A DNA stretch of 64,000 bases, from assembly GCF_009720365.1 (NCBI RefSeq), contig NZ_ML769324.1, forward strand, positions 32,195-96,194. Direction: 5' to 3'. This stretch comes from Catellatospora paridis. GTDB taxonomy: Bacteria; Actinomycetota; Actinomycetes; Mycobacteriales; Micromonosporaceae. Made by a program: the position numbers and the translations under genes. The notes beneath the pieces are model-generated. The model saw only the letters and a list, made by a program, of their open reading frames with translations. It had not been told where the DNA came from and did no database searches. Of this stretch, positions 1 to 64,000 are shown in pieces (the stretch's first letter is position 1; each line of letters begins with the position of its first letter).

Positions 1-22
1 CACCCCGCCCCTCTCCTACCGG

Positions 23-39
23 CCCCCCCCCCCCCCCCC
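23..39. repeat. 17-base cytosine homopolymer
   Basis: Seventeen consecutive C residues lie in a C-rich intergenic stretch. No gene covers it. It could be a slippage-prone tract or a sequencing or assembly artefact. Confidence 0.8.
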
Positions 40-50
40 GCCACACCCCC

Positions 51-80
51 GCGCGCCCCGGCATCCATGCCGGGGCGCGC
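51..80. terminator. GC-rich hairpin, probable terminator
   Basis: Arms GCGCGCCCCGGCAT (51-64) and ATGCCGGGGCGCGC (67-80) are perfectly complementary around a CC centre. It probably ends a gene lying left of the window. There is no T-run, as is usual in actinobacterial terminators. Confidence 0.6.
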
Positions 81-85
81 CCCTC

Positions 86-159
86 GATCATCCGACTTGC
101 CGGGCAACGTGCGTATCCTGAGCCGCCATTCGCCCAGGTGCCCGGCAAGTCGGGCGATC
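86..159. repeat. Dispersed palindrome, family A copy 1
   Basis: This 74-bp imperfect palindrome is bounded by GATC on both sides. Its inner arms are ACTTGCCGGGC and GCCCGGCAAGT. Copies 2 and 3 at 6462-6536 and 51579-51653 share the core words GTATC, CAGGTGCCCGGC and GATC ends. It lies 22 bp beyond the livM stop codon, so it may also end liv transcription. Confidence 0.75.
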
Positions 160-181
160 TTGGCCGGACCGGGCCCGACGG

Positions 182-1240
182 TCAGCGGCGGCGGAGCCAG
201 TGGGCGAGGGTGCCCCAGAGGCCGCGGCGGAAGATGAGGACGGTCAGCACGAAGATGGCGCCGGTGACCAGGCCGATCTGTTCGAAGCCGGCGAAGGAGA
301 GCCAGTCCTCCAGGCGGGTCACGCCCGCCGCGCCGACGACCGGGCCCCACAGCGTGCCGATGCCGCCGAGCACCACGATGATCACGGCCTTGCCCGAGGT
401 GGTCCAGTGCAGCACGTCCAGCGACACGAACCGGTGGCCGATCGCGAACAGGCCGCCGCCCAGCCCGGCGGTGAACGCCGACAGCAGGAACGCGGCCAGC
501 TTGTACCGGTGCACCGGGTAGCCGAGCGCCCGCGCCCGCGCCGGGTTGTCCCGGATCGCCACCAGCACCCGGCCGAACGGCGAGTGCACCGCGCGCCAGA
601 CCAGGAACAGCCCGCCCGCCACGATCGGCAGCGCCGCGTAGTAGAAGTAGTACTCGTCGGTCAGGTCCAGCCCGAACAGCTCGCGCGGCACCCGCTGCAG
701 GCCGTTCTCGCCCTGGGTGACCGAGCGCCACTGGTTGGCGATGTAGTACACCATCTGCGCGAACGCGAGGGTGACCATCGCGAAGTAGATGCCGACCCGC
801 TTGACTGCCAGATAACCGACCGGGATCGCCAACACGACGGCGGCCAGCGCGCCGAGCAGCACCGCGACCGGGAACGGCAGGCCCCAGTTGATCGCGGCCA
901 GGCCGGTGGCATAGGCCGAGGTGCCCCAGAAGGCAGCGTGCCCGAAGGACATCAGCCCGGTGTATCCGAGCAGCAGGTCCACCGCCACCGCGAACAGCGC
1001 CCAGCAGGCGATGTCGACGGCGACCGTCGGGTACAGCCCGTTGGGCAGCCACAGCGCGACCACGAGCGCCGACCCGACCAGCGCCCAGCGCAGCCAACGC
1101 GGCACGATCGTGCCCCCGGCCGGGACGGGTGTGCCGGTGGCCGTGGCGCGGGCTTCGGCCCGTACCCCGACGGCCTGGTCCTCGACCGCGACGGACCCGG
1201 CGGCGGCCGTCTCCTGCTCCGGCGCGCTCTGCTCGCTCAT
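182..1240 (-). CDS. livM: Branched-chain amino acid ABC transporter permease LivM
   Basis: One of two membrane subunits of a LivFGHMK-type importer that moves leucine, isoleucine, valine or related compounds across the cytoplasmic membrane. The 352-residue product has about nine hydrophobic segments after a hydrophilic N-terminus of roughly 60 residues rich in Ala, Glu and Thr. The LivM-type stretch DLLLGYTGLMSFGHAAFWG is present, and the cytoplasmic loop carries the ABC-coupling region around AIRDNPARARALGYP. The ATG at 1240 was chosen because it overlaps the livH stop as ATGA; a longer reading frame continues upstream but only inside livH. It is the last gene of the liv operon. Confidence 0.93.
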   Translation of the reverse strand: MSEQSAPEQETAAAGSVAVEDQAVGVRAEARATATGTPVPAGGTIVPRWLRWALVGSALVVALWLPNGLYPTVAVDIACWALFAVAVDLLLGYTGLMSFGHAAFWGTSAYATGLAAINWGLPFPVAVLLGALAAVVLAIPVGYLAVKRVGIYFAMVTLAFAQMVYYIANQWRSVTQGENGLQRVPRELFGLDLTDEYYFYYAALPIVAGGLFLVWRAVHSPFGRVLVAIRDNPARARALGYPVHRYKLAAFLLSAFTAGLGGGLFAIGHRFVSLDVLHWTTSGKAVIIVVLGGIGTLWGPVVGAAGVTRLEDWLSFAGFEQIGLVTGAIFVLTVLIFRRGLWGTLAHWLRRR

Positions 1241-2118
1241 GCCGGGGCCTCCTCTCGTCCGAACAGGCCGGCCGGGCGCCACAGCAGCACGCCGGCCATC
1301 ACCAGGAAGACCAGCACCTGCGACAGCAGCGCCCAGTGCTCGCCCAGGGCCTGCACCCAGGCCTGCACCAGCCCGATCGCGAACCCGGCGGCCACCGAGC
1401 CGAAGATCGAGCCCAGCCCGCCGATCACCACCACCGCGAAGACCACGATGATCAGGTCCGCGCCCATCAGCGGGTTCACCGCCCGGATCGGCGCGGCCAG
1501 CACGCCGGCCAGCCCTGCCAGGCCGATGCCGAACCCGAACACCGGCGTCACCCAGCGGCCCACGTCGATGCCGAGCGCGGTGCTCAGCTCGGGGCGCTCG
1601 GTGGCCGCCCGCACCACCATGCCGACCCGGGTCCGGCTGAGCAGCCACCACACGCCGACGCACACCGCCACCGCCATGACCAGCACGAACACGCGGTACG
1701 CAGGGAAGTCGAACGCGCCGAGGTCGAGGGTGCCGGACAGGACCTCCGGGGCGTCGTACGGGCTGGACTGCACGCCGTAGCGGGACTTCACCGCGTCCTG
1801 CAGGATCAGCGTCAGGCCGAAGGTGAGCAGGAAGTTGTAGAGCGGGTCGAGGCGGGCCAGCCGGGCGACCACCAGCCGTTCCAGCGCCATGCCGAACAGG
1901 GCCAGCATCAGCGGCATGACGATCAGTGCCCACCAGAACGACAGGCCGACCTCGGTGAGCAGGACGTACGCCCCGAACGCGCCGAGCATGTAGATCGCGC
2001 CGTGGGCGAAGTTGACGACGCGGAGCATGCCGAAGATGACCGCGAGACCGAGCGCCAGCAGTGCCAGGAAAGCACCGCCGACCAGCCCGTTGAACGTGTG
2101 TTGCAGGAAATTCACCAT
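1237..2118 (-). CDS. livH: Branched-chain amino acid ABC transporter permease LivH
   Basis: Partner membrane subunit to LivM in the same importer. The 293-residue protein is hydrophobic throughout and starts MVNFLQHTFNGLVGGAFLALLALGL, a typical LivH start containing NGL..GA. The motif GMLRVVNFAHGAIYMLGAF matches the LivH signature 'NFAHG'. Length fits the family (about 290). Its stop overlaps the livM start by four bases, indicating translational coupling. It is separated from livK upstream by about 105 bp that hold a degenerate repeat. Confidence 0.93.
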   Translation of the reverse strand: MVNFLQHTFNGLVGGAFLALLALGLAVIFGMLRVVNFAHGAIYMLGAFGAYVLLTEVGLSFWWALIVMPLMLALFGMALERLVVARLARLDPLYNFLLTFGLTLILQDAVKSRYGVQSSPYDAPEVLSGTLDLGAFDFPAYRVFVLVMAVAVCVGVWWLLSRTRVGMVVRAATERPELSTALGIDVGRWVTPVFGFGIGLAGLAGVLAAPIRAVNPLMGADLIIVVFAVVVIGGLGSIFGSVAAGFAIGLVQAWVQALGEHWALLSQVLVFLVMAGVLLWRPAGLFGREEAPA

Positions 2119-2136
2119 GAGGCGTGGGCCTTCCGG

Positions 2137-2223
2137 GTTAAGAAGGGCACCCTCTACAACGCATAGCGAGGTGCCGAGCTGCTGCTCGTCTCGCTGACGC
2201 GAGCCGACGATGCCCTTCCTTCG
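2137..2223. repeat. Degenerate GGGCACC palindrome, family-B-like
   Basis: Inside the liv operon, between livK and livH, the words GTTAAGAAGGGCACC and GCCCTTCCTTCG recur; they are also the building blocks of the family B palindromes at 5979, 32732 and 62894. A short stem GGCACCCTC / GAGGTGCC surrounds CAACGC. The right half is disrupted, so this looks like a decayed or rearranged copy. As an intercistronic hairpin it could lower permease expression relative to livK. Confidence 0.45.
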
Positions 2224-3477
2224 TCAGAGCTTGCAGTCGGGGCTGGGGGTGCGGAAGGCCTCGGCGGCGGGGATGGTGCGGAGGATCTTCACGTAGTCCC
2301 ACTCCTCGGTGACCTCGGCGGGGGCCTTGACCTGGGCGAGGTAGGCGTCGTGCACGACGCGGTGGTCCTCGGCGCGGATCTTGCCGTTGCGCAGGAACAG
2401 GTCCGACACGGTCTTGCCCTCGAGCTGCTTGACCACGGCGTCGGAGCCGTCGGTGCCGGCGGCCTGCACGGCCTCCAGGTACTGCAGCGCCGCGGAGTAG
2501 TTGGCGGCGTGGGCGAAGGTCGGGCGGACTCCCGCGGCCGTCTTGAAGCGGTCCGCGAAGGTGCGGTTGGTGAGGTCGTAGTTCCAGTACCAGGCGTCGG
2601 TGTAGGTCGTGCCGGCCAGCGCCGCCGGGGTCAGCGAGTGGATGTCGGTGAGGAACATCAGGCCGACGGCCAGCCCGACGCCCTTGTCCCGCAGCTTGAA
2701 CTCGTTGTACTGCTTGACCAGCGCGACCAGCTCCGCGCCGGCCTGCATGGTGCCCAGCACGTCCGGCTTCGGGGTCAGCGTCGGGGCCTTGAGCAGGTAC
2801 GTCGAGAAGTCACCGCTGGTGTTCGGGAACGGGGCGGCGTCCCGGCCCACGATCTTGCCGCCCGCCGCTTCGACCGCCGCGGAGAAGCTCTTCTCCATGT
2901 CCTGGCCGAACGCGTAGTCCGGGTACACGATGTACCAGTTCTTCTTGCCTTCCTCCGTCGTGTTGCGGCCGGTGCCGTTGGCCAGCATGTACGTGTCGTA
3001 GGCGTAGTGGAACGTGTACTTGTTGCAGGACTTGCCGGTCAGGTCGGTGGTCGCGGCGGAGATGTTGAAGTAGAGCTTCTTCTTCTCCTTGGCCACGTCG
3101 GCGACCTTCAGCGCGGCCGACGAGGTCGGCACGTCCAGGATCACGTCGACGGCCTTGCGGTCGTACAGCTCGGCGGCCTTGGCATTCGCCACGTCCGGCT
3201 TGTTCTGGTGGTCGGCGGTCTCCACGCCGAACTCCTTGACCACGGCCTTGTCGCCGTACTTCTCCTGGTAATCGGCGATGGCCAGCTCCACGGCCTTGAT
3301 CGAGTTCTTGCCGGACAGCTGCGAGTACGCGCCGGACTGGTCGTTGAGCACGCCGAACACGACCTTGCCGTCGGACAGCCCGCCACCGGCGGCAGCCGAC
3401 TGCGGGCCGCCGCCACCGCAGGCCGAGGCCAGCAGCGCAGTGGAACACAACATCACCAAAAGCGCTTTGGTACGCAA
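2224..3477 (-). CDS. livK: Branched-chain amino acid ABC transporter substrate-binding lipoprotein
   Basis: Extracytoplasmic ligand-binding subunit of the liv importer. The N-terminus MRTKALLVMLCSTALLASAC is a lipoprotein signal with lipobox LASAC, so Cys20 should be lipidated. After a Gly-rich spacer, the mature part (VVFGVLNDQSGAYS...) matches Peripla_BP_6/LivK proteins. Length, 417 residues, is usual for the actinobacterial ABC-type urea/amino-acid binding class. The true ligand cannot be read from sequence; amides, urea or short hydrophobic compounds are alternatives. It is the third gene of the operon, placed between the ATPases and permeases. Confidence 0.9.
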   Translation of the reverse strand: MRTKALLVMLCSTALLASACGGGGPQSAAAGGGLSDGKVVFGVLNDQSGAYSQLSGKNSIKAVELAIADYQEKYGDKAVVKEFGVETADHQNKPDVANAKAAELYDRKAVDVILDVPTSSAALKVADVAKEKKKLYFNISAATTDLTGKSCNKYTFHYAYDTYMLANGTGRNTTEEGKKNWYIVYPDYAFGQDMEKSFSAAVEAAGGKIVGRDAAPFPNTSGDFSTYLLKAPTLTPKPDVLGTMQAGAELVALVKQYNEFKLRDKGVGLAVGLMFLTDIHSLTPAALAGTTYTDAWYWNYDLTNRTFADRFKTAAGVRPTFAHAANYSAALQYLEAVQAAGTDGSDAVVKQLEGKTVSDLFLRNGKIRAEDHRVVHDAYLAQVKAPAEVTEEWDYVKILRTIPAAEAFRTPSPDCKL

Positions 3478-3511
3478 GACATCTCCCTGGGGGTGTGGGG
3501 GTGGTGCGTTT

Positions 3512-4219
3512 TCAGATGCCGAGGTAGGCCAGCAGGTCCTTCTCGCGCGCGGCGACCTCGGAGTTCTCCAGCGACTCCACGACGCGGCCCTCCGCCAGCA
3601 GGTGATGGCGGTCGGCGACGGTGGTGGCGAAGTGCAGGTTCTGCTCCACCAGCAGCACGGCCACCCCGTGCTGCTTGGCCTGCCGCAGGATGTCGCCGAC
3701 CTGCGCGACCAGCAGCGGGCTCAGGCCCTCGGTGGGCTCGTCGCAGAGCAGCAGCCGCGCGCCCATCCGCAGCACCCGGGCCAGCGCGAGCATCTGCTGC
3801 TCACCGCCGGACAGCGTCGTCGACGGGGCGCCGCGGCGGGCGTGCAGGTGCGGGAACGCGTCGTACACCTGCTCCAGCGACCACGGGGCCGGGCCGACCA
3901 CGGGCGGCAGCGACAGCGTCTCGGCGACGGTCAGCGTGGCGTAGCAACCGCGGTCGTCGGGCACCCAACCCAGCCCGGCCCGCGCGCGCCGGTGCGCGGG
4001 CTGCCCGGTCAGCGGCGTGCCGTCCAGCTCGACGGTGCCGCGCTGGCCCTGGTGCAGGCCCATCACGCAGCGCAGCAGCGTGGTCTTGCCCGCGCCGTTG
4101 CGCCCGCACAGGGTGACCACCTCGCCCGCGGCGATCTCCAGGCTCACCCCGCGCAGCACCTGCGCCTCGCCGTACCAGGCCGACAGTTCATGAATGCGCA
4201 GCACGGACGGCTCCCTCAC
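3512..4219 (-). CDS. livF: Branched-chain amino acid ABC transporter ATPase LivF
   Basis: One of two nucleotide-binding subunits energising the importer. In 235 residues it shows Walker A GRNGAGKTT, the signature LSGGEQQMLALAR, Walker B LLLCDEPTEGL and the switch His in VLLVEQN..., with the LivF-type phrase EGLSPLLV. The chosen start overlaps the end of livG by 32 bp; a start a few codons downstream is also possible. It lies second in the liv operon, 34 bp before livK. Confidence 0.93.
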   Translation of the reverse strand: MREPSVLRIHELSAWYGEAQVLRGVSLEIAAGEVVTLCGRNGAGKTTLLRCVMGLHQGQRGTVELDGTPLTGQPAHRRARAGLGWVPDDRGCYATLTVAETLSLPPVVGPAPWSLEQVYDAFPHLHARRGAPSTTLSGGEQQMLALARVLRMGARLLLCDEPTEGLSPLLVAQVGDILRQAKQHGVAVLLVEQNLHFATTVADRHHLLAEGRVVESLENSEVAAREKDLLAYLGI

Positions 4220-4976
4220 CCAGGTAGGCGGTGATCACGCGTTCGTCCGCGCGCACCTCGTCGTACGGGCCCTCCACCAGCACCCGGCCGGACTGCAGCA
4301 CGGTGACCCGGTCGGCCAGCGCGCCGACCACGGACATGTTGTGCTCCACCATGACCACGGTCCGACCTGCACGGATGGCAGCGATCAGGGCGACGGTGCG
4401 GTCCACGTCCTCCAGGCCCATGCCCGCCGTCGGCTCGTCCAGCAGCAGCACCGACGGCTCCAGGGCCAGCGCCAGCGCCAGCTCCAAGGCCCTCTTGCGG
4501 CCGTACGCGAGGGCGTCGGCGGTCGTGTGCGCCAGGTCGGCCAGCCCGACCATGTCCAGCAGCTCCATCGCCCGCGGGGTGTAGCGGCGCATCAGCTTCG
4601 CCGACCGCCAGAACTTCCAGCCCAGCGACGATCCGCTCTGTAACGCCAGCTCGACGTGTTCCAAGGCGGTGAGCTGGCCGAACAGGCTGGTGATCTGGAA
4701 GGAACGGGCCACGCCGCGGCGGGCGAAGCCCTCCGGGGCCAGGCCGGTGAGGTCCACACCCGCCAATTCGATGCGACCGGCGGTCGGCGGCGCAAAGCCG
4801 GTGAGCAGGTTGAACAGCGTGGTCTTGCCGGCTCCGTTGGGCCCGACCAGCGCATGCACGCTGCCCGCCGCCACGGCGAGGTCGACGCCGTCGACCGCGC
4901 GGAAGCCGCGGAACTCCTTGGTCAGCCCGCGAGCCCGTAAGGCAGGGTGCTGACCTGCGGAACCTTCTGAGCCCAT
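4188..4976 (-). CDS. livG: Branched-chain amino acid ABC transporter ATPase LivG
   Basis: Second nucleotide-binding subunit, first gene of the operon. The 262-residue protein has Walker A GPNGAGKTTLFNLLTG, the LivG phrase GVARSFQITSLF, Walker B LLLDEPTAGM and a C-terminal LivG segment ADERVITAYLGEG. The usual LSGG signature is replaced by ALAYGRKRALELALAL, as in many LivG proteins, where the motif reads L.YG..R.LE. The start ATG follows AAGGAG by about six bases. A perfect GTGA-N6-TCAC palindrome lies 30 bp upstream. Confidence 0.92.
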   Translation of the reverse strand: MGSEGSAGQHPALRARGLTKEFRGFRAVDGVDLAVAAGSVHALVGPNGAGKTTLFNLLTGFAPPTAGRIELAGVDLTGLAPEGFARRGVARSFQITSLFGQLTALEHVELALQSGSSLGWKFWRSAKLMRRYTPRAMELLDMVGLADLAHTTADALAYGRKRALELALALALEPSVLLLDEPTAGMGLEDVDRTVALIAAIRAGRTVVMVEHNMSVVGALADRVTVLQSGRVLVEGPYDEVRADERVITAYLGEGAVRAAHS

Positions 4977-5005
4977 GTGTTGCTCCTTGGGATGCTTCGT
5001 ACTAC

Positions 5006-5019
5006 GTGACCCGGGTCAC
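5006..5019. promoter_or_regulatory. CRP-like palindrome upstream of livG
   Basis: GTGACCCGGGTCAC is a perfect 14-bp palindrome of the form GTGA-N6-TCAC, the core of the CRP/Mtb-Crp consensus TGTGA-N6-TCACA. It sits 30 bp before the livG start and about 170 bp before the divergent VOC gene. This close to livG it would more likely repress or act near the start site. Similar sites occur at 11127, 44025 and, weaker, 54432. Confidence 0.5.
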
Positions 5020-5188
5020 TGCGAATGCCCGGGAAACGTATGACTCATCAGGCGGCAACAGCCATGTAACGCGTCCACACAATCGACACGTCGACGATGT
5101 GCGATTCGCGCGGTTCCGCTCCCCTCGTCTGCCACCATCGGATGAAGCGGACAAACCGGTCCGTGTCACGAAACAGAGGGGTATCGGC

Positions 5189-5965
5189 ATGGCCAACGCA
5201 CCCGGCGTTCCCACCTGGGTCGACCTGAGCACCACCGATCTGAAGAGCGCCACGGAGTTCTACACCCAGCTGTTCGACTGGGACGCCGAGGTCACCCCAG
5301 AACCCGAGGCAGGCGGCTACACGACATACCTGATCGACGGCAAGCAGGTCGCCGGCGCGGGCCCGATCCAGGGCGAGAGCCAGCCACCGATGTGGACGAC
5401 GTACGTCGAGACCTCGGACGCGGCGGCCACCGCCGCCAAGGTCGTCGAGTTCGGCGGCAGTGTCCTGCTGGAACCGTTCGACGTGCTCGGATACGGCCAG
5501 ATGGCGGTCTTCCTGGACCAGGCCGGGGCGATGTTCGCGGTGTGGCAGCCCGGCACCCACGGCGGCGGCGAGATCTTCCGCAGGCCCGGCACGCTGGCCT
5601 GGAACGAGCTCACCACCCGCGACCCGGAGGGCTCGAAGATCTTCTACGGCGGCGTGTTCGGCTGGAAGCCGCAGGACATGCCGCTCGGCCCGGTCATCTA
5701 CACCGAGTTCCAGCTCGACGGGGCCCGCATCGGCGGCATGATGCCGATGGAGGGCGACGAGTGGCCGGAGGACCTGCCGCCACACTGGATGGTGTACTTC
5801 CACGTCGCCGACTGCGACGCCGCCGTCGCCCGCGCCCAGGAACTCGGCGGCACCGTCTCCGTCCCGCCCACCGACATCCCACCCGGCCGCTTCGCCGTCC
5901 TGGCCGACCCCCAGGGCGCCTTCTTCTCCGTCATCAAAGTCATCCCCGACCGCCTCACCGACTGA
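5189..5965 (+). CDS. Two-domain VOC (glyoxalase-fold) protein
   Basis: A 258-residue protein made of two vicinal-oxygen-chelate repeats, about residues 5-125 and 135-255, resembling the mycobacterial Cfp30B/27-kDa antigen type. Repeat starts PTWVDLSTTDLKSATEFYTQLF and LAWNELTTRDPEGSKIFY are internally similar. Function is not known for this group; metal-dependent lyase, dioxygenase or drug-binding roles all occur in the superfamily. The frame is open 61 codons further upstream, but ATG 5189 has AGAGGGG at a good distance and begins the conserved domain. It transcribes away from liv and ends just before palindrome B copy 1. Confidence 0.85.
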   Translation: MANAPGVPTWVDLSTTDLKSATEFYTQLFDWDAEVTPEPEAGGYTTYLIDGKQVAGAGPIQGESQPPMWTTYVETSDAAATAAKVVEFGGSVLLEPFDVLGYGQMAVFLDQAGAMFAVWQPGTHGGGEIFRRPGTLAWNELTTRDPEGSKIFYGGVFGWKPQDMPLGPVIYTEFQLDGARIGGMMPMEGDEWPEDLPPHWMVYFHVADCDAAVARAQELGGTVSVPPTDIPPGRFAVLADPQGAFFSVIKVIPDRLTD

Positions 5966-5978
5966 GGCCGTCGACGAA

Positions 5979-6024
5979 GGAAGGGCACCTTCTTAACGCT
6001 CCGCGTTGAAGAAGGTGCCCTTCC
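5979..6024. terminator. Dispersed palindrome, family B copy 1 (bidirectional terminator)
   Basis: Arms GGAAGGGCACCTTCTTAACGC and its near-perfect complement at 6003-6024 form a stem of about 20 bp with a three-base loop. It starts 14 bp after the VOC stop and faces the 3' end of the dehydratase gene, so it could stop transcription from both sides. Copies 2 and 3 are at 32732 and 62894. Confidence 0.75.
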
Positions 6025-6076
6025 TGACGTCCCACCCGTCGTGACCTGGGAAGACGCGGGCCGGTGCCGGGGGAGG

Positions 6077-6400
6077 TCAGTGGTTGGCGGGCTGGTCGGC
6101 CGTGGCGTCGGCGACGATCTCGTCGATCAGGCGGGCCAGGCGCAGGTCCAGGTCGGTGAGGCCGCCCGCGGCGTGGGTGCAGCACGTGAAGGTGAGATGG
6201 CGGTAGCGGATGTCCATGTCCGGATGGTGGTCCATGCGCTCCGCCGCCTCCCCTACCCGGGCCACCACGGCCAGTGCGGCGGGGAAGCTGGGCAGCTTCA
6301 CGGTGCGGGTGATGCCGTGCACGTCGCCGGTCCAGCCGCGCAGAGCGGCCAGGCCCTGCTCCAGCTCACCGGGGTTGAGGACTTCGACCATAGAGACCAT
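6077..6400 (-). CDS. Pterin-4a-carbinolamine dehydratase family protein
   Basis: Predicted to dehydrate 4a-hydroxytetrahydropterin, recycling the pterin cofactor of aromatic amino acid hydroxylases; in bacteria without such hydroxylases the role is unclear. The 107-residue product has the family signature E-R-M-D-H-H-P (His58, His59, Pro60) followed by DIRYRHLTFTCCTHAAGGLTDLD, which contains the conserved aromatic, second His and Asp. ATG 6400 (MVSMVEV) is used; ATG 6391 is equally possible because neither has a clear ribosome site. The frame is open for another 20 codons that look non-coding. No phenylalanine hydroxylase gene is in the window. Confidence 0.85.
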   Translation of the reverse strand: MVSMVEVLNPGELEQGLAALRGWTGDVHGITRTVKLPSFPAALAVVARVGEAAERMDHHPDMDIRYRHLTFTCCTHAAGGLTDLDLRLARLIDEIVADATADQPANH

Positions 6401-6461
6401 GATGCCCAGAATTCGCCCGCCGTCACCCGAATAGCGGAAACAAGACCGCCCCGGACGCAAA

Positions 6462-6536
6462 GATCGCCCGGCCTGCCAGGCAACCGGGCGTATCCGACTT
6501 CAAGATACGCACAGGTGCCCGGCGGGTCGGGCGATC
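6462..6536. repeat. Dispersed palindrome, family A copy 2
   Basis: 75 bp, bounded by GATC at both ends; outer arms GATCGCCCGG and CGGGTCGGGCGATC. The interior GGCAACCGGGCGTATCCG and CAAGATACGCACAGGTGCC is nearly identical to the reverse complement of copy 3 (51579-51653). Outer-stem bases differ between the copies in a compensating way. It lies between the dehydratase promoter side and the yebC 3' end. Confidence 0.8.
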
Positions 6537-6561
6537 AAGCTGCGGGGCGGACCCGCGGCGG

Positions 6562-7314
6562 TCAGGCTTCGATCTTCTCGATGATGTCGTCGGAGATGTC
6601 GAAGTTCGCGAAGACGTCCTGGACGTCGTCACAGTCGTCGAGCACGTCGATCAGCTTGAGCACCTTGCGGGCGCCGTCCTCGTCCAGCGCCACCTGCACG
6701 CTGGGCACGAAGGTCGACTCGGCCGACTCGTACTCGATGCCGGCCGCCTGCAGGGCGTTGCGGACCGAGAGCAGGTCGCCCGCCTCGCTGATGACCTCGA
6801 ACGACTCGCCGAGGTCGTTGCACTCCTCCGCGCCGGCGTCGAGCACCGCGCCGAGCACGTCGTCCTCGGTCAGGCCGTTCTTCGGCACGATGACCTGGCC
6901 CTTGCGGGAGAACATGTACGACACCGAGCCGGCGTCGGCCAGGTTGCCGCCGTTGCGGGTCAGTGCGGTGCGCACCTCGGTCGCGGCGCGGTTGCGGTTG
7001 TCGGTGAGGCACTCGATCAGGATCGCCACGCCGTTGGGGCCGTAGCCCTCGTACATGATGGTCTGCCAGTCGGCGCCGCCGGCCTCCAGGCCGGAGCCCC
7101 GCTTGAGCGCCCGGTCGATGTTGTCGTTGGGGACCGAGTTCTTCTTGGCCTTCTGGACCGCGTCGTAGAGCGTCGGGTTACCCGCCGGATCGGCCCCACC
7201 GGTGCGCGCCGCCACCTCGATGTTCTTGATGAGGCGGGCGAACAGCTTGCCCCGCTTGGCGTCGATCGCCGCCTTCTTGTGCTTGGTCGTCGCCCACTTT
7301 GAGTGGCCGGACAT
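6562..7314 (-). CDS. yebC: YebC/PmpR-family translation/transcription factor
   Basis: The 250-residue protein begins [26 protein letters not shown], the hallmark start of the YebC/TACO1 family, and keeps the three-domain length (about 245-250). Family members bind DNA as regulators (PmpR) or act on ribosomes at proline stretches (YebC2). In actinobacteria the gene sits beside pdxT, and often near ruvC-ruvA-ruvB, which are not in this window. The start follows GGAGGATCTG. It is 39 bp downstream of pdxT in the same direction, so the two are probably co-transcribed. Confidence 0.95.
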
Positions 7315-7353
7315 CAGATCCTCCGTCAGCGCGCTGGTGAAGACTCCCCCGGG

Positions 7354-7962
7354 TCAGGAGGCCTGGTCACGCACCATGTCGACGAAGAGACGGTGCACCC
7401 GCAGATCCCCGGTGAGCTCCGGGTGGAACGAGGTGGCCAGCAGGTTGCCCTGCCGGACCGCGACCATCCTACCGGTGGCGGGGCCTGCGGTGACCCGGCC
7501 CAGCACCTCGACATCGCCGGTGACCGACTCGACCCACGGCGCGCGGATGAAGATCGCGTGCACCGGCTCGCCCTCGACGCCCGCGATGTCGACCGGGGCC
7601 TCGAAGGAGTCGACCTGCCGGCCGAAGGCGTTGCGGCGCACCGTCATGCCGATGCCGCCGAACGTCTTCTGGTCGGGCCGCCCGTCGAGCACCTCGTCGG
7701 CGAGCATGATCATGCCGGCGCACGAACCGTACGCCGGCATGCCTTCGGCGAGTCGCTTGCGCACGGGCTCGTACACCTCGAACGCGAGCGCCAGCTTGCT
7801 CATGGTGGTGGACTCGCCGCCCGGGATGACCAGGGCGTCGATCTCGGCGACCTCCTCGGGGCGGCGCACCGGCCGGCCGATCACGTCGCACTCGGCCAGT
7901 GCGGCCAGGTGCTCACGCACGTCACCCTGCAGTGCGAGTACGCCGATGACGAGGTCTGGCAC
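7354..7962 (-). CDS. pdxT: Pyridoxal 5'-phosphate synthase glutaminase subunit PdxT
   Basis: Class I amidotransferase that hydrolyses glutamine and channels ammonia to PdxS for PLP synthesis. In 202 residues it shows [15 protein letters not shown], the oxyanion region PGGESTTM, the nucleophile Cys81 in YGSCAGMI and the catalytic His-x-Glu in FHPELTGD. The GTG at 7962 is chosen because GGGAGGA precedes it by five bases; an in-frame ATG seven codons upstream would leave the ribosome site inside the coding region. It is followed by yebC. Its partner pdxS lies 2 kb upstream, separated by two unrelated genes. Confidence 0.94.
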
Positions 7963-7999
7963 GGGTCCTCCCAAGAAGATCATCCACTGTAGGTCGAGT

Positions 8000-9406
8000 C
8001 TATGCCGGGACGGGCGCGCTCCCGTTCACGGCCTGCGCCGATGTGGCGGACACCGCCTCGGCGTCCGCCAGCGCGGCGAACTCCTCGGCGAACGCCTGCT
8101 CGGCCGGAGCGACCGGAGCCGTGCCAGGCGCGGTCGGGGCGGAGCCCGATGCGGCCGGAACCGTGCCCTGGTCGGCTGCGGAGGCCGTGGCCGGTGCGGG
8201 CGAGGCCGCAGGAGCGGCGGCCACGGTGACCGTGGCGCGGGTCGCGGCGGTCAGGGCCTGGTCGAGGTCTGCCCACAGGTCGTCGACGTCTTCCAGGCCG
8301 ACGGACATGCGCAGCAGGTTCGGGGTGATGCCGCCGGTCTGCTTGCCCGCGGCGTCGACCAGCCGGTGGGTCAGCAGTGCCGGGTGCTCGATCAGCGAGT
8401 CGACCGAGCCGAGGCTGACGGCCGGGGTGATCAGGCGCAGCGCGGCGACCACGGCCGCGGCGTCACCGGTCGTCTCGAACGCGATCATCGCGCCGGGGCC
8501 GCGCATCTGGCGGCCGATCAGCCCGCGCGGGTCGTTGCCGGGCAGGCCCGGGTAGTGCACCTTGCCGATGCCGCGGTGCACGGCCAGGCGTACGGCCAGC
8601 GTCGCGGCGGTCGCCTGGGCGGCGCGCACCCGCAGCGGCAGGGTGGCCAGCCCGCGGTGCAGCAGATAGCCGGCCAGCGGGTGCAGCACCGCGCCGGTGA
8701 GGATGCGCACCTGGCGCAGTGCGCCGGCCCGCTGCTCGGCGCAGGCGACCACGCCGCCGAGCACGTCGCCGTGCCCGCCGAGGTACTTCGTGCCGGAGTG
8801 CACCACGTAGGACGCGCCCAGCTTGGCCGGGTTCTGCAGCACCGGCGTGGCGAAGGTGTTGTCGACCAGCACCGGGACGTCACCGGCCTGGATGCACACG
8901 GTGGCGATGTCGACCAGGCCCAGGGTCGGGTTGCCCGGGGTCTCGACCACGACGAGGCCGGTGTCGGGGCGGATCGCGCCCGCGACCTCGTCCTGGTCGA
9001 CCCAGGTCACGGACAGGCCGAGCAGGCCGATCGAGAGCAGGTGGTCGGTGCCGCCGTAGAGCGGGCGTACGGCCACCACGTGCCGCCGGTCGCTCATCAG
9101 GCAGGCCGCCTGCAGCACCGCGGTGATCGCGGCCATGCCGGAGGCGAACGAGACGGCGGCCTCGGTGCCCTCCAGCTCGGCGAGCGCCTGCTCGAAGCGG
9201 GCCGTGGTCGGGTTGTAGAGCCGCTGGTAGACCGGGGTCGCGGCGGTGGCCGCGCCGTCGGCGAACGCACCGAGGGCCGCGCCCGCGGCGACCTGGTCGT
9301 GCATCGGGTACGTGGTGGAGAAGTCCAGCGGGAGCGCGTGCACACCGAGCTCGGCCAGGTCAGCGCGGCCCGCGTGCACGGCACGGGTGTCGACGGCGTA
9401 GGTCAT
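8000..9406 (-). CDS. PLP-dependent trans-sulfuration-family enzyme with C-terminal extension
   Basis: Fold-type I PLP enzyme of the Cys/Met metabolism family (cystathionine gamma-synthase/lyase, methionine gamma-lyase, O-acetylhomoserine sulfhydrylase). The PLP lysine is Lys207 in [34 protein letters not shown] and [10 protein letters not shown] are other family motifs. Exact reaction is undecided. At 468 residues it exceeds the usual 390-400: the last 80 or so residues are Ala/Pro/Thr/Ser-rich and low in complexity. ATG 9406 is the domain start; the open frame upstream overlaps the regulator gene. It is divergent from an Lrp/AsnC gene 60 bp away, which probably controls it. Confidence 0.88.
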
Positions 9407-9466
9407 GGGCGTGATCTTCGGGCCTTCTTCGGCCCCGGTAAACCGGTTCCGAATACTCTTCGGGGT
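9407..9466. promoter_or_regulatory. Divergent promoter region between PLP enzyme and Lrp regulator
   Basis: Only 60 bp separate the two start codons, so the promoters must overlap. It contains AAACCGGTT (9440-9448) and GAATACTCTTCGGGGTAT. Lrp-type regulators commonly bind and control such a shared region; direct binding here is inference. Confidence 0.5.
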
Positions 9467-9937
9467 ATGGCGGAGAACACCGTGCTTGATGCGATCGACG
9501 CGGCGATCCTGCGCGAGTTGCAGAACGATGCGCGGATCTCGAACAAGGATCTGGCGGCGCGCGTCAATGTCGCGGCCTCGACCTGCCTGGAGCGGGTACG
9601 CGCGCTGCAGCGCCGCGGGGTCCTGGCAGGCTTCCACGCCGACGCCGATCCGGCCGCGCTGGGCCGCCCGCTGCAGGCCTACATCGCGGTACGGGTACGC
9701 CCGCACAACCGCGACGTGGTGGAGCCGTTCATCCGCTTCGTGCTGGACCTGCCCGAGACGATCGCACTGAGCCACATCGCCGGCGCCGACGACTTCCTGG
9801 TGCACGTCGCCGTCCGCGACGCCGCCCACCTGCAGCGCCTGCTCCTCGACGGCTTCACCTCCCGCCGCGAGGTGGCCCACCTGGAAACCCAGCTCATCTT
9901 CTCCCACATCCGGAAGTGGGACATCGGCCCGATGTGA
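9467..9937 (+). CDS. Lrp/AsnC-family transcriptional regulator
   Basis: A 156-residue Lrp-type protein: N-terminal winged helix (LDAIDAAILRELQNDARISNKDLAARVNVAASTCLERVRALQRRGVL, about residues 6-53) and C-terminal RAM ligand-binding domain (about 65-150) with the characteristic VEPFIRFVLDLPET...HIAGADDFLVHVAV. Such proteins sense amino acids and often regulate the divergent neighbour, here a PLP-dependent sulfur-amino-acid-type enzyme. ATG 9467 is preceded by CGGGG at short spacing. The long open frame upstream is an antisense shadow. Confidence 0.94.
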   Translation: MAENTVLDAIDAAILRELQNDARISNKDLAARVNVAASTCLERVRALQRRGVLAGFHADADPAALGRPLQAYIAVRVRPHNRDVVEPFIRFVLDLPETIALSHIAGADDFLVHVAVRDAAHLQRLLLDGFTSRREVAHLETQLIFSHIRKWDIGPM

Positions 9938-9943
9938 CTCGGC

Positions 9944-10027
9944 GTGGAAACGAAGATCGCCGTCTCATGTCGAAGCCTCAGGTATGACCCGAGGTTCGGA
10001 CACGAGACGGCGATCCTGAAGTTCCAC
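9944..10027. terminator. Long palindrome between convergent genes, family D
   Basis: Outer arms GTGGAA / TTCCAC enclose GATCGCCGTCTC / GAGACGGCGATC, then TGTCGAA / TTCGGACA and CCTC / GAGG: an interrupted stem about 84 bp in total. It lies seven bases beyond the Lrp stop and 30 bp before the pdxS stop, so it is probably a two-way terminator. No second copy was noticed in the window. Confidence 0.65.
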
Positions 10028-10056
10028 AGTGACCAGCCACGCGGCCGGTCCCGGGT

Positions 10057-10965
10057 TCACCAGCCGCGCTCGGCCAGGCGGTGCGGCTGCGGGATCTCGT
10101 CGACGTTGATGCCGACCATGGCCTCGCCCAGGCCGCGGGAGACCTTGGCGAGAACGTCCGGGTCGTCGTAGAAGGTGGTGGCCTTCACGATCGCCTCGGC
10201 GCGCTGGGCCGGGTTGCCCGACTTGAAGATGCCGGAGCCGACGAACACGCCCTCGGCGCCGAGCTGCATCATCATCGCGGCGTCGGCCGGGGTGGCGATG
10301 CCGCCCGCGGTGAACAGCACGACGGGCAGCTTGCCGGTCTCGGCGATCTCCTTGACCAGCTCGTACGGCGCCTGCAGCTCCTTGGCCGCGACGTAGAGCT
10401 CGTCGGCGGGCAGCGAGGCCAGCTTCTTGATCTCGCCACGGATCTTGCGCATGTGGGTGGTGGCGTTGGAGACGTCACCGGTGCCGGCCTCGCCCTTGGA
10501 GCGGATCATGGCCGCGCCCTCGGTGATCCGGCGCAGCGCCTCGCCCAGGTTGGTCGCGCCGCAGACGAAGGGCACGGTGAACTGCCACTTGTCGATGTGG
10601 TTGGCGTAGTCGGCCGGGGTCAGCACCTCGGACTCGTCGACGTAGTCGACGCCGAGCGCCTGGAGCACCTGGGCCTCGACGAAGTGGCCGATGCGGGCCT
10701 TGGCCATGACCGGGATGGAGACGGCGTTGATGATGCCGTCGATCATGTCGGGGTCGCTCATGCGGGACACGCCGCCCTGGGCGCGGATGTCGGCGGGCAC
10801 GCGCTCCAGCGCCATGACGGCGACGGCGCCGGCGTCCTCGGCGATCTTCGCCTGCTCCGCGTTGACGACGTCCATGATCACGCCGCCCTTGAGCATCTCG
10901 GCCATACCGCGCTTCACGCGGGCGGTGCCGGTCACCGGTACGTTCACAGACTCGGTTGCAGACAT
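10057..10965 (-). CDS. pdxS: Pyridoxal 5'-phosphate synthase lyase subunit PdxS
   Basis: Builds PLP from ribose 5-phosphate, glyceraldehyde 3-phosphate and ammonia delivered by PdxT, as a dodecameric (beta/alpha)8 enzyme. The 302-residue product contains [35 protein letters not shown] with a catalytic Lys, [15 protein letters not shown] and the phosphate-binding [30 protein letters not shown] 10965 follows AGGAGAAG. A TGTGA-N6-TCACA palindrome lies 162 bp upstream. Confidence 0.97.
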
Positions 10966-11126
10966 GATGTCGCGCTTCTCCTGACACACGGGATCTCGAG
11001 GACCGCGGAGGAGGCCGCCCGGCGTCTTGCGATCACCGCAGGGCGGGCGGCAGGCTCCGCTGGCCTGAATTCTACGCGGGGGCGAGCGGGCCACCCGACG
11101 GCCAATCAGCACCCTGTGGCCCGGCC

Positions 11127-11142
11127 TGTGACACGGGTCACA
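11127..11142. promoter_or_regulatory. CRP-like site upstream of pdxS
   Basis: TGTGACACGGGTCACA matches TGTGA-N6-TCACA exactly, the published consensus for E. coli CRP and Mtb Crp. It lies between pdxS (start 10965) and the membrane-protein gene ending at 11191, so it most likely serves pdxS. Confidence 0.6.
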
Positions 11143-11190
11143 GGTGTGACCTGGGACAACTCAGCGGAGGCCGCAAATGTACCCGAGCCG

Positions 11191-11691
11191 TCAGCCCACG
11201 CTCAAGGTCGGGTCGTCGATGTCGAAGTACGCCGGGCGGGTGTGCTTGCGGTTGAGCCGCAGCAGCCGCACCAGCGGCCGCTCGCGCGCGCCCAGCGCGG
11301 CGCGGACCAGGTCGGTGTGCATCTGGCGGGCCAGCGCCACCCGGCGGCTGGCCGCGATCACGGCCGCCCCGTTCGGCTCCTGCGGATCGAGGGCCTGCTT
11401 GCGCAGCATCCGGGTCAGGTCGTTCTCCGAGGCCTCACGGTCGTCCTCGCGGGCGTCCAGCGCGGCGCGGGCCGCGGCGTACAGGTCCGCGCCCGCGGGG
11501 TCGCCGGCCAGCTCGGTCTCGGCCAACACCGCGGCGGCCGCCGCGCGGCGCACCAGCTGGGAGTCCAGCGCCCGGCCCGCCGAGGCGGCCCGCAGGTGCA
11601 GGCGGTCCACCCGCCCCGCGGTCCAGGTGACGTACGACGCGATCACGACCACCACGGCCACGACGCCGATCACCCAACCCATGCCGGGCAT
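11191..11691 (-). CDS. Small membrane-anchored protein, distantly LemA-like
   Basis: The 166-residue product has one N-terminal membrane segment (VIGVVAVVVVIASYVTWTAG) followed by a charged, helical region. The pattern RVDRLHLRAASAGRALDSQLVRR...ASENDLTRMLRKQAL recalls the layout of LemA proteins (TM, then RV..A...D..L.RR, then a xEN.L...L helix), but the match is weak and this is my inference. Function unknown. It ends the minus-strand run after pimA, 23 bp downstream, and may be co-transcribed with the PIM operon. Confidence 0.75.
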   Translation of the reverse strand: MPGMGWVIGVVAVVVVIASYVTWTAGRVDRLHLRAASAGRALDSQLVRRAAAAAVLAETELAGDPAGADLYAAARAALDAREDDREASENDLTRMLRKQALDPQEPNGAAVIAASRRVALARQMHTDLVRAALGARERPLVRLLRLNRKHTRPAYFDIDDPTLSVG

Positions 11692-11714
11692 CGTAGTGGT
11701 GCGCTGTTACGGCC

Positions 11715-12869
11715 TCACCACTGCGCGGGGGGATCGGCTCCGCTCACCGTCTCGCCGAGCGCCTCGATGGCGCTGTTGTAGACCTCCAGCACCCGCGCGG
11801 CGACCACCGGCCAGTCGTACGCGGCGACCACCCGCTCGGCGTGCTCGGCCAGCTCACGGCGGCGTTCGCCGTCGTCGAGCAGCGCCGTGACGGCCTCCCC
11901 CAGCGAGGCGGCGTCGCCGTTGGGGAACAGCGCGCCGGCCCGGCCGCCGTCGAGCACCCGCCGGAACGCGTCCAGGTCGGTGGCGACCACGGGCGCGCCC
12001 GCCGCCATCGCCTCGGTGAGGATCATGCCGAACGACTCGCCGCCGGTGTTCGGGGCAATGTAGAGGTCGACGCTGCGCAGCATGCGCGCCTTGTCCTCCT
12101 CCGACACCTTGCCCAGGAACGTGGTGCGCTCGGCCACCACCGGCGGCAGGTCCACCTCGTCGAGGTCGCCGGGACCGGCCAGCAGCAGCCGCAAGCCGGG
12201 ACGCCGCGGCATCACCTCGGCCAGCGCGCGGGCGAGGATGTCGAAGCCCTTGCGGGGCTCGGTGAAGCGGCCCAGGAAGCCCACCGTGCCGCCGTACCCG
12301 GGACGGCACTCCCCCGGCCAGCCCGGCAGGGGTTCGGCGTCGGCGAAGTGCGCCACCGAGACGCCGTTCGGGATCTCCACCGCGCCGCCGTCCAGGTGCT
12401 CCACCTGCACCCGGCGGGCCAGCTCGCTGACCGCGATACGGCCGGTGATGCGCTCCAAAACCACCCGGGCCACGGGCGCACCGGCGGCCAGCGCGCGCGA
12501 GCGGGTCATCGCCGTGTGGAAGGTCGCCACCACCGGGCCCCGCGCCGACATCACCGCCAGCAGCGACAGGCTCGGCGTCAGCGGCTCGTGCACGTGCAGC
12601 ACGTCGAAGTCGCCCTGGTGCAGCCAGCGGCGGGTGCGGGCGGCCGAGATCGGGCCGAAGTTGAGCCGGGCCACCGACCCGTTGTAGGGCACCGGCACGG
12701 CCCGACCGGCGGCCACCACGTACGGCGGCAGGGGCTGGTCGTCGTCGGCCGGCGCGAGCACGCTGACCTCGTGCCCCATCGCGATCAGCGTCTCGGCGAG
12801 GTCGCGCACGTGGAACTGCACCCCGCCCGGCACGTCCATCGAGTACGGGCAGACGATTCCGATCCGCAC
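11715..12869 (-). CDS. pimA: Phosphatidylinositol alpha-mannosyltransferase PimA
   Basis: GT4 glycosyltransferase moving mannose from GDP-Man to the inositol 2-position of phosphatidylinositol, the first step of PIM synthesis on the inner membrane face. The 384-residue protein begins MRIGIVCPYSMDVPGGVQFHVRDLAETL, containing the PimA N-terminal GGV loop; the C-terminal Rossmann half has RFTEPRKGFDILARAL and the nucleotide-sugar motif GGESFGMILTEAMAAGAPVVATD (EX7E-type). The start is GTG, one base after the acyltransferase stop. The order pgsA-patA-pimA is the same as in mycobacteria. Confidence 0.95.
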   Translation of the reverse strand: MRIGIVCPYSMDVPGGVQFHVRDLAETLIAMGHEVSVLAPADDDQPLPPYVVAAGRAVPVPYNGSVARLNFGPISAARTRRWLHQGDFDVLHVHEPLTPSLSLLAVMSARGPVVATFHTAMTRSRALAAGAPVARVVLERITGRIAVSELARRVQVEHLDGGAVEIPNGVSVAHFADAEPLPGWPGECRPGYGGTVGFLGRFTEPRKGFDILARALAEVMPRRPGLRLLLAGPGDLDEVDLPPVVAERTTFLGKVSEEDKARMLRSVDLYIAPNTGGESFGMILTEAMAAGAPVVATDLDAFRRVLDGGRAGALFPNGDAASLGEAVTALLDDGERRRELAEHAERVVAAYDWPVVAARVLEVYNSAIEALGETVSGADPPAQW

Positions 12870-12870
12870 G

Positions 12871-13818
12871 TCACTCCTCGGGGTCGGTGGCGCCCGCGGC
12901 CGAGGTGGCGCGGGCGGCCGCCGGGTCGCCCGCGGGCGGCTCGGTCAGCCACAGCTTCTGCAGCATGTGCCAGTCGGCCGGGTGCGCGGCGATGCCGCGG
13001 GCCAGACCGTCGGCGACCTGCTGGGTGAGCAGCTTGACCCGGACGTCCAGCGGCCCGGCGGCCGCGTCGGGCACCGGCAGCGGCCCGACCACCCGGCCGC
13101 AGCCGGAGTCCGGCTCGTACCACATGTCCACCACGAACAGCGGCGCGCCGGTGCGCAGCGCCAGCATCGCCGGACCGGCGGGCATACGCGTGCGCCCGCC
13201 GAAGAACTCCACCTCGACGCCGCGCGCGGACAGGTCCCGGTCGGCCAGCAGCGGCACGATGTGCGCCTGCCCGAGAGCCTGGACCAGCGCGTCGATCGGC
13301 GAACCCTTGCCGCCCACGGTCGGGATGATGGTCATGCCGAGGTTCTCGCGGTACTCCAGGAAGCGGCGGTACAGCCCCTCCGGCTTGAGCCGCTCGGCGA
13401 CCGTGGTCAGCGGCACCCCGTGCGCGGTGACCACGGCCCCGGCTGCGTCCCAGTTGCCGGCGTGCGGCAGCGCGACGATCGCGCCGGTGCCGGCCTCGTG
13501 GGCGGCGATCAGCTTCTCCACGCCGTGCAGCCGGAAGCCGTCGCGCAGCTGGGCCTTCGACTTCGACGGCAGCCGGAACGCCTCCAGCCAGTAGCGGGCG
13601 TAGGAGCGCACGGCGTCGCGGACCAGCTCGTCGGAGGCGGTCCCGCCGAGCACGTGGCCCAGGTTGCGGGCCAGCCGCTGCACGCCCGGTCCCCGCTTCG
13701 CGGCGGCCCGGTCCGCGCCGGCCCGGAACAGCGCCGACGCGGCGGACTCGGGCAGTGCCCGGACCAGCCGCCACCCGGCCGCGTAGCCGAACTCGACCAA
13801 CCGTTCCCGGCCGCTCAC
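12871..13818 (-). CDS. patA: PIM acyltransferase PatA-like (lysophospholipid acyltransferase family)
   Basis: Predicted to acylate the mannose of PIM1/PIM2 using acyl-CoA at the inner membrane face. The 315-residue product has the HX4D catalytic motif His119-AGNW-Asp124 and downstream LPLAT-family blocks (LLADRDL, VEFFGGRTRMPAGPAMLALRTGAPLFVV). Start is GTG 13818, overlapping the pgsA stop as GTGA; the open frame upstream overlaps pgsA and is not coding. The C-terminus has an Ala/Pro-rich tail of about 25 residues. Confidence 0.92.
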   Translation of the reverse strand: MSGRERLVEFGYAAGWRLVRALPESAASALFRAGADRAAAKRGPGVQRLARNLGHVLGGTASDELVRDAVRSYARYWLEAFRLPSKSKAQLRDGFRLHGVEKLIAAHEAGTGAIVALPHAGNWDAAGAVVTAHGVPLTTVAERLKPEGLYRRFLEYRENLGMTIIPTVGGKGSPIDALVQALGQAHIVPLLADRDLSARGVEVEFFGGRTRMPAGPAMLALRTGAPLFVVDMWYEPDSGCGRVVGPLPVPDAAAGPLDVRVKLLTQQVADGLARGIAAHPADWHMLQKLWLTEPPAGDPAAARATSAAGATDPEE

Positions 13819-14435
13819 ACCGACTCCCCGGCCGACTCCTGCTTGTGCACGTGCCACATGCGCTGCCAGATGGTGAACACCGAGCCCGCCGCGAGCAGCC
13901 ACAGCGACGCGGGCAGGCCCCAGGCCAGGCCGAATCCGGTCAGCAGCGCGCCGACGCCGACGGTGATCAGGCGTTCGGCCCGCTCGACGAGGCCGACGTG
14001 GCAGGACATGCCCAGCCCCTCGGCACGTGCCTTGACGTAGGAGACGACCTGCCCGGTGACCAGGCAGATCAGCGCGGCGGCGAGGGAGAGGCGGTCGCCG
14101 GTGCCGGCGTACCACCAGGCGATGGCCGCGAAGATCGCGCCGTCGGCGATCCGGTCCATCGTCGAGTCCAGCAGGGCGCCGTAGCGGTTGGCGCTGCCGC
14201 GGGCGCGGGCCATCGCCCCGTCCATGATGTCGGTGAGCCCGCACACCGTGATGATCACGACAGCGGCGATCCAGTGGCCGCGCGCCGCGAAGCCGAAGGC
14301 GCCGACCAGCACGCCCAGGGTGCCGACTATGGTCACCGCATTCGGGCTCACACCCGCTCGCAGGAGCGCCCGGCTGAGGGGATCGAGCAGGCGGGCCGTG
14401 CCGGCCTTGCCGACCACGCTGAGGATCTTCGCCAT
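13815..14435 (-). CDS. pgsA: Phosphatidylinositol phosphate synthase (CDP-alcohol phosphotransferase)
   Basis: Transfers phosphatidate from CDP-diacylglycerol to inositol 1-phosphate, making PIP, the precursor of phosphatidylinositol and PIMs. The 206-residue integral membrane protein carries the full CDP-OH motif D69-x2-D72-G-x2-A-R-x8-G86-x3-D90-x3-D94, with about six hydrophobic segments. ATG 14435 (MAKILSVVGKAGTARLLDP) is the family start; the upstream open frame is promoter DNA shared with the divergent EF-G-like gene. First gene of the PIM operon. Confidence 0.94.
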   Translation of the reverse strand: MAKILSVVGKAGTARLLDPLSRALLRAGVSPNAVTIVGTLGVLVGAFGFAARGHWIAAVVIITVCGLTDIMDGAMARARGSANRYGALLDSTMDRIADGAIFAAIAWWYAGTGDRLSLAAALICLVTGQVVSYVKARAEGLGMSCHVGLVERAERLITVGVGALLTGFGLAWGLPASLWLLAAGSVFTIWQRMWHVHKQESAGESV

Positions 14436-14572
14436 GATGGCGCTAACGATAGCGGTGGGCGTCAGCGTGTCCGACAGCGGCGACACGCTGACGCCGGGGT
14501 TGTGTCCGTACGCCCGATGGGTGTGGGATCGGAAACAATGCAGTAACCGACACGGCAACAGGAGGCGGACAG

Positions 14573-16735
14573 ATGGCGCGCGGCGACAAGGAGAAGGTCT
14601 CACAGGCTCCGGCGCAGGTCGCCGAGCAGCCGTCAGACGTGCGCAACGTGGTGGTGGTGGGGCACGCCGGCAGCGGTAAGACGACGCTGGTCGAGGCGCT
14701 GCTCACGGCCACGCAGACGATCAGCCGGGCGGGCACGGTCACCGAGGGGACCACGGTGACCGACCACGACCCGGCCGCGGTCAAGCAGCAGCGCTCGGTC
14801 GCGCTGGCCTGCGCCCCCCTCACCCACCAGGGCGTGAAGGTCAACCTGCTGGACACCCCCGGCTACGCCGACTTCGTGGGCGAGCTGCGCGCGGGCCTGC
14901 GCGCCGCCGACGCGGCCCTGTTCGTGGTCAGCGCCTGGGACGGCATGGACGCCGCCACGGCCACTCTCTGGGAGGAGTGCGCCGCCGTCGGCATGCCACG
15001 CGCCGTGGCGATCACCCGGCTGGACCACCCGAGGGCCGACTTCGACGAGGCCCTCGCCCTGTGCCAGCGGGTCTTCGGCGAGGAGGTGCAGCCGCTGTAC
15101 CTGCCCATGCACGGCGACGACGGCCAGTCCGTGGAGGGCCTGATCGGCCTGATCTCGCAGCAGGTCTACGACTACTCCGGCGGCTACCCGCCCCAGGTAC
15201 GACAGCCCGACGCCGAGCACCTGCCCGCGATCGAGGAGTCCCGCGGCGAGCTGATCGAGGGCATCATCGCCGAGAGCGAGGACGAGACCCTCATGGACCG
15301 GTACCTCGCGGGCGAGGTCATCGACTCCCAGGTGCTCATCGACGACCTGGAGAAGGCCGTCGCCCGCGGCCACTTCCACCCGGCGGTGCCGGTGTGCGCG
15401 GAGACCGGCGTCGGCCTGGACGCGCTGCTGGAGCTGCTGACCCGGGCCTTCCCGACCCCGCTGGAGCACCCGCTGCCCGCGGTCACCGCCATCGACGGCT
15501 CGCCCCGCGACGCGCTGGAGTGCGACCCGAACGGGCCGCTGGTGGCCGAGGTCGTCAAGACCACCATCGACCCGTACGTGGGCCGGGTCAGCCTGGTCCG
15601 GGTGTTCTCCGGCACACTGCGCGCGGACACCCCGGTGCACATCAGCGGCCACGGCCTGGCCGAGCGCGGGCACCCCGACCACGACGCCGACGAGCGCGTC
15701 CTGCACGTCTACTCCCCGCTCGGCGCGAACCTGCGCGAGGTGAGCATGTGCGTGGCCGGCGACATCTGCGCGGTCACCAAGTCGACCGCCGCGGAGACCG
15801 GCGACACCATCTCCGGCAGGGACAGGCCGCTGCTGATGGCCCCGTGGCAGATGCCCGAGCCGCTGCTGCCGGTCGCCGTGGTGCCCAAGACCCGTTCCGA
15901 CGAGGACGCGCTGGCCAAGAACCTGGCCAAGCTGGTCGCGGGCGACCCGACGCTGCGCCTGGAGCGCAACCCCGAGACCCACCAGCTGGTGCTGTGGTGC
16001 ATGGGCGAGGCGCACGCCGACGTGGTGCTGGACCGGCTGCGGGCGGGCGGCGTCGAGCTGTCCACCGAACCCGCGAAGGTGGCCCTGCGTGAGGCGTTCG
16101 CCGCTCCCGCCGCCGGTCAGGGCCGCCACGTCAAGCAGTCCGGCGGGCACGGCCAGTACGCCGTCTGCTCGATCCAGCTCGAGCCGCTGCCGCGCGGCAC
16201 AGGCATCGAGTTCGTCGACAAGATCGTCGGTGGCGCGATCCCGCACAACTACATCCCCAGCGTCGAGAAGGGGGTACGCGCGCAGGCCGAGAAGGGCATC
16301 GTGGCCGGCTACCCCGTGGTCGACTTCCGGGTGACGCTGGTCGACGGCAAGGCGCACAGCGTCGACTCCTCCGACGCGGCGTTCCAGACCGCGGGCAGCA
16401 TGGCCCTCAAGGACGCCGCCGAGAAGGCGCAGATCACCCTGCTGGAGCCGGTCGACGAGGTGGTCATCACGGTGCCCGACTCGGCGGTCGGCGCGGTGAT
16501 GAGCGACCTGTCCGGCCGGCGCGGCCGGGTGCTGGGCTCCGAGTCCGACCCGGGCGGCGCCGACCGCACCCAGGTCCGCGCCGAGGTGCCCGCCGTGGAG
16601 CTGCTGCGATACCTGGTGGACCTGCGCTCGATGACCGCCGGGGCGGGCACTTTCACCCGCGAGTTCGCCCGCTACGAGCCGATGCCCGGCCACCTCGCCG
16701 ACCAGGCCCGCAAGGAACACACCCCCACCCGCTGA
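14573..16735 (+). CDS. Elongation factor G-like GTPase (FusA2-type)
   Basis: A 720-residue five-domain translational GTPase related to EF-G and closest in plan to Mtb FusA2 (Rv0120c). G1 is GHAGSGKTT, G3 DTPGY; the G4 NKxD motif is replaced by TRLD (AVAITRLDHP), a change that should alter guanine recognition. EF-G domain IV and V blocks such as GGAIPHNYIPSVEKGVRAQ and AEKAQITLLEPVDEVVITVP are present. It is probably not the main EF-G. AGGAGGCGG precedes the ATG. It is divergent from pgsA. Confidence 0.9.
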   Translation: MARGDKEKVSQAPAQVAEQPSDVRNVVVVGHAGSGKTTLVEALLTATQTISRAGTVTEGTTVTDHDPAAVKQQRSVALACAPLTHQGVKVNLLDTPGYADFVGELRAGLRAADAALFVVSAWDGMDAATATLWEECAAVGMPRAVAITRLDHPRADFDEALALCQRVFGEEVQPLYLPMHGDDGQSVEGLIGLISQQVYDYSGGYPPQVRQPDAEHLPAIEESRGELIEGIIAESEDETLMDRYLAGEVIDSQVLIDDLEKAVARGHFHPAVPVCAETGVGLDALLELLTRAFPTPLEHPLPAVTAIDGSPRDALECDPNGPLVAEVVKTTIDPYVGRVSLVRVFSGTLRADTPVHISGHGLAERGHPDHDADERVLHVYSPLGANLREVSMCVAGDICAVTKSTAAETGDTISGRDRPLLMAPWQMPEPLLPVAVVPKTRSDEDALAKNLAKLVAGDPTLRLERNPETHQLVLWCMGEAHADVVLDRLRAGGVELSTEPAKVALREAFAAPAAGQGRHVKQSGGHGQYAVCSIQLEPLPRGTGIEFVDKIVGGAIPHNYIPSVEKGVRAQAEKGIVAGYPVVDFRVTLVDGKAHSVDSSDAAFQTAGSMALKDAAEKAQITLLEPVDEVVITVPDSAVGAVMSDLSGRRGRVLGSESDPGGADRTQVRAEVPAVELLRYLVDLRSMTAGAGTFTREFARYEPMPGHLADQARKEHTPTR

Positions 16736-16750
16736 CCCGATCCCGCTTTA

Positions 16751-16817
16751 CATAGACATTGGCCTATCTGGATGAGTCCGATCTACGGATTTTCAACCAG
16801 ATAGGCCAACGTCTATG
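16751..16817. terminator. Dispersed palindrome, family C copy 1
   Basis: Arms CATAGACATTGGCCTATCTG... (16751-16771) and the complement ending GGCCAACGTCTATG (16797-16817) pair over 21 bp with one mismatch. It lies 16 bp after the EF-G-like stop and before the convergent deacetylase stop. The same arms occur at 26504-26568. Confidence 0.8.
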
Positions 16818-16844
16818 ACGAACGGGCCGCAGGTGGTGGGCGGG

Positions 16845-17633
16845 TCAGGTGGTGGCGGGGCGGCCGGCGGCGAGGAGTTCGGAGACGGTGACCAGCTCGA
16901 AGCCGCGGATCCGGAGCGCGGTGACGATGCCCTTGAGGTTGGCGATGCAGACCAGGCGGTCGGCCGGGCCCGTGTCGTGCGCCAGGATCACCGCGCCGCG
17001 GCGGGCCTGCTCGGCCGTGTCGGCGACGATGCCGCCGGGGTGGTCCAGGAACAGGTTCTCGCGCATCCGCTGCGACCACATGACCACGTCGTAGCCGAAC
17101 TCCTCGGCGACGGTCAGCGTGGTGCCGGCGAGGTGGCCCCACGGCGGGCGCAGCAGCGTCGGCGCGCGTCCGACGTGCTCGGCGACGGCGTCGTGGCAGC
17201 GGCGCAGCTGGTCGCGTACGCCCTTCTCGTCACGCTGGGCCAGGTCCTTGTGCGCCCAGGTGTGGTTGCCGACCTCGTGGCGGGCGTACCGGCCCTTGAC
17301 CAGGGCGGCATTGCGCACCAGCCGTTCGCCGACGACGAAGAACGTGGCCTTGGCGTCGAGTTCGTCGAGGGCGTCGAGCACCCGGGGCGTCCAGTCGGGC
17401 TCCGGACCGTCGTCGAAGGTCAGCGCGATCAGCGGACGGTCGGTGGTGACGTGCCACAGCACCCGCACCGCGCCGTTGTGCCAGCCCAGCTCGTTGCCGG
17501 CGGGGGCGTATCCGCCGTCCAGCGGCAGCCGGTCCGGCCCGAACCAGGAGCGCACCTTCGGCGCCGCCACGGCGGCGGCCGCGCCCGCGCCGCCCACGGC
17601 CAGCAGGCGCACCAACTCGCGCCGAGAAACCAT
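16845..17633 (-). CDS. Secreted polysaccharide deacetylase (NodB domain, CE4)
   Basis: Predicted metal-dependent N- or O-deacetylase of peptidoglycan, chitin or xylan. The 262-residue protein has a twin-arginine-like N-terminus (SRRELVRLLAVGGAGAAAA), so Tat export is likely. NodB motifs: LTFDDGPEP with Asp74/Asp75 (motif 1), GNHTWAH (H-x3-H, motif 2), RPPWGH (motif 3), and ILAHDTGP near the end (motif 5). Substrate is not determinable. It is convergent with the EF-G-like gene across palindrome C copy 1. Confidence 0.9.
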   Translation of the reverse strand: MVSRRELVRLLAVGGAGAAAAVAAPKVRSWFGPDRLPLDGGYAPAGNELGWHNGAVRVLWHVTTDRPLIALTFDDGPEPDWTPRVLDALDELDAKATFFVVGERLVRNAALVKGRYARHEVGNHTWAHKDLAQRDEKGVRDQLRRCHDAVAEHVGRAPTLLRPPWGHLAGTTLTVAEEFGYDVVMWSQRMRENLFLDHPGGIVADTAEQARRGAVILAHDTGPADRLVCIANLKGIVTALRIRGFELVTVSELLAAGRPATT

Positions 17634-17743
17634 GATGGACCCCCGTCCCCCGCTCCCCCGCCGCCCGGTGGCCGGGCGGCGGCAGCGGGCCGTCTACGCC
17701 GATGGTGACGTGCGAGGGCCCCTCCTCGGTTCCCTTTGCGCGA

Positions 17744-17761
17744 TCACGTCACACAACGTGA
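17744..17761. promoter_or_regulatory. Inverted repeat TCACGT-N6-ACGTGA
   Basis: Six-base arms with a six-base spacer, 111 bp upstream of the deacetylase start and 43 bp past the VOC stop. It could be an operator for the deacetylase gene; no regulator is assigned. Confidence 0.3.
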
Positions 17762-17804
17762 CGGTGCGGGGTGCCCGCGCCACCGGTGCGAGGGCACCCG
17801 CCGG

Positions 17805-18512
17805 TCACCAGACCAGGCAGAACGGGTGGCCGACCGGGTCGGCGTACACCCGCCAGTTGTCGCCCCCGCCGGTCAGCCGGGTGCCACCCAGCGCGAGCAC
17901 CGCGGTCTCGGCCGCCTCGACGTCGGCGACCTCCACGTCGAGGTGCAGCTGCTGCGGGTGGGCCGGGTCGGGCCAGCGCGGGGCCTGGTGGTCGGCGATC
18001 TCCTGGAAGATCACCGGCAGCCGGCCCTCGGTGGAGATCATGGCGCCGCCCTCGCCCTCCCAGGTGACCGGCAGGCCGAGTAGCTCGCTGTAGAAGCGGG
18101 CCAGCGGCCCGGCGGACGCGCAGTCGATCGCCACGTCGGCGAGGGCGGTGCTGTCCACCTCGCCCTGGCAGAGGCAGAACGGGTGGCCGGCCGGGTCGGC
18201 CAGCACCGTGAAGGTCTCGCCGCCGCCGGGCAGGCGGGTCGCGCCGAGCTTGACGGCGTGCTCGACCGCCGCGGCCATGTCCGGCACGCGCAGGTCGAGG
18301 TGCAGCTGCTGCGGGTATGCCGGGTCGGGCCAGCGCGGCGGCACGTGGTCGGGCGCGCGCTGGAAGCCGAGGCGGGTGCCGTCGGCGACCTTGAGTGTGA
18401 TCCATTCGTCGTCGGCGTAGTGCTCGTCCAGCCCGGCCAGGTCCGCATAGAAAGCGGCCAGGCTCTTGATGTCGGGTGCGTCGAGCACGACGGTGCGCAG
18501 GGTGCCAATCAT
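17805..18512 (-). CDS. Two-domain VOC (glyoxalase-fold) protein
   Basis: A 235-residue protein with two VOC repeats (about residues 3-115 and 120-235). Each repeat ends with the same phrase (FTVLADPAGHPFCLCQ; WRVYADPVGHPFCLVW) and has PQQLHLD in the middle, so it arose by duplication. This layout is common in uncharacterised actinobacterial Glyoxalase-like proteins. ATG 18512 was chosen because GGAAGG then lies nine bases upstream; the ATG three codons earlier would abut the ribosome site. Substrate unknown. Confidence 0.85.
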   Translation of the reverse strand: MIGTLRTVVLDAPDIKSLAAFYADLAGLDEHYADDEWITLKVADGTRLGFQRAPDHVPPRWPDPAYPQQLHLDLRVPDMAAAVEHAVKLGATRLPGGGETFTVLADPAGHPFCLCQGEVDSTALADVAIDCASAGPLARFYSELLGLPVTWEGEGGAMISTEGRLPVIFQEIADHQAPRWPDPAHPQQLHLDVEVADVEAAETAVLALGGTRLTGGGDNWRVYADPVGHPFCLVW

Positions 18513-18579
18513 GGCAGCCATCCTTCCGCGAGGGTGTGACAGCAGCCGGATACCCGCGCGGCGCGCCGTCATGCGGAAA

Positions 18580-19080
18580 TCAGGCCGGCCAGGCCTCGCG
18601 GAGCAGGTCGCGGGTGTCGGTGAGCAGCTGCGGCAGCGCCTTGGTGCGCGCGACCACGGGTAGGAAGTTGTTGTCCCCGCCCCACCGCGGCACCACGTGC
18701 TGGTGCAGGTGCGCGGCGATGCCCGCGCCCGCGGCGTGGCCCTGGTTGAGCCCGATGTTGAACCCGTGCGCGTTGGAGACCTTGCGGACCACCCGCATCG
18801 CCGTCTTGGTGAACTCGGCCAGCTCCGCGGTCTCGGTGGCGTCGAGCTCCGGGTAGTCGTCGATGTGCCGGTACGGGCAGATCAGCAGGTGGCCCGGGTT
18901 GTACGGGAACCGGTTGAGCACCGCGTACACGGCCTCACCGCGCGCGACGACCAGCCCGTCCGGGTCGGAGACCGGCGCGACGCAGAACGGGCACTCGGTC
19001 GGCTTCGCGCCGCCGCTGACGTACGCCATGCGCCACGGCGTCCACAGCCGTTCGAGGCCGTCCGGGTCGGGCGAGCTCAT
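18580..19080 (-). CDS. HIT-domain protein (Ap4A phosphorylase type, Rv2613c-like)
   Basis: Histidine-triad nucleotide-binding protein of 166 residues. It contains CPFC near the N-terminus, FPYNPGHLLICPYRHIDDYPELD, and the catalytic triad HLHQHVVPR. The start MSSPDPDGLERLWTPWRMAYV is typical of the Rv2613c group, for which Ap4A phosphorolysis is reported. ATG 19080 overlaps the GNAT stop as ATGA. It lies in the thrS-GNAT-HIT operon, the same neighbourhood as in mycobacteria. Confidence 0.92.
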   Translation of the reverse strand: MSSPDPDGLERLWTPWRMAYVSGGAKPTECPFCVAPVSDPDGLVVARGEAVYAVLNRFPYNPGHLLICPYRHIDDYPELDATETAELAEFTKTAMRVVRKVSNAHGFNIGLNQGHAAGAGIAAHLHQHVVPRWGGDNNFLPVVARTKALPQLLTDTRDLLREAWPA

Positions 19081-19553
19081 GCCTGCGCCCGCGCGGTGTG
19101 GGGCACGTCGGGCAGGCCGATGACCCGGGTGGTCAACTGCATCCAGCGGTCCGGCTCGGGCAGCGGGACGAACCCGACCTTGGCGTAGACGCCGTGCGCG
19201 TCGGCGGTGGCCAGCAGGATCCGGTACACGCCGAGCGCGTGCAGGTCGTCGCGGACCGCCGCCACCGCCCACTGGGCCAGGCCCTGCCCGCGGTACGCGC
19301 TGTCGACGAACACGTCGCACAGCCAGGCGAAGGTGGCCCCGTCGGTGACCACGCGCAGCAGGCCGACCTGGGTCCCGTCCGGGGCGTAGACCCCGTACAC
19401 GGTGGAGCCGGCCAGCGAGCGCTCGATGACCGCGCGCTCGCGCCCGGTGGCCCAGTAGCTCTCCTGGGCCAGCCAGCGCTCGACGACGTCGAGGTCGAGC
19501 CGGGCCGGGTCCGTGTCCAGCACGAACCCGGCCTCGTTCCTGCGCTCGCTCAC
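19077..19553 (-). CDS. GNAT-family N-acetyltransferase
   Basis: The 158-residue product shows the GNAT acetyl-CoA region DVFVDSAYRGQGLAQWAVAAV (R/Q-x2-G-x-G/A type: YRGQGLA) and a late motif GVYAKVGFVPL. Target unknown; a small molecule or tRNA-linked amino acid is possible given its position between thrS and the HIT gene. Start is GTG 19553, two bases after GAGGAGGAA provided by a dispersed 24-bp repeat. The stop overlaps the HIT start. Confidence 0.85.
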   Translation of the reverse strand: MSERRNEAGFVLDTDPARLDLDVVERWLAQESYWATGRERAVIERSLAGSTVYGVYAPDGTQVGLLRVVTDGATFAWLCDVFVDSAYRGQGLAQWAVAAVRDDLHALGVYRILLATADAHGVYAKVGFVPLPEPDRWMQLTTRVIGLPDVPHTARAQA

Positions 19554-19555
19554 GC

Positions 19556-19579
19556 TTCCTCCTCGCTGCGCTCGTCGTC
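19556..19579 (-). repeat. Intercistronic repeat carrying a ribosome binding site, copy 1
   Basis: On the minus strand this 24-base stretch ends GAGCGCAGCGAGGAGGAA and is identical to 31736-31759. It supplies the Shine-Dalgarno sequence of the GNAT gene. Related GCGAGCGCAGCGAGC text continues toward the thrS stop. Confidence 0.75.
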
Positions 19580-19620
19580 AGCGCGAGAACCGGACAACAT
19601 GGTTCGCTCGCTGCGCTCGC

Positions 19621-21660
19621 TCACGCGGCTTCGACCGCCTCCGCCACGGCGGCGGACGGGCCGGTGTTGACGCGGGAGCGCACGATCTCGGTCACGTGGG
19701 CGACGGCCTCGTCCAGGCTCACGCCGTTGCGCTGCGAGCCGTCGCGGTAGCGGAAGGACACCGTGCCGTCGGCCAGGTCCTGGTCGCCGACGATCGCCAT
19801 GAACGGGATCTTCTGCTGCTGCGCGGTGCGGATCTTCTTCTGCATGCGCTCGTCGGAGCTGTCGACTTCGGCCCGGATGCCGGCCTTGCGCAGCTTCGCC
19901 ACGAACTCGTACAGGTAGGCGGTGTGCCCGGCCTCGTCGTCGGAGCGGATCGGGATGCCGACCACCTGGATCGGGGCCAGCCAGGCCGGGAACGCGCCCG
20001 CGTAGTGCTCGGTGAGCACGCCGATGAAGCGCTCGATCGAGCCGAACTTGGCACAGTGGATCATGACGGGCTGCTGCCGCGTCCCGTCCGCCGCCTGGTA
20101 CTCCAGCTCGAAGCCCTTCGGCTGGTTGAAGTCGTACTGGATGGTCGACATCTGCCAGGTGCGACCGATGGCGTCCTTGGCCTGCACGGAGATCTTCGGG
20201 CCGTAGAAGGCCGCGCCGCCCGGGTCCGGCACCAGGGTCAGCCCCGTCTCCAGGGCGCACTGCTCCAGCACCGCGGTCGCGGTCACCCAGTCCTCCTCCG
20301 AGCCGACGAACTTCTCCGGCTTGCTGTCGTCACGGGTCGACAGCTCCAGGTAGAAGTCGGTGATGCCGAAGTCCTTGAGCAGGCCGAGCACGAAGTCGAG
20401 CAGGTGCTTGATCTCGGCGGCCGCCTGCTCCTTGGTGACGTAGGAGTGCGAGTCGTCCTGGGTGAAGCCGCGCACCCGGGTCAGGCCGTGGATGACGCCC
20501 GACTTCTCGAACCGGTACACCGAGCCGAACTCGAACAGCCGGATCGGCAGCTCACGGTAGGAACGCCCGCGCGAGCGGTAGATCAGGTTGTGCATCGGGC
20601 AGTTCATGGCCTTGAGGTAGTAGTCGCTGCCCTCCATGTCCATCGGCGGGAACATGGTCTCCTTGTAGTACGGCAGGTGACCCGAGGTGTGGAAGAGGCC
20701 TTCCTTGGTGATGTGCGGGGTCCCGACGTACTGGAAGCCCTCCTCGATGTGGCGGGCGCGGACGTAGTCCTCCATCTCGCGCTTGATCACACCGCCCTTG
20801 GGGTGGAAGACGGCCAGGCCCGAGCCGATCTCGTCGGGGAAGCTGAACAGGTCGAGGTCGGTGCCCAGCTTGCGGTGGTCGCGGCGGGCCGCCTCCTCCA
20901 GCAGCTTCAGGTAGTCCTTGAGCTGGTCGCGGGTCGGCCACGCGGTGCCGTACACCCGCTGCAGCTGGGGGTTCTTCTCCGAACCGCGCCAGTATGCCGC
21001 CGCGGAGCGCATCAGCTTGAACGCGCCGATCAGGCGGGTCGACGGCAGGTGCGGGCCCCGGCACAGGTCACCCCAGCAGCGCTCGCCCGTCTTGGCGTCG
21101 AGGTTGTCGTAGATGGTCAGCTCGCCGCCGCCCACCTCCATGACGTCGTCGCCCGCGTCACCCTTGATGTCGACCAGTTCGAGCTTGAACGGCTCGTCCT
21201 TCAGCTCGGCCTTGGCCTCGTCGAGCGTCTCGAAGCGGCGGCGGGAGAAGCGCTGGCCCGACTTGACGATCTCCTGCATCCGCTTCTCGATCTTGTCCAG
21301 GTCGTCCGGGTGGAACGGCTTGGGCACCGAGAAGTCGTAGTAGAAGCCGTTCTCGATGGGCGGGCCGATGCCGAGCTTCGCCTCGGGGAAGATGTCCTGC
21401 ACCGCCTGGGCCAGCACGTGCGCCGTGGAGTGGCGCAGCACGTCGAGGCCGTCCTTGCTGTCGATGGCGACCGGCTCGACCGCGGTGTCGACGGCGGGCG
21501 ACCAGTCCAGGTCGCGCAGACGGCCCTCGGGGTCGCGGACCACCACGATCGCCTTGGGGCCGTGCACCGGCAGGCCGGCCTCGGCGATCGCCTCCGCGCC
21601 CGTCGTCCCGGCCCGGACGACGACGGGGTCGGCCTGCGGCGGGCTGATCGAAACGCTCAC
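19621..21660 (-). CDS. thrS: Threonyl-tRNA synthetase
   Basis: Class II synthetase charging tRNA-Thr. In 679 residues it has an N-terminal TGS domain, the editing domain with HSTAH (HxxxH) about residue 78-82, the class II core with zinc ligand Cys in KAMNCPMH, motif 2 region (FRYE-like [23 protein letters not shown]) and a C-terminal anticodon-binding domain. Length agrees with the family. It begins the thrS-GNAT-HIT minus-strand operon. No T-box was recognised in the 146 bp to the divergent methyltransferase. Confidence 0.97.
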
Positions 21661-21806
21661 GGTGATCTCCTCAAGTCCTCTGCTGCGGTTTGTCCGGCTC
21701 CGGCCATGCTATCGGGCGCGCTGATCATGCCGGTTACCGGTTCCGGCCGCCCGCGGTTCATCCGGATGCTCTTTCACACCGGCTTCGACGGCGTTAGATT
21801 GGCGCC

Positions 21807-22952
21807 ATGGCGAGCGCTGACCTGGCAAGGACCCTCGATCGTCGCTATCAGACCTATTTCGCCGACCGCGCGGCAGTGCCGTTCGCGGTCCGCAACGGCG
21901 ACGGCGCGCCACCCAGCGTCCTGGGTGCGGGCGAGCCGGCCTTCACCATCGTGATCAGCGACCCGCGCGGGGCCAAGGCCCTGGCCGGGCTCGACCAGTT
22001 CCAGATCGGCGTGGCCTACCTGCGCGGCTGGCTCGACATCGAGGGCGACCTGATGGCCGCGCTCAAGATGCGCGGCATGTTCCACGACCGGCACCCGATC
22101 GCGTGGCTGGCCCGGTTCGCCCCGGCGCTGCGGCTCGGCGGCGCAGAGCACGACCGCCGCGCGATCTCGTCGCACTACGACAACGAGTCCGAGTTCTTCC
22201 TGACCTTCATGGACTCCCGGCACCGCTGCTACACGCAGGGCGTCTTCGCACGCGACGACGAGCCGCTCGAGGACGCGATGACCCGCAAGATGGAGCTGGC
22301 GCTCGACGCGCTGAAGGTCTCCCCCGGCGACCACATCCTGGAGGTCGGCGGCGGCTGGGGCGCGTTCGCCGAGTTCGCCGCCCGGCGCGGGGTGCACGTC
22401 ACCACGCTGACCCTGGCGCAGGAGTCCGAGCGTTACCTGTCCGACCTGTTCGCCCGCGAGCAGCTGCCCGCCACCGTGGTGCGCCGGCACCTGCTGCGCT
22501 ACGAGTCGCCGCGCCGCTACGACGCGATCGTCAACATGGGCGTCACCGAGCACCTGCCCAACTACGGCGCGAGCCTGCGCAAGTACGCCGAACTGGTCAA
22601 ACCGGGCGGGCACGTGTACCTGGACGCGCTGGCGATGCGGGCCAAGCACCAGGTGTCCACGTTCATGAGCCGCTACATCTACCCGGGCAAGTCGTCGCCG
22701 CTGGTGCTGCACTCCTACCTACGTCACGTGGCGCGATCGCCGTTCGAGCTGGTCAGCGTCGACGACGACCGGCACAACTACCACCTGACCTGCGCCGAGT
22801 GGGCCCGGCGACTGGACGCGGCCCGCGAGGAGGTCGTCCGGCGCTGGGGAGACCCGCTGTACCGCCGGTTCCGGCTGTTCCTGTGGGGTTCGGCGGCCAG
22901 CTTCGACACCGGGCTGGTGCAGGCGTACCGCTGGGTGCTGCGGCGGCCCTGA
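21807..22952 (+). CDS. Cyclopropane-fatty-acid-synthase-like SAM methyltransferase
   Basis: The 381-residue protein resembles CFA synthases/mycolic acid methyltransferases, with SAM motif LEVGGGWGAFAEFAA, the CFA-type phrase SSHYDNESEFFLTFMDSRHRCYTQGVF and late NMGVTEHLPNY. The N-terminal part (about 1-120) resembles the lipid-binding region of CFA synthases. Likely substrate: unsaturated acyl chains of phospholipids, at the membrane surface. Start ATG 21807 has only a weak upstream ribosome site. Confidence 0.85.
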   Translation: MASADLARTLDRRYQTYFADRAAVPFAVRNGDGAPPSVLGAGEPAFTIVISDPRGAKALAGLDQFQIGVAYLRGWLDIEGDLMAALKMRGMFHDRHPIAWLARFAPALRLGGAEHDRRAISSHYDNESEFFLTFMDSRHRCYTQGVFARDDEPLEDAMTRKMELALDALKVSPGDHILEVGGGWGAFAEFAARRGVHVTTLTLAQESERYLSDLFAREQLPATVVRRHLLRYESPRRYDAIVNMGVTEHLPNYGASLRKYAELVKPGGHVYLDALAMRAKHQVSTFMSRYIYPGKSSPLVLHSYLRHVARSPFELVSVDDDRHNYHLTCAEWARRLDAAREEVVRRWGDPLYRRFRLFLWGSAASFDTGLVQAYRWVLRRP

Positions 22953-23000
22953 GCGACCGTTTCGCCCGGTGAGGACTGCTCTGCGCGGTACCGTCTGAAG

Positions 23001-25976
23001 GTGTCACCAGACCTCACGCTCGGGGTCCTGTCCCCGTTCCTCGGGGGCTGGTACTACGGCGGCGTGCTGGCGGGGATCGCGCGCGCCGCGGCGGAGGCGG
23101 GTGCGGGGATCATCGCGATCCAGACCCTCGACGCGGGCACCGAGCACATCGAGGTCACCGAGGCCCCGGACCTGTCCTACCCGGTCGCCTGGCAGCACGT
23201 GTCCGGTTTCGTGGTGGTGCTGCAGGCGGTGACGCACCGCTACCTGCACCTGTTCGCCGATACCGGGCGGCCGTTCGTGTCCGTCAGCCACGAGCTGCAC
23301 GACCTGGACTACCCCGTGATCATGCCGGACAACCGGACCGGCGTGACCGAGGCGGTCGACCACCTGGTCGCCCACGGGCACCGCCGGATCGCCTTCGCCG
23401 GCCGGCTGGAAACCGAGGACATCCGGGAGCGGTACGAGGCGTACCGCAAGGCGCTGGCCGTACACGGCATCGAACCCGACCCGGGGCTGCTGTTCGCCGC
23501 ACCGACCAACCAGGTCGACGGCGGCGAGTTCGCCGCCGAGCTCATGCTGGCCGCCGGGCTGCCCTCGACCGCGGTGATCGCGGGCACCGACGAGAACGCG
23601 ACCGGCATCATGCGCACCCTGGCCGCCGCCGGGCTGCGGCTGCCCGGGGACCAGGCGGTGATCGGCTTCGACGACCTGCGCTCGAGCGCGTACCTGGTCC
23701 CCCGGCTGACCACGGTGCGCCAGCCGACGGAGATGATCGGACGGGCGGCCGTGACGACGCTGCTCGATCTGATCCGCGCGGTGCCCGAACCGCCGTCGCG
23801 CATCCTCGTGCCCACCTCGCTCATCGTGCGCGAGTCCTGCGGGTGCGTCGGCGATGTGGCGTTCCACGCCGACGTCGACCCGCCGCCGCCGCACCGCCGC
23901 CTGGCCGATCTCATCGCCACCACCGTCGCGCCGGTGCACGGATCGCTGTCCACGGCCGACGCGGCCGACCTCGTGCACGCCGCCGAGACGGTGGCGCGCG
24001 CCGTGGAGGACGCCTCCGCCGGCGCGGCCGCGGGACGGCCCGCCTGCGAGGAGGTGCGGCTGGCGCTGGAGCTGCTGCTCCGGATGTCCGGCGGGCGGCC
24101 GGAGGCGCTGTACGAGATCGCGCAGCTGATCCGCGACTACGGCCAGCCTGCCAACGGGGTGCTGCTCATCCTCATGGAGATGCGCGGCCGGACCCTGTTC
24201 CGGGACAGCTCCCTGCTGCGCGAGACGCTGACCGCGCAGTACGAGGTCGGCATGGAGCTGCTGCGCGGGCACCGGGAACCGGCCCGGCTGGAGTGGATGC
24301 GGCGCACCTGGGTCCGCGGCGGCTGTCTCGGGTTGTGGGCCGGCGGCCTGCCGCCCTCGCTCGCCGACGCGGCGCTGGAGATCGCGGGCCTGTTCGTGCC
24401 GGGCGCGCCGCCGTCGGCGGAGCCGTCGGTGCCGGTCAGCGCGTTCCCGCCGCTGCGGGTGCGGGAGCTGGCCGACCCCGCGGCCAACCTCATCGTCTTC
24501 GTGGTGCCGGTCAAGGGCGGGGCCAGCGACTGGGGCTTCCTCGCCGTGGTGGACTCCGTGTCGACCGGCGGCGCGACCGGCCGGGAGCCGTTCAACCAGT
24601 GGGCCGCGCTGCTGGCGGTGGCGCTGGACCGGCAGGCGCTGTTGAAGGAGTCGCTGCGGCAGAAGGAGCAGCTGCGCATCGCGGCCCTCTACGACGAGCT
24701 GACCGGCCTGCCCAACCGGTCGCTGTTCCTGGACCGGCTGCGCCAGGCGATCCGGCAGTCGCGGCGGCGCAGCGGGCGGCCGTTCGGGGTGCTGTTCCTG
24801 GACCTGGACGGGTTCAAGGTGGTCAACGACAGCCTCGGCCACTCCGCCGGGGACCGGCTGCTCAAACAGGTCGCCAAGCGGATCAAGTCGACCCTGCGCG
24901 AGTCGGACACGGTGGCCCGCTTCGGCGGCGACGAGTTCCTGGTGCTGCTCGACGACGTGACCGCGCCGCACACCCCCGCCCAGGTCGCCGAGCGCCTGCA
25001 CGGGGTGCTCGCGCAGCCGTTCCAGCTGCACGGCCAGGACGTGGTGGTGACCGCCAGCATCGGCATCACCATGAGCAGCCGCCGCTACAGCAACGCCGAG
25101 GACCTGCTGCGCGACGCCGACATCGCGATGTACTCGGCGAAGTCCCGGCACAAGGGCCGCCACGCCGTCTTCGACGTGGCGATGCATGCCAAGGCGGTGA
25201 CCCGGCTGCAGATCGAGACCGAGCTGCGCCAGGCGCTCGACAACGGCGAGTTCGAGGTGCACTACCAGCCGATCGTGGCGCTGCGCTCGGGCCGGACCAA
25301 GGGCTTCGAGGCGCTGATCCGCTGGCGGCACCCGCTGCGCGGGCTGCTGTCACCGGCCGCGTTCATGCCGGTCGCCGAGGAGACCGGTCTGATCATCCCG
25401 ATCGGCAGCTGGGTCGTCGACGAGTGCTGCCGCCAGCTGGCCGCCTGGTACGCGGCCGGCATCGCCACCCCCGGCCTGTCCGTCGCGGTCAACGTGTCCA
25501 ACCGCCAGTTCTGGAGCGGCAACGTCATCGACGACATCACCGAGGCGCTGGACCGGCACCAGCCGCCGGCGGGCAGCCTCGCCGTGGAGATCACCGAGGG
25601 CGTGGTGATGGAGAACGTCGCCCCGGCCCGCGACATCCTGCACACCCTGCACGACCTCGGCTGCCAGCTGCACATCGACGACTTCGGCACCGGTTACTCC
25701 TCATTGGAGGCCCTGCACCGGCTGCCCATCGACGCACTGAAGATCGACCGCTCCTTCGTCTGGCAGATCGACACCGACCGGCGCAGCGGCGAGCTGGTGC
25801 GCACCATCGTCCTGATGGGACGCAACCTGTCGCTCGACCTGATCGCCGAGGGCATCGAGACGCCCGAGCAGCGGGACTTCCTGATCCGTCTGGGCTGCGG
25901 GTACGGCCAGGGCTTCCTGTTCTCCCGGCCGGTGCCCGCCGACGTGGCCTGCACCCTGTTCGGCGAGCCCGCCTAG
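23001..25976 (+). CDS. LacI-type sensor - GGDEF - EAL cyclic-di-GMP protein
   Basis: A 991-residue cytoplasmic fusion. Residues 1-285 look like the ligand-binding half of LacI/GalR regulators (LTLGVLSPFLGGWYYGGVLAGI; VIAGTDENATGIMRTLAAAGLRLPGDQAVIGFDD) but no HTH precedes them. Residues about 290-560 are a helical/GAF-like region. GGDEF (642-646, RFGGDEF) is intact and preceded by an RxxD inhibitory site (RESD, 633-636). The EAL domain has EAL 770-772, NVSNRQF, ITEG, DDFGTGYSS, LKIDRSF, AEGIE and GQGF, so it should be active. Predicted role: a soluble ligand switches c-di-GMP synthesis or breakdown. Start GTG 23001. The mazF-like gene follows 10 bp later. Confidence 0.93.
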   Translation: MSPDLTLGVLSPFLGGWYYGGVLAGIARAAAEAGAGIIAIQTLDAGTEHIEVTEAPDLSYPVAWQHVSGFVVVLQAVTHRYLHLFADTGRPFVSVSHELHDLDYPVIMPDNRTGVTEAVDHLVAHGHRRIAFAGRLETEDIRERYEAYRKALAVHGIEPDPGLLFAAPTNQVDGGEFAAELMLAAGLPSTAVIAGTDENATGIMRTLAAAGLRLPGDQAVIGFDDLRSSAYLVPRLTTVRQPTEMIGRAAVTTLLDLIRAVPEPPSRILVPTSLIVRESCGCVGDVAFHADVDPPPPHRRLADLIATTVAPVHGSLSTADAADLVHAAETVARAVEDASAGAAAGRPACEEVRLALELLLRMSGGRPEALYEIAQLIRDYGQPANGVLLILMEMRGRTLFRDSSLLRETLTAQYEVGMELLRGHREPARLEWMRRTWVRGGCLGLWAGGLPPSLADAALEIAGLFVPGAPPSAEPSVPVSAFPPLRVRELADPAANLIVFVVPVKGGASDWGFLAVVDSVSTGGATGREPFNQWAALLAVALDRQALLKESLRQKEQLRIAALYDELTGLPNRSLFLDRLRQAIRQSRRRSGRPFGVLFLDLDGFKVVNDSLGHSAGDRLLKQVAKRIKSTLRESDTVARFGGDEFLVLLDDVTAPHTPAQVAERLHGVLAQPFQLHGQDVVVTASIGITMSSRRYSNAEDLLRDADIAMYSAKSRHKGRHAVFDVAMHAKAVTRLQIETELRQALDNGEFEVHYQPIVALRSGRTKGFEALIRWRHPLRGLLSPAAFMPVAEETGLIIPIGSWVVDECCRQLAAWYAAGIATPGLSVAVNVSNRQFWSGNVIDDITEALDRHQPPAGSLAVEITEGVVMENVAPARDILHTLHDLGCQLHIDDFGTGYSSLEALHRLPIDALKIDRSFVWQIDTDRRSGELVRTIVLMGRNLSLDLIAEGIETPEQRDFLIRLGCGYGQGFLFSRPVPADVACTLFGEPA

Positions 25977-25986
25977 ACTGCCGATC

Positions 25987-26466
25987 ATGTGGCTGTTCCT
26001 GACCCTGTTCTCGGTCGCCGTGCTCACGGCCGCCATCTGGTGGCGGTGGCGCAAGACGTCGCGCCCGGCCGCCCGCCCCGCGGCCAGGCGGCCCGCCGGC
26101 AAACGCCCGCCCGGCCGTCCCACCGCCACGAAAAAGGCTCCCGCGCCCGCGGGCGGACCGCAGCCCGGCGAGATCTGGTGGGCCGACGTGCCCTACGAGG
26201 ACGGTCCGGGGTCGAAGGTGCGCCCGTGCGTGGTGCTGCGGGCCAAGGGCGGGGCGTACGAGATCCTGAAGATCACCAGCCAGGACCAGAGCCACCGGAG
26301 CGACCACATCGAGATCGCGACGAGGTCGTGGGACGCCGACGCCGACCACAACAGCTACCTGGACCTCAGCGACCCGATCACCATCACCACGGCCGCCTTC
26401 TCCAACCGCGCCGGCGCCCTGGACACCCCCACCTGGCGCAAGGTCAAGGCCCTCCACCACGCCTGA
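25987..26466 (+). CDS. Membrane-anchored PemK/MazF-like protein, no antitoxin
   Basis: The 159-residue product has an N-terminal membrane helix (WLFLTLFSVAVLTAAIWWRW), a basic Pro/Ala/Arg linker to about residue 55, then a MazF/PemK domain beginning PQPGEIWWADVPYEDGPGSKVRPCVVL, the family's G-(D/E)-(I/V)-W-x-A-(D/N)...RP-x-(V/I)-VL start. MazF proteins are ribosome-independent RNases, but no antitoxin gene adjoins it and toxicity is unproven. It starts 10 bp after the c-di-GMP gene, so they are probably co-transcribed. ATG 25987 is the only convincing start. Confidence 0.85.
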   Translation: MWLFLTLFSVAVLTAAIWWRWRKTSRPAARPAARRPAGKRPPGRPTATKKAPAPAGGPQPGEIWWADVPYEDGPGSKVRPCVVLRAKGGAYEILKITSQDQSHRSDHIEIATRSWDADADHNSYLDLSDPITITTAAFSNRAGALDTPTWRKVKALHHA

Positions 26467-26503
26467 CCCACCGCAGCCCGCCCCCGGCCCGCCCCCCTTT
26501 TTT

Positions 26504-26568
26504 ATAGACGTTGGCCTATCCGGATGACTTCGATCGCGTTTTTGTCATCCAGATAGGCCAACGTCTAT
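26504..26568. terminator. Dispersed palindrome, family C copy 2
   Basis: Arms ATAGACGTTGGCCTATC...GGATGA (26504-26527) and TCATCC...GATAGGCCAACGTCTAT (26545-26568) pair over 24 bp with one mismatch, preceded by a T-run. It separates the convergent mazF-like and deaminase genes and matches copy 1 at 16751-16817 in the arms but not in the loop. Confidence 0.8.
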
Positions 26569-26579
26569 GCAAATCGGGG

Positions 26580-27611
26580 TCAGGCGGTGGCCGTCGTGGT
26601 GTAGGTGTCGATCTCGGCGAGCAGGGTGGTTTTGACCTGGTCGGTGGCGAAGGAGTGGCGTACGCCCTGGCGGGCCAGCTCGGCCACGCCCGCCGTGTCC
26701 AGGTCGAGCAGCCGGGCGGCCACCTCGTACTCGTTGTTCAGGGTCGTGCCGAACATCGGGGGGTCGTCGGAGTTGATGCTGACCGGCACGCCCGCGGCCA
26801 CGATCGCCGCGAGCGGGTGCTCGGCCAGGTCCGCCACGGCCCGGGTGCGCAGGTTCGAGGTGGGGCACACCTCCAGCGGGATCGCGTGCTCGGCCAGGTA
26901 CGCCAGCAGCTGCGGGTCCTGCGCCGCGAAGATGCCGTGGCCGATGCGCTCGGCGCCGAGCTCGCGGATCGCGTCCCAGACGGTCTGCGCGCCGGTGGTC
27001 TCCCCCGCGTGCGGGACGCTGTGCAGCCCGGCCGCGCGGGCCTGGTCGAAGTACGGCTTGAACTGCGGCCGGGGCACGCCGATCTCCGGACCGCCGAGGC
27101 CGAAGCTGATCAGCCCGTCCGGGCGCTGGTCCAGCGCGATGCGCAGGGTCTGCTCGGCCGACGCCAGACCGGCCTCGCCCGGGATGTCGAACACCCACCG
27201 CAGCACCAGGCCCAGTTCCTTCTCCGCCTCGCGCCGCGCGTCCTCGATGGCCTCGCAGAACGCCTCGGCCGGGATGCCCCGGTTGACGCTGGAGTACGGC
27301 GTGACGGTCAGCTCGGCGTAGCGCACCTGCTGCGCGGCCAGATCCTGGGCGACGCCGTAGGTCAGCGTGCGCACGTCCTCGGCGTCGCGGATCAGGTCCA
27401 CGACGCTCAGGTAGACCTCGATGAAGTGCGCGAAGTCGGTGAACGTGAAGTACTCGGCGAGCAGTGCGGGGTCGGCCGGCACCGGGCTACGGCCCTCGTG
27501 CCGGGCGGCCAGCTCGGCCACGATGCGAGGGGACGCCGAACCCACGTGGTGCACGTGCAGCTCGGCCTTGGGCAGTCCCGCCACGAAACTCGCAAGATCG
27601 TCCTTAGCCAT
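26580..27611 (-). CDS. Adenosine deaminase-family amidohydrolase (possibly aminodeoxyfutalosine deaminase)
   Basis: Zinc hydrolase of 343 residues in the ADA family. Metal ligands His19 and His21 are in HVHHVG, where classical ADA reads HxHLDG; HAGE, GHGI and SINSDDPPMF supply the remaining catalytic residues. The H-V after the second His, and the following SASP, differ from typical adenosine deaminases, so the substrate may be another adenine nucleoside such as 6-amino-6-deoxyfutalosine (menaquinone futalosine pathway). No mqn gene is in the window to decide. Convergent with the mazF-like gene. Confidence 0.88.
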   Translation of the reverse strand: MAKDDLASFVAGLPKAELHVHHVGSASPRIVAELAARHEGRSPVPADPALLAEYFTFTDFAHFIEVYLSVVDLIRDAEDVRTLTYGVAQDLAAQQVRYAELTVTPYSSVNRGIPAEAFCEAIEDARREAEKELGLVLRWVFDIPGEAGLASAEQTLRIALDQRPDGLISFGLGGPEIGVPRPQFKPYFDQARAAGLHSVPHAGETTGAQTVWDAIRELGAERIGHGIFAAQDPQLLAYLAEHAIPLEVCPTSNLRTRAVADLAEHPLAAIVAAGVPVSINSDDPPMFGTTLNNEYEVAARLLDLDTAGVAELARQGVRHSFATDQVKTTLLAEIDTYTTTATA

Positions 27612-27638
27612 GCCGGCACTTTACCGTCCGGACCCCGG

Positions 27639-28439
27639 TCACGAGGCTGCGGAGGTCCGGTGGCCGACCGCGAACACGCGCCGGAACGGGAAGTCGACCA
27701 CGCCCCCGTCGGCCGGGTAGGCCTCGCGCAGCGCCGGCTCCAGCTCCGCGCAGTACGCCTCCCACGCGCCGGGCTCGCCGGCCAGCGCGGCGCGGACAGG
27801 CCGCAGGGCGGTGCCGGTGAGCCAGGTGAGCACCGGGTGCGGGCCCTCGCCGACGGGCAGCTGGTGCACGTACGTGGTCTCCCAGGTGTCGGCTGTGCAG
27901 CCGGCCTCGCGCAGCAGCCGGGCGTACTCCTGCGGCCCGGGCACCGACCGCGGCCGCTCGCCGATCTCACCGAGCAGCGGGGACCAGCGTGAGGTGAGAC
28001 ACAGTTCGCGCAGCGCCCGGTGGGCTGGATTGTCGTGATTGCCGGGAACCTGCAGCGCCAGCCACGCGCCCGGGCGCAGCGCCCGCGCCCACCGGCCGAC
28101 CAGGTCCTCCTGGCCGGGCACCCACTGCAGGACCGCGTTGGTGACGATCACGTCGACCTCGGGCCCCGGCAGGTAGTCGAGCACGTCGCCGACGCGGTAG
28201 GCCACCGGCCCCGGGCCGCCCTGGTCGGCCAGCGCCTTGTCGATCATCTCGACCGATGAGTCGATGCCGCTCACCTGCGCCCCGGGCCAGCGCGCGGCCA
28301 GGGTGGCCGTGAGGTTGCCGGGCCCGCAGCCCAGGTCGACGACCTGGTACGGCCGTTCGGCGCCCACCCGGGCCACCAGGTCGTGGAACGGGCGGCCGCG
28401 GTCGTCCGCGAAGCGCAGGTAGGTGTCGGGGTTCCACAT
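27639..28439 (-). CDS. tam: Trans-aconitate 2-methyltransferase-like SAM methyltransferase
   Basis: The 266-residue protein has the Tam plan: MWNPDTYLRFADDRGRPFHDLVARV, SAM motif VVDLGCGPGNLTATLA, and VTNAVLQWVPGQEDLV. Tam enzymes methylate trans-aconitate, relieving inhibition of aconitase; precise activity here is inferred from family similarity. ATG 28439 is the conserved start; a longer frame upstream crosses a probable operator and is not coding. A CAAACC/GGTTTG palindrome lies 19 bp upstream, so it is probably repressor-controlled. Confidence 0.88.
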   Translation of the reverse strand: MWNPDTYLRFADDRGRPFHDLVARVGAERPYQVVDLGCGPGNLTATLAARWPGAQVSGIDSSVEMIDKALADQGGPGPVAYRVGDVLDYLPGPEVDVIVTNAVLQWVPGQEDLVGRWARALRPGAWLALQVPGNHDNPAHRALRELCLTSRWSPLLGEIGERPRSVPGPQEYARLLREAGCTADTWETTYVHQLPVGEGPHPVLTWLTGTALRPVRAALAGEPGAWEAYCAELEPALREAYPADGGVVDFPFRRVFAVGHRTSAAS

Positions 28440-28457
28440 GGCGGGCCTCCAGCTCAA

Positions 28458-28482
28458 CAAACCGTACGTACGTCTTGGTTTG
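28458..28482. promoter_or_regulatory. Probable repressor operator upstream of tam
   Basis: A 25-bp inverted repeat with arms CAAACC and GGTTTG around GTACGTACGT. The size and the AAACC...GTACG...GGTTT composition fit TetR-family operators. It lies 19 bp before the tam start, in a relatively AT-rich spot. No TetR gene is adjacent. Confidence 0.5.
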
Positions 28483-28603
28483 AAGATAGCCTGCCGCCGG
28501 AAGTTTCCGCAACCTGGTCCGGGAACAGCATCGAGCCCCGCATACAGGGCATGATGCGGGGCTCGACACGCTCCGGCGGGCCCACAGGCCACGCGGAACG
28601 ACA

Positions 28604-28629
28604 AACGGGCCGGCGTGAACCGGCCCGTT
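28604..28629 (-). terminator. Terminator downstream of cold-shock gene
   Basis: AACGGGCCGG and CCGGCCCGTT form a perfect 10-bp stem with a six-base loop, about 57 bp after the cold-shock stop codon in the direction of its transcription. Confidence 0.75.
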
Positions 28630-28685
28630 AGGGTCAGACGAGCGCCGCCGGAGCACCAGGCCCCGGTGGCGTCACCTTAGGAAGA

Positions 28686-28889
28686 TCAGAGCGGGCGGAC
28701 CGCGTCGGCCTGCGGGCCCTTGGCGCCCTGGACGATCTCGAACTCGACGCGCTGGTTCTCCTCGAGGCTGCGGAAGCCGCTGGCCTGGATCGCAGAGAAG
28801 TGCACGAAGACGTCAGCGCCACCACCGTCGACGGAGATGAAGCCGAAGCCCTTGTCGGCGTTGAACCACTTGACGGTTCCCTGAGCCAT
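28686..28889 (-). CDS. Cold-shock protein (CspA family)
   Basis: A 67-residue single-stranded nucleic acid chaperone. It shows RNP1 KGFGFISV and RNP2 VFVHFSAI, the start [16 protein letters not shown] and the ending [18 protein letters not shown] typical of actinobacterial CspA. ATG 28889 is the family start; the frame open for 20 further codons is leader. An AAGGAAA lies 9-10 bases upstream. The region to 29144 is probably a long 5' leader, as in other csp genes. Confidence 0.96.
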
Positions 28890-29229
28890 TTTCACCATTT
28901 CCTTGCACAAACTGAACCGCGCCGCACACCTCGTGCGGGGGCTGGCCACTGAGTAGCGGCAACCGGCGGTCCTCTCATTCTCAGGGAGGGCAACGCGAGC
29001 AGACCACGTACATCAAAAACCAAGCACGAGTGTAGCCCACATCGCGCGGCTGTGGGAGGCCGGGATGATCGTCATTACAGGTTCCGGGGTGGTTTCCGAA
29101 TCGTTACGAACCTTACTGTTGTCAGCGCTGGACAGTTCGAGACCGAAAGCGCTTGCATGGCTTGCGTCACCTTGCGGTAGTCCGGTACCAGGGGACTGCG
29201 CTCCGACAAGCTCACGAGGAGGAAACTCC
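28890..29229. promoter_or_regulatory. Divergent intergenic region: csp leader and sugar-ABC promoter
   Basis: 340 bp without a gene. The left part is presumably the csp 5' leader. The right part holds the LacI-type box at 29145 and GAGGAGGAAA (29216-29225) before the binding-protein ATG. AT-rich stretches near 29010-29040 and 29095-29125 probably hold the promoters; no clear -35/-10 pair could be fixed. Confidence 0.5.
29145..29156. promoter_or_regulatory. LacI-family operator-like box upstream of sugar ABC operon
   Basis: GAAAGCGCTTGC is a 12-bp palindrome centred on AGCGCT, the core of LacI/GalR-type operators. It lies 74 bp before the binding-protein start. A regulator gene is not adjacent. 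Confidence 0.6.
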
Positions 29230-30579
29230 ATGGCATCCAACAGACAGCGGCGTCTGCTCGCCCTTTCCGGTGCGGCAATGCTCGCGCTCACCGTCGCCGC
29301 GTGCGGCGGCGGCGACTCCGGCAACACCTCGGAGGGCAAGCTCGACACCCCCGAGTGCGCTGCATACAAGGACTACACGGGCATCTCCGGCGAATCGGTC
29401 AGCATTTACGCCTCGATCCGCGACACCGAGGCCACCCTCCTCGAGAAGTCGTGGGAGAAGTTCGCCGACTGCACCGGCGTGAAGATCGAGTACGAGGGCA
29501 GCGGCGAGTTCGAGGCGCAGCTGAAGGTTCGTGTCGAAGGTGGCGACGCGCCTGACCTCGCTTTCATCCCGCAGCCGGGTCTGCTGGAGTTCTTCGCCAA
29601 GGGCGGCAAGCTCAAGGCGGCCGGCGAGAAGACCAAGGCCATGGCCACGCAGAACTTCTCCCCCGACTGGCTGAAGTACGGCACCGTCAACGGCACGCTG
29701 TACGGCGCCCCGCTGGGCGCCAACGTGAAGTCGTTCGTGTGGTACTCCCCCTCCCTGTTCAAGGAGAAGGGCTGGACCGTCCCGAAGACGTGGGACGAGA
29801 TGATCAAGCTGAGCGACACCATGGCCGCCGGCGGCATCAAGCCGTGGTGCGCGGGCATCGGCTCCGGTGACGCCACCGGCTGGCCGGCCACCGACTGGAT
29901 CGAGGACGTGCTGCTGCGCGACCAGGGTCCCGAGGTGTACGACCAGTGGGTCGCCCACACCATCCCGTTCAACGACCCGCGGATCGTCTCGGCGACCGAC
30001 CGGGTGGGCTCGATCCTCAAGAACGAGAAGTACGTCAACGGCGGCATCGGCGGCGTGAAGTCCATCGCCACCACCACCTTCCAGGACGGCGGCCTGCCCG
30101 TCGTGCAGAAGAAGTGCGGCATGCACCGCCAGGCCTCGTTCTACGCCAACCAGTGGCCGCAGGGCACCAAGGTGGCCGAGGACGGCGACGCGTTCGCCTT
30201 CTACCTGCCGGCGATCGACCCGGCCAAGGGCAAGCCGGTGCTGGGCGGCGGCGAGTTCGTCGGCGCGTTCACCGACACCCCGGCCGTGCAGGCGGTGCAG
30301 ACCTACCTGGCCAGCGCCGACTGGGCCAACAGCCGCGCCAAGCTGAACAACTGGATCTCCGCCAACAAGGGCCTGGACGTGGCGAACGTGTCCAACCCGA
30401 TCGACAAGGTGGCGGTCGGCATCCTGCAGGAGAGCGGCGCGGTGTTCCGCTTCGACGGTTCCGACCTGATGCCCGCCGCCGTCGGCGCGAACTCCTTCTG
30501 GAAGGGCATGACCAACTGGATCAACGGCACCGACACCAAGGCCACCCTCGACTACATCGAGGGCACCTGGCCCAAGTGA
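29230..30579 (+). CDS. Carbohydrate ABC transporter substrate-binding lipoprotein (alpha-glucoside type)
   Basis: Solute-binding subunit of a CUT1-type sugar importer. The N-terminus MASNRQRRLLALSGAAMLALTVAACGGG is a lipoprotein signal with lipobox VAAC. The 449-residue mature fold carries ESVSIYASIRDTEATLLEKSWEKFADCTGVKIEYEGSGEFE, of the extracellular alpha-glucoside-binding (AglE) type. ATG 29230 follows GAGGAGGAAA. Sugar specificity is inferred mainly from the AglF-like permease partner and should be read as moderate. Confidence 0.9.
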   Translation: MASNRQRRLLALSGAAMLALTVAACGGGDSGNTSEGKLDTPECAAYKDYTGISGESVSIYASIRDTEATLLEKSWEKFADCTGVKIEYEGSGEFEAQLKVRVEGGDAPDLAFIPQPGLLEFFAKGGKLKAAGEKTKAMATQNFSPDWLKYGTVNGTLYGAPLGANVKSFVWYSPSLFKEKGWTVPKTWDEMIKLSDTMAAGGIKPWCAGIGSGDATGWPATDWIEDVLLRDQGPEVYDQWVAHTIPFNDPRIVSATDRVGSILKNEKYVNGGIGGVKSIATTTFQDGGLPVVQKKCGMHRQASFYANQWPQGTKVAEDGDAFAFYLPAIDPAKGKPVLGGGEFVGAFTDTPAVQAVQTYLASADWANSRAKLNNWISANKGLDVANVSNPIDKVAVGILQESGAVFRFDGSDLMPAAVGANSFWKGMTNWINGTDTKATLDYIEGTWPK

Positions 30580-30596
30580 GCCGGTAGTTGATCTTT

Positions 30597-30637
30597 CTAC
30601 GCCGTGTGGGTCCCGGTCCGGGGCCCACACGGCGTAG
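30597..30637 (+). terminator. Strong intercistronic hairpin between binding protein and permease
   Basis: CTACGCCGTGTGGG and CCCACACGGCGTAG, extended by three more G-C pairs and a T-G, make an 18-bp stem with a five-base loop, starting 17 bp after the binding-protein stop. It is probably an attenuator or 3'-stabilising element that keeps binding protein in excess over permeases. Confidence 0.75.
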
Positions 30638-30671
30638 TCTTCCTCCCGACCGGGTCCCCGAGGAGAACGCG

Positions 30672-31691
30672 TTGAACTTCGACTTCACCGCCGAAGCCCC
30701 GAAGTTGATGATGCTGCTGTACGGCGTCATCGCCTTCGCCGCTGTGGTGGGCCTGTTGCTGCTGGTGCTGGACGTGCTGCCCGCGCGCAAGGACCGGTGG
30801 ATCGCGCTGGGGCTGCTCGCGCCGGCCGGCCTGCTGCTGCTCGTGGGCCTGATCGTGCCGGCGATCCGCACCATGGTCCTGGCCTTCATGAACGCCGACT
30901 CCAGCGAGTTCGTGGGCCTGGAGAACTTCCGCTGGATGTTCACCGACAAGAACTCCGGCATGCTCCCCGACTTCAGCACCGACCCGGTGCAGTACGGCGT
31001 GCTGCTGAGCACCCTGCTCTGGGTGCTGCTGGTGCCCACCGTGTCGACCGCGGTCGGCCTGGTCTACGCGGTCATGGTGGACCGCGCCAGATTCGAGTCG
31101 TTCGCCAAGTCGCTGATCTTCATGCCGATGGCCATCTCGTTCGTCGGCGCCGGCATCATCTGGAAGTTCGTCTACGAGTACCGCCAGGAGGGGTCCGAGC
31201 AGATCGGCCTGCTCAACCAGTTCGTGGTCGCGCTGGGCGGGACTCCGCAGCAGTGGCTGCTGGACGGGCCGTGGAACACGCTGTTCCTGATCGTGGTGCT
31301 GGTCTGGATCCAGGCGGGCTTCTCCATGGTGGTGCTCTCCGCGGCGATCAAGGCGATCCCCGCCGACATCGTCGAGGCCGCCCACATCGACGGCGTGACA
31401 CCCTGGCAGATGTTCTGGCGCGTCACCATCCCGAGCATCCGTCCGGCCCTGGTCGTCGTGCTGGTCACCATCTCCATCGGCACCCTGAAGGTGTTCGACA
31501 TCGTGCGCACCATGACCGGCGGCCAGTTCGGCACCAGCGTGGTGGCCAACGAGATGTACACGTACTCGTTCCGGGCCGACGAGAAGGGCAAGGGCGCCGC
31601 ACTGGCGGTGCTGCTGTTCCTCTTCGTCATACCCATCGTGATCTACCAGGTCAGGCTCATGCGCCGCCGCCGGCTGGAGGGCGCCCGATGA
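30672..31691 (+). CDS. Carbohydrate ABC transporter permease (AglF-like)
   Basis: CUT1 family membrane subunit, 339 residues. It has two extra N-terminal hydrophobic segments, as in alpha-glucoside permeases, then the BPD_transp_1 core with the EAA loop EAAHIDGVTPWQMFWRVTIP that docks the ATPase. EQIGLLNQFVVALGGTPQQWL is typical of the AglF group. Start is TTG 30672 after GAGGAGAACG; the earlier in-frame start would run through the intercistronic hairpin. No ATPase gene is in the operon, so a shared MsiK-type ATPase elsewhere is likely. Confidence 0.9.
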   Translation: MNFDFTAEAPKLMMLLYGVIAFAAVVGLLLLVLDVLPARKDRWIALGLLAPAGLLLLVGLIVPAIRTMVLAFMNADSSEFVGLENFRWMFTDKNSGMLPDFSTDPVQYGVLLSTLLWVLLVPTVSTAVGLVYAVMVDRARFESFAKSLIFMPMAISFVGAGIIWKFVYEYRQEGSEQIGLLNQFVVALGGTPQQWLLDGPWNTLFLIVVLVWIQAGFSMVVLSAAIKAIPADIVEAAHIDGVTPWQMFWRVTIPSIRPALVVVLVTISIGTLKVFDIVRTMTGGQFGTSVVANEMYTYSFRADEKGKGAALAVLLFLFVIPIVIYQVRLMRRRRLEGAR

Positions 31692-31735
31692 GCGAGCTTT
31701 GCGAGCGAATCCAGCAGCTCAGGGAAGCTCATCGA

Positions 31736-31759
31736 GACGACGAGCGCAGCGAGGAGGAA
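31736..31759 (+). repeat. Intercistronic repeat carrying a ribosome binding site, copy 2
   Basis: Identical over 24 bases to the reverse complement of 19556-19579. It ends GAGGAGGAA, two bases before the ATG of the second permease, so the repeat provides its ribosome binding site. Similar GAGCGAGC...GCGAGCG text flanks the previous stop codon at 31689. Confidence 0.75.
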
Positions 31760-31761
31760 CG

Positions 31762-32721
31762 ATGAGCACCGGCACCGAGACCGTTCTCGCCGCGCCCGAT
31801 GCGGAGGTCCCGCCCACCGTGGCGGGCCGGGTGCGCAAGAAGCTGACCAGCCGCACCGCCAGCGCCGTGTCGCTGGTGATCGCGCTGCTGTGGACCGTGC
31901 CCACGATCGGAGTGCTGGTCTCGTCGATCCGGCCGGAGGACGAGATCAAGTCCAACGGCTGGTGGAACTTCTTCGCCAACCCGCAGTTCACCCTGGAGAA
32001 CTACGAGCAGGTGCTGTTCGGCTCCCGGTCCGCCTCCGGCGGGCTGGCCGGCTACTTCATCAACTCGCTGGTCATCACGATCCCGTCGGTGCTGTTCCCG
32101 CTGGCCTTCTGCGCGCTCGCCGCGTACGCGCTGGCGTGGACCCGGTTCCGCGGCCGTGACTGGATCTACATCGCCATCTTCGCCCTGCAGATCGTCCCGC
32201 TGCAGATGGCCCTGATCCCGCTGCTGTCGTTCTTCAACTACGGCGTCTCGCTGGGCGGGGTGCAGCTGCTGCCCGCCTGGGATCTCGACGGCCCGGCCAA
32301 GTTCATCACGGTCTGGTTCGCGCACACCTGCTTCGCCCTGCCGCTGGGCATCTTCCTGCTGCACAACTTCATGGCACAGCTGCCCGGCGACCTGGTCGAG
32401 GCGGCGCGGGTGGACGGCGCCAGCCACGCCAAGATCTTCCGCTCGGTGGTGCTGCCGCTGATCGTGCCGGCGCTGGCGTCCTTCGCCATCTTCCAGTTCC
32501 TCTGGGTCTGGAACGACCTGCTGGTGGCCCTGATCTTCGCGGGCGGCCCCAAGAACGCCCCGCTGACGGTGCGCCTCGCCGAGCTGGCCGGAAACCGCGG
32601 CAACGAGTGGCAGCGCCTCACCGCCGCCGCCTTCGTCTCGATCATCGTCCCGCTGGCGGTGTTCCTGTCCCTGCAGCGCTACTTCGTCCGCGGCCTCCTG
32701 GCCGGCAGCGTCAAGGGCTGA
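31762..32721 (+). CDS. Carbohydrate ABC transporter permease (AglG-like)
   Basis: Second CUT1 membrane subunit, 319 residues, with six predicted membrane helices and the EAA loop EAARVDGASHAKIFRSVVLP. A hydrophilic N-terminus of about 35 residues precedes the first helix. ATG 31762 is set by the repeat-borne GAGGAGGAA. It is the last gene of the sugar operon and ends just before palindrome B copy 2. Confidence 0.9.
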   Translation: MSTGTETVLAAPDAEVPPTVAGRVRKKLTSRTASAVSLVIALLWTVPTIGVLVSSIRPEDEIKSNGWWNFFANPQFTLENYEQVLFGSRSASGGLAGYFINSLVITIPSVLFPLAFCALAAYALAWTRFRGRDWIYIAIFALQIVPLQMALIPLLSFFNYGVSLGGVQLLPAWDLDGPAKFITVWFAHTCFALPLGIFLLHNFMAQLPGDLVEAARVDGASHAKIFRSVVLPLIVPALASFAIFQFLWVWNDLLVALIFAGGPKNAPLTVRLAELAGNRGNEWQRLTAAAFVSIIVPLAVFLSLQRYFVRGLLAGSVKG

Positions 32722-32731
32722 CCCGCCCGAA

Positions 32732-32777
32732 GGAAGGGCACCTTCTTAACGCTGTGCGTTGCAGAAGGTGCCCTTCC
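32732..32777. terminator. Dispersed palindrome, family B copy 2
   Basis: GGAAGGGCACCTTCTTAACGC pairs with GCGTTGCAGAAGGTGCCCTTCC (one interruption). It lies 11 bp after the permease stop and faces the convergent SDR gene. Nearly identical to the copy at 5979-6024. Confidence 0.8.
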
Positions 32778-32856
32778 TGACGTCTTCCCATGGCCGTGCA
32801 GGACCGATGCCGTGCGCTGTGGTGGGTGCGCGCGCCCGGCATCCGGGACCGGACGG

Positions 32857-33612
32857 TCAGCGGCCGAGCACGGAACCGCCGTTGACGTTGACGATCTGGC
32901 CGGTGACGTACCCGCCGGACTCCCCCGCCAGCCAGCACACCGCGTCCGCGATGTCCTGCGGCCGTCCCGCCCGCCCGACCAGCGTCTGCGCCACCCGCGA
33001 GGCGTGGCCCTGCGGCGTCATCCGGCCGTCGAAGAACTCCGTCTCGGCGACATAGCCGGGTGCGACGACGTTGGCCGTCGCGCCGTCCGGGCCGAGCTGT
33101 GCCGCCAGGTCCATCACCCAGCCGTGCAGCGCCGCTTTGGCTGCGGAATAGGGGCCGCCACCGCCTCGCTGCGCGGCGATCGAACTCAGCAGCACCACCC
33201 GTCCGCCCGGACGTCGCAACAGCGGCAGCACCGCCTCGGTGAGCAGCACCGCGGTGAGCACGTTGGTCTCGAAGGTGGCCCGCCACTGGTCGGCCACAGC
33301 GGTCAGCCCTGCGCCGTCGCGGCCGACGTATCCGCCCGCGTTGTTCACCAGTACGTCCACCACCCGCCCGGCCAGCGCCACAGCGACGCGCTCGGCCCCC
33401 GCGGGCACGCTCAGGTCGGCGGTGATCGTCGTCACCGCCGCCCCGGTCGCCGCACGGATGCCTGCGGCGGACTGTTCGAGCACGTCCGCCCGGCGTCCGA
33501 TCGCGACGATGTCGTGTCCGCGTGCGGCCAGTGCCAGCGCGGTGGCCGAGCCGATGCCGGTGCCCGCACCACTGATCACCGCCAGCGGCCTGTTCTCCCC
33601 ATGATCGTTCAT
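32857..33612 (-). CDS. Short-chain dehydrogenase/reductase
   Basis: Classical SDR of 251 residues: cofactor motif SGAGTGIG (about residues 14-21), NNAG, catalytic Ser in LLSSIAAQ and YSAAK. The residue after the second beta-strand is Arg (GRRADVL), favouring NADP(H). The ending GYVTGQIVNVNGGSVLG is typical of 3-oxoacyl-ACP-reductase-like SDRs. Substrate unknown. It stands alone, convergent with the sugar operon. Confidence 0.88.
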   Translation of the reverse strand: MNDHGENRPLAVISGAGTGIGSATALALAARGHDIVAIGRRADVLEQSAAGIRAATGAAVTTITADLSVPAGAERVAVALAGRVVDVLVNNAGGYVGRDGAGLTAVADQWRATFETNVLTAVLLTEAVLPLLRRPGGRVVLLSSIAAQRGGGGPYSAAKAALHGWVMDLAAQLGPDGATANVVAPGYVAETEFFDGRMTPQGHASRVAQTLVGRAGRPQDIADAVCWLAGESGGYVTGQIVNVNGGSVLGR

Positions 33613-33714
33613 GCGGCGACCCTACCGTCGACACGCCCTCGCACCCGGCCCACCGACACCCCCCGCCTCGACACACGGACGCGCCCGACGCCCCGACGCG
33701 AGCGAGCCGGACGT

Positions 33715-33772
33715 CAGTTTCGGGGAAACTGCACGGATCGCACCATTGATTCGTGCAGTTTCCCCGAAACTG
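33715..33772. repeat. Nested perfect palindrome, family E
   Basis: The 21-bp arms 33715-33735 and 33752-33772 are perfect complements. Each arm is itself a small palindrome (CAGTTTC-GGG-GAAACTG type), so the DNA could form a branched cruciform. Unlike the other palindromes it lies between divergent genes (SDR and GNAT), so simple termination is unlikely. Confidence 0.75.
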
Positions 33773-33880
33773 CAGATGATCACGCGCGGACGCACGAGCG
33801 CCGACCACAGGTAGGGGTGACCCGCGACGGGGCGAAGGTCGCCAGGAAGGGGCTCGTGCGGCGGCGGGAAGTGGGGCAGG

Positions 33881-34486
33881 ATGCCAGACGTGAATAGTGT
33901 TCGCGTCGCCGCACCCGCCGACCTGCCGGCCCTGGCCACCACCCTGGCCGAGGCGTTCGGCGACGACCCGGTATGGACCTGGATGGTTCCCCCGCACGGC
34001 CGCCCCGCCCGGCTGGAGCGCATCTTCGGCGCCCTACTGCGGTATGCGATCCCGCGCGGCCACGTCTACACCACGGCAGACCGGCAGGCGGTCACGATGT
34101 GGGCCCCGCCGCACGAGTGGAAGCTGCCCACCCCCGCGGTCGTCCGGGCGGCCGTGCCGCTGCTGCGGGCCACCGGCACGCGGCTGCCCCGGCTGCTGGG
34201 CCGGATGGGCGAGATAGACCGCCTGCACGAGCGCCAGCCGGCCGACCACTGGTACCTGGAGTTCATCGGCACCACGGTGGCCGCTCGGGGCACCGGACTG
34301 GGCTCGCTGCTGCTGACCGACGCGCTGGCCCGCTTCGACGCCGCCGGGCTGCCGGTCTACCTGGAGTCGTCCAACGAGCGCAACCTGAGCTTCTACCGCC
34401 GCCACGGCTTCTCGGTCACCGGACAGCCGCCGATGCGCTCCGGCCCGCCACAGTGGACGCTGTGGCGCGATCCCGCCGCGGCCTGA
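33881..34486 (+). CDS. GNAT-family N-acetyltransferase
   Basis: The 201-residue product starts RVAAPADLPALATTLAEAFGDDPVWTWMVP, common in actinobacterial GNATs, and carries the acetyl-CoA motif TTVAARGTGLGSLLLTDAL and the late ESSNERNLSFYRRHGFSV. Substrate unknown. ATG 33881 is the first start in frame; GTG 33893 is also possible. Confidence 0.85.
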   Translation: MPDVNSVRVAAPADLPALATTLAEAFGDDPVWTWMVPPHGRPARLERIFGALLRYAIPRGHVYTTADRQAVTMWAPPHEWKLPTPAVVRAAVPLLRATGTRLPRLLGRMGEIDRLHERQPADHWYLEFIGTTVAARGTGLGSLLLTDALARFDAAGLPVYLESSNERNLSFYRRHGFSVTGQPPMRSGPPQWTLWRDPAAA

Positions 34487-34627
34487 TGGTCGCCGGGGCC
34501 ACCGTCCCTAGCTTCCGCCGAGCCCGGGCACCCGGCCGAAGCGCCCCGGCCGGGGTCCGTCCAGGGCGGTCCGGGCGTCGGTTCGTGTCAATGTGGAAAC
34601 ATGCCCGACACATCGACGCCTGGCCCG

Positions 34628-34641
34628 TGGGAGCGCTTCCG
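34628..34641. promoter_or_regulatory. CebR-like operator 1
   Basis: TGGGAGCGCTTCCG matches the CebR/CelR consensus TGGGAGCGCTCCCA at 12 of 14 positions. It lies 564 bp before the GH1 start. Confidence 0.6.
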
Positions 34642-34760
34642 CAGGTAGGGGCCGATTCGGTTACCAGCCAAGGATTTCCTGGTGGTTGCCTACAGATTCT
34701 GGGGCGATGAAGGGTCTTCCCCTCCGGCGAAGTTGTCGCTATCGTTCCAACAAACGTCCA

Positions 34761-34774
34761 TGGGAACGCTTCCA
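34761..34774. promoter_or_regulatory. CebR-like operator 2
   Basis: TGGGAACGCTTCCA matches TGGGAGCGCTCCCA at 12 of 14 positions and keeps the symmetric TGG/CCA ends. Confidence 0.6.
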
Positions 34775-35150
34775 CGGATGTTCATCAATGTAAGAATTCG
34801 TCCCGTCGATGGCCCGCCCGGACGCCATCGCCGGCCGCTCCCAGAGGCGGTCGGTCGCCGATCTCCCTACGACCGGCGACCGACCTCCCTCCGGGTGCCG
34901 GAGAGGAGGTGAAGCTCGCGACTACGTCGCGTGCCAACGGCTCCCGCGCGTCACGCTGCCTCGTGACCCTGCCGCTCGGCAGACACAGGGCGTGAGCACC
35001 CGATGGGGGCGGGGACTGCCCTTCCCCGTCCCCATACCAAACGGCATTCTCCGCCTCAGCGCCCAGCAGCACCAGACTTACGCCACATGTGCGAAAGTCT
35101 TAACACCAATCTCCACCCGTCACAGGGATGAGGACAACTGTACCTGATCA

Positions 35151-35164
35151 TGGGAGCGTTCCCA
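35151..35164. promoter_or_regulatory. CebR-like operator 3, proximal to GH1
   Basis: TGGGAGCGTTCCCA matches TGGGAGCGCTCCCA at 13 of 14 positions and is nearly perfectly symmetric. At 41 bp before the GH1 start codon it is well placed to block transcription until cellobiose or a similar inducer is present. Confidence 0.7.
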
Positions 35165-35204
35165 TCCATGATCAGTCCTTATCCCAGTATTTGAGGAGCA
35201 CCAC

Positions 35205-36707
35205 ATGCCAGGTCCTGTCGGCCGATCTCTCACCCGCCGCGCGGTGCCACGCCGTGCCGGCTGGACCGCGGCCTACGCCTCCACCGCAGCCCGCGCCGCC
35301 ACCGGCGTGGCCACCCCGATCGTGGCCGCCACGCTGACGAGCAGCGACGCGACGGATCCGACGCCGGATCCGTCGCCCACCGCCACGGGGCTGCAGTTCC
35401 CCGACGGATTCGTCTGGGGCGCCGCGACGTCGGCCTACCAGATCGAGGGCGCCGCCGCCGTCGACGGCCGCGGACCGTCGGTATGGGACACCTTCGCCAA
35501 GACTCCCGGCCGTGTGCGCAACGGTGAGACCGGCGACGTCGCCACCGACCACTACCGCCGCTGGTCCACGGACCTCGACCTCATCAAGGAGCTGGGGCTG
35601 CGGTCCTACCGCTTCTCCGTCTCCTGGCCCCGGGTGGTGCCCGGCGGCAGCGGCCCCGTCAACCGCAAGGGCCTGGACTTCTACCGCCGGCTGGTGGACG
35701 GCCTGCGCGAGCGCGACATCACCCCGATGGTGACCCTCTACCACTGGGACACCCCGCAGGAGCTGCAGGACATCGGCGGCTGGGAGAACCGCGACACCGC
35801 CTTCCGCTTCGCCGAGTACGCCGCAGTGCTGGCCGAGGCGCTCGGCGACGTCGTGCCCAACTGGCTCACCCTCAACGAGCCCAAGACCGTCGTGCAGAAC
35901 GGCTACCTGTACGGCTCGCACGCCCCCGGCAAGCGCGACGAGGCCGCCGCCTACGTGGTCGCACACCACCAGCTGCTCGCGCACGGCCTCGCCGTGCAGG
36001 CGATGCGCCCGCACCTGGGCCCGCAGACCCGGATCGGCCCCGCGCTGAACCTGCACCCGTGCTACCCCGCCGACGAGAGCGCCGAGGCGCAGCAGGCCAC
36101 CGTGCTGTACGACGGCTACGAGAACCGCCTCTACCTCGACCCCATCCTGAAGGGCCACTACCCGCAGGACGTGCTGGACGACGTGGCCCGGTTCTCGCCG
36201 ATGCAGCAGCACATCAAGGACGGCGACCTCGAGGTCATCTCGTCGCCGGTGGAACTGCTGGCCGTGCAGTACTACTGCCCGATCTACGTCACCGGCGCCG
36301 GTGAGACGGTGCGCAAGCACCCCACCAGCGAGGCGTTCTGGCAGCAGATCTACCCCGAGGGCATGTACGACATCCTGACCCGCATCAAGAAGGACTACGG
36401 CGACATCGCGCTGACCATCACCGAGAACGGGCTGCCCTGCCCCGACGTGATGGGCCCCGACGGCACCGTGCAGGACACCGGCCGCATCGCCTTCCTGCGC
36501 GACCACTTCGCCGCCACGCACCGGGCCATCACCGACGGGGTGAACCTGGAGAGCTACCACGTGTGGTCGCTGATGGACAACTTCGAGTGGCAGGAAGGCT
36601 ACGACGAGCGGTGGGGCCTGGTCTACGTCGACTACGCCTCCCAGCAGCGCACCCCCAAGGCCAGTGCGCGCTGGTACAGCGGAGTGATCCGCGACAACGG
36701 CCTGTAG
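35205..36707 (+). CDS. GH1 beta-glucosidase with Tat-like N-terminus
   Basis: Retaining glycoside hydrolase family 1 enzyme, 500 residues, cutting cellobiose or aryl-beta-glucosides. Acid/base Glu225 is in TLNEP and nucleophile Glu407 in ITENG; the domain starts LQFPDGFVWGAATSAYQIEG at about residue 63. The first 60 residues are unusual for GH1: basic with twin Arg (LTRRAVPRRAGW), then Ala-rich and a Pro/Thr/Asp linker, which may be a Tat signal or a degenerate one. The proximal CebR-like box implies cellobiose control. The cellulose-type LPMO is 3.5 kb away. Confidence 0.92.
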   Translation: MPGPVGRSLTRRAVPRRAGWTAAYASTAARAATGVATPIVAATLTSSDATDPTPDPSPTATGLQFPDGFVWGAATSAYQIEGAAAVDGRGPSVWDTFAKTPGRVRNGETGDVATDHYRRWSTDLDLIKELGLRSYRFSVSWPRVVPGGSGPVNRKGLDFYRRLVDGLRERDITPMVTLYHWDTPQELQDIGGWENRDTAFRFAEYAAVLAEALGDVVPNWLTLNEPKTVVQNGYLYGSHAPGKRDEAAAYVVAHHQLLAHGLAVQAMRPHLGPQTRIGPALNLHPCYPADESAEAQQATVLYDGYENRLYLDPILKGHYPQDVLDDVARFSPMQQHIKDGDLEVISSPVELLAVQYYCPIYVTGAGETVRKHPTSEAFWQQIYPEGMYDILTRIKKDYGDIALTITENGLPCPDVMGPDGTVQDTGRIAFLRDHFAATHRAITDGVNLESYHVWSLMDNFEWQEGYDERWGLVYVDYASQQRTPKASARWYSGVIRDNGL

Positions 36708-36802
36708 AGCCTCCTCGGCGGTGGGTGACCCTCGCGTCCACGCTGCCGGGTGACTGGGCCGGGTGACCTCAACGGTCGCCCGGCCCGTAGCGTTTCCAGC
36801 CG

Positions 36803-38194
36803 TCAGGCCGCAAGCGACCGCGCCAGCGCCGCGAGGTCGCCGTGCAACCGCTCGCCGACCTCCCAGGCCAGCGTGTCCCCCTCGCCCACCCGCTGGTCGA
36901 TCTTCTCGTGGGCCGCCTGCACCTGGGTTGCCAGCAACGCTCCGGTCGGCCTGGCCTGGACCAGGTTGTTCACGGTGTTGCGCAGGTCGGTCGCAACGTC
37001 GGTGCGCACCCTGCCGTCGCGGGCCGCGTCGTCGATCGTCTTCAGCGCGGCGTCCTGCGCCTGCTTGACGGTGAGCACCGGCGCCGGCGACGGGCCGGGG
37101 CTCTGCCCCGCCGGGGGCGGCGTGCTCGCAGCGGGCCGCGAACCGTTCGCGGTGGCTGAGAGGGCGGGGGTCGGGGAGGTCGTGCCGGACGGGGCCGCCG
37201 ACGCGGACTGCGCGCCGAAGCCGGGCGTGCTCGCCGGGGGCGTGCCCACCGCCTGGCCCGGGTCCCGCGGCGACTCCCGGGTGGGCAGCGTCCACACCAG
37301 CACGCCGAGCACCGCGACCCCGGCCGCCGCGGCCGCCATCGGCAGCAGCCGCCGCGGCGAGCGGGCGGGCACCGCACGCAGGACGCGGGCGACCTCGGCG
37401 GCCGTCGGGCGCGTCGCGGGATCGCGGCGCAGCGCGGCGGTCACCACCGAGGCCACCGAGCGGGGCAGCCCGAGCACATCCGGCGGCGCCACGGGGCCGT
37501 GGTCTGCCGCGACGTCGTCCCAGCCGCGCACCCGGAACGGCGGGCGGCCGGTGAGCATCTCGTAGAGCACCACACCGAGGGCGTACACGTCGGTGGCGGG
37601 TTCGGCGGGCATGCCGTCGAGGCGCTCGGGGGCGACGTACGCCGGGGTGCCGAAGCTGGCGCCGGTGCTGTCGTCGTCGGGTTCGCCGACGCGGGCCGCG
37701 ATGCCGAAGTCGAGGACGGTGACCTGCTCCCCGTGCACCATCACGTTGTCCGGGGTGATGTCGCGGTGCACCACGCCCCGACGGTGCGCCACCTCCAGCA
37801 CGGCGGCGATGCGTACGCCGATGCGCACCGCCTCCCGCCAGGGCAGCGCACCCAGCGCGATCCGGTCGGCCAGCGGCTCTCCGGCCACCAGCTGGAGCAC
37901 GATGACCGCGATCTCCTGCCCGTCCGGAGTGCTGGTGCGCACGAAGTCGTGCACCCCGGCCACGTCCGGGTGGTTCAGGCGGGCCACCGCCCACGCCTCA
38001 CGCCGAGCCAGCTCGCGCAGCCGCTCGTCGCCGGACAGCCGCGGGTCGAGCACCTTCAGCGCCACCAGGCGGTCCAGCGTCTCGTCGCGGGCCCGCCAGA
38101 TGACCGCCATGCCGCCGACACCGATCCTGTCGATCAGTCGATACCGCTCGACCATCAGGTCGCCGGCGCGCAGCGGGTAGGCGTACTCGGTCAT
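36803..38194 (-). CDS. Receptor-type Ser/Thr protein kinase with HRDIT catalytic loop
   Basis: PknB-type layout: cytoplasmic kinase domain (about residues 18-275), Pro/Ser region, one membrane helix (LLPMAAAAAGVAVLGVLVWTLP) and an outer helical domain of about 90 residues at the C-terminus. Gly loop GVGGMAVIWRA, VALK lysine, DFG and APE (GTPAYVAPERL) are present. The catalytic loop reads HRDITPDN, with Thr in place of the usual Lys of HRDxKPxN. ATG 38194 is used; GTG 38203 is an alternative and neither has a good ribosome site. The FHA-ABC protein 6 kb away is a conceivable substrate. Confidence 0.9.
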   Translation of the reverse strand: MTEYAYPLRAGDLMVERYRLIDRIGVGGMAVIWRARDETLDRLVALKVLDPRLSGDERLRELARREAWAVARLNHPDVAGVHDFVRTSTPDGQEIAVIVLQLVAGEPLADRIALGALPWREAVRIGVRIAAVLEVAHRRGVVHRDITPDNVMVHGEQVTVLDFGIAARVGEPDDDSTGASFGTPAYVAPERLDGMPAEPATDVYALGVVLYEMLTGRPPFRVRGWDDVAADHGPVAPPDVLGLPRSVASVVTAALRRDPATRPTAAEVARVLRAVPARSPRRLLPMAAAAAGVAVLGVLVWTLPTRESPRDPGQAVGTPPASTPGFGAQSASAAPSGTTSPTPALSATANGSRPAASTPPPAGQSPGPSPAPVLTVKQAQDAALKTIDDAARDGRVRTDVATDLRNTVNNLVQARPTGALLATQVQAAHEKIDQRVGEGDTLAWEVGERLHGDLAALARSLAA

Positions 38195-38304
38195 GAACGG
38201 CACGTTGCTGCATGATCCGCTGTGGTGTCAACGGTTGCCCGGACACGATTCCGGATCGCTTGAACGATCCAGCTCCCCACCGGTCCGGGTCCTCGCGACC
38301 CCGG

Positions 38305-39213
38305 TCACCGGACGGCGACCGCACGTCCCTCCTGTTGGGACAGCTGCGCCGCCTCCAGCACCGACACGACCTCGCGGGCGAAACGCACGTCGCACGGGTG
38401 CGCCGGGCCGCCCTCGCCCGGATGGCGTGCCTGCACGAGCAGCTCGTCGATCGCCCGGCCGAAGGCGGCCACCGGGTCGCCGGAGCCGCCGGGCAGGTCC
38501 AGCACGCCGGCCTCGCCGTGCAGCTGGTACTCGAACAGCAACGCCGTCGGTGGGGCGTCCAGCGTGAGCATCAGCACGCTGACCGCGCCGCTCTCATGGC
38601 GGGCCAGCACGTGGCTGGTGGCGTGCGCGCCGGCCAGCGAGGTCACCTCGGTCACCGGGCCCAGCACGGGCAGCAGCCGCGACAGCGCGTGCGGGCCGAT
38701 GTCCCACAGGCCGCCGTGCACCTTGCGCCAGGCCGACTCGCTGTACGGGCCGCCCTGCGCGAAGATCGAGGCGTACATGGTGACCCGGGCCGAGCTCCAG
38801 CCGCCCGCGGCGGCCGCCTGCTCCAGCGACTGCGTGACGTCGGGGTCGAAGCGGGCGGTGAAGAAGACCACGCTGGCCACGCCGGTCTCGGCGACGGCGT
38901 CGACCACGCGGTCGGCGTCGGCGGTCGTGAGCGCCAGCGGCTTGTCCAGCAGCAGGTGGCGGCCCGCGCGGGCGGCGCGCTCCGCGATCGGCGCCTGCAC
39001 GTCCGGCGGCAGCGCCACCGCGACGGCGTCCACGTCGGCGATCAGCGCGTCGATGTCGGCATAGGGGCGGGTGCCCAGCCGCGACGCGAGCGCGGCGGCC
39101 TTGGCCGGATCGCGGCCCCATACGCCGACGAGCTCGGCCTCGGGGTGGGCCACCAGTGCCGCGCCCTGGGTCTGCTCCGCCCAGTAGCCCGTGCCGAACA
39201 ATCCGAATCGCAT
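38305..39213 (-). CDS. Gfo/Idh/MocA-family oxidoreductase
   Basis: NAD(P)-dependent sugar or polyol dehydrogenase family, 302 residues: N-terminal Rossmann domain (MRFGLFGTGYWAEQTQGAAL; GTGYWA), ...HLLLDKPLALT with the family DKP/EKP lysine, then the C-terminal alpha/beta domain with GGLWDIGPHALSRLLPVLG (G-x-D-x-G-x-H-x4-L). ATG 39213 is the domain start. Substrate unknown. It may follow the 173-residue secreted protein gene ending at 39302 in one transcript. Confidence 0.88.
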   Translation of the reverse strand: MRFGLFGTGYWAEQTQGAALVAHPEAELVGVWGRDPAKAAALASRLGTRPYADIDALIADVDAVAVALPPDVQAPIAERAARAGRHLLLDKPLALTTADADRVVDAVAETGVASVVFFTARFDPDVTQSLEQAAAAGGWSSARVTMYASIFAQGGPYSESAWRKVHGGLWDIGPHALSRLLPVLGPVTEVTSLAGAHATSHVLARHESGAVSVLMLTLDAPPTALLFEYQLHGEAGVLDLPGGSGDPVAAFGRAIDELLVQARHPGEGGPAHPCDVRFAREVVSVLEAAQLSQQEGRAVAVR

Positions 39214-39301
39214 GAAGATCAGCCTAGTCGCCCACCGGTCCGGCGCGGCGGCGGCCTGTGCGCGCCCGGCCTCGGCCGCCACGGCGGCGACGCGGTGCCG
39301 T

Positions 39302-39823
39302 TCAGGCCTTGGCGACCTCGTCGAGATAGCGCTGCTGCAGCGCGGTCGGCAGGCTCGGGTCGTGGAAACCGCCGAAGGCCCACGGCTCGTACTGGTCGGG
39401 CAGCATGGCCTTGACCCGGTCGGGGTAGCCCAGTCCCGCCTCGGCGATGCGCACCCGCGGCGGGTCGGTCAGCTCGACGACGACCGGCCCGGAGATGCGG
39501 GCGGCGAAGTCCCACGGCTGTCCCGGCTCCCCGGCGGCGCAGAAGAAGTACGCGTACACCACGCGCACGTCGGCTGCCCGGGTCGCGTCCGCTGGCTCCA
39601 TGCCCATGGTCTCCGCCGTGCACAGCACGGTGTCCTCGGCGGCGACGTCGTGGCCGTGCTCATGGTGCTCGGACGGCGACGACTGCGCCAGGATCACCGC
39701 GACGCGGTCGGCGAGCACGTCCTTCAGATCCGCGGGCGCCGCCACGGCGAACAGCCCGGCCACCAACGCCAGCGCCAGCAGCTCGGGCAGGAGCCACCAG
39801 GCGTTGCGGCGTACCGCGGACAT
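39302..39823 (-). CDS. Hypothetical membrane-anchored or secreted protein
   Basis: Not recognised. The 173-residue product has one hydrophobic N-terminal segment (WWLLPELLALALVAGLFAVAAP), then an extracytoplasmic-type region containing a His-rich stretch SEHHEHGHD and two cysteines (VLCTAET, YFFCAAGE) that could form a disulfide. The His cluster hints at metal binding, which is inference. MSAVRRNAWW at 39823 is used; MCGVSM 15 bases upstream is an alternative. Confidence 0.65.
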   Translation of the reverse strand: MSAVRRNAWWLLPELLALALVAGLFAVAAPADLKDVLADRVAVILAQSSPSEHHEHGHDVAAEDTVLCTAETMGMEPADATRAADVRVVYAYFFCAAGEPGQPWDFAARISGPVVVELTDPPRVRIAEAGLGYPDRVKAMLPDQYEPWAFGGFHDPSLPTALQQRYLDEVAKA

Positions 39824-40143
39824 CGACACGCCGCACATGCTCGCACCCGCGATGGCACGGCGCAACCATTGCCGACGTGGTTGATCACATGGTGGAATGT
39901 CGATGCCGTGGTGCTGCGAGGGCAGACGTGGAGCGCGCCGCGGCCTGTGCGTGAGCCGCGCCGACGCGACGGATCGTCCCTTACCCCTGTCCCCGGTCCA
40001 CCGTGGCCGCGGCAGGGGTGATCCCGCATCCGCAGCACGGCTCGTCCCGTCCACTCCGGTCTTCCCCGCGGTCCGCCCCTACGGCGGCGCCGCCGGGATC
40101 CTCCGCCGGACGTGGCGCGCGCCCGTGCTGGAAAGGACAGCAC
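39824..40143. other. 320-bp divergent intergenic region before LPMO
   Basis: No gene seen. It should hold the LPMO promoter; GGAAAGGA (40131-40138) precedes the LPMO ATG. I looked for a CebR-like TGGGAGCGCTCCCA box and saw none. Confidence 0.4.
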
Positions 40144-41289
40144 ATGAACAAGCTGAAGGCCGCCGCTCTGGCGGCGGCCGCCACGCTCGCCGCCGGCCTC
40201 GCCATCACGATGATCAATCCCGGCACCGCGGCGGCGCACGGCGCGCTGCTCACCCCGGGCAGCCGCACCTACCTGTGCTATCTGGACGGCAAGTCCAGCA
40301 CCGGTGAGATCAAGCCGACCAACGGCGCCTGCCAGAACGCGGCCGCCGTCGGCGGCACCCAGCCGTTCTACGACTGGTTCGGCGTGCTGCGCTCCGACGG
40401 GCAGGGCCGCACCCGCGGCTTCATCCCCGACGGCGCGCTGTGCAGCGGCGGCTTCACCAAGTTCGCGGGCTTCGACGCGCCGCGCAGCGACTGGCCGCTG
40501 ACCCACCTCACCTCCGGCGCCAACCACAGCTGGCGCTACAGCAACTGGGCCGCCCACCCGGGCTGGTTCTACCTCTACATCACCAAGGACGGCTACAACC
40601 CCAACCAGGCGCTCACCTGGGCGAACATGGAAGAGCAGCCGTTCCTGAGCATCGACCACCCGCCGATGTCGGCCCCGGCCCCGGACGGCTACTACTACTG
40701 GAACGGCAATCTGCCCTCGGGCAAGTCCGGCCGGCACGTCATCTACTCCGTCTGGAAGCGCTCGGACAGCCAGGAGACCTTCTACGGCTGCTCGGACGTC
40801 ATCTTCGACGGCGGCAACGGCCAGGTGACCGGCATCAACAACCCGCCGACCACCCCGTCGCCGATCCCGTCCGCGTCGGCCTCGCCGTCGCGGCCGCCGT
40901 CGGCGTCGCCGTCGCCCAGTGCCGCCTCACCGCGGCCGAGCAGCCCGGCGCCGTCGACGCCTGGACCCGCGACGCCGTCCGTCCCGCCGGGCGCCTGCTC
41001 GGCGACGTACACCCAGATCGGCAACTGGAACAACGGGTTCCAGGGAGAGGTCAAGGTGACCGCGGGCGGCACCGCGATCACCGCCTGGACGGTGAAGGCC
41101 ACCTGGGCCAACGGCCAGACCGTGAACCAGAGCTGGAGCAGCACCTACACCAACGCCACCGGGTCCACCACGTTCAAGAACGTGGCCTGGAACGGCAGCC
41201 TCGGCTCGGGTGCCAGCACCACGTTCGGGTTCCTGGGCAACCACAGCGGGACCAACAACCCGCCGACGTTGACCTGCACGAGTCCGTGA
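40144..41289 (+). CDS. AA10 lytic polysaccharide monooxygenase with CBM2
   Basis: Secreted copper enzyme that oxidatively cleaves crystalline polysaccharide. After the signal (cut at TAAA|HG) the mature N-terminal His32 forms the histidine brace; the second brace His is in YSNWAAHPG. The catalytic part (about 32-235) closely follows the cellulose-active C1-oxidising Streptomyces type (HGALLTPGSRTYLCYLDGKS, PFYDWFGVL, RSDSQETFYGCSDVIFDGGNGQVTG). A Pro/Ser-rich linker (about 240-285) leads to a C-terminal CBM2 (CSATYTQIGNWNNGFQGEV...). ATG 40144 follows GGAAAGGA. Confidence 0.95.
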   Translation: MNKLKAAALAAAATLAAGLAITMINPGTAAAHGALLTPGSRTYLCYLDGKSSTGEIKPTNGACQNAAAVGGTQPFYDWFGVLRSDGQGRTRGFIPDGALCSGGFTKFAGFDAPRSDWPLTHLTSGANHSWRYSNWAAHPGWFYLYITKDGYNPNQALTWANMEEQPFLSIDHPPMSAPAPDGYYYWNGNLPSGKSGRHVIYSVWKRSDSQETFYGCSDVIFDGGNGQVTGINNPPTTPSPIPSASASPSRPPSASPSPSAASPRPSSPAPSTPGPATPSVPPGACSATYTQIGNWNNGFQGEVKVTAGGTAITAWTVKATWANGQTVNQSWSSTYTNATGSTTFKNVAWNGSLGSGASTTFGFLGNHSGTNNPPTLTCTSP

Positions 41290-41302
41290 CGCACCGATGA
41301 AC

Positions 41303-41332
41303 GGTGGCGCCCCCGTCCGCGGGGGCGCCACC
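41303..41332. terminator. Bidirectional terminator between LPMO and secreted protein
   Basis: GGTGGCGCCCCC and GGGGGCGCCACC are perfect 12-bp arms with a six-base loop, 13 bp after the LPMO stop and 12 bp before the convergent gene's stop. Confidence 0.8.
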
Positions 41333-41344
41333 CGTCGGCACGGC

Positions 41345-41962
41345 TCAGGGCCGCCCCGGCGTCCCGTACTTCTCGACCACCTCGAACGGCGTCTGCGCGA
41401 ACCACTCGGTTTCCCCTGCGGGCAGGCAGTTCAGCGCGACGTTGACGCCGAGGCCGTCGCAGTGCTGCGCGGACAGGACGAGGTACACGGCGAACGTGTG
41501 CGTGCCCGGACGCAGCGGCTTGAGCGCAGGCGACGGGAAGGTCGCGAACGGCAGGCCGTCCTCGCCCACGAACGTTCGCAGCACCTCGGGGCCTGCGGTG
41601 ACGACCCGCTCCCGGTCGGTGCCGCCGTCGATCACGTACTTCGCGCTGCGGAACTTCGCGCTGAGGTCGTCGATCGGGGCGGGCAGTTCGGGGGTGTACC
41701 CGGCCGGGTAGACGGCCCCGTCGGGGCCGGCCGCCGTGGTCCACGAGTTCGCCAACACGACCCACCGCTCGCCGGCGAGCACCTCCAGGCAGATCGGCGG
41801 GCTGACGATGCGCTCTTTGATGCCGTAGATCTGGTTGAGGTTCGCGCCCGAGGGCGTGATGCAGTCGTGCTCGGCCGGCGGAGCGGCCTGCGCGGCGCCG
41901 CCGGTCAGGGCCGTCGCCAGCGCGAGGCCGGCGAGTGCGGCGAACATTCGCCAAGGTCTCAT
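41345..41962 (-). CDS. Secreted protein of unknown function
   Basis: Not recognised. The 205-residue product has a clear Sec signal (MRPWRMFAALAGLALATALTGGAAQA-A) and a mature part of about 178 residues with three or four cysteines (HDCITPSG, PPICLEVL, QHCDGLG, LNCLPAG), suggesting disulfides. It contains no catalytic motif I know. ATG 41962 is set by the signal peptide; the longer upstream frame is not coding. Confidence 0.75.
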   Translation of the reverse strand: MRPWRMFAALAGLALATALTGGAAQAAPPAEHDCITPSGANLNQIYGIKERIVSPPICLEVLAGERWVVLANSWTTAAGPDGAVYPAGYTPELPAPIDDLSAKFRSAKYVIDGGTDRERVVTAGPEVLRTFVGEDGLPFATFPSPALKPLRPGTHTFAVYLVLSAQHCDGLGVNVALNCLPAGETEWFAQTPFEVVEKYGTPGRP

Positions 41963-42149
41963 CGAGACCGCCTTCCATGTCGGGATAGGTGCATAACCGC
42001 AGGTCACGCGGCCAAGACAGCATCGCCTCAGGCGGCCCGGCAAACGGCGGGACACGCCGTCGGGCGACGTGCGGGTGAGGGCTCGCGCCTGTCGGGAGAG
42101 GCGGGCGGCGCGGATGACCGTGGCCGGAGGCGTGTCCGGGCCGCTCGGC

Positions 42150-43685
42150 CTAGTAGACGGCGCTGTGCAGGTCCAGCCGGCGCAGCACGTCGTCCACCGC
42201 CTCGGGCTCGCGTGTCCGGTGGTCGAGCACCGCGGCCCGCGAGGCCGCCAGCAGCTCCGCCCGCACGTCACCGAGGCGCTGGCGCTGGCGTACCCAGTCG
42301 TCGTCCTCCGCCTCCTCGTCGACGAGAATGGCGCGCTGCCACTGCGCCAGCCGGTGCGCGGTCTCCGCGCTCACCGTGCCGTCGGCCCGCAACTGCTCCA
42401 GGCGGCGTTGCCCGGCCTCCTGGGCCATCGCGATGACCTCCTGTTCGGCCTGGCGGCGGCGTTTCGCGCCGGTGCTCAGCCCGAGCCGCTTCACGAGCCA
42501 GGGCAGCGTCACGCCGGGCAGCAGCAGGGTGACCACGGCGACCACCGCCGCCACGAACACGATCTGCGAGCGGGCCGGGAAGTCCCTGGGCAGTGCCAGC
42601 GCGGTCGCGATGGTGACCACCCCGCGCATGCCCGCCCACGCCACGATCAGGGTCTCGCCCCACCCCACCGGCACGTCCGCGGGATCGCGCGAGCCCATCC
42701 GCTTGGCCAGCCCGCCGACGCCGAACATCCACGCGAAGCGCACCGCCACCAGGGTGAGGCAGATCAAAATCGCGAAGCGGGTGTACGGCCACACGCCCGC
42801 GTCCAGGTCGTCGAGCGCCTCGATGAACTCCAGCCCGATCAGCCCGAAGGTGAAGCCGGTGACCAGCTCCTCCACCACGTCCCAGAAGTTGCGTCCGGAC
42901 AGCCGCCCGGCGACGTCGTCGGGGTCGGCCCGGGTCGCGCCCAGCCAGAACCCGGCCGCGAGCACCGCCAGCACCCCGCTGGCGTGCACGGAGTCGGCGG
43001 TGAGATACGCGGCGTACGGGGTGAGCAGGCTCAGCCCGGCCCGCAGCTCGGCGGTCGGCAGCCGGTCGAACAGCCAGCCGAAGACGATCCCGGCGGCCAG
43101 GCCGACGCCGGCGCCGGCCGTGGCCGTGTAGCCGAACGAGGCGACCGCGCTCCAGACCGACAGCGTTCCGGTGAGCACTCCGGCCACCGCGACCTGGTAG
43201 ATGGTCAGCGCGGTGACGTCGTTGAACAGCCCTTCCCCTTCGAGCAGGGTGACGGTGCGGCGGGGCAGGCCCAGCCGGCCGGCCATCGCGGAGACGGCGG
43301 CCGGGTCGGGCGGGGAGGTGATCGCGCCGAGCACCACGGCCGCGCCCAGCGCCAGCGCGGGGTGGACGGTGGCCGCGACGGCGGCGACCGCGGCCGTGGT
43401 CACGAAGACCAGGGCGACCGCGAGCAGCAGGATGGGCTTCCAGCCGCGCGCGAAGCGCCGCCAGGAGCTGCGCTGGACCGCGGCGAACAGCAGCGGCGGC
43501 AGCAGCACGGGCAGGATGACTTCGGGATGCAGGGACAGCGAGCGGCCGGGCAGCAGGCCGAGCGCGGCGCCGAACACGGTGGCCACCACGGGCGCCGGCA
43601 GTCGCAACCGTGCGCCGACCGGCACGCAGAGCAGACCGAGCACCAGCAGCACGAGGATGACGGTGCGTTGGTCCATACCGCCCAT
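42150..43685 (-). CDS. CPA1-family Na+/H+ antiporter
   Basis: Cation/proton exchanger of 511 residues with about 12 membrane helices followed by a cytoplasmic tail of about 120 residues. Family landmarks: the ion-binding region ITSPPDPAAVSAM (usually ITDPVAV..), EGEGLFNDVTALTIYQ, and WAGMRGVVTIATALALP. The insertion changing TDP to TSPPDP is common in actinobacterial NhaP-like proteins. MGGMDQ at 43685 or MDQ at 43676 may be the start. The upstream 476 bp hold a structured segment that may control it. Confidence 0.9.
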   Translation of the reverse strand: MGGMDQRTVILVLLVLGLLCVPVGARLRLPAPVVATVFGAALGLLPGRSLSLHPEVILPVLLPPLLFAAVQRSSWRRFARGWKPILLLAVALVFVTTAAVAAVAATVHPALALGAAVVLGAITSPPDPAAVSAMAGRLGLPRRTVTLLEGEGLFNDVTALTIYQVAVAGVLTGTLSVWSAVASFGYTATAGAGVGLAAGIVFGWLFDRLPTAELRAGLSLLTPYAAYLTADSVHASGVLAVLAAGFWLGATRADPDDVAGRLSGRNFWDVVEELVTGFTFGLIGLEFIEALDDLDAGVWPYTRFAILICLTLVAVRFAWMFGVGGLAKRMGSRDPADVPVGWGETLIVAWAGMRGVVTIATALALPRDFPARSQIVFVAAVVAVVTLLLPGVTLPWLVKRLGLSTGAKRRRQAEQEVIAMAQEAGQRRLEQLRADGTVSAETAHRLAQWQRAILVDEEAEDDDWVRQRQRLGDVRAELLAASRAAVLDHRTREPEAVDDVLRRLDLHSAVY

Positions 43686-43811
43686 TGCACGTCATGACCT
43701 GGCGTTAACAGCGGCACGACACGATCAAGAGACGGCCATGGATTTCGTGCGAGTTTGTTGGTAGTCTCGCCGAAGTAACGACGGCAGCCACCCTGCCGCG
43801 GGCAGAGAGCA

Positions 43812-43850
43812 CCGCCCGCTCCGGTGATGATCGGGCACCGGAGCGGGCGG
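43812..43850 (-). terminator. Terminator-like hairpin in antiporter leader
   Basis: CCGCCCGCTCCGGTG and CACCGGAGCGGGCGG are perfect 15-bp arms with a nine-base loop. It ends no gene: both neighbours diverge from it. Read on the minus strand it follows the structured segment 43868-43979 by 17 bases and precedes the antiporter, as an expression-platform terminator would. Confidence 0.6.
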
Positions 43851-43867
43851 GCAACTGCGAGATTTAT

Positions 43868-43979
43868 GGTCGGTGCGTGCGGTCGCCTCGCGGCGAGTGG
43901 CGCGACACGGCTCCAGCCGAACGGTATTCCGTGAAGGCTTTTGTAAGTGAGGCCCGGGGACACTGTCCACGCACCGACC
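43868..43979 (-). ncRNA. Candidate structured leader RNA upstream of antiporter
   Basis: GGTCGGTGCGTG (43868-43879) and CACGCACCGACC (43968-43979) close a perfect 12-bp stem around 88 nt. Inside, on the minus strand, three hairpins can form: GGAC-AGU-GUCC, CACGG...CCGUG (with GGC-UGGA-GCC inside) and GUCGC...CUCG-CCG-CGAG-GCGAC. A long closing stem with a multi-branch interior followed by a terminator-like hairpin is a riboswitch-like plan. It matches no class I know (not ydaO, M-box, T-box, cobalamin, SRP or tRNA). Plus-strand expression toward the FHA-ABC gene is the alternative. Confidence 0.45.
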
Positions 43980-44024
43980 TCGACCACCTTAGCTCCGAAA
44001 TCCGCGCGCGCCGAACACCGCCGC

Positions 44025-44040
44025 CGTGACGATCTTCACG
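44025..44040. promoter_or_regulatory. CRP-like palindrome upstream of FHA-ABC gene
   Basis: CGTGACGATCTTCACG fits GTGA-N6-TCAC exactly and lies 122 bp before the chosen GTG start of the FHA-ABC gene. Confidence 0.45.
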
Positions 44041-44161
44041 ATGGTGCGGGAATATCACCCGGACGCGCGGGCCTGCCCCCTGCTCGATCGGGTTCCCGAC
44101 GGCGGCCGGATCCGACCGGATGGCGCTTGATCTGCACTGGTCTTGCCGCAAGGATGTGCGA

Positions 44162-46414
44162 GTGTCAACAGACCCCTCCATCTCCCGCACGCCTCGACGC
44201 CGCAAGAGCGCCGCCTCAGCGGTCGCCTCCGGACAGACGACCGCCGCCGACGGCTCGATCCGCACCCGGCTCGGGCGCGACGCCGACAACGACATCGTGC
44301 TGGCCGACCTGCAGGCCTCACGCCACCACGCCGAGATGCGCCGCCTCGGCGACGCCTTCCACATCGTCGACCTGGGCAGCCGCAACGGCACCTTCCTCAA
44401 TGGACGGCAGGTGCAGAAGGCAACCCTGATGCACGCCGGCGACATCGTCTCGATCGGGCGGCACGAGCTGCTCTTCGACGGCGTGCAGCTGCACGACCAC
44501 GTCGACACCGGCCCCGCGTCGATCATCGCCGACGACCTCACGGTGCGCCTGGGCAACAAGGTGCTCATCGACGACGTCAGCTTCGCCCTGCCCGAGGGCA
44601 GCCTGCTCGCCCTGATCGGCCCCAGCGGCTGCGGCAAGTCCACGCTGCTCAAGGCACTGACCGGGCTGCGCCCGGCCACCCAGGGCCGGCTCTGGTACGG
44701 CGGGCGCGACCTCTACGCCGACTACGCCCAGTTGCGCTACCGCATCGGCATGGTGCCCCAGGACGACGTGCTGCACAAGCAGCTCAAGGTGCGCACCGCG
44801 CTGCGCTTCGCGGCCGCGCTGCGCTTCGCCGACGACGTGCCGCGCAAGGTGCGCTGGGCCAAGGTCGACGAGGTCATGGACACCATGCGGCTCACCCCGC
44901 GCGCCAAGGCCCGCATCGACGTGCTCTCCGGCGGCCAGCGCAAGCGCGCCTCGGTGGCGATGGAGCTGCTCACCGAGCCGTCGCTGCTGTGCCTGGACGA
45001 GCCCACCTCGGGCCTGGACCCGGCGCTGGACAAGGAGGTGATGGGCGAGCTGCGGGAGCTGGCCGACAAGGGCAAGACCGTCGTCGTCGTCACGCACAGC
45101 GTGCTGCACCTGGACATCTGCGACCGGGTGCTGGTGATGTGCCTGGGCGGCACGATGGGCTACTTCGGCCCGCCGGACCAGCTGCTCGCCTTCTTCGGCG
45201 CCGAGGACTACGCCGACGTCTTCACGAAGATCACCGAAGAGCCGGAGCGGTGGACCCGAGCCTTCCGCAACTCCCCGCTGTACGCCCGCTACGTCAGCGC
45301 GGTCACCCCGTCCAACCGGGCCGAGCCCGCCGTGCTGCCGGTGCCGCCCGCGCCGGCCGACGTGGTGTTCGACCCGACGGCGACCCAGCAGCCGCTGGTG
45401 CCGACGCAGCGCACCGACGAGCCCGACCTCACGGAGCCCGTCGCGGTGCTGCCCGTGCCCGACGCACCGGTCGACGACGCCGAGCCCGCCTCGGTCAGCG
45501 TCGACGACGCCCTGGCCCGGGTCAGGCCCAACGTGGCCGCCACGAAACCCGGCCGGGCCAACATCGACCGGCGGAAGTTCTCACTGTTCGCGCGGAACCC
45601 CAGCGCGCCCATCCGGCAGTACTTCACGCTCTGCCTCCGGATGATCAACGTCATCCTGTCGGACCGGGGCTTCAGCGCGTTCCTGCTGGCCATGCCGCTG
45701 ATCCTGGCGGTGCTCGCCTATACGGTCCCGGGCTCGGACGGCCTGGTCAAGCTGCCCGGTTTCAGCCTGCAGGCACAACAGCTCCTGGTGGTGCTGGTGA
45801 CCGGTGCGGCCTTCCTGGGCACCGCCGCCTCGGTCCGGGAGATCGTCGCCGAAGCGCCGATCTACGCCCGGGAACGGGCCGTGGGTGTGTCGGCCGCGGC
45901 ATACCTGAGTTCGAAGATCACGGTCTTCTTCATCATCAACACCGCGCAGGTGGCACTGTTCGTCTACCTGACGCTGTTCGAGGGCCCGCCGACGGAGTCG
46001 CTGGTCATCCCGAGCCAGACCGCGGAGATCATCGTCGCCATGGTCGGCATCTCCCTGGTGTCGACGGTGTTCGGCCTGCTCGTCAGCGCGCTGGCCCGCA
46101 CCACGGAGCAGACCACCCCGATCATGGTGGTCCTGGTCATGGCGCAGCTGGTGTTCTCCGGCGGCCTGTTCGTGCTGGCCGGGCAGCAGGTCATGGAGAT
46201 CATCTCCTGGATCTTCCCGACCCGCTGGGGCTTCGGCGCGGCGGCGGCCACGGTCGACGTCGGCGCGATGCTGCCCAAGACCTTCCAGGATCCGCTGTTC
46301 ACGCACACCGCCGAGAACTGGATCAAGTGCATGGTCCTACTCGGCGTGCAGATGATCGTGCTGATCTTCCTCACCCGCCTGGCGCTGCGCCGCCACGAGC
46401 CCGGCCGCTCCTGA
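44162..46414 (+). CDS. FHA domain - ABC ATPase - ABC2 permease exporter fusion (Rv1747-like)
   Basis: A 750-residue half-exporter. Residues about 30-110 form a phosphothreonine-binding FHA domain (TRLGRDADNDIVLADLQASRHHAEM; LGSRNGTFLNG). Residues about 125-335 are an ABC ATPase with Walker A GPSGCGKST, signature LSGGQRKRASVAME, Walker B LLCLDEPTSGLDP. A Pro/Asp/Val-rich linker leads to a C-terminal ABC2-type membrane domain with six helices. In Mtb Rv1747 the FHA domain binds kinase PknF and the protein affects lipid/PIM export. GTG 44162 was chosen for AAGGA eight bases upstream; ATG 44120 has none. Confidence 0.93.
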   Translation: MSTDPSISRTPRRRKSAASAVASGQTTAADGSIRTRLGRDADNDIVLADLQASRHHAEMRRLGDAFHIVDLGSRNGTFLNGRQVQKATLMHAGDIVSIGRHELLFDGVQLHDHVDTGPASIIADDLTVRLGNKVLIDDVSFALPEGSLLALIGPSGCGKSTLLKALTGLRPATQGRLWYGGRDLYADYAQLRYRIGMVPQDDVLHKQLKVRTALRFAAALRFADDVPRKVRWAKVDEVMDTMRLTPRAKARIDVLSGGQRKRASVAMELLTEPSLLCLDEPTSGLDPALDKEVMGELRELADKGKTVVVVTHSVLHLDICDRVLVMCLGGTMGYFGPPDQLLAFFGAEDYADVFTKITEEPERWTRAFRNSPLYARYVSAVTPSNRAEPAVLPVPPAPADVVFDPTATQQPLVPTQRTDEPDLTEPVAVLPVPDAPVDDAEPASVSVDDALARVRPNVAATKPGRANIDRRKFSLFARNPSAPIRQYFTLCLRMINVILSDRGFSAFLLAMPLILAVLAYTVPGSDGLVKLPGFSLQAQQLLVVLVTGAAFLGTAASVREIVAEAPIYARERAVGVSAAAYLSSKITVFFIINTAQVALFVYLTLFEGPPTESLVIPSQTAEIIVAMVGISLVSTVFGLLVSALARTTEQTTPIMVVLVMAQLVFSGGLFVLAGQQVMEIISWIFPTRWGFGAAAATVDVGAMLPKTFQDPLFTHTAENWIKCMVLLGVQMIVLIFLTRLALRRHEPGRS

Positions 46415-46425
46415 CCGGTCCGACC

Positions 46426-46471
46426 ACGGAGCCCCGGCCCCGCCACCACACCGGCGGGGACGGGGCTCCGT
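46426..46471 (+). terminator. Terminator after FHA-ABC gene
   Basis: ACGGAGCCCC and GGGGCTCCGT close a stem that continues inside as CCGCC/GGCGG, starting 12 bp after the stop codon. Confidence 0.75.
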
Positions 46472-46498
46472 CCATCTCCGGCCCCCACCCAGCACGAA

Positions 46499-46558
46499 GA
46501 TCTGTTTGTGGACGCTGGACGTTGCCAGGGCGACGTCCAGCGTCCACAAGAACAGATC
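46499..46558. repeat. Long palindrome between convergent genes, family F
   Basis: GATCTGTTTGTGGACGCTGG... (46499-46522) pairs with ...CCAGCGTCCACAAGAACAGATC (46533-46558) with one two-base bulge and a ten-base loop. It lies between the FHA-ABC terminator and the MFS 3' end, so it would end the MFS transcript. A single copy is seen. Confidence 0.7.
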
Positions 46559-46593
46559 ATGTACGGCCGGCGACGATCAGGCCGGGCCGCGGC

Positions 46594-47850
46594 TCATCGG
46601 ACGTCGTCAGATGTTTCGCGGCGCGCGGCGGCGATGCCGGGTGCCACGGCGACTACCAGGGGAATCGCGCACAGCAGCAGCGTCGTCGTCACGGACAGCC
46701 GCTCGGCCAGCAGGCCGGCCGCGACCGCGCCCAGCGGCTGGCCGACGCCGAAGGTCAGCATGCGGCCGACGATGTTCACCCGGCCCTGCAGGTGCTCGGG
46801 CGTCAGCGCCTGCCGGACGCTGATGCCGTTGACGATGACGAACATCGACGCGACACCCCACGCGGCCAGCAGCGCCACGCCCACCGGCCAGCTCGGCGCG
46901 AACGCCAGCCCGACCAGCACGACGGCGCCCGCGGCCATGCCGACCAGGGTCAGCGGCTGCGGGGCGAACCGCCGCGACAGCCGCGGCAGCAGCAGGGTGG
47001 CCAAAAGCGCGCCGACGCCGCCGGCCGCGAACATCAGGCCGAGCCTGCTGTCACTCTGGCCGATGCCGAACCGCCGGTCCGCGTACACGACCAGCAGGCC
47101 GATCAGCGCACCGCCGCTGAACGCGCTGCTCACCCCGAGTGCGGTGAACAGCCTGATGGTCGGTTCCGTGAACAGGAACCGCAGCCCCTCCCGCACGTCG
47201 GCCAGCAGGCTGCGGCCGGACCGCTCGGCCGCGTCGCGGGGCAGGTTGAGCGGTCGGCCGATGGCGTACACCAGCGCCGCCGCGACGGCGAAGCTGACCG
47301 CGTCCACGGCGATGGAGGCACCGGCCCCGATCGACGCGATCATCAGGCCCGCCAGCGCAGGCATGGCGATCTGGGCGGCCGTGCTCGCCGACCACACCCG
47401 GCTGTTGGCCTCCACCAGCTGTTCGGCCCGCACGAGGGTGGGCAGCGCGCCGAAGCTCGCCGCGTCGAACCACACGCCGACGCTGGCCACCAGCCAGGCC
47501 ACCGCCAGCAGGTGCCACCAGGCGGGTTCGGCGACCAGCGCGACGAGCGGCACGGTGGCCAGCAGCGCGCCCCTGGCCAGATCCGTCCACACCATGAGCC
47601 GCCGGCGGTCGGTCCGGTCGGCCATGGCCCCGGCGAGCAGTCCGAACACGAGGTACGGCGCCGCCGAGGCCGCGGCCAGCAAGGAGGTCAGGACCGGGGA
47701 CTGCGTCTGGGCGTACACCAGCGCGGGCAGCGCCACCGCGGTGACCGCGGAGCCGGCCACCGAGACCACCCGTGCCGCCCACAGCCGGACGAAGTCGCCG
47801 TCGCGCCACAGGCTCACGGCACGGGGTGACTCCTGCTCGGAGAGAATCAT
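46594..47850 (-). CDS. MFS transporter (macrolide-efflux/enterobactin-exporter-like)
   Basis: 418 residues with about 12 membrane helices. The start SLWRDGDFVRLWAARVVSVAGSAVTAVALPALVY and the loop GAMADRTDRRRLMVWTDLARG are typical of the MFS_3/MefA-EntS exporter group. Substrate unknown. ATG 47850 is the conserved start; the upstream open frame is not coding. Convergent with the FHA-ABC gene. Confidence 0.87.
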   Translation of the reverse strand: MILSEQESPRAVSLWRDGDFVRLWAARVVSVAGSAVTAVALPALVYAQTQSPVLTSLLAAASAAPYLVFGLLAGAMADRTDRRRLMVWTDLARGALLATVPLVALVAEPAWWHLLAVAWLVASVGVWFDAASFGALPTLVRAEQLVEANSRVWSASTAAQIAMPALAGLMIASIGAGASIAVDAVSFAVAAALVYAIGRPLNLPRDAAERSGRSLLADVREGLRFLFTEPTIRLFTALGVSSAFSGGALIGLLVVYADRRFGIGQSDSRLGLMFAAGGVGALLATLLLPRLSRRFAPQPLTLVGMAAGAVVLVGLAFAPSWPVGVALLAAWGVASMFVIVNGISVRQALTPEHLQGRVNIVGRMLTFGVGQPLGAVAAGLLAERLSVTTTLLLCAIPLVVAVAPGIAAARRETSDDVR

Positions 47851-47917
47851 CGCGGGAGCATAGTGCGGCTCAGGCGACCGCGCTGTCCCCGCTGGAGCGA
47901 GCCCGCCGCGCGATCGA

Positions 47918-48367
47918 TCAGTGCAGGCAGAACTCGTTGCCCTCGGGGTCCTGCATGACCTCGCCGTAGTGGTCGGCGCCCTCGGTATGCAGCACCCGCA
48001 GGCGGGTGGCACCGGCCGCGATGAGGCGCTCGGCCTCTGCCGCGACGCGCTCGCGGCGGATCTCCAGCGGGACGCTGCGGCCGCCGCTGACCGCGAGGTC
48101 CAGGTGCAGGCGGTTCTTGCCCGCCTTCGACTCCGGCACCTGCTGGAACCAGAAGCGCGGCCCGACGCCGTCCGGGTCCTCGATCGAGTCGAGCTCGTCG
48201 GCGCCCTCCAGCTCCTCCTCCGGGATGCCCTTGCTGAGCCAGTACGAGCGCCAGGTGGGGTGCCCGTCCGGCGGCTGCTGGGGCTGGTAGTGCAGCGCGA
48301 GCGCCCAGAACTCCACCAGCCGTCCCGGGTCCGCGCAGTCGATCGTCACCTGGATCCGTGTCGCCAT
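47918..48367 (-). CDS. Single-domain VOC (glyoxalase-like) protein
   Basis: A 149-residue VOC protein of the actinobacterial Glyoxalase_6 type: MATRIQVTIDCADPGRLVEFWALAL, FWFQQVPESKAGKNRLHLDL and the ending VMQDPEGNEFCLH. Substrate unknown. It starts about 67 bp upstream of the MFS gene on the same strand, so joint transcription is possible. Confidence 0.87.
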   Translation of the reverse strand: MATRIQVTIDCADPGRLVEFWALALHYQPQQPPDGHPTWRSYWLSKGIPEEELEGADELDSIEDPDGVGPRFWFQQVPESKAGKNRLHLDLAVSGGRSVPLEIRRERVAAEAERLIAAGATRLRVLHTEGADHYGEVMQDPEGNEFCLH

Positions 48368-48435
48368 CAGTCCACTCCTTCGCCTTGCCCGGTCAATCCC
48401 GCCGTTCTAACAGGAGGGTCCGACAGGAGCCGGGG

Positions 48436-48867
48436 TCAGGATGCCGGGACGCGAGCGGCCAGGGGGCGGCCGGTCAGGCGGCGGTACGCCAGGAACAGTT
48501 CGCAGCCCAGGCACAGGCCGAAGACGGCGTTGAGGAAGGCCGCGGCCAGCGCGAAGGAGGCGGCGATCGCCCCGGCCAGCGGCGAGCCGAGCAGGTAGCC
48601 CAGGGTCGCGACGGCGGCGAAGACGAAACCGACCGCCTGCGCGAAGCGCACCGGGGCCAGCGGCTCCAGTTCGGCCGGCTTGCCGAGGCGCGGGGCGACC
48701 AGGGTGCGGTAGACCAGCCCGTACGGGCCGAGGCGGGGTGACGCCGCGGTCAGCGCGAACACGGCCGCCTGCGCCAGGGCCAGCCAGCCGGAGCCGGTGA
48801 GCAGCACGGCCACCATCACCACGGTGGTGACGGCCGCCGCGAACCGGGGGCCACGGGGGTCGGTCAT
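48436..48867 (-). CDS. DUF4395 membrane protein
   Basis: A 143-residue protein with four hydrophobic segments and the DUF4395 hallmark NAVFGLCLGCELFLAYRRL, whose CLGC cysteines are candidates for redox chemistry. ATG 48867 overlaps the thioredoxin-like stop as ATGA, and GAGGAGAAGG precedes it. Pairing of DUF4395 with a thioredoxin suggests an electron or thiol relay across the membrane; this is inference. Confidence 0.85.
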   Translation of the reverse strand: MTDPRGPRFAAAVTTVVMVAVLLTGSGWLALAQAAVFALTAASPRLGPYGLVYRTLVAPRLGKPAELEPLAPVRFAQAVGFVFAAVATLGYLLGSPLAGAIAASFALAAAFLNAVFGLCLGCELFLAYRRLTGRPLAARVPAS

Positions 48868-49328
48868 GCCTTCTCCTCGGTCAGCTCGGCCGCGGCGGGC
48901 AGCAGCGGCGCGACGGCGGCCAGCACCTGGGCGCGGGTCGGCGCGCCCTGGGCCCGGCCCGCGATGCGGCCGTGCGCGTCGACGATCAGCACGGTCGGGG
49001 TCTTCCAGATGTCCAGGGCGCGGACCGCGTCCAGGCGGCTCTCCGCGTCGACCTCGACGTGGGCCACACCGGGCGTGGTGCGAGCGGCCTCGGCGCAGAC
49101 GACACGGGTGGCCCGGCACGGGGCGCAGAACGCCGACGAGAACTGGAGCAGGGTGACCTGACCCGATGGCACGCCCAGCTCGGCCAGCAGGTCGGCCTGC
49201 AGGGGCGGCACGGGGTCGGCGGTGGCGGGCACGGCGCGAACCCTACCCGCCCGGCGGCGGTGGACCACGCCGTACGCGGAGGCGGCGAGCAACGCCACGC
49301 CTCCGACGATCAGCCCGGTCAGGTCCAT
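48864..49328 (-). CDS. Membrane-anchored thioredoxin-like protein
   Basis: 154 residues: an N-terminal membrane helix (LIVGGVALLAASAYGVVH), then a thioredoxin fold with active site CAPC (FSSAFCAPCRATR) and the cis-Pro region WKTPTVLIVD. It lacks the canonical WCGPC; FCAPC is seen in thioredoxin-family redox proteins of actinobacteria. It is translationally coupled to the DUF4395 gene. Confidence 0.88.
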   Translation of the reverse strand: MDLTGLIVGGVALLAASAYGVVHRRRAGRVRAVPATADPVPPLQADLLAELGVPSGQVTLLQFSSAFCAPCRATRVVCAEAARTTPGVAHVEVDAESRLDAVRALDIWKTPTVLIVDAHGRIAGRAQGAPTRAQVLAAVAPLLPAAAELTEEKA

Positions 49329-49482
49329 GGTTGCCAGCGTGACACGTGATCACCCGGTCTGGCGATGATCATCCCGAGGATCGGACGCGGTTCACACTCC
49401 GGCAACGCCGTTTTCACGCACCGCGGCGCGAACCCGCCCGGCCGTCGGCTCGCATCCGGCGCAGGACACGGGCACCGGGCGC

Positions 49483-51570
<2,088 letters not shown>

Positions 51571-51578
51571 TCACCCGT

Positions 51579-51653
51579 GATCCACCGACTTGCCGGGCAC
51601 CTGTGCGTATCTTGACCGCGGATACGCCCGGTTGCCAGGCAAATCGGTGGATC
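51579..51653. repeat. Dispersed palindrome, family A copy 3
   Basis: 75 bp, GATC at both ends, outer arms GATCCACCGA and TCGGTGGATC, inner GTGCGTATCTTGA...GGATACGC. Its reverse complement aligns end to end with copy 2 (6462-6536); the outer stem changes from GATCGCCCG/CGGGCGATC to GATCCACCG/CGGTGGATC, keeping pairing. It lies between the MFS start side and the chitinase 3' end. Confidence 0.8.
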
Positions 51654-51736
51654 GTCGCGTCGCCGCGGCCGGCCTACCCCGCCGGGAGGGGACCCGGCCC
51701 GCGCATCGGGGGATGGCCGCGGGCCGGGGGTTCGGG

Positions 51737-53314
51737 TCAGCGGGTGAAGCCCGCGGTGATCCGGGTGAACTCCCAGTCGGGCTGGGCGATGCCGCTGCAG
51801 GCGGCCTGGACTCCGCCGCCGGCGCAGCCGCGGTCACGGTTGACCGACCAGAACGCCAGGCGCGCGATCGCGTTGGCGTTGGCCCAGTCCTTGATCTGGG
51901 TCCAGGTCGCGGTGCTGGTCAGCTCCTGCTGGTCGGACAGGCCGTTCATGCCGGAGATGCCCAGGTGGGCGTTCGCCGTGGCGTCGTTCCAGCCGAACGC
52001 CGTCTTCAGCGCGTTGCGCAGGCCGACCGCCGCGTTGACCGTGCTCTGGTACATGTTGGCGCCGCCGCCGAAGTCGAACGGCATGATCGTGAAGATGTCG
52101 ATGTTCGCGCCCGTCGCCGCCGCCTGGTTGATCAGGCGGGTGCCCCAGTAGCTCGGGCCGGTGGTCGTGGTGCCGAACGTGAGGATCGTCTTGATGCCGG
52201 GGTTGTTCTGCTTGACGATCTTCAGCGCGCCCAGGATGCGGTCCTGCACGACCTCGCTCTCGAACTCGTCGGTGTTCTCGATGTCGACGTCGATCGCCTT
52301 GAGGTTGTACGCGTTGATGACCTGCTGGTACGCCCCCGCCAGCGCGGCCGCCGAGGAGCAGTTCGGGCCGAGCTTGTTGCCGCTCCAGCCGCCGATCGAC
52401 GGCACGATCTCGCCGCCCGCGGCCCGGATCGCGTTGATGGTGGACTGGTCGGCCCCGCCGGTCAGCGGGCGGCTGCCGTCCCAGGCCGGCGTGCAGCCGC
52501 CGCCGGACAGGATGAACGCCATGGTGAACCACTTGATGCCGGTGGCGCTCATGACCGTGGCGGGCGCGGGCGGGTTGCCCCAGCCGACGTAGTAGTACGG
52601 CGCGGCGCCCTTGAAGTTCGAGGTGGGGCAGCCGGTCGTGGTGCCGCTGACGGCGTTGCTGGCCAGCGACTCACCGCTGTTGTTGTACGCCTTCACGGTG
52701 TACGTGTGCGCGGTGCAGGTGCCCAGGCCGCTGTGCGTGGCGGAGGTGCCGGTGACGGTGGCGCGCACGGTGCTGCCCTCGTACACCCGGTAGCCGGTGA
52801 CCGTGCCGGTCGACGCGCCCCAGCTCAGCGAGATCGAGCTGTTGGTGACCGAGGTGACGGACGGGTTGCCGGGCTTGCCTGGCACGCCCGCCGGCGGCGG
52901 CGAGGAACTCGGCGGCGTGCCGCCGCCGCAGCTCGCACCGTTGACGGTGCAGTTGGTCGGGTTGCCCGAACCTGCGGCGTTGAAGCCGAAGCTGGTCGAC
53001 GCGCCGGCGGCGAGGGTGCCGTTCCAGCCCACGTTCGTCGCGGTGACGTGCTGGCCCGAGGTGGTCACCGCGGCGTCCCAGAACACGCCCATGGTGGTGC
53101 CGGCGGGCAGGTCGAACTGCACGTTCCAGCTGGTGATGGTGGACGAAGTGTTGTTGGTGACGGTGAACTTGCCCTCGTAGCCGGTACCCCAGCTGGAGAC
53201 CTTGGTGAACGTCGCGGTCGCGGCGTGGGCCGGCGACGACGCGACGAGGGACAGTGCGCCGGCCAGCAGCGCCACGCCGAGCGTGGCGAGCCCGGCCCGC
53301 AGGGACCTTCTCAT
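51737..53314 (-). CDS. Secreted GH18 chitinase with CBM2 and FnIII
   Basis: 525 residues: Sec signal (1-31), N-terminal CBM2 (about 32-130), Pro/Ser linker, FnIII domain (about 147-228) and GH18 catalytic domain (about 235-525). The catalytic strand reads YNLKAIDVDIEN: the DxDxE part of DxxDxDxE is intact with its Glu, but the first Asp is Lys. PSIGGWSGNK is the GH18 SxGG motif. Predicted to cleave chitin outside the cell. ATG 53314 begins the signal; AAAGGA lies about 10 bases upstream. Confidence 0.93.
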   Translation of the reverse strand: MRRSLRAGLATLGVALLAGALSLVASSPAHAATATFTKVSSWGTGYEGKFTVTNNTSSTITSWNVQFDLPAGTTMGVFWDAAVTTSGQHVTATNVGWNGTLAAGASTSFGFNAAGSGNPTNCTVNGASCGGGTPPSSSPPPAGVPGKPGNPSVTSVTNSSISLSWGASTGTVTGYRVYEGSTVRATVTGTSATHSGLGTCTAHTYTVKAYNNSGESLASNAVSGTTTGCPTSNFKGAAPYYYVGWGNPPAPATVMSATGIKWFTMAFILSGGGCTPAWDGSRPLTGGADQSTINAIRAAGGEIVPSIGGWSGNKLGPNCSSAAALAGAYQQVINAYNLKAIDVDIENTDEFESEVVQDRILGALKIVKQNNPGIKTILTFGTTTTGPSYWGTRLINQAAATGANIDIFTIMPFDFGGGANMYQSTVNAAVGLRNALKTAFGWNDATANAHLGISGMNGLSDQQELTSTATWTQIKDWANANAIARLAFWSVNRDRGCAGGGVQAACSGIAQPDWEFTRITAGFTR

Positions 53315-53477
53315 GAGGCGGTGGTCCTTTCGAGGTAGCGCGCGGCGGGCGACGGCTGCGGGGAGCACGTCGCCCGACGGCGAGCTGTGGGACGGTCATA
53401 CGCTCATGAGCTTGAATGCCACACTAATTTAAAGACGGTTAACAGTAAAGAGTGTTGTCGATTCTGGCATGCGCGAA

Positions 53478-53505
53478 GGGGCGCCCCAACCCCGCGGAGC
53501 GCCCC
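53478..53505 (-). terminator. Probable terminator after SGNH gene
   Basis: GGGGCGC and GCGCCCC form a 7-bp stem with a 14-base loop, 13 bp after the SGNH stop in its direction of transcription. Confidence 0.5.
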
Positions 53506-53518
53506 CGGTCCCGTCAGC

Positions 53519-54343
53519 TCACCAGTTGTGGCCGGCGGCGTACGAGATCTGGGCCAGCACCGTCTGCCCGGCCGTGTTCGGGTGGAAGTAGTCCCACGTG
53601 CTCACCTGCGACAGCGCGAACGGGTAGTTGAACACCGCGTTGTCGTCGAAGTCGCAGTTGGCCCCGTAGGCCGCGCACGCCTGCGCGAGCTGGGCGTTGA
53701 AGTCGACGACCCGCTGGCGCACCCGGTCGCGGCGGTCCACATCGGCCTGCGCCGTCGAGGTCGGGTTAGCCAGCAGGGACTGGCAGATGCCGAACAGCGA
53801 CCAGGTGTTGCGGGCCGACGACGAGCCCTTGCCGACCTCCCACAGCCGCTTCACGTCGGGAATGGAGATCACGGCCACCCGCGCGGTGGGCAGGCGCGTC
53901 TTGATCGTGCTCAGCGCGGTGTCGATGGACGCCCGGAACGCGGCCACCGAGGTCATGCTCGACTCGGAGCCGGTGCACGCGTCGTTCGCGCCGATCAGCA
54001 TGGTCACGTAGTCGACGTTGCGGCCGGCCACGGTGTTCGCCTGGCCGGGCATGTCGGCGGCCTTCGCGCCGCTCTTGGCGTCGTTGTAGTTGCGGCCGTT
54101 GATCGCGGCGTTCTTGGCCAGGACGCGGCGGTAGTGGCTGTTGACCGAGGCGTAGCTGCCGGTACTGAACGAGCGGGCGGTGCAGTCGACGTACCAGCCG
54201 CAGGCGTTGAAGCCTCGGGTGATCGAGTCACCCATGCTGGCCATCGAGTTGGGGATGGGACCTGCGGCTGCTGCCGGGTTCGCCGACAGGACGACCGCGG
54301 CCAGGGCAGCGGCGAGCGCGAGGGACGGACGCGCGAGACGCAT
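53519..54343 (-). CDS. Secreted SGNH/GDSL hydrolase
   Basis: Serine esterase or lipase of the SGNH family, 274 residues. A Sec signal (1-27) is followed by block I SMGDSITRG with Ser40, block III IGANDACTG with Asn, and block V WDYFHPNTAGQ with Asp and His. Six cysteines (NACGWYVDC, DAC, GIC, QAC, NCDF) suggest disulfides. Likely acts on acyl or acetyl esters of polysaccharides or lipids. A CRP-like palindrome lies 89 bp upstream. Confidence 0.92.
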   Translation of the reverse strand: MRLARPSLALAAALAAVVLSANPAAAAGPIPNSMASMGDSITRGFNACGWYVDCTARSFSTGSYASVNSHYRRVLAKNAAINGRNYNDAKSGAKAADMPGQANTVAGRNVDYVTMLIGANDACTGSESSMTSVAAFRASIDTALSTIKTRLPTARVAVISIPDVKRLWEVGKGSSSARNTWSLFGICQSLLANPTSTAQADVDRRDRVRQRVVDFNAQLAQACAAYGANCDFDDNAVFNYPFALSQVSTWDYFHPNTAGQTVLAQISYAAGHNW

Positions 54344-54431
54344 GGGAGCCTGCCTTCCGGGGGTACGGAAAACGCGGATAAGGGGGTACGAACCACCGCG
54401 CGGGCACGCGGTTACCGAAGGGTAATGTCCG

Positions 54432-54447
54432 TGTGGCCTAGGTCACA
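54432..54447. promoter_or_regulatory. Imperfect CRP-like site upstream of SGNH gene
   Basis: TGTGGCCTAGGTCACA differs from TGTGA-N6-TCACA at one position. It lies 89 bp before the SGNH start. Confidence 0.4.
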
Positions 54448-54460
54448 AGACCCGGAATCC

Positions 54461-55294
54461 CTATTGGTCGTCCGCTTCGGACAGTCCCGCGTCCCGCTGG
54501 TACGCCGCCCGTGCCGCGCCGTCGCCGAGCGCCACCTGGTCCGGCACCAGCAGCCGGTAGGCCAGGTCCCGGCCGGACTGCGGCAGCAGCGCCAGCAACC
54601 GGGTCAGCGGGTCCAGCCGGCCCGGCACGAACACCTCGAACCGGGGACGCCTGATCACCCGCTCCACCGCCGCGGCGACGGTCTCCGGGCGCAGCCTCGG
54701 CACCCCGCCGTGACTGGTCCCGGCGGCCAGCTCGGTCTCCACCACCGCCGGCATGACCAGGCTGACCTGCACACCCGTGCCGCGCAGCTCGTGGCGGACG
54801 GCGGCGGCATAGCCGTACACCGCGTGTTTGGTCGCGGCGTAGGTCGCCTCGCCGGGCGGGCTGATCCGGCTCGCCGCCGAGGCGATGGTGACGATCTGCC
54901 CCCGGCCGCGGGCGCGCATCCGCGGCGCGGCGGCCAGGAACCCGTGCCGCACCCCGTGCACGTTCACGTCGAACTGCCGCCGCGCGGCCTGCGCCGGTTC
55001 CTGCGCGAACGGCCCGACCCACATCACGCCCGCGTTGTTCACCAGCACGTCGACCGGCCCGAACGCCTCCTCGGCACGGTCCAGGAACGCGTCCATGCTC
55101 GCCTGGTCGGTGACGTCCAGCCCGACCGCCAGGGTGCCGGGCAGCGCCGCGGCGGCCTGGGTCAACGCGGGCAGGTCACGGTCGCCGAGCACGACGTTGG
55201 CGCCGGCCACGGCCAGCCGCGCGCCGATCGCCAGGCCGATCCCCCGGGCCGCGCCGGTCACCGCCACCGTCAGCCCCACGACGTCCCGCCCCAT
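54461..55294 (-). CDS. Short-chain dehydrogenase/reductase
   Basis: Classical SDR, 277 residues: TGAARGIG, Asp at the end of strand 2 (LGDRDLPAL, favouring NAD), NNAG, Ser in TIASAASR, and YAATK. The C-terminal extension (FEVFVPGRLDPLTRLLALLPQSGRDLAYRLL) resembles SDRs of the DltE/YqjQ-like group that associate with membranes. Substrate unknown. ATG 55294 is used; the frame is open 14 codons further. Confidence 0.88.
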   Translation of the reverse strand: MGRDVVGLTVAVTGAARGIGLAIGARLAVAGANVVLGDRDLPALTQAAAALPGTLAVGLDVTDQASMDAFLDRAEEAFGPVDVLVNNAGVMWVGPFAQEPAQAARRQFDVNVHGVRHGFLAAAPRMRARGRGQIVTIASAASRISPPGEATYAATKHAVYGYAAAVRHELRGTGVQVSLVMPAVVETELAAGTSHGGVPRLRPETVAAAVERVIRRPRFEVFVPGRLDPLTRLLALLPQSGRDLAYRLLVPDQVALGDGAARAAYQRDAGLSEADDQ

Positions 55295-55455
55295 GCCCCG
55301 CACCCCTTCGCCCACTCCCGCACGCGCGGGTGGCACACCCTAACGCCGCCCGCGTCCCCCACGCCTCCCCGCTTGGGTACGGCGGCCGCGGGGTGACCGT
55401 CCGGGTGGGAGTGACGGGAGTCCGGGGTTTTACAGATCGTGCGGGTGCGGGCACG

Positions 55456-57033
55456 ATGGGTCCCATGCCTGAGGGGGGACGGCTGGCGCGTGCCCGCGAG
55501 CTGGTGAGCCGGCTCGACTTCCCGGCTGCCCAGCAACAGCTGCGCGAACAGCTCGCACTCGCCCACCAGGATCCGCGGCACGCCGACGCGACCGAGGCGG
55601 ACACCGCCGCGCTGTACGCCGGAGTGCTGCTGCACCTGGGTGAGCCGCACGCGGCCCGCAGCTGGGCGGCGTACGCCCACACCGCCGCCCAGGCCCTGCA
55701 CGGCGACCTGGACCGGCGCACCCTGCACGCCCTCGGCGTGCTGGCCGTCTGCCTGCACCGCACCGGCGCGCTCGACCACGCGGCGGACCTCTACCGCGAC
55801 CTGGTCCGCGACCTGTCCACGGCCGACGGGCCCGACGCCGACCGCACCCTGTCCGCCCGCGCCGACGCGGCGGGGGTGGAGCACGCGCGCGGCAGCTGCG
55901 CCGACGGCCGCCGGCAGCTGTCGGAGGTGCTCGCGGCGCACCTGTCCCGGCACGGCCCCGGGCACCCGGTCAACCTGCGCATGACCATCCGGCTGGCGGG
56001 CATGTGGCGCGACTGCGGCGACTTCGACCAGGCGCACGCCCTGCTGGCCACGGCCCGGGAACAGGCCGCCACGCTGCCCGCGGACGACGACGTGCACCGG
56101 CTGCTGCAGGCGGCGGTGCGGGCCCGCGCCCAGACCGACCACCGGTGCGGCACCGCGCCCTCCGCGGAGGAGGCCGGGCGCGCGCAGGACCCCGGGCCGG
56201 GCGTGCTGCCGGTGCTGATCCCGCACGCGGAGGACCTCATCTCCGGCCCGCACCAGCCCGCACCGCGCACCGCCGAGCCCGACGAGTGGCCCGACGACGA
56301 GATCTTCGAACGCTTCGACGATCCGGCCCGCCAGGCCCGCGCCGGGCGATCCGGCCGGGCGGGCGCGCCGCCGCACCGCGGGGACGACGCCGACAGCGAA
56401 TTCGATGACCTGCCCGACTACCGCGGCCCGACGCGGGAGACCGACCCGGTGCGCGCGGCGCAGGTGATTCCCGCGCTGTACCTCGCGCCCGGCCGGCCTT
56501 ACGTGCCCGCCGACCCGGCCTACCCGATCGCCACGACACCCCCGGCCGGGCTGCTCGTGGCGCCGAGAACGACACCGCCCCCACGACGGCGGCGCGGAGG
56601 CGGGGCGGCGGCGCTGGCCGTGGTCGCGGCCGTGGTCGCGATCGTGGCACTGGTGGGCACGTTCATCCTGGCCACGGACCGCGGCTCGGGTGAGGCGACG
56701 CCGTCGCCCGCCGCCACCCCGAGCGGCCCGGCCCCGTCGGCGCCGCCGCCGGTGACCGGGCTGGCCGTGGCCGACCTGGGCACGCGGCTGCGGATCAGCT
56801 GGTCCTACCCCGACGGCGCGGCCGCGGCGGTGGTGCTGTCGGCCGCCCCCGCCGGGCAGCCGATGCGCGCACTGCAGTCGCTGCCCGCCGGGACGGAGAC
56901 GGTCACCCTGCCCGGCTTCGACCCGCGCCGGGACTACTGCGTCACGGTCACGCTGGCGTACAGCGCCGACCAGACGGTGATGGCGGCCCCGGTGTGCACC
57001 GACCGGCGGCGGTCCCCCGCGGCCCGCCCCTGA
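55456..57033 (+). CDS. TPR-like protein with membrane helix and FnIII-like domain
   Basis: 525 residues, not assigned to a named family. The N-terminal half (about 5-215) is helical with TPR-like spacing (ADTAALYAGVLLHLGEPHAARSWAAYAHTAAQAL; LHALGVLAVCLHRTGALDHAADLYRDLV). An acidic/Pro-rich disordered region follows, then one membrane helix (AALAVVAAVVAIVALVGTFIL, near residue 385) and a C-terminal outer domain resembling FnIII (PPVTGLAVADLGTRLRISWSYPDG...YCVTVTLAY). This is a plan of actinobacterial signalling or envelope scaffolds. ATG 55456 or 55465 may be the start. Confidence 0.8.
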   Translation: MGPMPEGGRLARARELVSRLDFPAAQQQLREQLALAHQDPRHADATEADTAALYAGVLLHLGEPHAARSWAAYAHTAAQALHGDLDRRTLHALGVLAVCLHRTGALDHAADLYRDLVRDLSTADGPDADRTLSARADAAGVEHARGSCADGRRQLSEVLAAHLSRHGPGHPVNLRMTIRLAGMWRDCGDFDQAHALLATAREQAATLPADDDVHRLLQAAVRARAQTDHRCGTAPSAEEAGRAQDPGPGVLPVLIPHAEDLISGPHQPAPRTAEPDEWPDDEIFERFDDPARQARAGRSGRAGAPPHRGDDADSEFDDLPDYRGPTRETDPVRAAQVIPALYLAPGRPYVPADPAYPIATTPPAGLLVAPRTTPPPRRRRGGGAAALAVVAAVVAIVALVGTFILATDRGSGEATPSPAATPSGPAPSAPPPVTGLAVADLGTRLRISWSYPDGAAAAVVLSAAPAGQPMRALQSLPAGTETVTLPGFDPRRDYCVTVTLAYSADQTVMAAPVCTDRRRSPAARP

Positions 57034-57090
57034 TCGCCGCTGGAGCCGTGCGCCGTCCAGGCGGATCGCTGCGACGAGCCACCGGCGCGG

Positions 57091-57579
57091 TCACCGGGAC
57101 GACCGCGCCGCCGCCGTGGCGGCCAGCTCCCGCAGCCACAGGCTCTCCCGCTTGCGCCGCTCCATGGTCGCCAGCACCGCGGCCGGCAGCGGGGCGTGCC
57201 GCAGGTGCAGCGCGACCAGCTTGGCCAGCGTCATCACCGGTATGTCGTACGAGCTGTCCTCGGCGAACGTCAGCAGCTCGGCGACCAGGTCCGGGGGCAG
57301 CTCGTCGGGCAGCAGCGGGCACAGCGCCCCGATCACGCTGTCGACGTGCCAGCCGCGGTCGGCGCTCCGGTGCCGCAGCAGCGCCCGCAGCAGTGCCGTG
57401 AGCCGTGCCGGCGGCATCGCCGCCGCCAGCTCCAGCAGCGGCCGCATCCCGTCCACTCCCGCCGCGCCGCCCGAGCGCCGCAGCGCCACCAGCGCCGACG
57501 CGGCCGCGTCGAACTCTCCGCCGCCGGCCAGGCGCTCCACCCGGTCGAGCAGTTCGGTGTAGGTCACCAGGCCGGACAT
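57091..57579 (-). CDS. Hypothetical helical protein
   Basis: Not recognised. The 162-residue product is all-helical in appearance, with repeated Leu/Ala-rich segments suggestive of HEAT-like packing (LLELAAAMPPARLTALLRALLRHRSADRGWHVDSVIGALCPLLPDELPPDLVAELLTFAED). No signal or membrane segment. ATG 57579 is the start of the conserved-looking part. Convergent with the TPR protein gene. Confidence 0.65.
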   Translation of the reverse strand: MSGLVTYTELLDRVERLAGGGEFDAAASALVALRRSGGAAGVDGMRPLLELAAAMPPARLTALLRALLRHRSADRGWHVDSVIGALCPLLPDELPPDLVAELLTFAEDSSYDIPVMTLAKLVALHLRHAPLPAAVLATMERRKRESLWLRELAATAAARSSR

Positions 57580-57731
57580 CCGCCACCCGCCCAGGCGAGA
57601 CGGTCCACAATGGTCTGCATCGTCATGCCGCGGGAGTGTAGGCAGGGGCACCGACAAAGAAGATCCGCCGACCCCGGACCGCGGGTGCGGCCGGGATCGG
57701 CGGACGGTGACGGTGGACGGCGAACCGCGGT

Positions 57732-57929
57732 TCAGCCGGCGCGGCGATTGGCCCACAGCCGCGGGCCGTGGCCCTGGCTCGACTTGGGCGTGACCGCCTG
57801 CTTGCCGTACGCCTGCTGCTGGGTCTTCTTGCCCTTGGCCCGGCGCTCGGCGCGGTTCATGGGCTGCTGCTCGACCTCTTCCGCGGTCTCGTCCGCGGCG
57901 GGGGTCTCCGAGCTGTGATCTTCACGCAT
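57732..57929 (-). CDS. Small basic/acidic protein, unknown function
   Basis: A 65-residue soluble protein with an acidic N-terminus (HSSETPAADETAEEVEQQ) and a basic C-terminus (MNRAERRAKGKKTQQQAYGK...RLWANRRAG). The NRAERRAKGKK stretch recurs in short uncharacterised actinobacterial proteins. Probably disordered and nucleic-acid binding; no function can be assigned. Confidence 0.7.
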   Translation of the reverse strand: MREDHSSETPAADETAEEVEQQPMNRAERRAKGKKTQQQAYGKQAVTPKSSQGHGPRLWANRRAG

Positions 57930-58143
57930 GAATGTCTCCTACGGATGCGGGCACGCCGACGCTTGCCGGTACGGGCAGGGGCGTGGTTAAAGACGGATCA
58001 GACGGCGCGGGCCCGTGGGCCGGCGCGGCACGCTCGCCGCGCAGGTGACACGGCGCGGGCGTGGGGATCACGCTCAGATGTACATGCGCAGGAGCCTAGC
58101 AGGCCGCACGATGATCCGCATCCGCGCAACGGGGCCTGCGCAC

Positions 58144-58185
58144 GCAGCCGTGCCCGCGCCGCCGGGGCGGCACGGGCACGGCTGC
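58144..58185 (-). terminator. Terminator after amidase gene
   Basis: GCAGCCGTGCCCG and CGGGCACGGCTGC are perfect 13-bp arms with a GC-rich 16-base loop, 17 bp beyond the amidase stop. Confidence 0.8.
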
Positions 58186-58201
58186 GGTCTGGCAGTGCGG
58201 G

Positions 58202-59212
58202 TCAGACCCGGGTGAGCTTCACGGCGTCGGCGATGACATAGCCGGCTCCGCCGCTCCAGCGGCTCACCCCGACGGCGTTGTAGTCGCCGGCGGCGAGGCT
58301 GAAGGTGCCCAGGTTCACCCAGACTCCCCCGCTGCCCTGCTGGTTGACGTGCACCGTCTGATTGCCGCCGGTGGTGGCGACGACGTACGGCGTGGTCGCG
58401 TTGTAGCCCGTGTTGGCCGGATACCAGACCTCGACCCGGTAGCTGGCCGTCGCCGGGATGTTGAACTTGTACCAGGCGGCGTCCGAGACGGCCTCCGGGT
58501 TGGCGAACCGGTAGTCCGCGCCGAAGCGCTGCGCCGAGTACGTCGAGGTGCCCCAGTTGGCCGAGGCGGTGAACCGGCCCGCGGTGGTGTTGTCCACGGT
58601 CGACGTCCACGACGGCGGCGGCGTCGTGCCGTTGACCAGCTGCATGAAGTAAGACCAGTTCCAGCGGGCACCCGGGTCGGTGTGGGTCGCGCCGGGGACC
58701 TCGTTGTGGCCGATGATGTGGGCGCGGTCCCGCGGGATGCCGTACTTGCTGGTCACGCTGCGCACGATGGCCGCCGAGGCCTGGTACATGGCCTCGGTGT
58801 ACCAGCCGTCCTGCTCCACGAAGCCCTCGTGCTCGATGCCGATGGACTGCGTGTTGTAGGTCCAGTTGCCGGCGTGCCAGGCCACGTCGGCCTCGCGCAC
58901 CATCTGGGTGACCGCGCCGCCCTTGGACACCACGTAGTGGGCGCTGACCTGCGCGGCCGGGTTCTGGAACCAGTTGATGGCGCTGGTGTACGAACCCTGG
59001 ACGGTGTGGATGACCACGTAGTTGATGTTGTAGTCGGACTCACGGCTGGCGTTGGTGTAGTTGCTGGTGCTGGCGGGCACCCAGGCCGCCGGGCCGTAGT
59101 CGGTGCTCGCCTGCGCGGCGGTGGGCACGGACAGCAGCGCGCCGAGGGTCAGCGCGACGCCGCCCGCGAACGCCGCGGCACGGCGCAGCAGGGGTGTGGC
59201 GGTAGCCACCAT
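58202..59212 (-). CDS. Secreted N-acetylmuramoyl-L-alanine amidase with C-terminal golvesin-like domain
   Basis: 336 residues. A Sec signal (1-36) precedes an Amidase_2/PGRP-type domain (about 40-195) with zinc ligands in VVIHTVQG and GATHTDPG and the catalytic region GIEHEGF. The C-terminal part (about 210-336; VDNTTAGRFTASANWGTSTYS...GYVIADAVKLTRV) resembles the golvesin/xanthan-lyase beta-sandwich found on secreted hydrolases. Predicted to cut the bond between muramic acid and the stem peptide. ATG 59212 is chosen for GGGAGG upstream. Confidence 0.92.
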   Translation of the reverse strand: MVATATPLLRRAAAFAGGVALTLGALLSVPTAAQASTDYGPAAWVPASTSNYTNASRESDYNINYVVIHTVQGSYTSAINWFQNPAAQVSAHYVVSKGGAVTQMVREADVAWHAGNWTYNTQSIGIEHEGFVEQDGWYTEAMYQASAAIVRSVTSKYGIPRDRAHIIGHNEVPGATHTDPGARWNWSYFMQLVNGTTPPPSWTSTVDNTTAGRFTASANWGTSTYSAQRFGADYRFANPEAVSDAAWYKFNIPATASYRVEVWYPANTGYNATTPYVVATTGGNQTVHVNQQGSGGVWVNLGTFSLAAGDYNAVGVSRWSGGAGYVIADAVKLTRV

Positions 59213-59365
59213 TCGAGGCCTCCCGGGGTAAGAGGATCTGGTGGCCACACATTAATGAGAATACATCGATGTCGTCGATAACCTACGAGTAACAACTCGA
59301 CGACGAAACTTAACTCCAGAACACGCGCACGCGAACCCCCGGGAAGGTCGCTGAGGCGGGGGCGG

Positions 59366-60097
59366 TCAGGCGGTGCGGCGGTAGAGCAGGTCGAAGATCC
59401 GGCGACCGGCGGCGATGCCGCGCTGCTCGAACTTGGTGACGGGGCGGTGCGCCGGGCGCGGGGCGAAGCCGTCGTGCAGGTTGGCCAGGCCGTCCGCGGC
59501 GTCGAGCACCTCGGCCATCTGCTCGGCGTAGTCGGCCCAGTCGGTGGCGCAGTGCAGCACGCCGCCCACGGCCAGCCGCGAGCGCAGCAGCGCCACGTTG
59601 TCCGGCTGGATCAGCCGCCGCTTGTGGTGGCGCACCTTGGGCCACGGGTCGGGGAAGTAGACGTGCACCGCGTCCAGGCTGTCCGGCGCCAGCATGTGCC
59701 GCAGCAGGTGCAGCGCGTCGCCCTGGGCGACCCGGACGTTGGCCAGGCCGCGCTCCTCGACGACGGCCAGCAGGTTGCCCAGGCCGGGCGGGAACACCTC
59801 GACGGCCAGGTAGTCGCGGCCGGGGTCGGCGGCGGCCATGGCGACCGTGGCGTCACCCATCCCGGAACCGATCTCCAGCACCAGCGGGGCCCGGCGGCCG
59901 AACAGGGCCGCGGTGTCCAGCGGCAGGTGCGTGGGCGGCTCGGCCGGGTCGGCGATGGTCACCCCGTAGACGGGCCACAGCCTGGTCAACGCGTCCTCGT
60001 GCCGCCCGCTCACCCGTCCGCGACGGGGGTAGAACGTGGTGATGCGCGTCATGTGGCGGTCGCCGTCGAGGGCGTCGGCCAGCTCAGAGGTGGTCAC
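59366..60097 (-). CDS. trmB: tRNA (guanine-N7-)-methyltransferase TrmB
   Basis: Methylates G46 of tRNA with SAM. The 243-residue product has TFYPRRGRVSGRHEDALTRLWP, SAM motif LVLEIGSGMGDATVAMA, and the family hallmark VHVYFPDPWPKVRHHKRRL. Start is GTG 60097 (VTTSELADAL); ATG 60052 (MTRITTF) is an alternative, and neither has a strong ribosome site. Divergent from the valS leader. Confidence 0.94.
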   Translation of the reverse strand: MTTSELADALDGDRHMTRITTFYPRRGRVSGRHEDALTRLWPVYGVTIADPAEPPTHLPLDTAALFGRRAPLVLEIGSGMGDATVAMAAADPGRDYLAVEVFPPGLGNLLAVVEERGLANVRVAQGDALHLLRHMLAPDSLDAVHVYFPDPWPKVRHHKRRLIQPDNVALLRSRLAVGGVLHCATDWADYAEQMAEVLDAADGLANLHDGFAPRPAHRPVTKFEQRGIAAGRRIFDLLYRRTA

Positions 60098-60211
60098 AAG
60101 AGAATCAGGATACAGCGGCGGCCCCCGGCGCCGAACGGGCGCGACACGGGACGGCGCGGAACCGGGCGACCGGTTATCATCGACGCAACGGACGACGTCG
60201 GAGGAGGAGCC

Positions 60212-60271
60212 ATGACCCACACGCTCTTCACGTCGTTCGTCGTACGCGTAGCCGACTCGGGCCGCGCGTAG
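60212..60271 (+). CDS. Candidate valS leader peptide
   Basis: A 19-codon frame, MTHTLFTSFVVRVADSGRA, preceded by GGAGGAGG, a stronger ribosome site than many real genes here. It contains Val-Val-Arg-Val encoded GTC GTA CGC GTA; GTA is rare in this GC-rich genome, so the ribosome would stall when charged tRNA-Val is scarce. A hairpin follows at once (60282-60305) and valS begins 85 bp downstream. This is the arrangement of ribosome-mediated attenuation; function is inferred. Confidence 0.6.
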   Translation: MTHTLFTSFVVRVADSGRA

Positions 60272-60281
60272 TCTCTTCGAT

Positions 60282-60305
60282 CGCCGCGCCCCAGGGCGCG
60301 TGGCG
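60282..60305 (+). promoter_or_regulatory. Attenuator-like hairpin between leader and valS
   Basis: CGCCGCGCC and GGCGCGTGGCG pair with a two-base bulge, forming a GC-rich hairpin ten bases after the leader stop. No T-run follows clearly. Confidence 0.5.
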
Positions 60306-60356
60306 GTCACCCCACCTCTCTCGCGTTCGGGCGCCTTTCCCCACCGAGGTGAGGTC

Positions 60357-62891
60357 ATGAGCCTTCCGGACAAGCCGACCATCGACGGTCTGCCCGACAA
60401 GTGGGCGCAGCGCTGGGAATCCGAGCGCGTGTACCGCTTCGACCGAGACGCGCCGCGCGAGCGCGTGTTCGCCATCGACACCCCGCCCCCGACCGCCAGC
60501 GGTGAGCTGCACGTGGGGCACGTGTTCTCGTACAGCCAGACCGACATGATCGCCCGGTACCAGCGCATGCGCGGCCGGGCGGTGTTCTACCCGATGGGCT
60601 GGGACGACAACGGGCTGCCCACCGAGCGCCGGGTGCAGCAGTTCTACGGGGTGCGCTGCGACCCGTCGCTGCCGTACGACCCGGGCTTCACCCCGCCGGA
60701 CAAACCGGGCAAGAACCAGGTGCCGGTGTCGCGGCGCAACTTCATCGAGCTGTGCGAGCGGCTGACCGCCCGCGACGAGGAGGCGTTCGAGCGGGTGTGG
60801 CGGCTGGTGGGCCTGTCCGTGGACTGGTCGCTGCTCTACACCACCATCGGTGCGCGGGCCCGCGCCGTGTCCCAGCGCGCCTTCCTGCGGGCGCTGGCCC
60901 GCGGGGACGCCTACCCGGCACAGGCGCCGACGCTGTGGGACACCACGTTCCGCACCGCGGTGGCGCAGGCGGAGCTGGAGGACCGGGACCGCCCGGGGGC
61001 GTACCACCAGCTGATCTTCCACCCCGACGCGGCCGGCGCCGCACCGATCACCGCGGCCACGCAGAGCCAGCCGGTGGTCGTGGCGACCACGCGCCCGGAG
61101 CTGCTGCCCGCCTGCGTGGCGCTGGTGGCGCACCCGGACGACGAGCGATACCGGCCGCTGTTCGGCGGCACGGTGCGCGTGCCACTGTTCGGCGCGCGGG
61201 TGCCGGTGCTGGCGCACCGGCTGGCCGACCCGGCCAAGGGCACCGGCATCGCGATGGTGTGCACGTTCGGCGACACCACCGACGTGATCTGGTGGCGTGA
61301 ACTGGACCTGCCCACCCGGCCCGTGCTCGGCTTCGACGGCCGCTTCCTGCCCGACGCCCCGGACGGCCTGTCCGAGGACGGCCGGGCGGCCTACGCGTCG
61401 CTGTCCGGGGCGACCGTGCACACCGGCCGTGAGCGCATCATCGCGCTGCTGCGCGAGCGTGGAGAGCTGCTCGGCGAGCCGGAGCCGATCAACCATCCGG
61501 TGAAGTTCTACGAGCGCGGCGACAAGCCGCTGGAGATCGTGTCCACCCGGCAGTGGTACATCCGCAACGGCGGGCGCGACGAGGCGCTGCGCGAGCGGCT
61601 GCGCGCACGCGGGCAGGAGCTGAACTGGCAGCCCGCACACATGCGCACCCGCTACGAGCACTGGGTGAACGGGCTGGCCGGGGACTGGCTGATCAGCCGC
61701 CAGCGCTTCTTCGGCGTGCCGATCCCGGTGTGGTACCCGCTCGACGCCGACGGCGTGCCCGACCACGACCGGCCCATCACCCCCGCCGAGCACGCGCTGC
61801 CGATCGACCCCAGCTCGGACACCCCGCCCGGGTACGCCGAGGACCAGCGCGGCCGACCGGGCGGGTTCACGGCCGACCCCGACGTGATGGACACCTGGGC
61901 CACCTCGTCGCTGACGCCGCAGATCGCGGGCGGCTGGGGGTTCGACGACGACCTGTTCGCCCGGGTGTTCCCGATGGACCTGCGCCCACAGTCGCACGAG
62001 ATCATCCGTACCTGGCTGTTCGCGACGGTGCTGCGCGGGCACACCGAGCACGACGCGCTGCCCTGGCGCACCGCGGCCATCGCGGGCTGGATTCTCGACC
62101 CGGACCGCAAGAAGATGTCGAAATCGGTGGGCAACGTGGTGACGCCGCTGGGCCTGCTGGAGGAGCACGGCTCCGACGCGGTGCGCTACTGGGCCGCGGC
62201 GGCCCGGCCGGGCGCCGACACCGCCTTCGACACCGGCCAGATGCGGGTGGGCCGGCGGCTCGCCATGAAGATCCTCAACGCGACGCGCTTCGTGCTGGGC
62301 CTCGGCGAACCAGCGCCGGACGCCCAGGTGACCGAGCCGTTGGACCGCGCGCTGCTGGCCGCGCTGCAGCCGGTGATCGCCGAGGCGACCGCGGCGCTGG
62401 AGCAGTACGACCAGAGCCGGGCCCTGGACGCCGCCGAGCGCTTCTTCTGGCTGTTCTGCGACGACTACCTGGAGCTGGTGAAGCTGCGCGCCTACGGCCA
62501 GCACGGCCCGGCCGCCGGCGACTCGGCCCGGCTCGCGCTGCGCACCGCGCTGTCGGTGCTGCTGCGGCTGCTCGCGCCGGTGCTGCCGTTCGTGACCGAG
62601 GAGGCCTGGTCGTGGTGGCAGCCCGGCTCGATCCACCGCGCCGCCTGGCCCACCCCGGCCGAGCTGGACGCCATGGCGGGCGATCCGGCGCCGCTGGCCG
62701 CCGCGACGGCCGCGATCGAGGCGGTGCGCCGCGCGAAGTCCGAGGCCAAGGTCTCGATGCGCACCCCCTTGCGCACCCTGACCGCCCCCGACGACGACGC
62801 CTTCTCCCTCATCGAACGCGACGTCCGCGACGCCGGCGTGATCACCGCCGTCACCCGCCACCCCTCCCCCACCTACCTAGCCCACGTGTGA
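60357..62891 (+). CDS. valS: Valyl-tRNA synthetase
   Basis: Class I synthetase charging tRNA-Val. 844 residues: HIGH-type motif HVGH in PPPTASGELHVGHVFSYSQTD, a CP1 editing domain with VATTRPELLPAC, the tryptophan-rich STRQWYI region, KMSKS in DPDRKKMSKSVGNVV, and the anticodon-binding helical domain. The start TASGELHVGH and GWDDNGLPTERR place it with the valine enzyme. ATG 60357 follows GAGGTGAGG. The last helices end in SEAKVSMRTPLRTL without a long coiled-coil, giving the shorter ValS form. Confidence 0.96.
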   Translation: MSLPDKPTIDGLPDKWAQRWESERVYRFDRDAPRERVFAIDTPPPTASGELHVGHVFSYSQTDMIARYQRMRGRAVFYPMGWDDNGLPTERRVQQFYGVRCDPSLPYDPGFTPPDKPGKNQVPVSRRNFIELCERLTARDEEAFERVWRLVGLSVDWSLLYTTIGARARAVSQRAFLRALARGDAYPAQAPTLWDTTFRTAVAQAELEDRDRPGAYHQLIFHPDAAGAAPITAATQSQPVVVATTRPELLPACVALVAHPDDERYRPLFGGTVRVPLFGARVPVLAHRLADPAKGTGIAMVCTFGDTTDVIWWRELDLPTRPVLGFDGRFLPDAPDGLSEDGRAAYASLSGATVHTGRERIIALLRERGELLGEPEPINHPVKFYERGDKPLEIVSTRQWYIRNGGRDEALRERLRARGQELNWQPAHMRTRYEHWVNGLAGDWLISRQRFFGVPIPVWYPLDADGVPDHDRPITPAEHALPIDPSSDTPPGYAEDQRGRPGGFTADPDVMDTWATSSLTPQIAGGWGFDDDLFARVFPMDLRPQSHEIIRTWLFATVLRGHTEHDALPWRTAAIAGWILDPDRKKMSKSVGNVVTPLGLLEEHGSDAVRYWAAAARPGADTAFDTGQMRVGRRLAMKILNATRFVLGLGEPAPDAQVTEPLDRALLAALQPVIAEATAALEQYDQSRALDAAERFFWLFCDDYLELVKLRAYGQHGPAAGDSARLALRTALSVLLRLLAPVLPFVTEEAWSWWQPGSIHRAAWPTPAELDAMAGDPAPLAAATAAIEAVRRAKSEAKVSMRTPLRTLTAPDDDAFSLIERDVRDAGVITAVTRHPSPTYLAHV

Positions 62892-62893
62892 AA

Positions 62894-62938
62894 GGAAGGG
62901 CACCTTCGCATCGCCATGCGTAGCGGAAGGTGCCCTTC
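62894..62938. terminator. Dispersed palindrome, family B copy 3
   Basis: GGAAGGGCACCTTCGCAT and ATGCGTAGCGGAAGGTGCCCTTC pair with one interruption. It begins three bases after the valS stop and faces the 3' end of modC. The outer half equals copies 1 and 2; the inner half differs. Confidence 0.8.
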
Positions 62939-62964
62939 AAACGCCTGCCGGGACGGGTGCCGGG

Positions 62965-64000
62965 TCAGTACGGGTACGCGCGGGTCTCGGTGGCCTTCAC
63001 GGCGGCCCATACCTCGGTGCCGGGCAGCAGCCCGAGCTGGGCGGCGGCCGCGGGCGTGATCTCGGCGGCGGCGCGGATCGGGCCGCCCAGCTCCACCCGC
63101 AGGTGATCGCCGTGCGGCAGCACGCCGACGACGGTGGCCGCCCAGGTGTTGCGCGGGCTGCCCGCTGGCTGCTGCGGATGCAGCGCGACCGCGGACGGCG
63201 GGAAGGCCAGGAACGCGTCACCGTGCACCTCGTCGTCGGCGACCATGGCGAACCCGCCGGGCAGGGTGACGGTGTGCCCGGCGGCCCGGCCGCGATACAG
63301 GTTCAGGCCGACCAGCCGCGCCACGTACTCGGTGCGCGGCCGCGCGGTGACGCTCGCGGCGTCGCCCTCCTGCACGATCCGGCCGTCCTCGACGATCACG
63401 AGCCGGTCGGCCAGCACCAGCGCGTCCAGCGGATCGTGGGTGACCAGCAAGGTCGCGCCCTCATGGGTACGCAGATCGTGGTGCAGCCGCGCCCGGGTCT
63501 CCATCCGGGTGCGGGCGTCCAGGGCGGCCAGCGGCTCGTCGAGCAGCAGCAGGTCCGGGCTCACCGCCATGGCCCGCGCCAGCGCCACCCGCTGGGCCTG
63601 CCCGCCCGAGAGCTGCCGGGGCCGCTGCCCGGCCAGCGCGGTCAGGTCGACGCGGGCCAGCCAGCGGGCCGCCTCAGCGCGCGCGACACGGCGCGACGCG
63701 CCCCGCGCCTGCGGGCCGAAGGCGACGTTGTCGAGCGCGGACAGGTGCGGAAACAGCAGATAGTCCTGGAACACCACGCCGACGCGGCGGCGCTCCGGCG
63801 GGATGAAGATCCCGGCGGCCGGGTCGTCGAGGACCTCCTCGCCCAGCCGGAGCCGCCCGGCGTTCAGCGGCAGCAGCCCGGCCAGCGCGCGCAGGGCCGT
63901 GGTCTTGCCCGCGCCGTTGGGCCCCAGCAGCGCCACGACCTCGCCGGCGTCGAGGGACAACGCCAGGTCGAGCCGGAACCCCGGCCGCTCGACGACCAGG
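62965..64000 (-). CDS. modC: Molybdate ABC transporter ATPase ModC (5' end outside window)
   Basis: Energises molybdate import with ModA and ModB, which should lie beyond the window edge. 345 residues are visible: Walker A GPNGAGKTTAL, Q-loop VFQDYLLFPHLSALDNVAFG, signature LSGGQAQRVALARA, Walker B LLLLDEPLAALD, then a C-terminal TOBE/Mop-type domain (about the last 65 residues). The frame is open through base 64000 with sensible coding (VVERPGFRLDLALSLDAGE), so the true start is outside; the internal TTG at 63960 is not the start. A sulfate or iron-type ATPase is less likely given the TOBE domain. Confidence 0.9.
   Translation of the reverse strand, partial: LVVERPGFRLDLALSLDAGEVVALLGPNGAGKTTALRALAGLLPLNAGRLRLGEEVLDDPAAGIFIPPERRRVGVVFQDYLLFPHLSALDNVAFGPQARGASRRVARAEAARWLARVDLTALAGQRPRQLSGGQAQRVALARAMAVSPDLLLLDEPLAALDARTRMETRARLHHDLRTHEGATLLVTHDPLDALVLADRLVIVEDGRIVQEGDAASVTARPRTEYVARLVGLNLYRGRAAGHTVTLPGGFAMVADDEVHGDAFLAFPPSAVALHPQQPAGSPRNTWAATVVGVLPHGDHLRVELGGPIRAAAEITPAAAAQLGLLPGTEVWAAVKATETRAYPY

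Follow-up and report, generated by a model that had tools for sequence, protein, structure and literature searches.

Several described RNA systems are close to the element presented here in one respect or another. The mycobacterial 6C RNA (RF01066) reportedly pairs with mRNAs through a C-rich stretch, independently of any chaperone; ANTAR-target RNAs, in turn, need paired hexaloop hairpins. As regards stress control, tmRNA has reportedly been found to be a SigR target, and SigH shares the promoter consensus of SigR. This consensus has been published as GGAAT-N18-19-GTT (PMC9205884). Furthermore, Ms1 (scr3559) is a widespread actinobacterial small RNA, found by structure together with gene synteny, predicted to be 220–235 nt long in S. 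coelicolor and linked to a HAD hydrolase gene (PMC9130861).

The DNA analysed here, referred to as the window, is a stretch of 64,000 nucleotides from Catellatospora paridis (contig NZ_ML769324.1, positions 32,195 to 96,194). The original prediction had placed in it a riboswitch-like leader of a Na+/H+ antiporter gene. According to the comparison described below, the structured element beside the antiporter is most likely not its switch; it is probably a member of a family of stand-alone, stress-controlled small structured RNA genes of the class Actinomycetes, acting in trans. The fold, the sense strand, the upstream promoter, the terminator-like hairpin and the spread of this putative RNA gene are supported by the comparison of its copies. 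Like Ms1, the RNA is widespread in actinobacteria, but it is about 110 nt long and has no constant neighbour. It shares a C-rich stretch with 6C, from which it differs in its fold, with no Rfam match to 6C; the ANTAR-target RNAs of actinobacteria are also structured and carry two hairpins, whereas the present RNA has a GNRA tetraloop and a multi-stem core. The SigR/SigH regulon is known for protein genes, whereas here an RNA gene is concerned, and an RNA of this kind was not found as a member of that regulon in the literature searched. An assignment to 6S or Ms1 (rods of 160–300 nt with a central bubble, with HAD synteny in the case of Ms1) was rejected, given the length of about 110 nt, the multi-stem core and the lack of a constant neighbour.

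The features of the locus are collected in Table 1. The 12-bp stem with 88 nt inside, predicted from the window alone, is present as described, and so is the 15-bp hairpin (43812–43826 with 43836–43850). The divergent gap between the two flanking genes measures the predicted 476 bp if one start codon of the ABC transporter gene is used, and 434 bp with the other.

Table 1. Positions of the small RNA, its elements and its neighbours in the window.
Feature	Position	Strand	Evidence
Small RNA core, about 112 nt	43868..43979	(-), read 43979 -> 43868	Match to covariance model R2
P1 closing stem, 5' strand	43968..43979	(-)	All 10 modelled P1 pairs covary
P1 closing stem, 3' strand	43868..43879	(-)	All 10 modelled P1 pairs covary
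J1/2, near-invariant segment GUGUCCCCGGGCCUCA	43948..43963	(-)	Alignments A1 and A3; unpaired in the structure used
P2 hairpin, variable in sequence, covarying	43900..43938	(-)	8 of 10 pairs change on both sides
P3 hairpin, near-invariant, GNRA loop (GCGA in the window)	43883..43896	(-)	Alignment
Terminator-like 15-bp hairpin, 3' of the RNA	43812..43850	(-)	Window sequence; downstream hairpin enriched in copies
Putative -10 TAAGGT of a sigma-70-like promoter of the RNA	43986..43991	(-)	Inferred, read from the sequence
Putative -35 TTCGGC, 18-bp spacer	44010..44015	(-)	Inferred, read from the sequence
CRP-like palindrome GTGAAGATCGTCAC, upstream of the RNA	44026..44039	.	GTGA-N6-TCAC enriched in copies
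Na+/H+ antiporter gene, local neighbour, no constant partner	42150..43685	(-)	
FHA-domain ABC transporter gene, divergent neighbour	44120..46414	(+)	

Covariance models were built, and covariation was counted over the alignment. A first model (R1) was followed by a second one (R2), built from 109 copies including that of the window, which matches R2 with 110 bits and an E value of 3.7e-23 over positions 43868–43981, the window copy being itself part of the training set; alignment A3 comprises 100 loci picked from about 234 with a limit on Micromonospora redundancy. The comparison supports the order P1, J1/2, P2, J2/3 and P3. In the 109-copy alignment (27 pairs, 108 distinct sequences) standard pairs occupy 92.3% of the pair cells, and 22 of the 27 pairs covary, with 348 cells changed on both sides; none of 500 shuffles attained this, and slid controls were paired to 45.2% at most. 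Because it was fitted to model R1, this alignment leans towards structure. A MAFFT alignment of 23 sequences, made with no model fit, has both sides changed in 10 of 28 pairs, and the RNAalifold covariation term in the 23-sequence alignment is small (-2.4 of -35.5 kcal/mol). These data point to a conserved, covarying, aptamer-like fold.

P1 is 10–12 bp long. Two inner pairs of P2, both among its eight covarying ones, are open in most copies (unformed in 65 of 94 and 75 of 93 sequences, respectively). P3, with the form CGCC-GNRA-GGCG, hardly varies, its outermost pair being unformed in 35 of 108 sequences. Three hairpins had been expected inside the closing stem: two of them, P2 and P3, are conserved, while the third, GGAC...GUCC, occurs in the single-sequence fold and is not conserved. 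J1/2 is only partly open in single-sequence folds, with unpaired probabilities of 0.26–0.60 for its CCCC, 0.10–0.28 for GGG and 0.67–0.78 for CUCA; RNAalifold places within it a 3-bp hairpin that does not covary and was omitted from the structure of R2.

The folding energy of the 112-nt core, compared with shuffled sequence, gives z = -2.3 for the minus strand and -2.9 for the plus strand, so that folding of the core alone slightly favours the latter and is insufficient to assign the strand; for the leader on the minus strand (311 nt), z is -4.0. Read as the minus strand, G-U cells outnumber A-C cells by 90 to 21 over the alignment and by 79 to 9 in P1 alone, and the minus strand of the window is therefore the likely sense strand. 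The positions of promoter and terminator favour it as well, and a structured RNA on the minus strand, as originally proposed, is thus borne out.

The strong conservation inside the fold bears on how the RNA might act. The near-invariant J1/2, J2/3 and P3 could form a binding surface for a regulator. Under stress the RNA would sequester or guide this regulator, be it RNA polymerase, a ribosome factor or an RNA-binding protein, in the manner of 6S, Ms1 or CsrB-type RNAs. Three of the five P3 pairs never vary, the GNRA loop and the invariant columns (46 of 137 in the alignment of the first 23 sequences) go beyond the needs of a pairing seed, and a short form of 81–86 nt, present in several families, keeps P1, a P2 of about 5 bp, the CCCCGGG of J1/2, and P3. 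Nonetheless, the RNA has neither a constant neighbour gene nor a known partner, and it resembles 6S or Ms1 neither in length nor by Rfam, so that we regard this alternative as possible, with some hesitation. The invariance of P3, which appears to exceed the need of a seed-pairing RNA, counts in any case against the explanation that we prefer, i.e. a stand-alone small RNA acting in trans.

The search of Rfam 15 (4227 families) at the gathering threshold retrieved no family over the RNA in the window and in 42 other loci (sets of 20, 16 and 8, two of the eight being already in the set of 20), in agreement with the original view that the element belongs to no known class. The matches lying away from the RNA in the 16-locus set were rRNA, TPP and tRNA. 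With relaxed thresholds, applied to the window and eight loci (E up to 1 for the eight), no family was found over the RNA either; the relaxed matches in the window (mir-8799, mir-1247, sX2 and BcKCsr2) lie below their gathering scores with E > 4 and were discarded. Neither the conserved strings nor a description of such an RNA was found in the literature searched. This search did not cover the supplementary small-RNA lists of Streptomyces papers, and the RNA may therefore stand unnamed, as a bare coordinate, in a transcriptome table. Absent from Rfam 15 and from the literature searched, the predicted RNA would represent a family of actinomycete small RNAs that is new.

A DNA search of 61 genomes (that of the window and 60 relatives) gave matches in 38; since eight of these have only short, weak matches, the count used is 30 of 61, in which the match covers the core with E < 1e-9. 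Scanning GTDB contigs for the conserved pattern returned at least 119 stretches, and the matches listed include Micromonospora, Actinoplanes, Nonomuraea, Actinomadura, Saccharothrix, Amycolatopsis and others. Among 296 genomes sampled from the class, 72 are matched by R1 and 99 by R2, the latter in 48 of 115 genera. Moreover, R2 matches 88 of 121 genomes of the window's family as well as 59 of 101 Streptomyces-like genomes, in which the copy number reaches six. In a phylum-wide sample of 198 genomes, R2 matches were found in 10, all within the window's class, and R1 matches in seven. Some copies are arranged in tandem: at two loci (L019 and L201) each unit has its own promoter, four genomes (G018, G031, G684 and G695) have tandem pairs, and one genome of the window's family has five tandem copies 167 bp apart (G650:C7:111579-112355).

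The RNA is not confined to chromosomes. A plasmid collection yielded 71 matching records at E ≤ 0.01 (58 at 0.001), consisting of 48 from Streptomyces, 21 from Rhodococcus or Prescottella, one from [Kitasatospora] and one, chromosome-sized, from Nonomuraea; the weakest plasmid matches, most of the Prescottella ones included, were left out of the covariance-model test. In the 13 single-contig Streptomyces-like genomes with a match, 17 of 19 copies are no more than 1.5 Mb away from a sequence end (p = 4e-7 if the copies are independent), and so do 11 of 13 when only the innermost copy of each genome is counted (p = 2e-4), on the premise that the sequences begin at the chromosome end. The neighbours of the Streptomyces-like and plasmid copies are varied genes, including those for Ku, ATP-dependent DNA ligase and toxin-antitoxin systems. 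On the Rhodococcus plasmid pWB1, two annotated cation:proton antiporters are found near the RNA (L234:5195-6412 and 9102-10094), the nearer one on the opposite strand.

The plasmid records, the patchy occurrence near sequence ends in Streptomyces-like genomes and the five-copy tandem array might suggest that the RNA is a selfish or mobile element, or a marker of mobile stress islands, conserved for its own replication or maintenance rather than for host regulation. This appears quite improbable, as it has no constant flank, is present in single copy in 73 of the 88 RNA-bearing genomes of the family, and has a conserved promoter; blastn of the window copy against phage records retrieved no match, and none of the four IMG/VR contigs found by the pattern matches the covariance model. 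On the same two results, a phage origin was rejected.

What precedes the RNA is consistent with a gene of its own. The pattern GGAAN-N16-19-GTT occurs within the 60 bases upstream of 82 of the 109 copies, against 0.67 expected by mononucleotide shuffling, and was found neither downstream nor on the antisense strand of these copies. The spacer is 18 in 78 of the 82 sites, the GTT lies 6–15 bases ahead of the core, and the fifth base is C, T or, rarely, G; the logo of 78 sites reads GGAA(C/T)A...GTT(G/A). The form GGAA(C/T)-N18-GTT matches the SigR consensus (PMC9205884). Such a promoter also precedes every one of the 12 plasmid copies analysed; three of them belong to the set of 109 as well, and the 12 come from 13 plasmid loci, L223, a record without annotation, having been omitted. 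The SigR-type promoter is thus found in about three quarters of the copies but not in the window's genus. The 27 copies out of 109 that lack it include that of the window, and in this genus a sigma-70-like TAAGGT or TATGGT, read by eye, stands in place of the GTT. With a promoter of this type, the RNA may therefore be constitutive there, or mainly under CRP control.

A second upstream signal is the palindrome GTGA-N6-TCAC, which resembles a CRP site. It was found, with at most one mismatch, in 38 of the 109 copies, against 2.2 expected from mononucleotide shuffles; its centre lies 49–50 or 63–64 bases ahead of the core in 26 of the 38, and it is kept in 8 of the 11 loci of the window's genus.

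At the other end, the terminator-like hairpin originally seen in the window recurs: 73 of the 109 copies have a downstream hairpin, against 2.8 expected from mononucleotide shuffles and three in an upstream control. A strong hairpin is absent in 36 copies. At least three T within the eight bases after the hairpin were found in 55 copies, whereas the hairpin of the window has no T run, and in the three loci of its genus that have not kept the palindrome (L011-L013) a different hairpin occupies the same place. To judge by sequence, then, the RNA would have both its own 5' promoter and its own 3' terminator, as a stand-alone RNA gene would. The window's hairpin is also weakly matched by short palindromes at other places in Catellatospora and related genomes (81–93%, E 2e-5 to 0.01; L002, G002:C8:450058 and G008:C1:2029572), and looks as if it were a member of a dispersed palindromic repeat. 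Between this hairpin and the antiporter start, positions 43740–43795 form a block common to several genomes of the genus, which may hold the antiporter's own promoter.

The organization of the neighbouring genes was examined in 129 contexts, partly non-independent, with three genes per side called by a simple script. In 66 of them the RNA and the nearest gene downstream share the strand, in 56 that gene is antisense, and in seven no downstream gene was called. The 645 neighbour proteins from these loci fall into 348 clusters, the largest having 14 members, and 20 cluster representatives searched against Pfam gave varied families for 15 and none for five. A constant gene or pathway downstream on the same strand, as expected of a riboswitch, was not found in the 129 contexts, and a constant partner gene was rejected in view of these clusters and their varied families. 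The sigma factors near two plasmid copies are two different ones and were likewise dismissed as constant neighbours; one of them weakly resembles proteins encoded next to the RNA at two Actinomadura loci (E 6e-5 and 1e-4). In six loci (cluster 22: L099, L057 and four others) the gene of a related protein precedes the RNA at a distance of one or two genes; the only member tested, that of L099, is an ECF sigma factor according to Pfam.

These contexts bear directly on the reading in which P1–P3 would be an aptamer and the 15-bp hairpin an expression platform, the whole acting in cis as a riboswitch or attenuator of the Na+/H+ antiporter. Within the window's genus the arrangement mostly fits: in the 31 oriented BLAST loci, examined over 1.5 kb per side, the antiporter follows in sense in 8 of the 11 loci that belong to this genus, that of the window among them, as well as in L014 from another genus. 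However, no antiporter lies within 1.5 kb in the other three loci of the genus; in L015 the RNA lies between these two genes in reverse orientation, with the antiporter on the opposite side; and elsewhere the neighbours vary, the downstream gene being antisense in 56 of 122 cases, while the duplicated units carry their own promoter. An antiporter homologue is a neighbour, among the 129 contexts, only in the window and in one Catellatospora record. Because of these contexts the antiporter riboswitch is largely refuted and was rejected, its probability being minimal. Thus, neither the link to a cation antiporter nor the plan of aptamer plus expression platform, both part of the original prediction, is supported: the strand of the downstream gene is near random, the families are varied and the tandem units have promoters of their own.

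For a stand-alone RNA gene, the following scenario can be depicted. Stress of the SigR/SigH type (thiol-oxidative, heat), or related ECF stress, would induce the RNA, which would work in trans; in some lineages cAMP/CRP would provide a further input. P1, P2 and P3 would present the near-invariant J1/2 (GUGUCCCCGGGCCUCA), whose C-rich character suggests pairing with G-rich ribosome-binding sites; the most likely mechanism, by analogy, would be that J1/2 pairs with the G-rich Shine-Dalgarno regions of mRNAs, much as 6C is said to use its C-rich loops. Since P3 and J2/3 are near-invariant, they may bind a protein or make a tertiary contact.

A search for complements of the conserved 16-mer with two mismatches in the 11 genomes of the genus gave 117 hits, the RNA itself excluded, against 61 for a reversed-pattern control; in the window's own genome, the same search gave 11 against 10. 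The sole recurrent complement with one mismatch (15 of 16) occupies one and the same position in three of these genomes and falls within a gene, on the strand opposite to that gene (G000:C6:383593; L247, L248, L250). With the 23S rRNA of the window's genome, J1/2 gives a duplex energy of -35.2, the best of 30 shuffles giving -34.5, and the longest run (9) is within the shuffled range, as are the values for the two other segments of the RNA; we do not count this as evidence of pairing with rRNA.

A more far-reaching reading, which we consider rather unlikely, is that this undescribed class of structured RNA, carried by about a third of the class genomes sampled (99 of 296) and by some of their plasmids, serves the SigR/SigH-type stress response as a dedicated RNA arm. 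Its near-invariant core (J1/2, J2/3 and P3) would then act in a way that other small RNAs are not known to use, for instance as a ribonucleoprotein on RNA polymerase or ribosomes.

A structured leader beside one gene in one genome can thus prove to be a stand-alone RNA gene. Little has been learned so far about RNA regulators in Streptomyces and its relatives, the producers of many antibiotics. If the proposed explanation is true, the SigR/SigH-type response would gain a non-coding arm across many genera and plasmids, which could be tested by deletion and with RNA-seq data that already exist.
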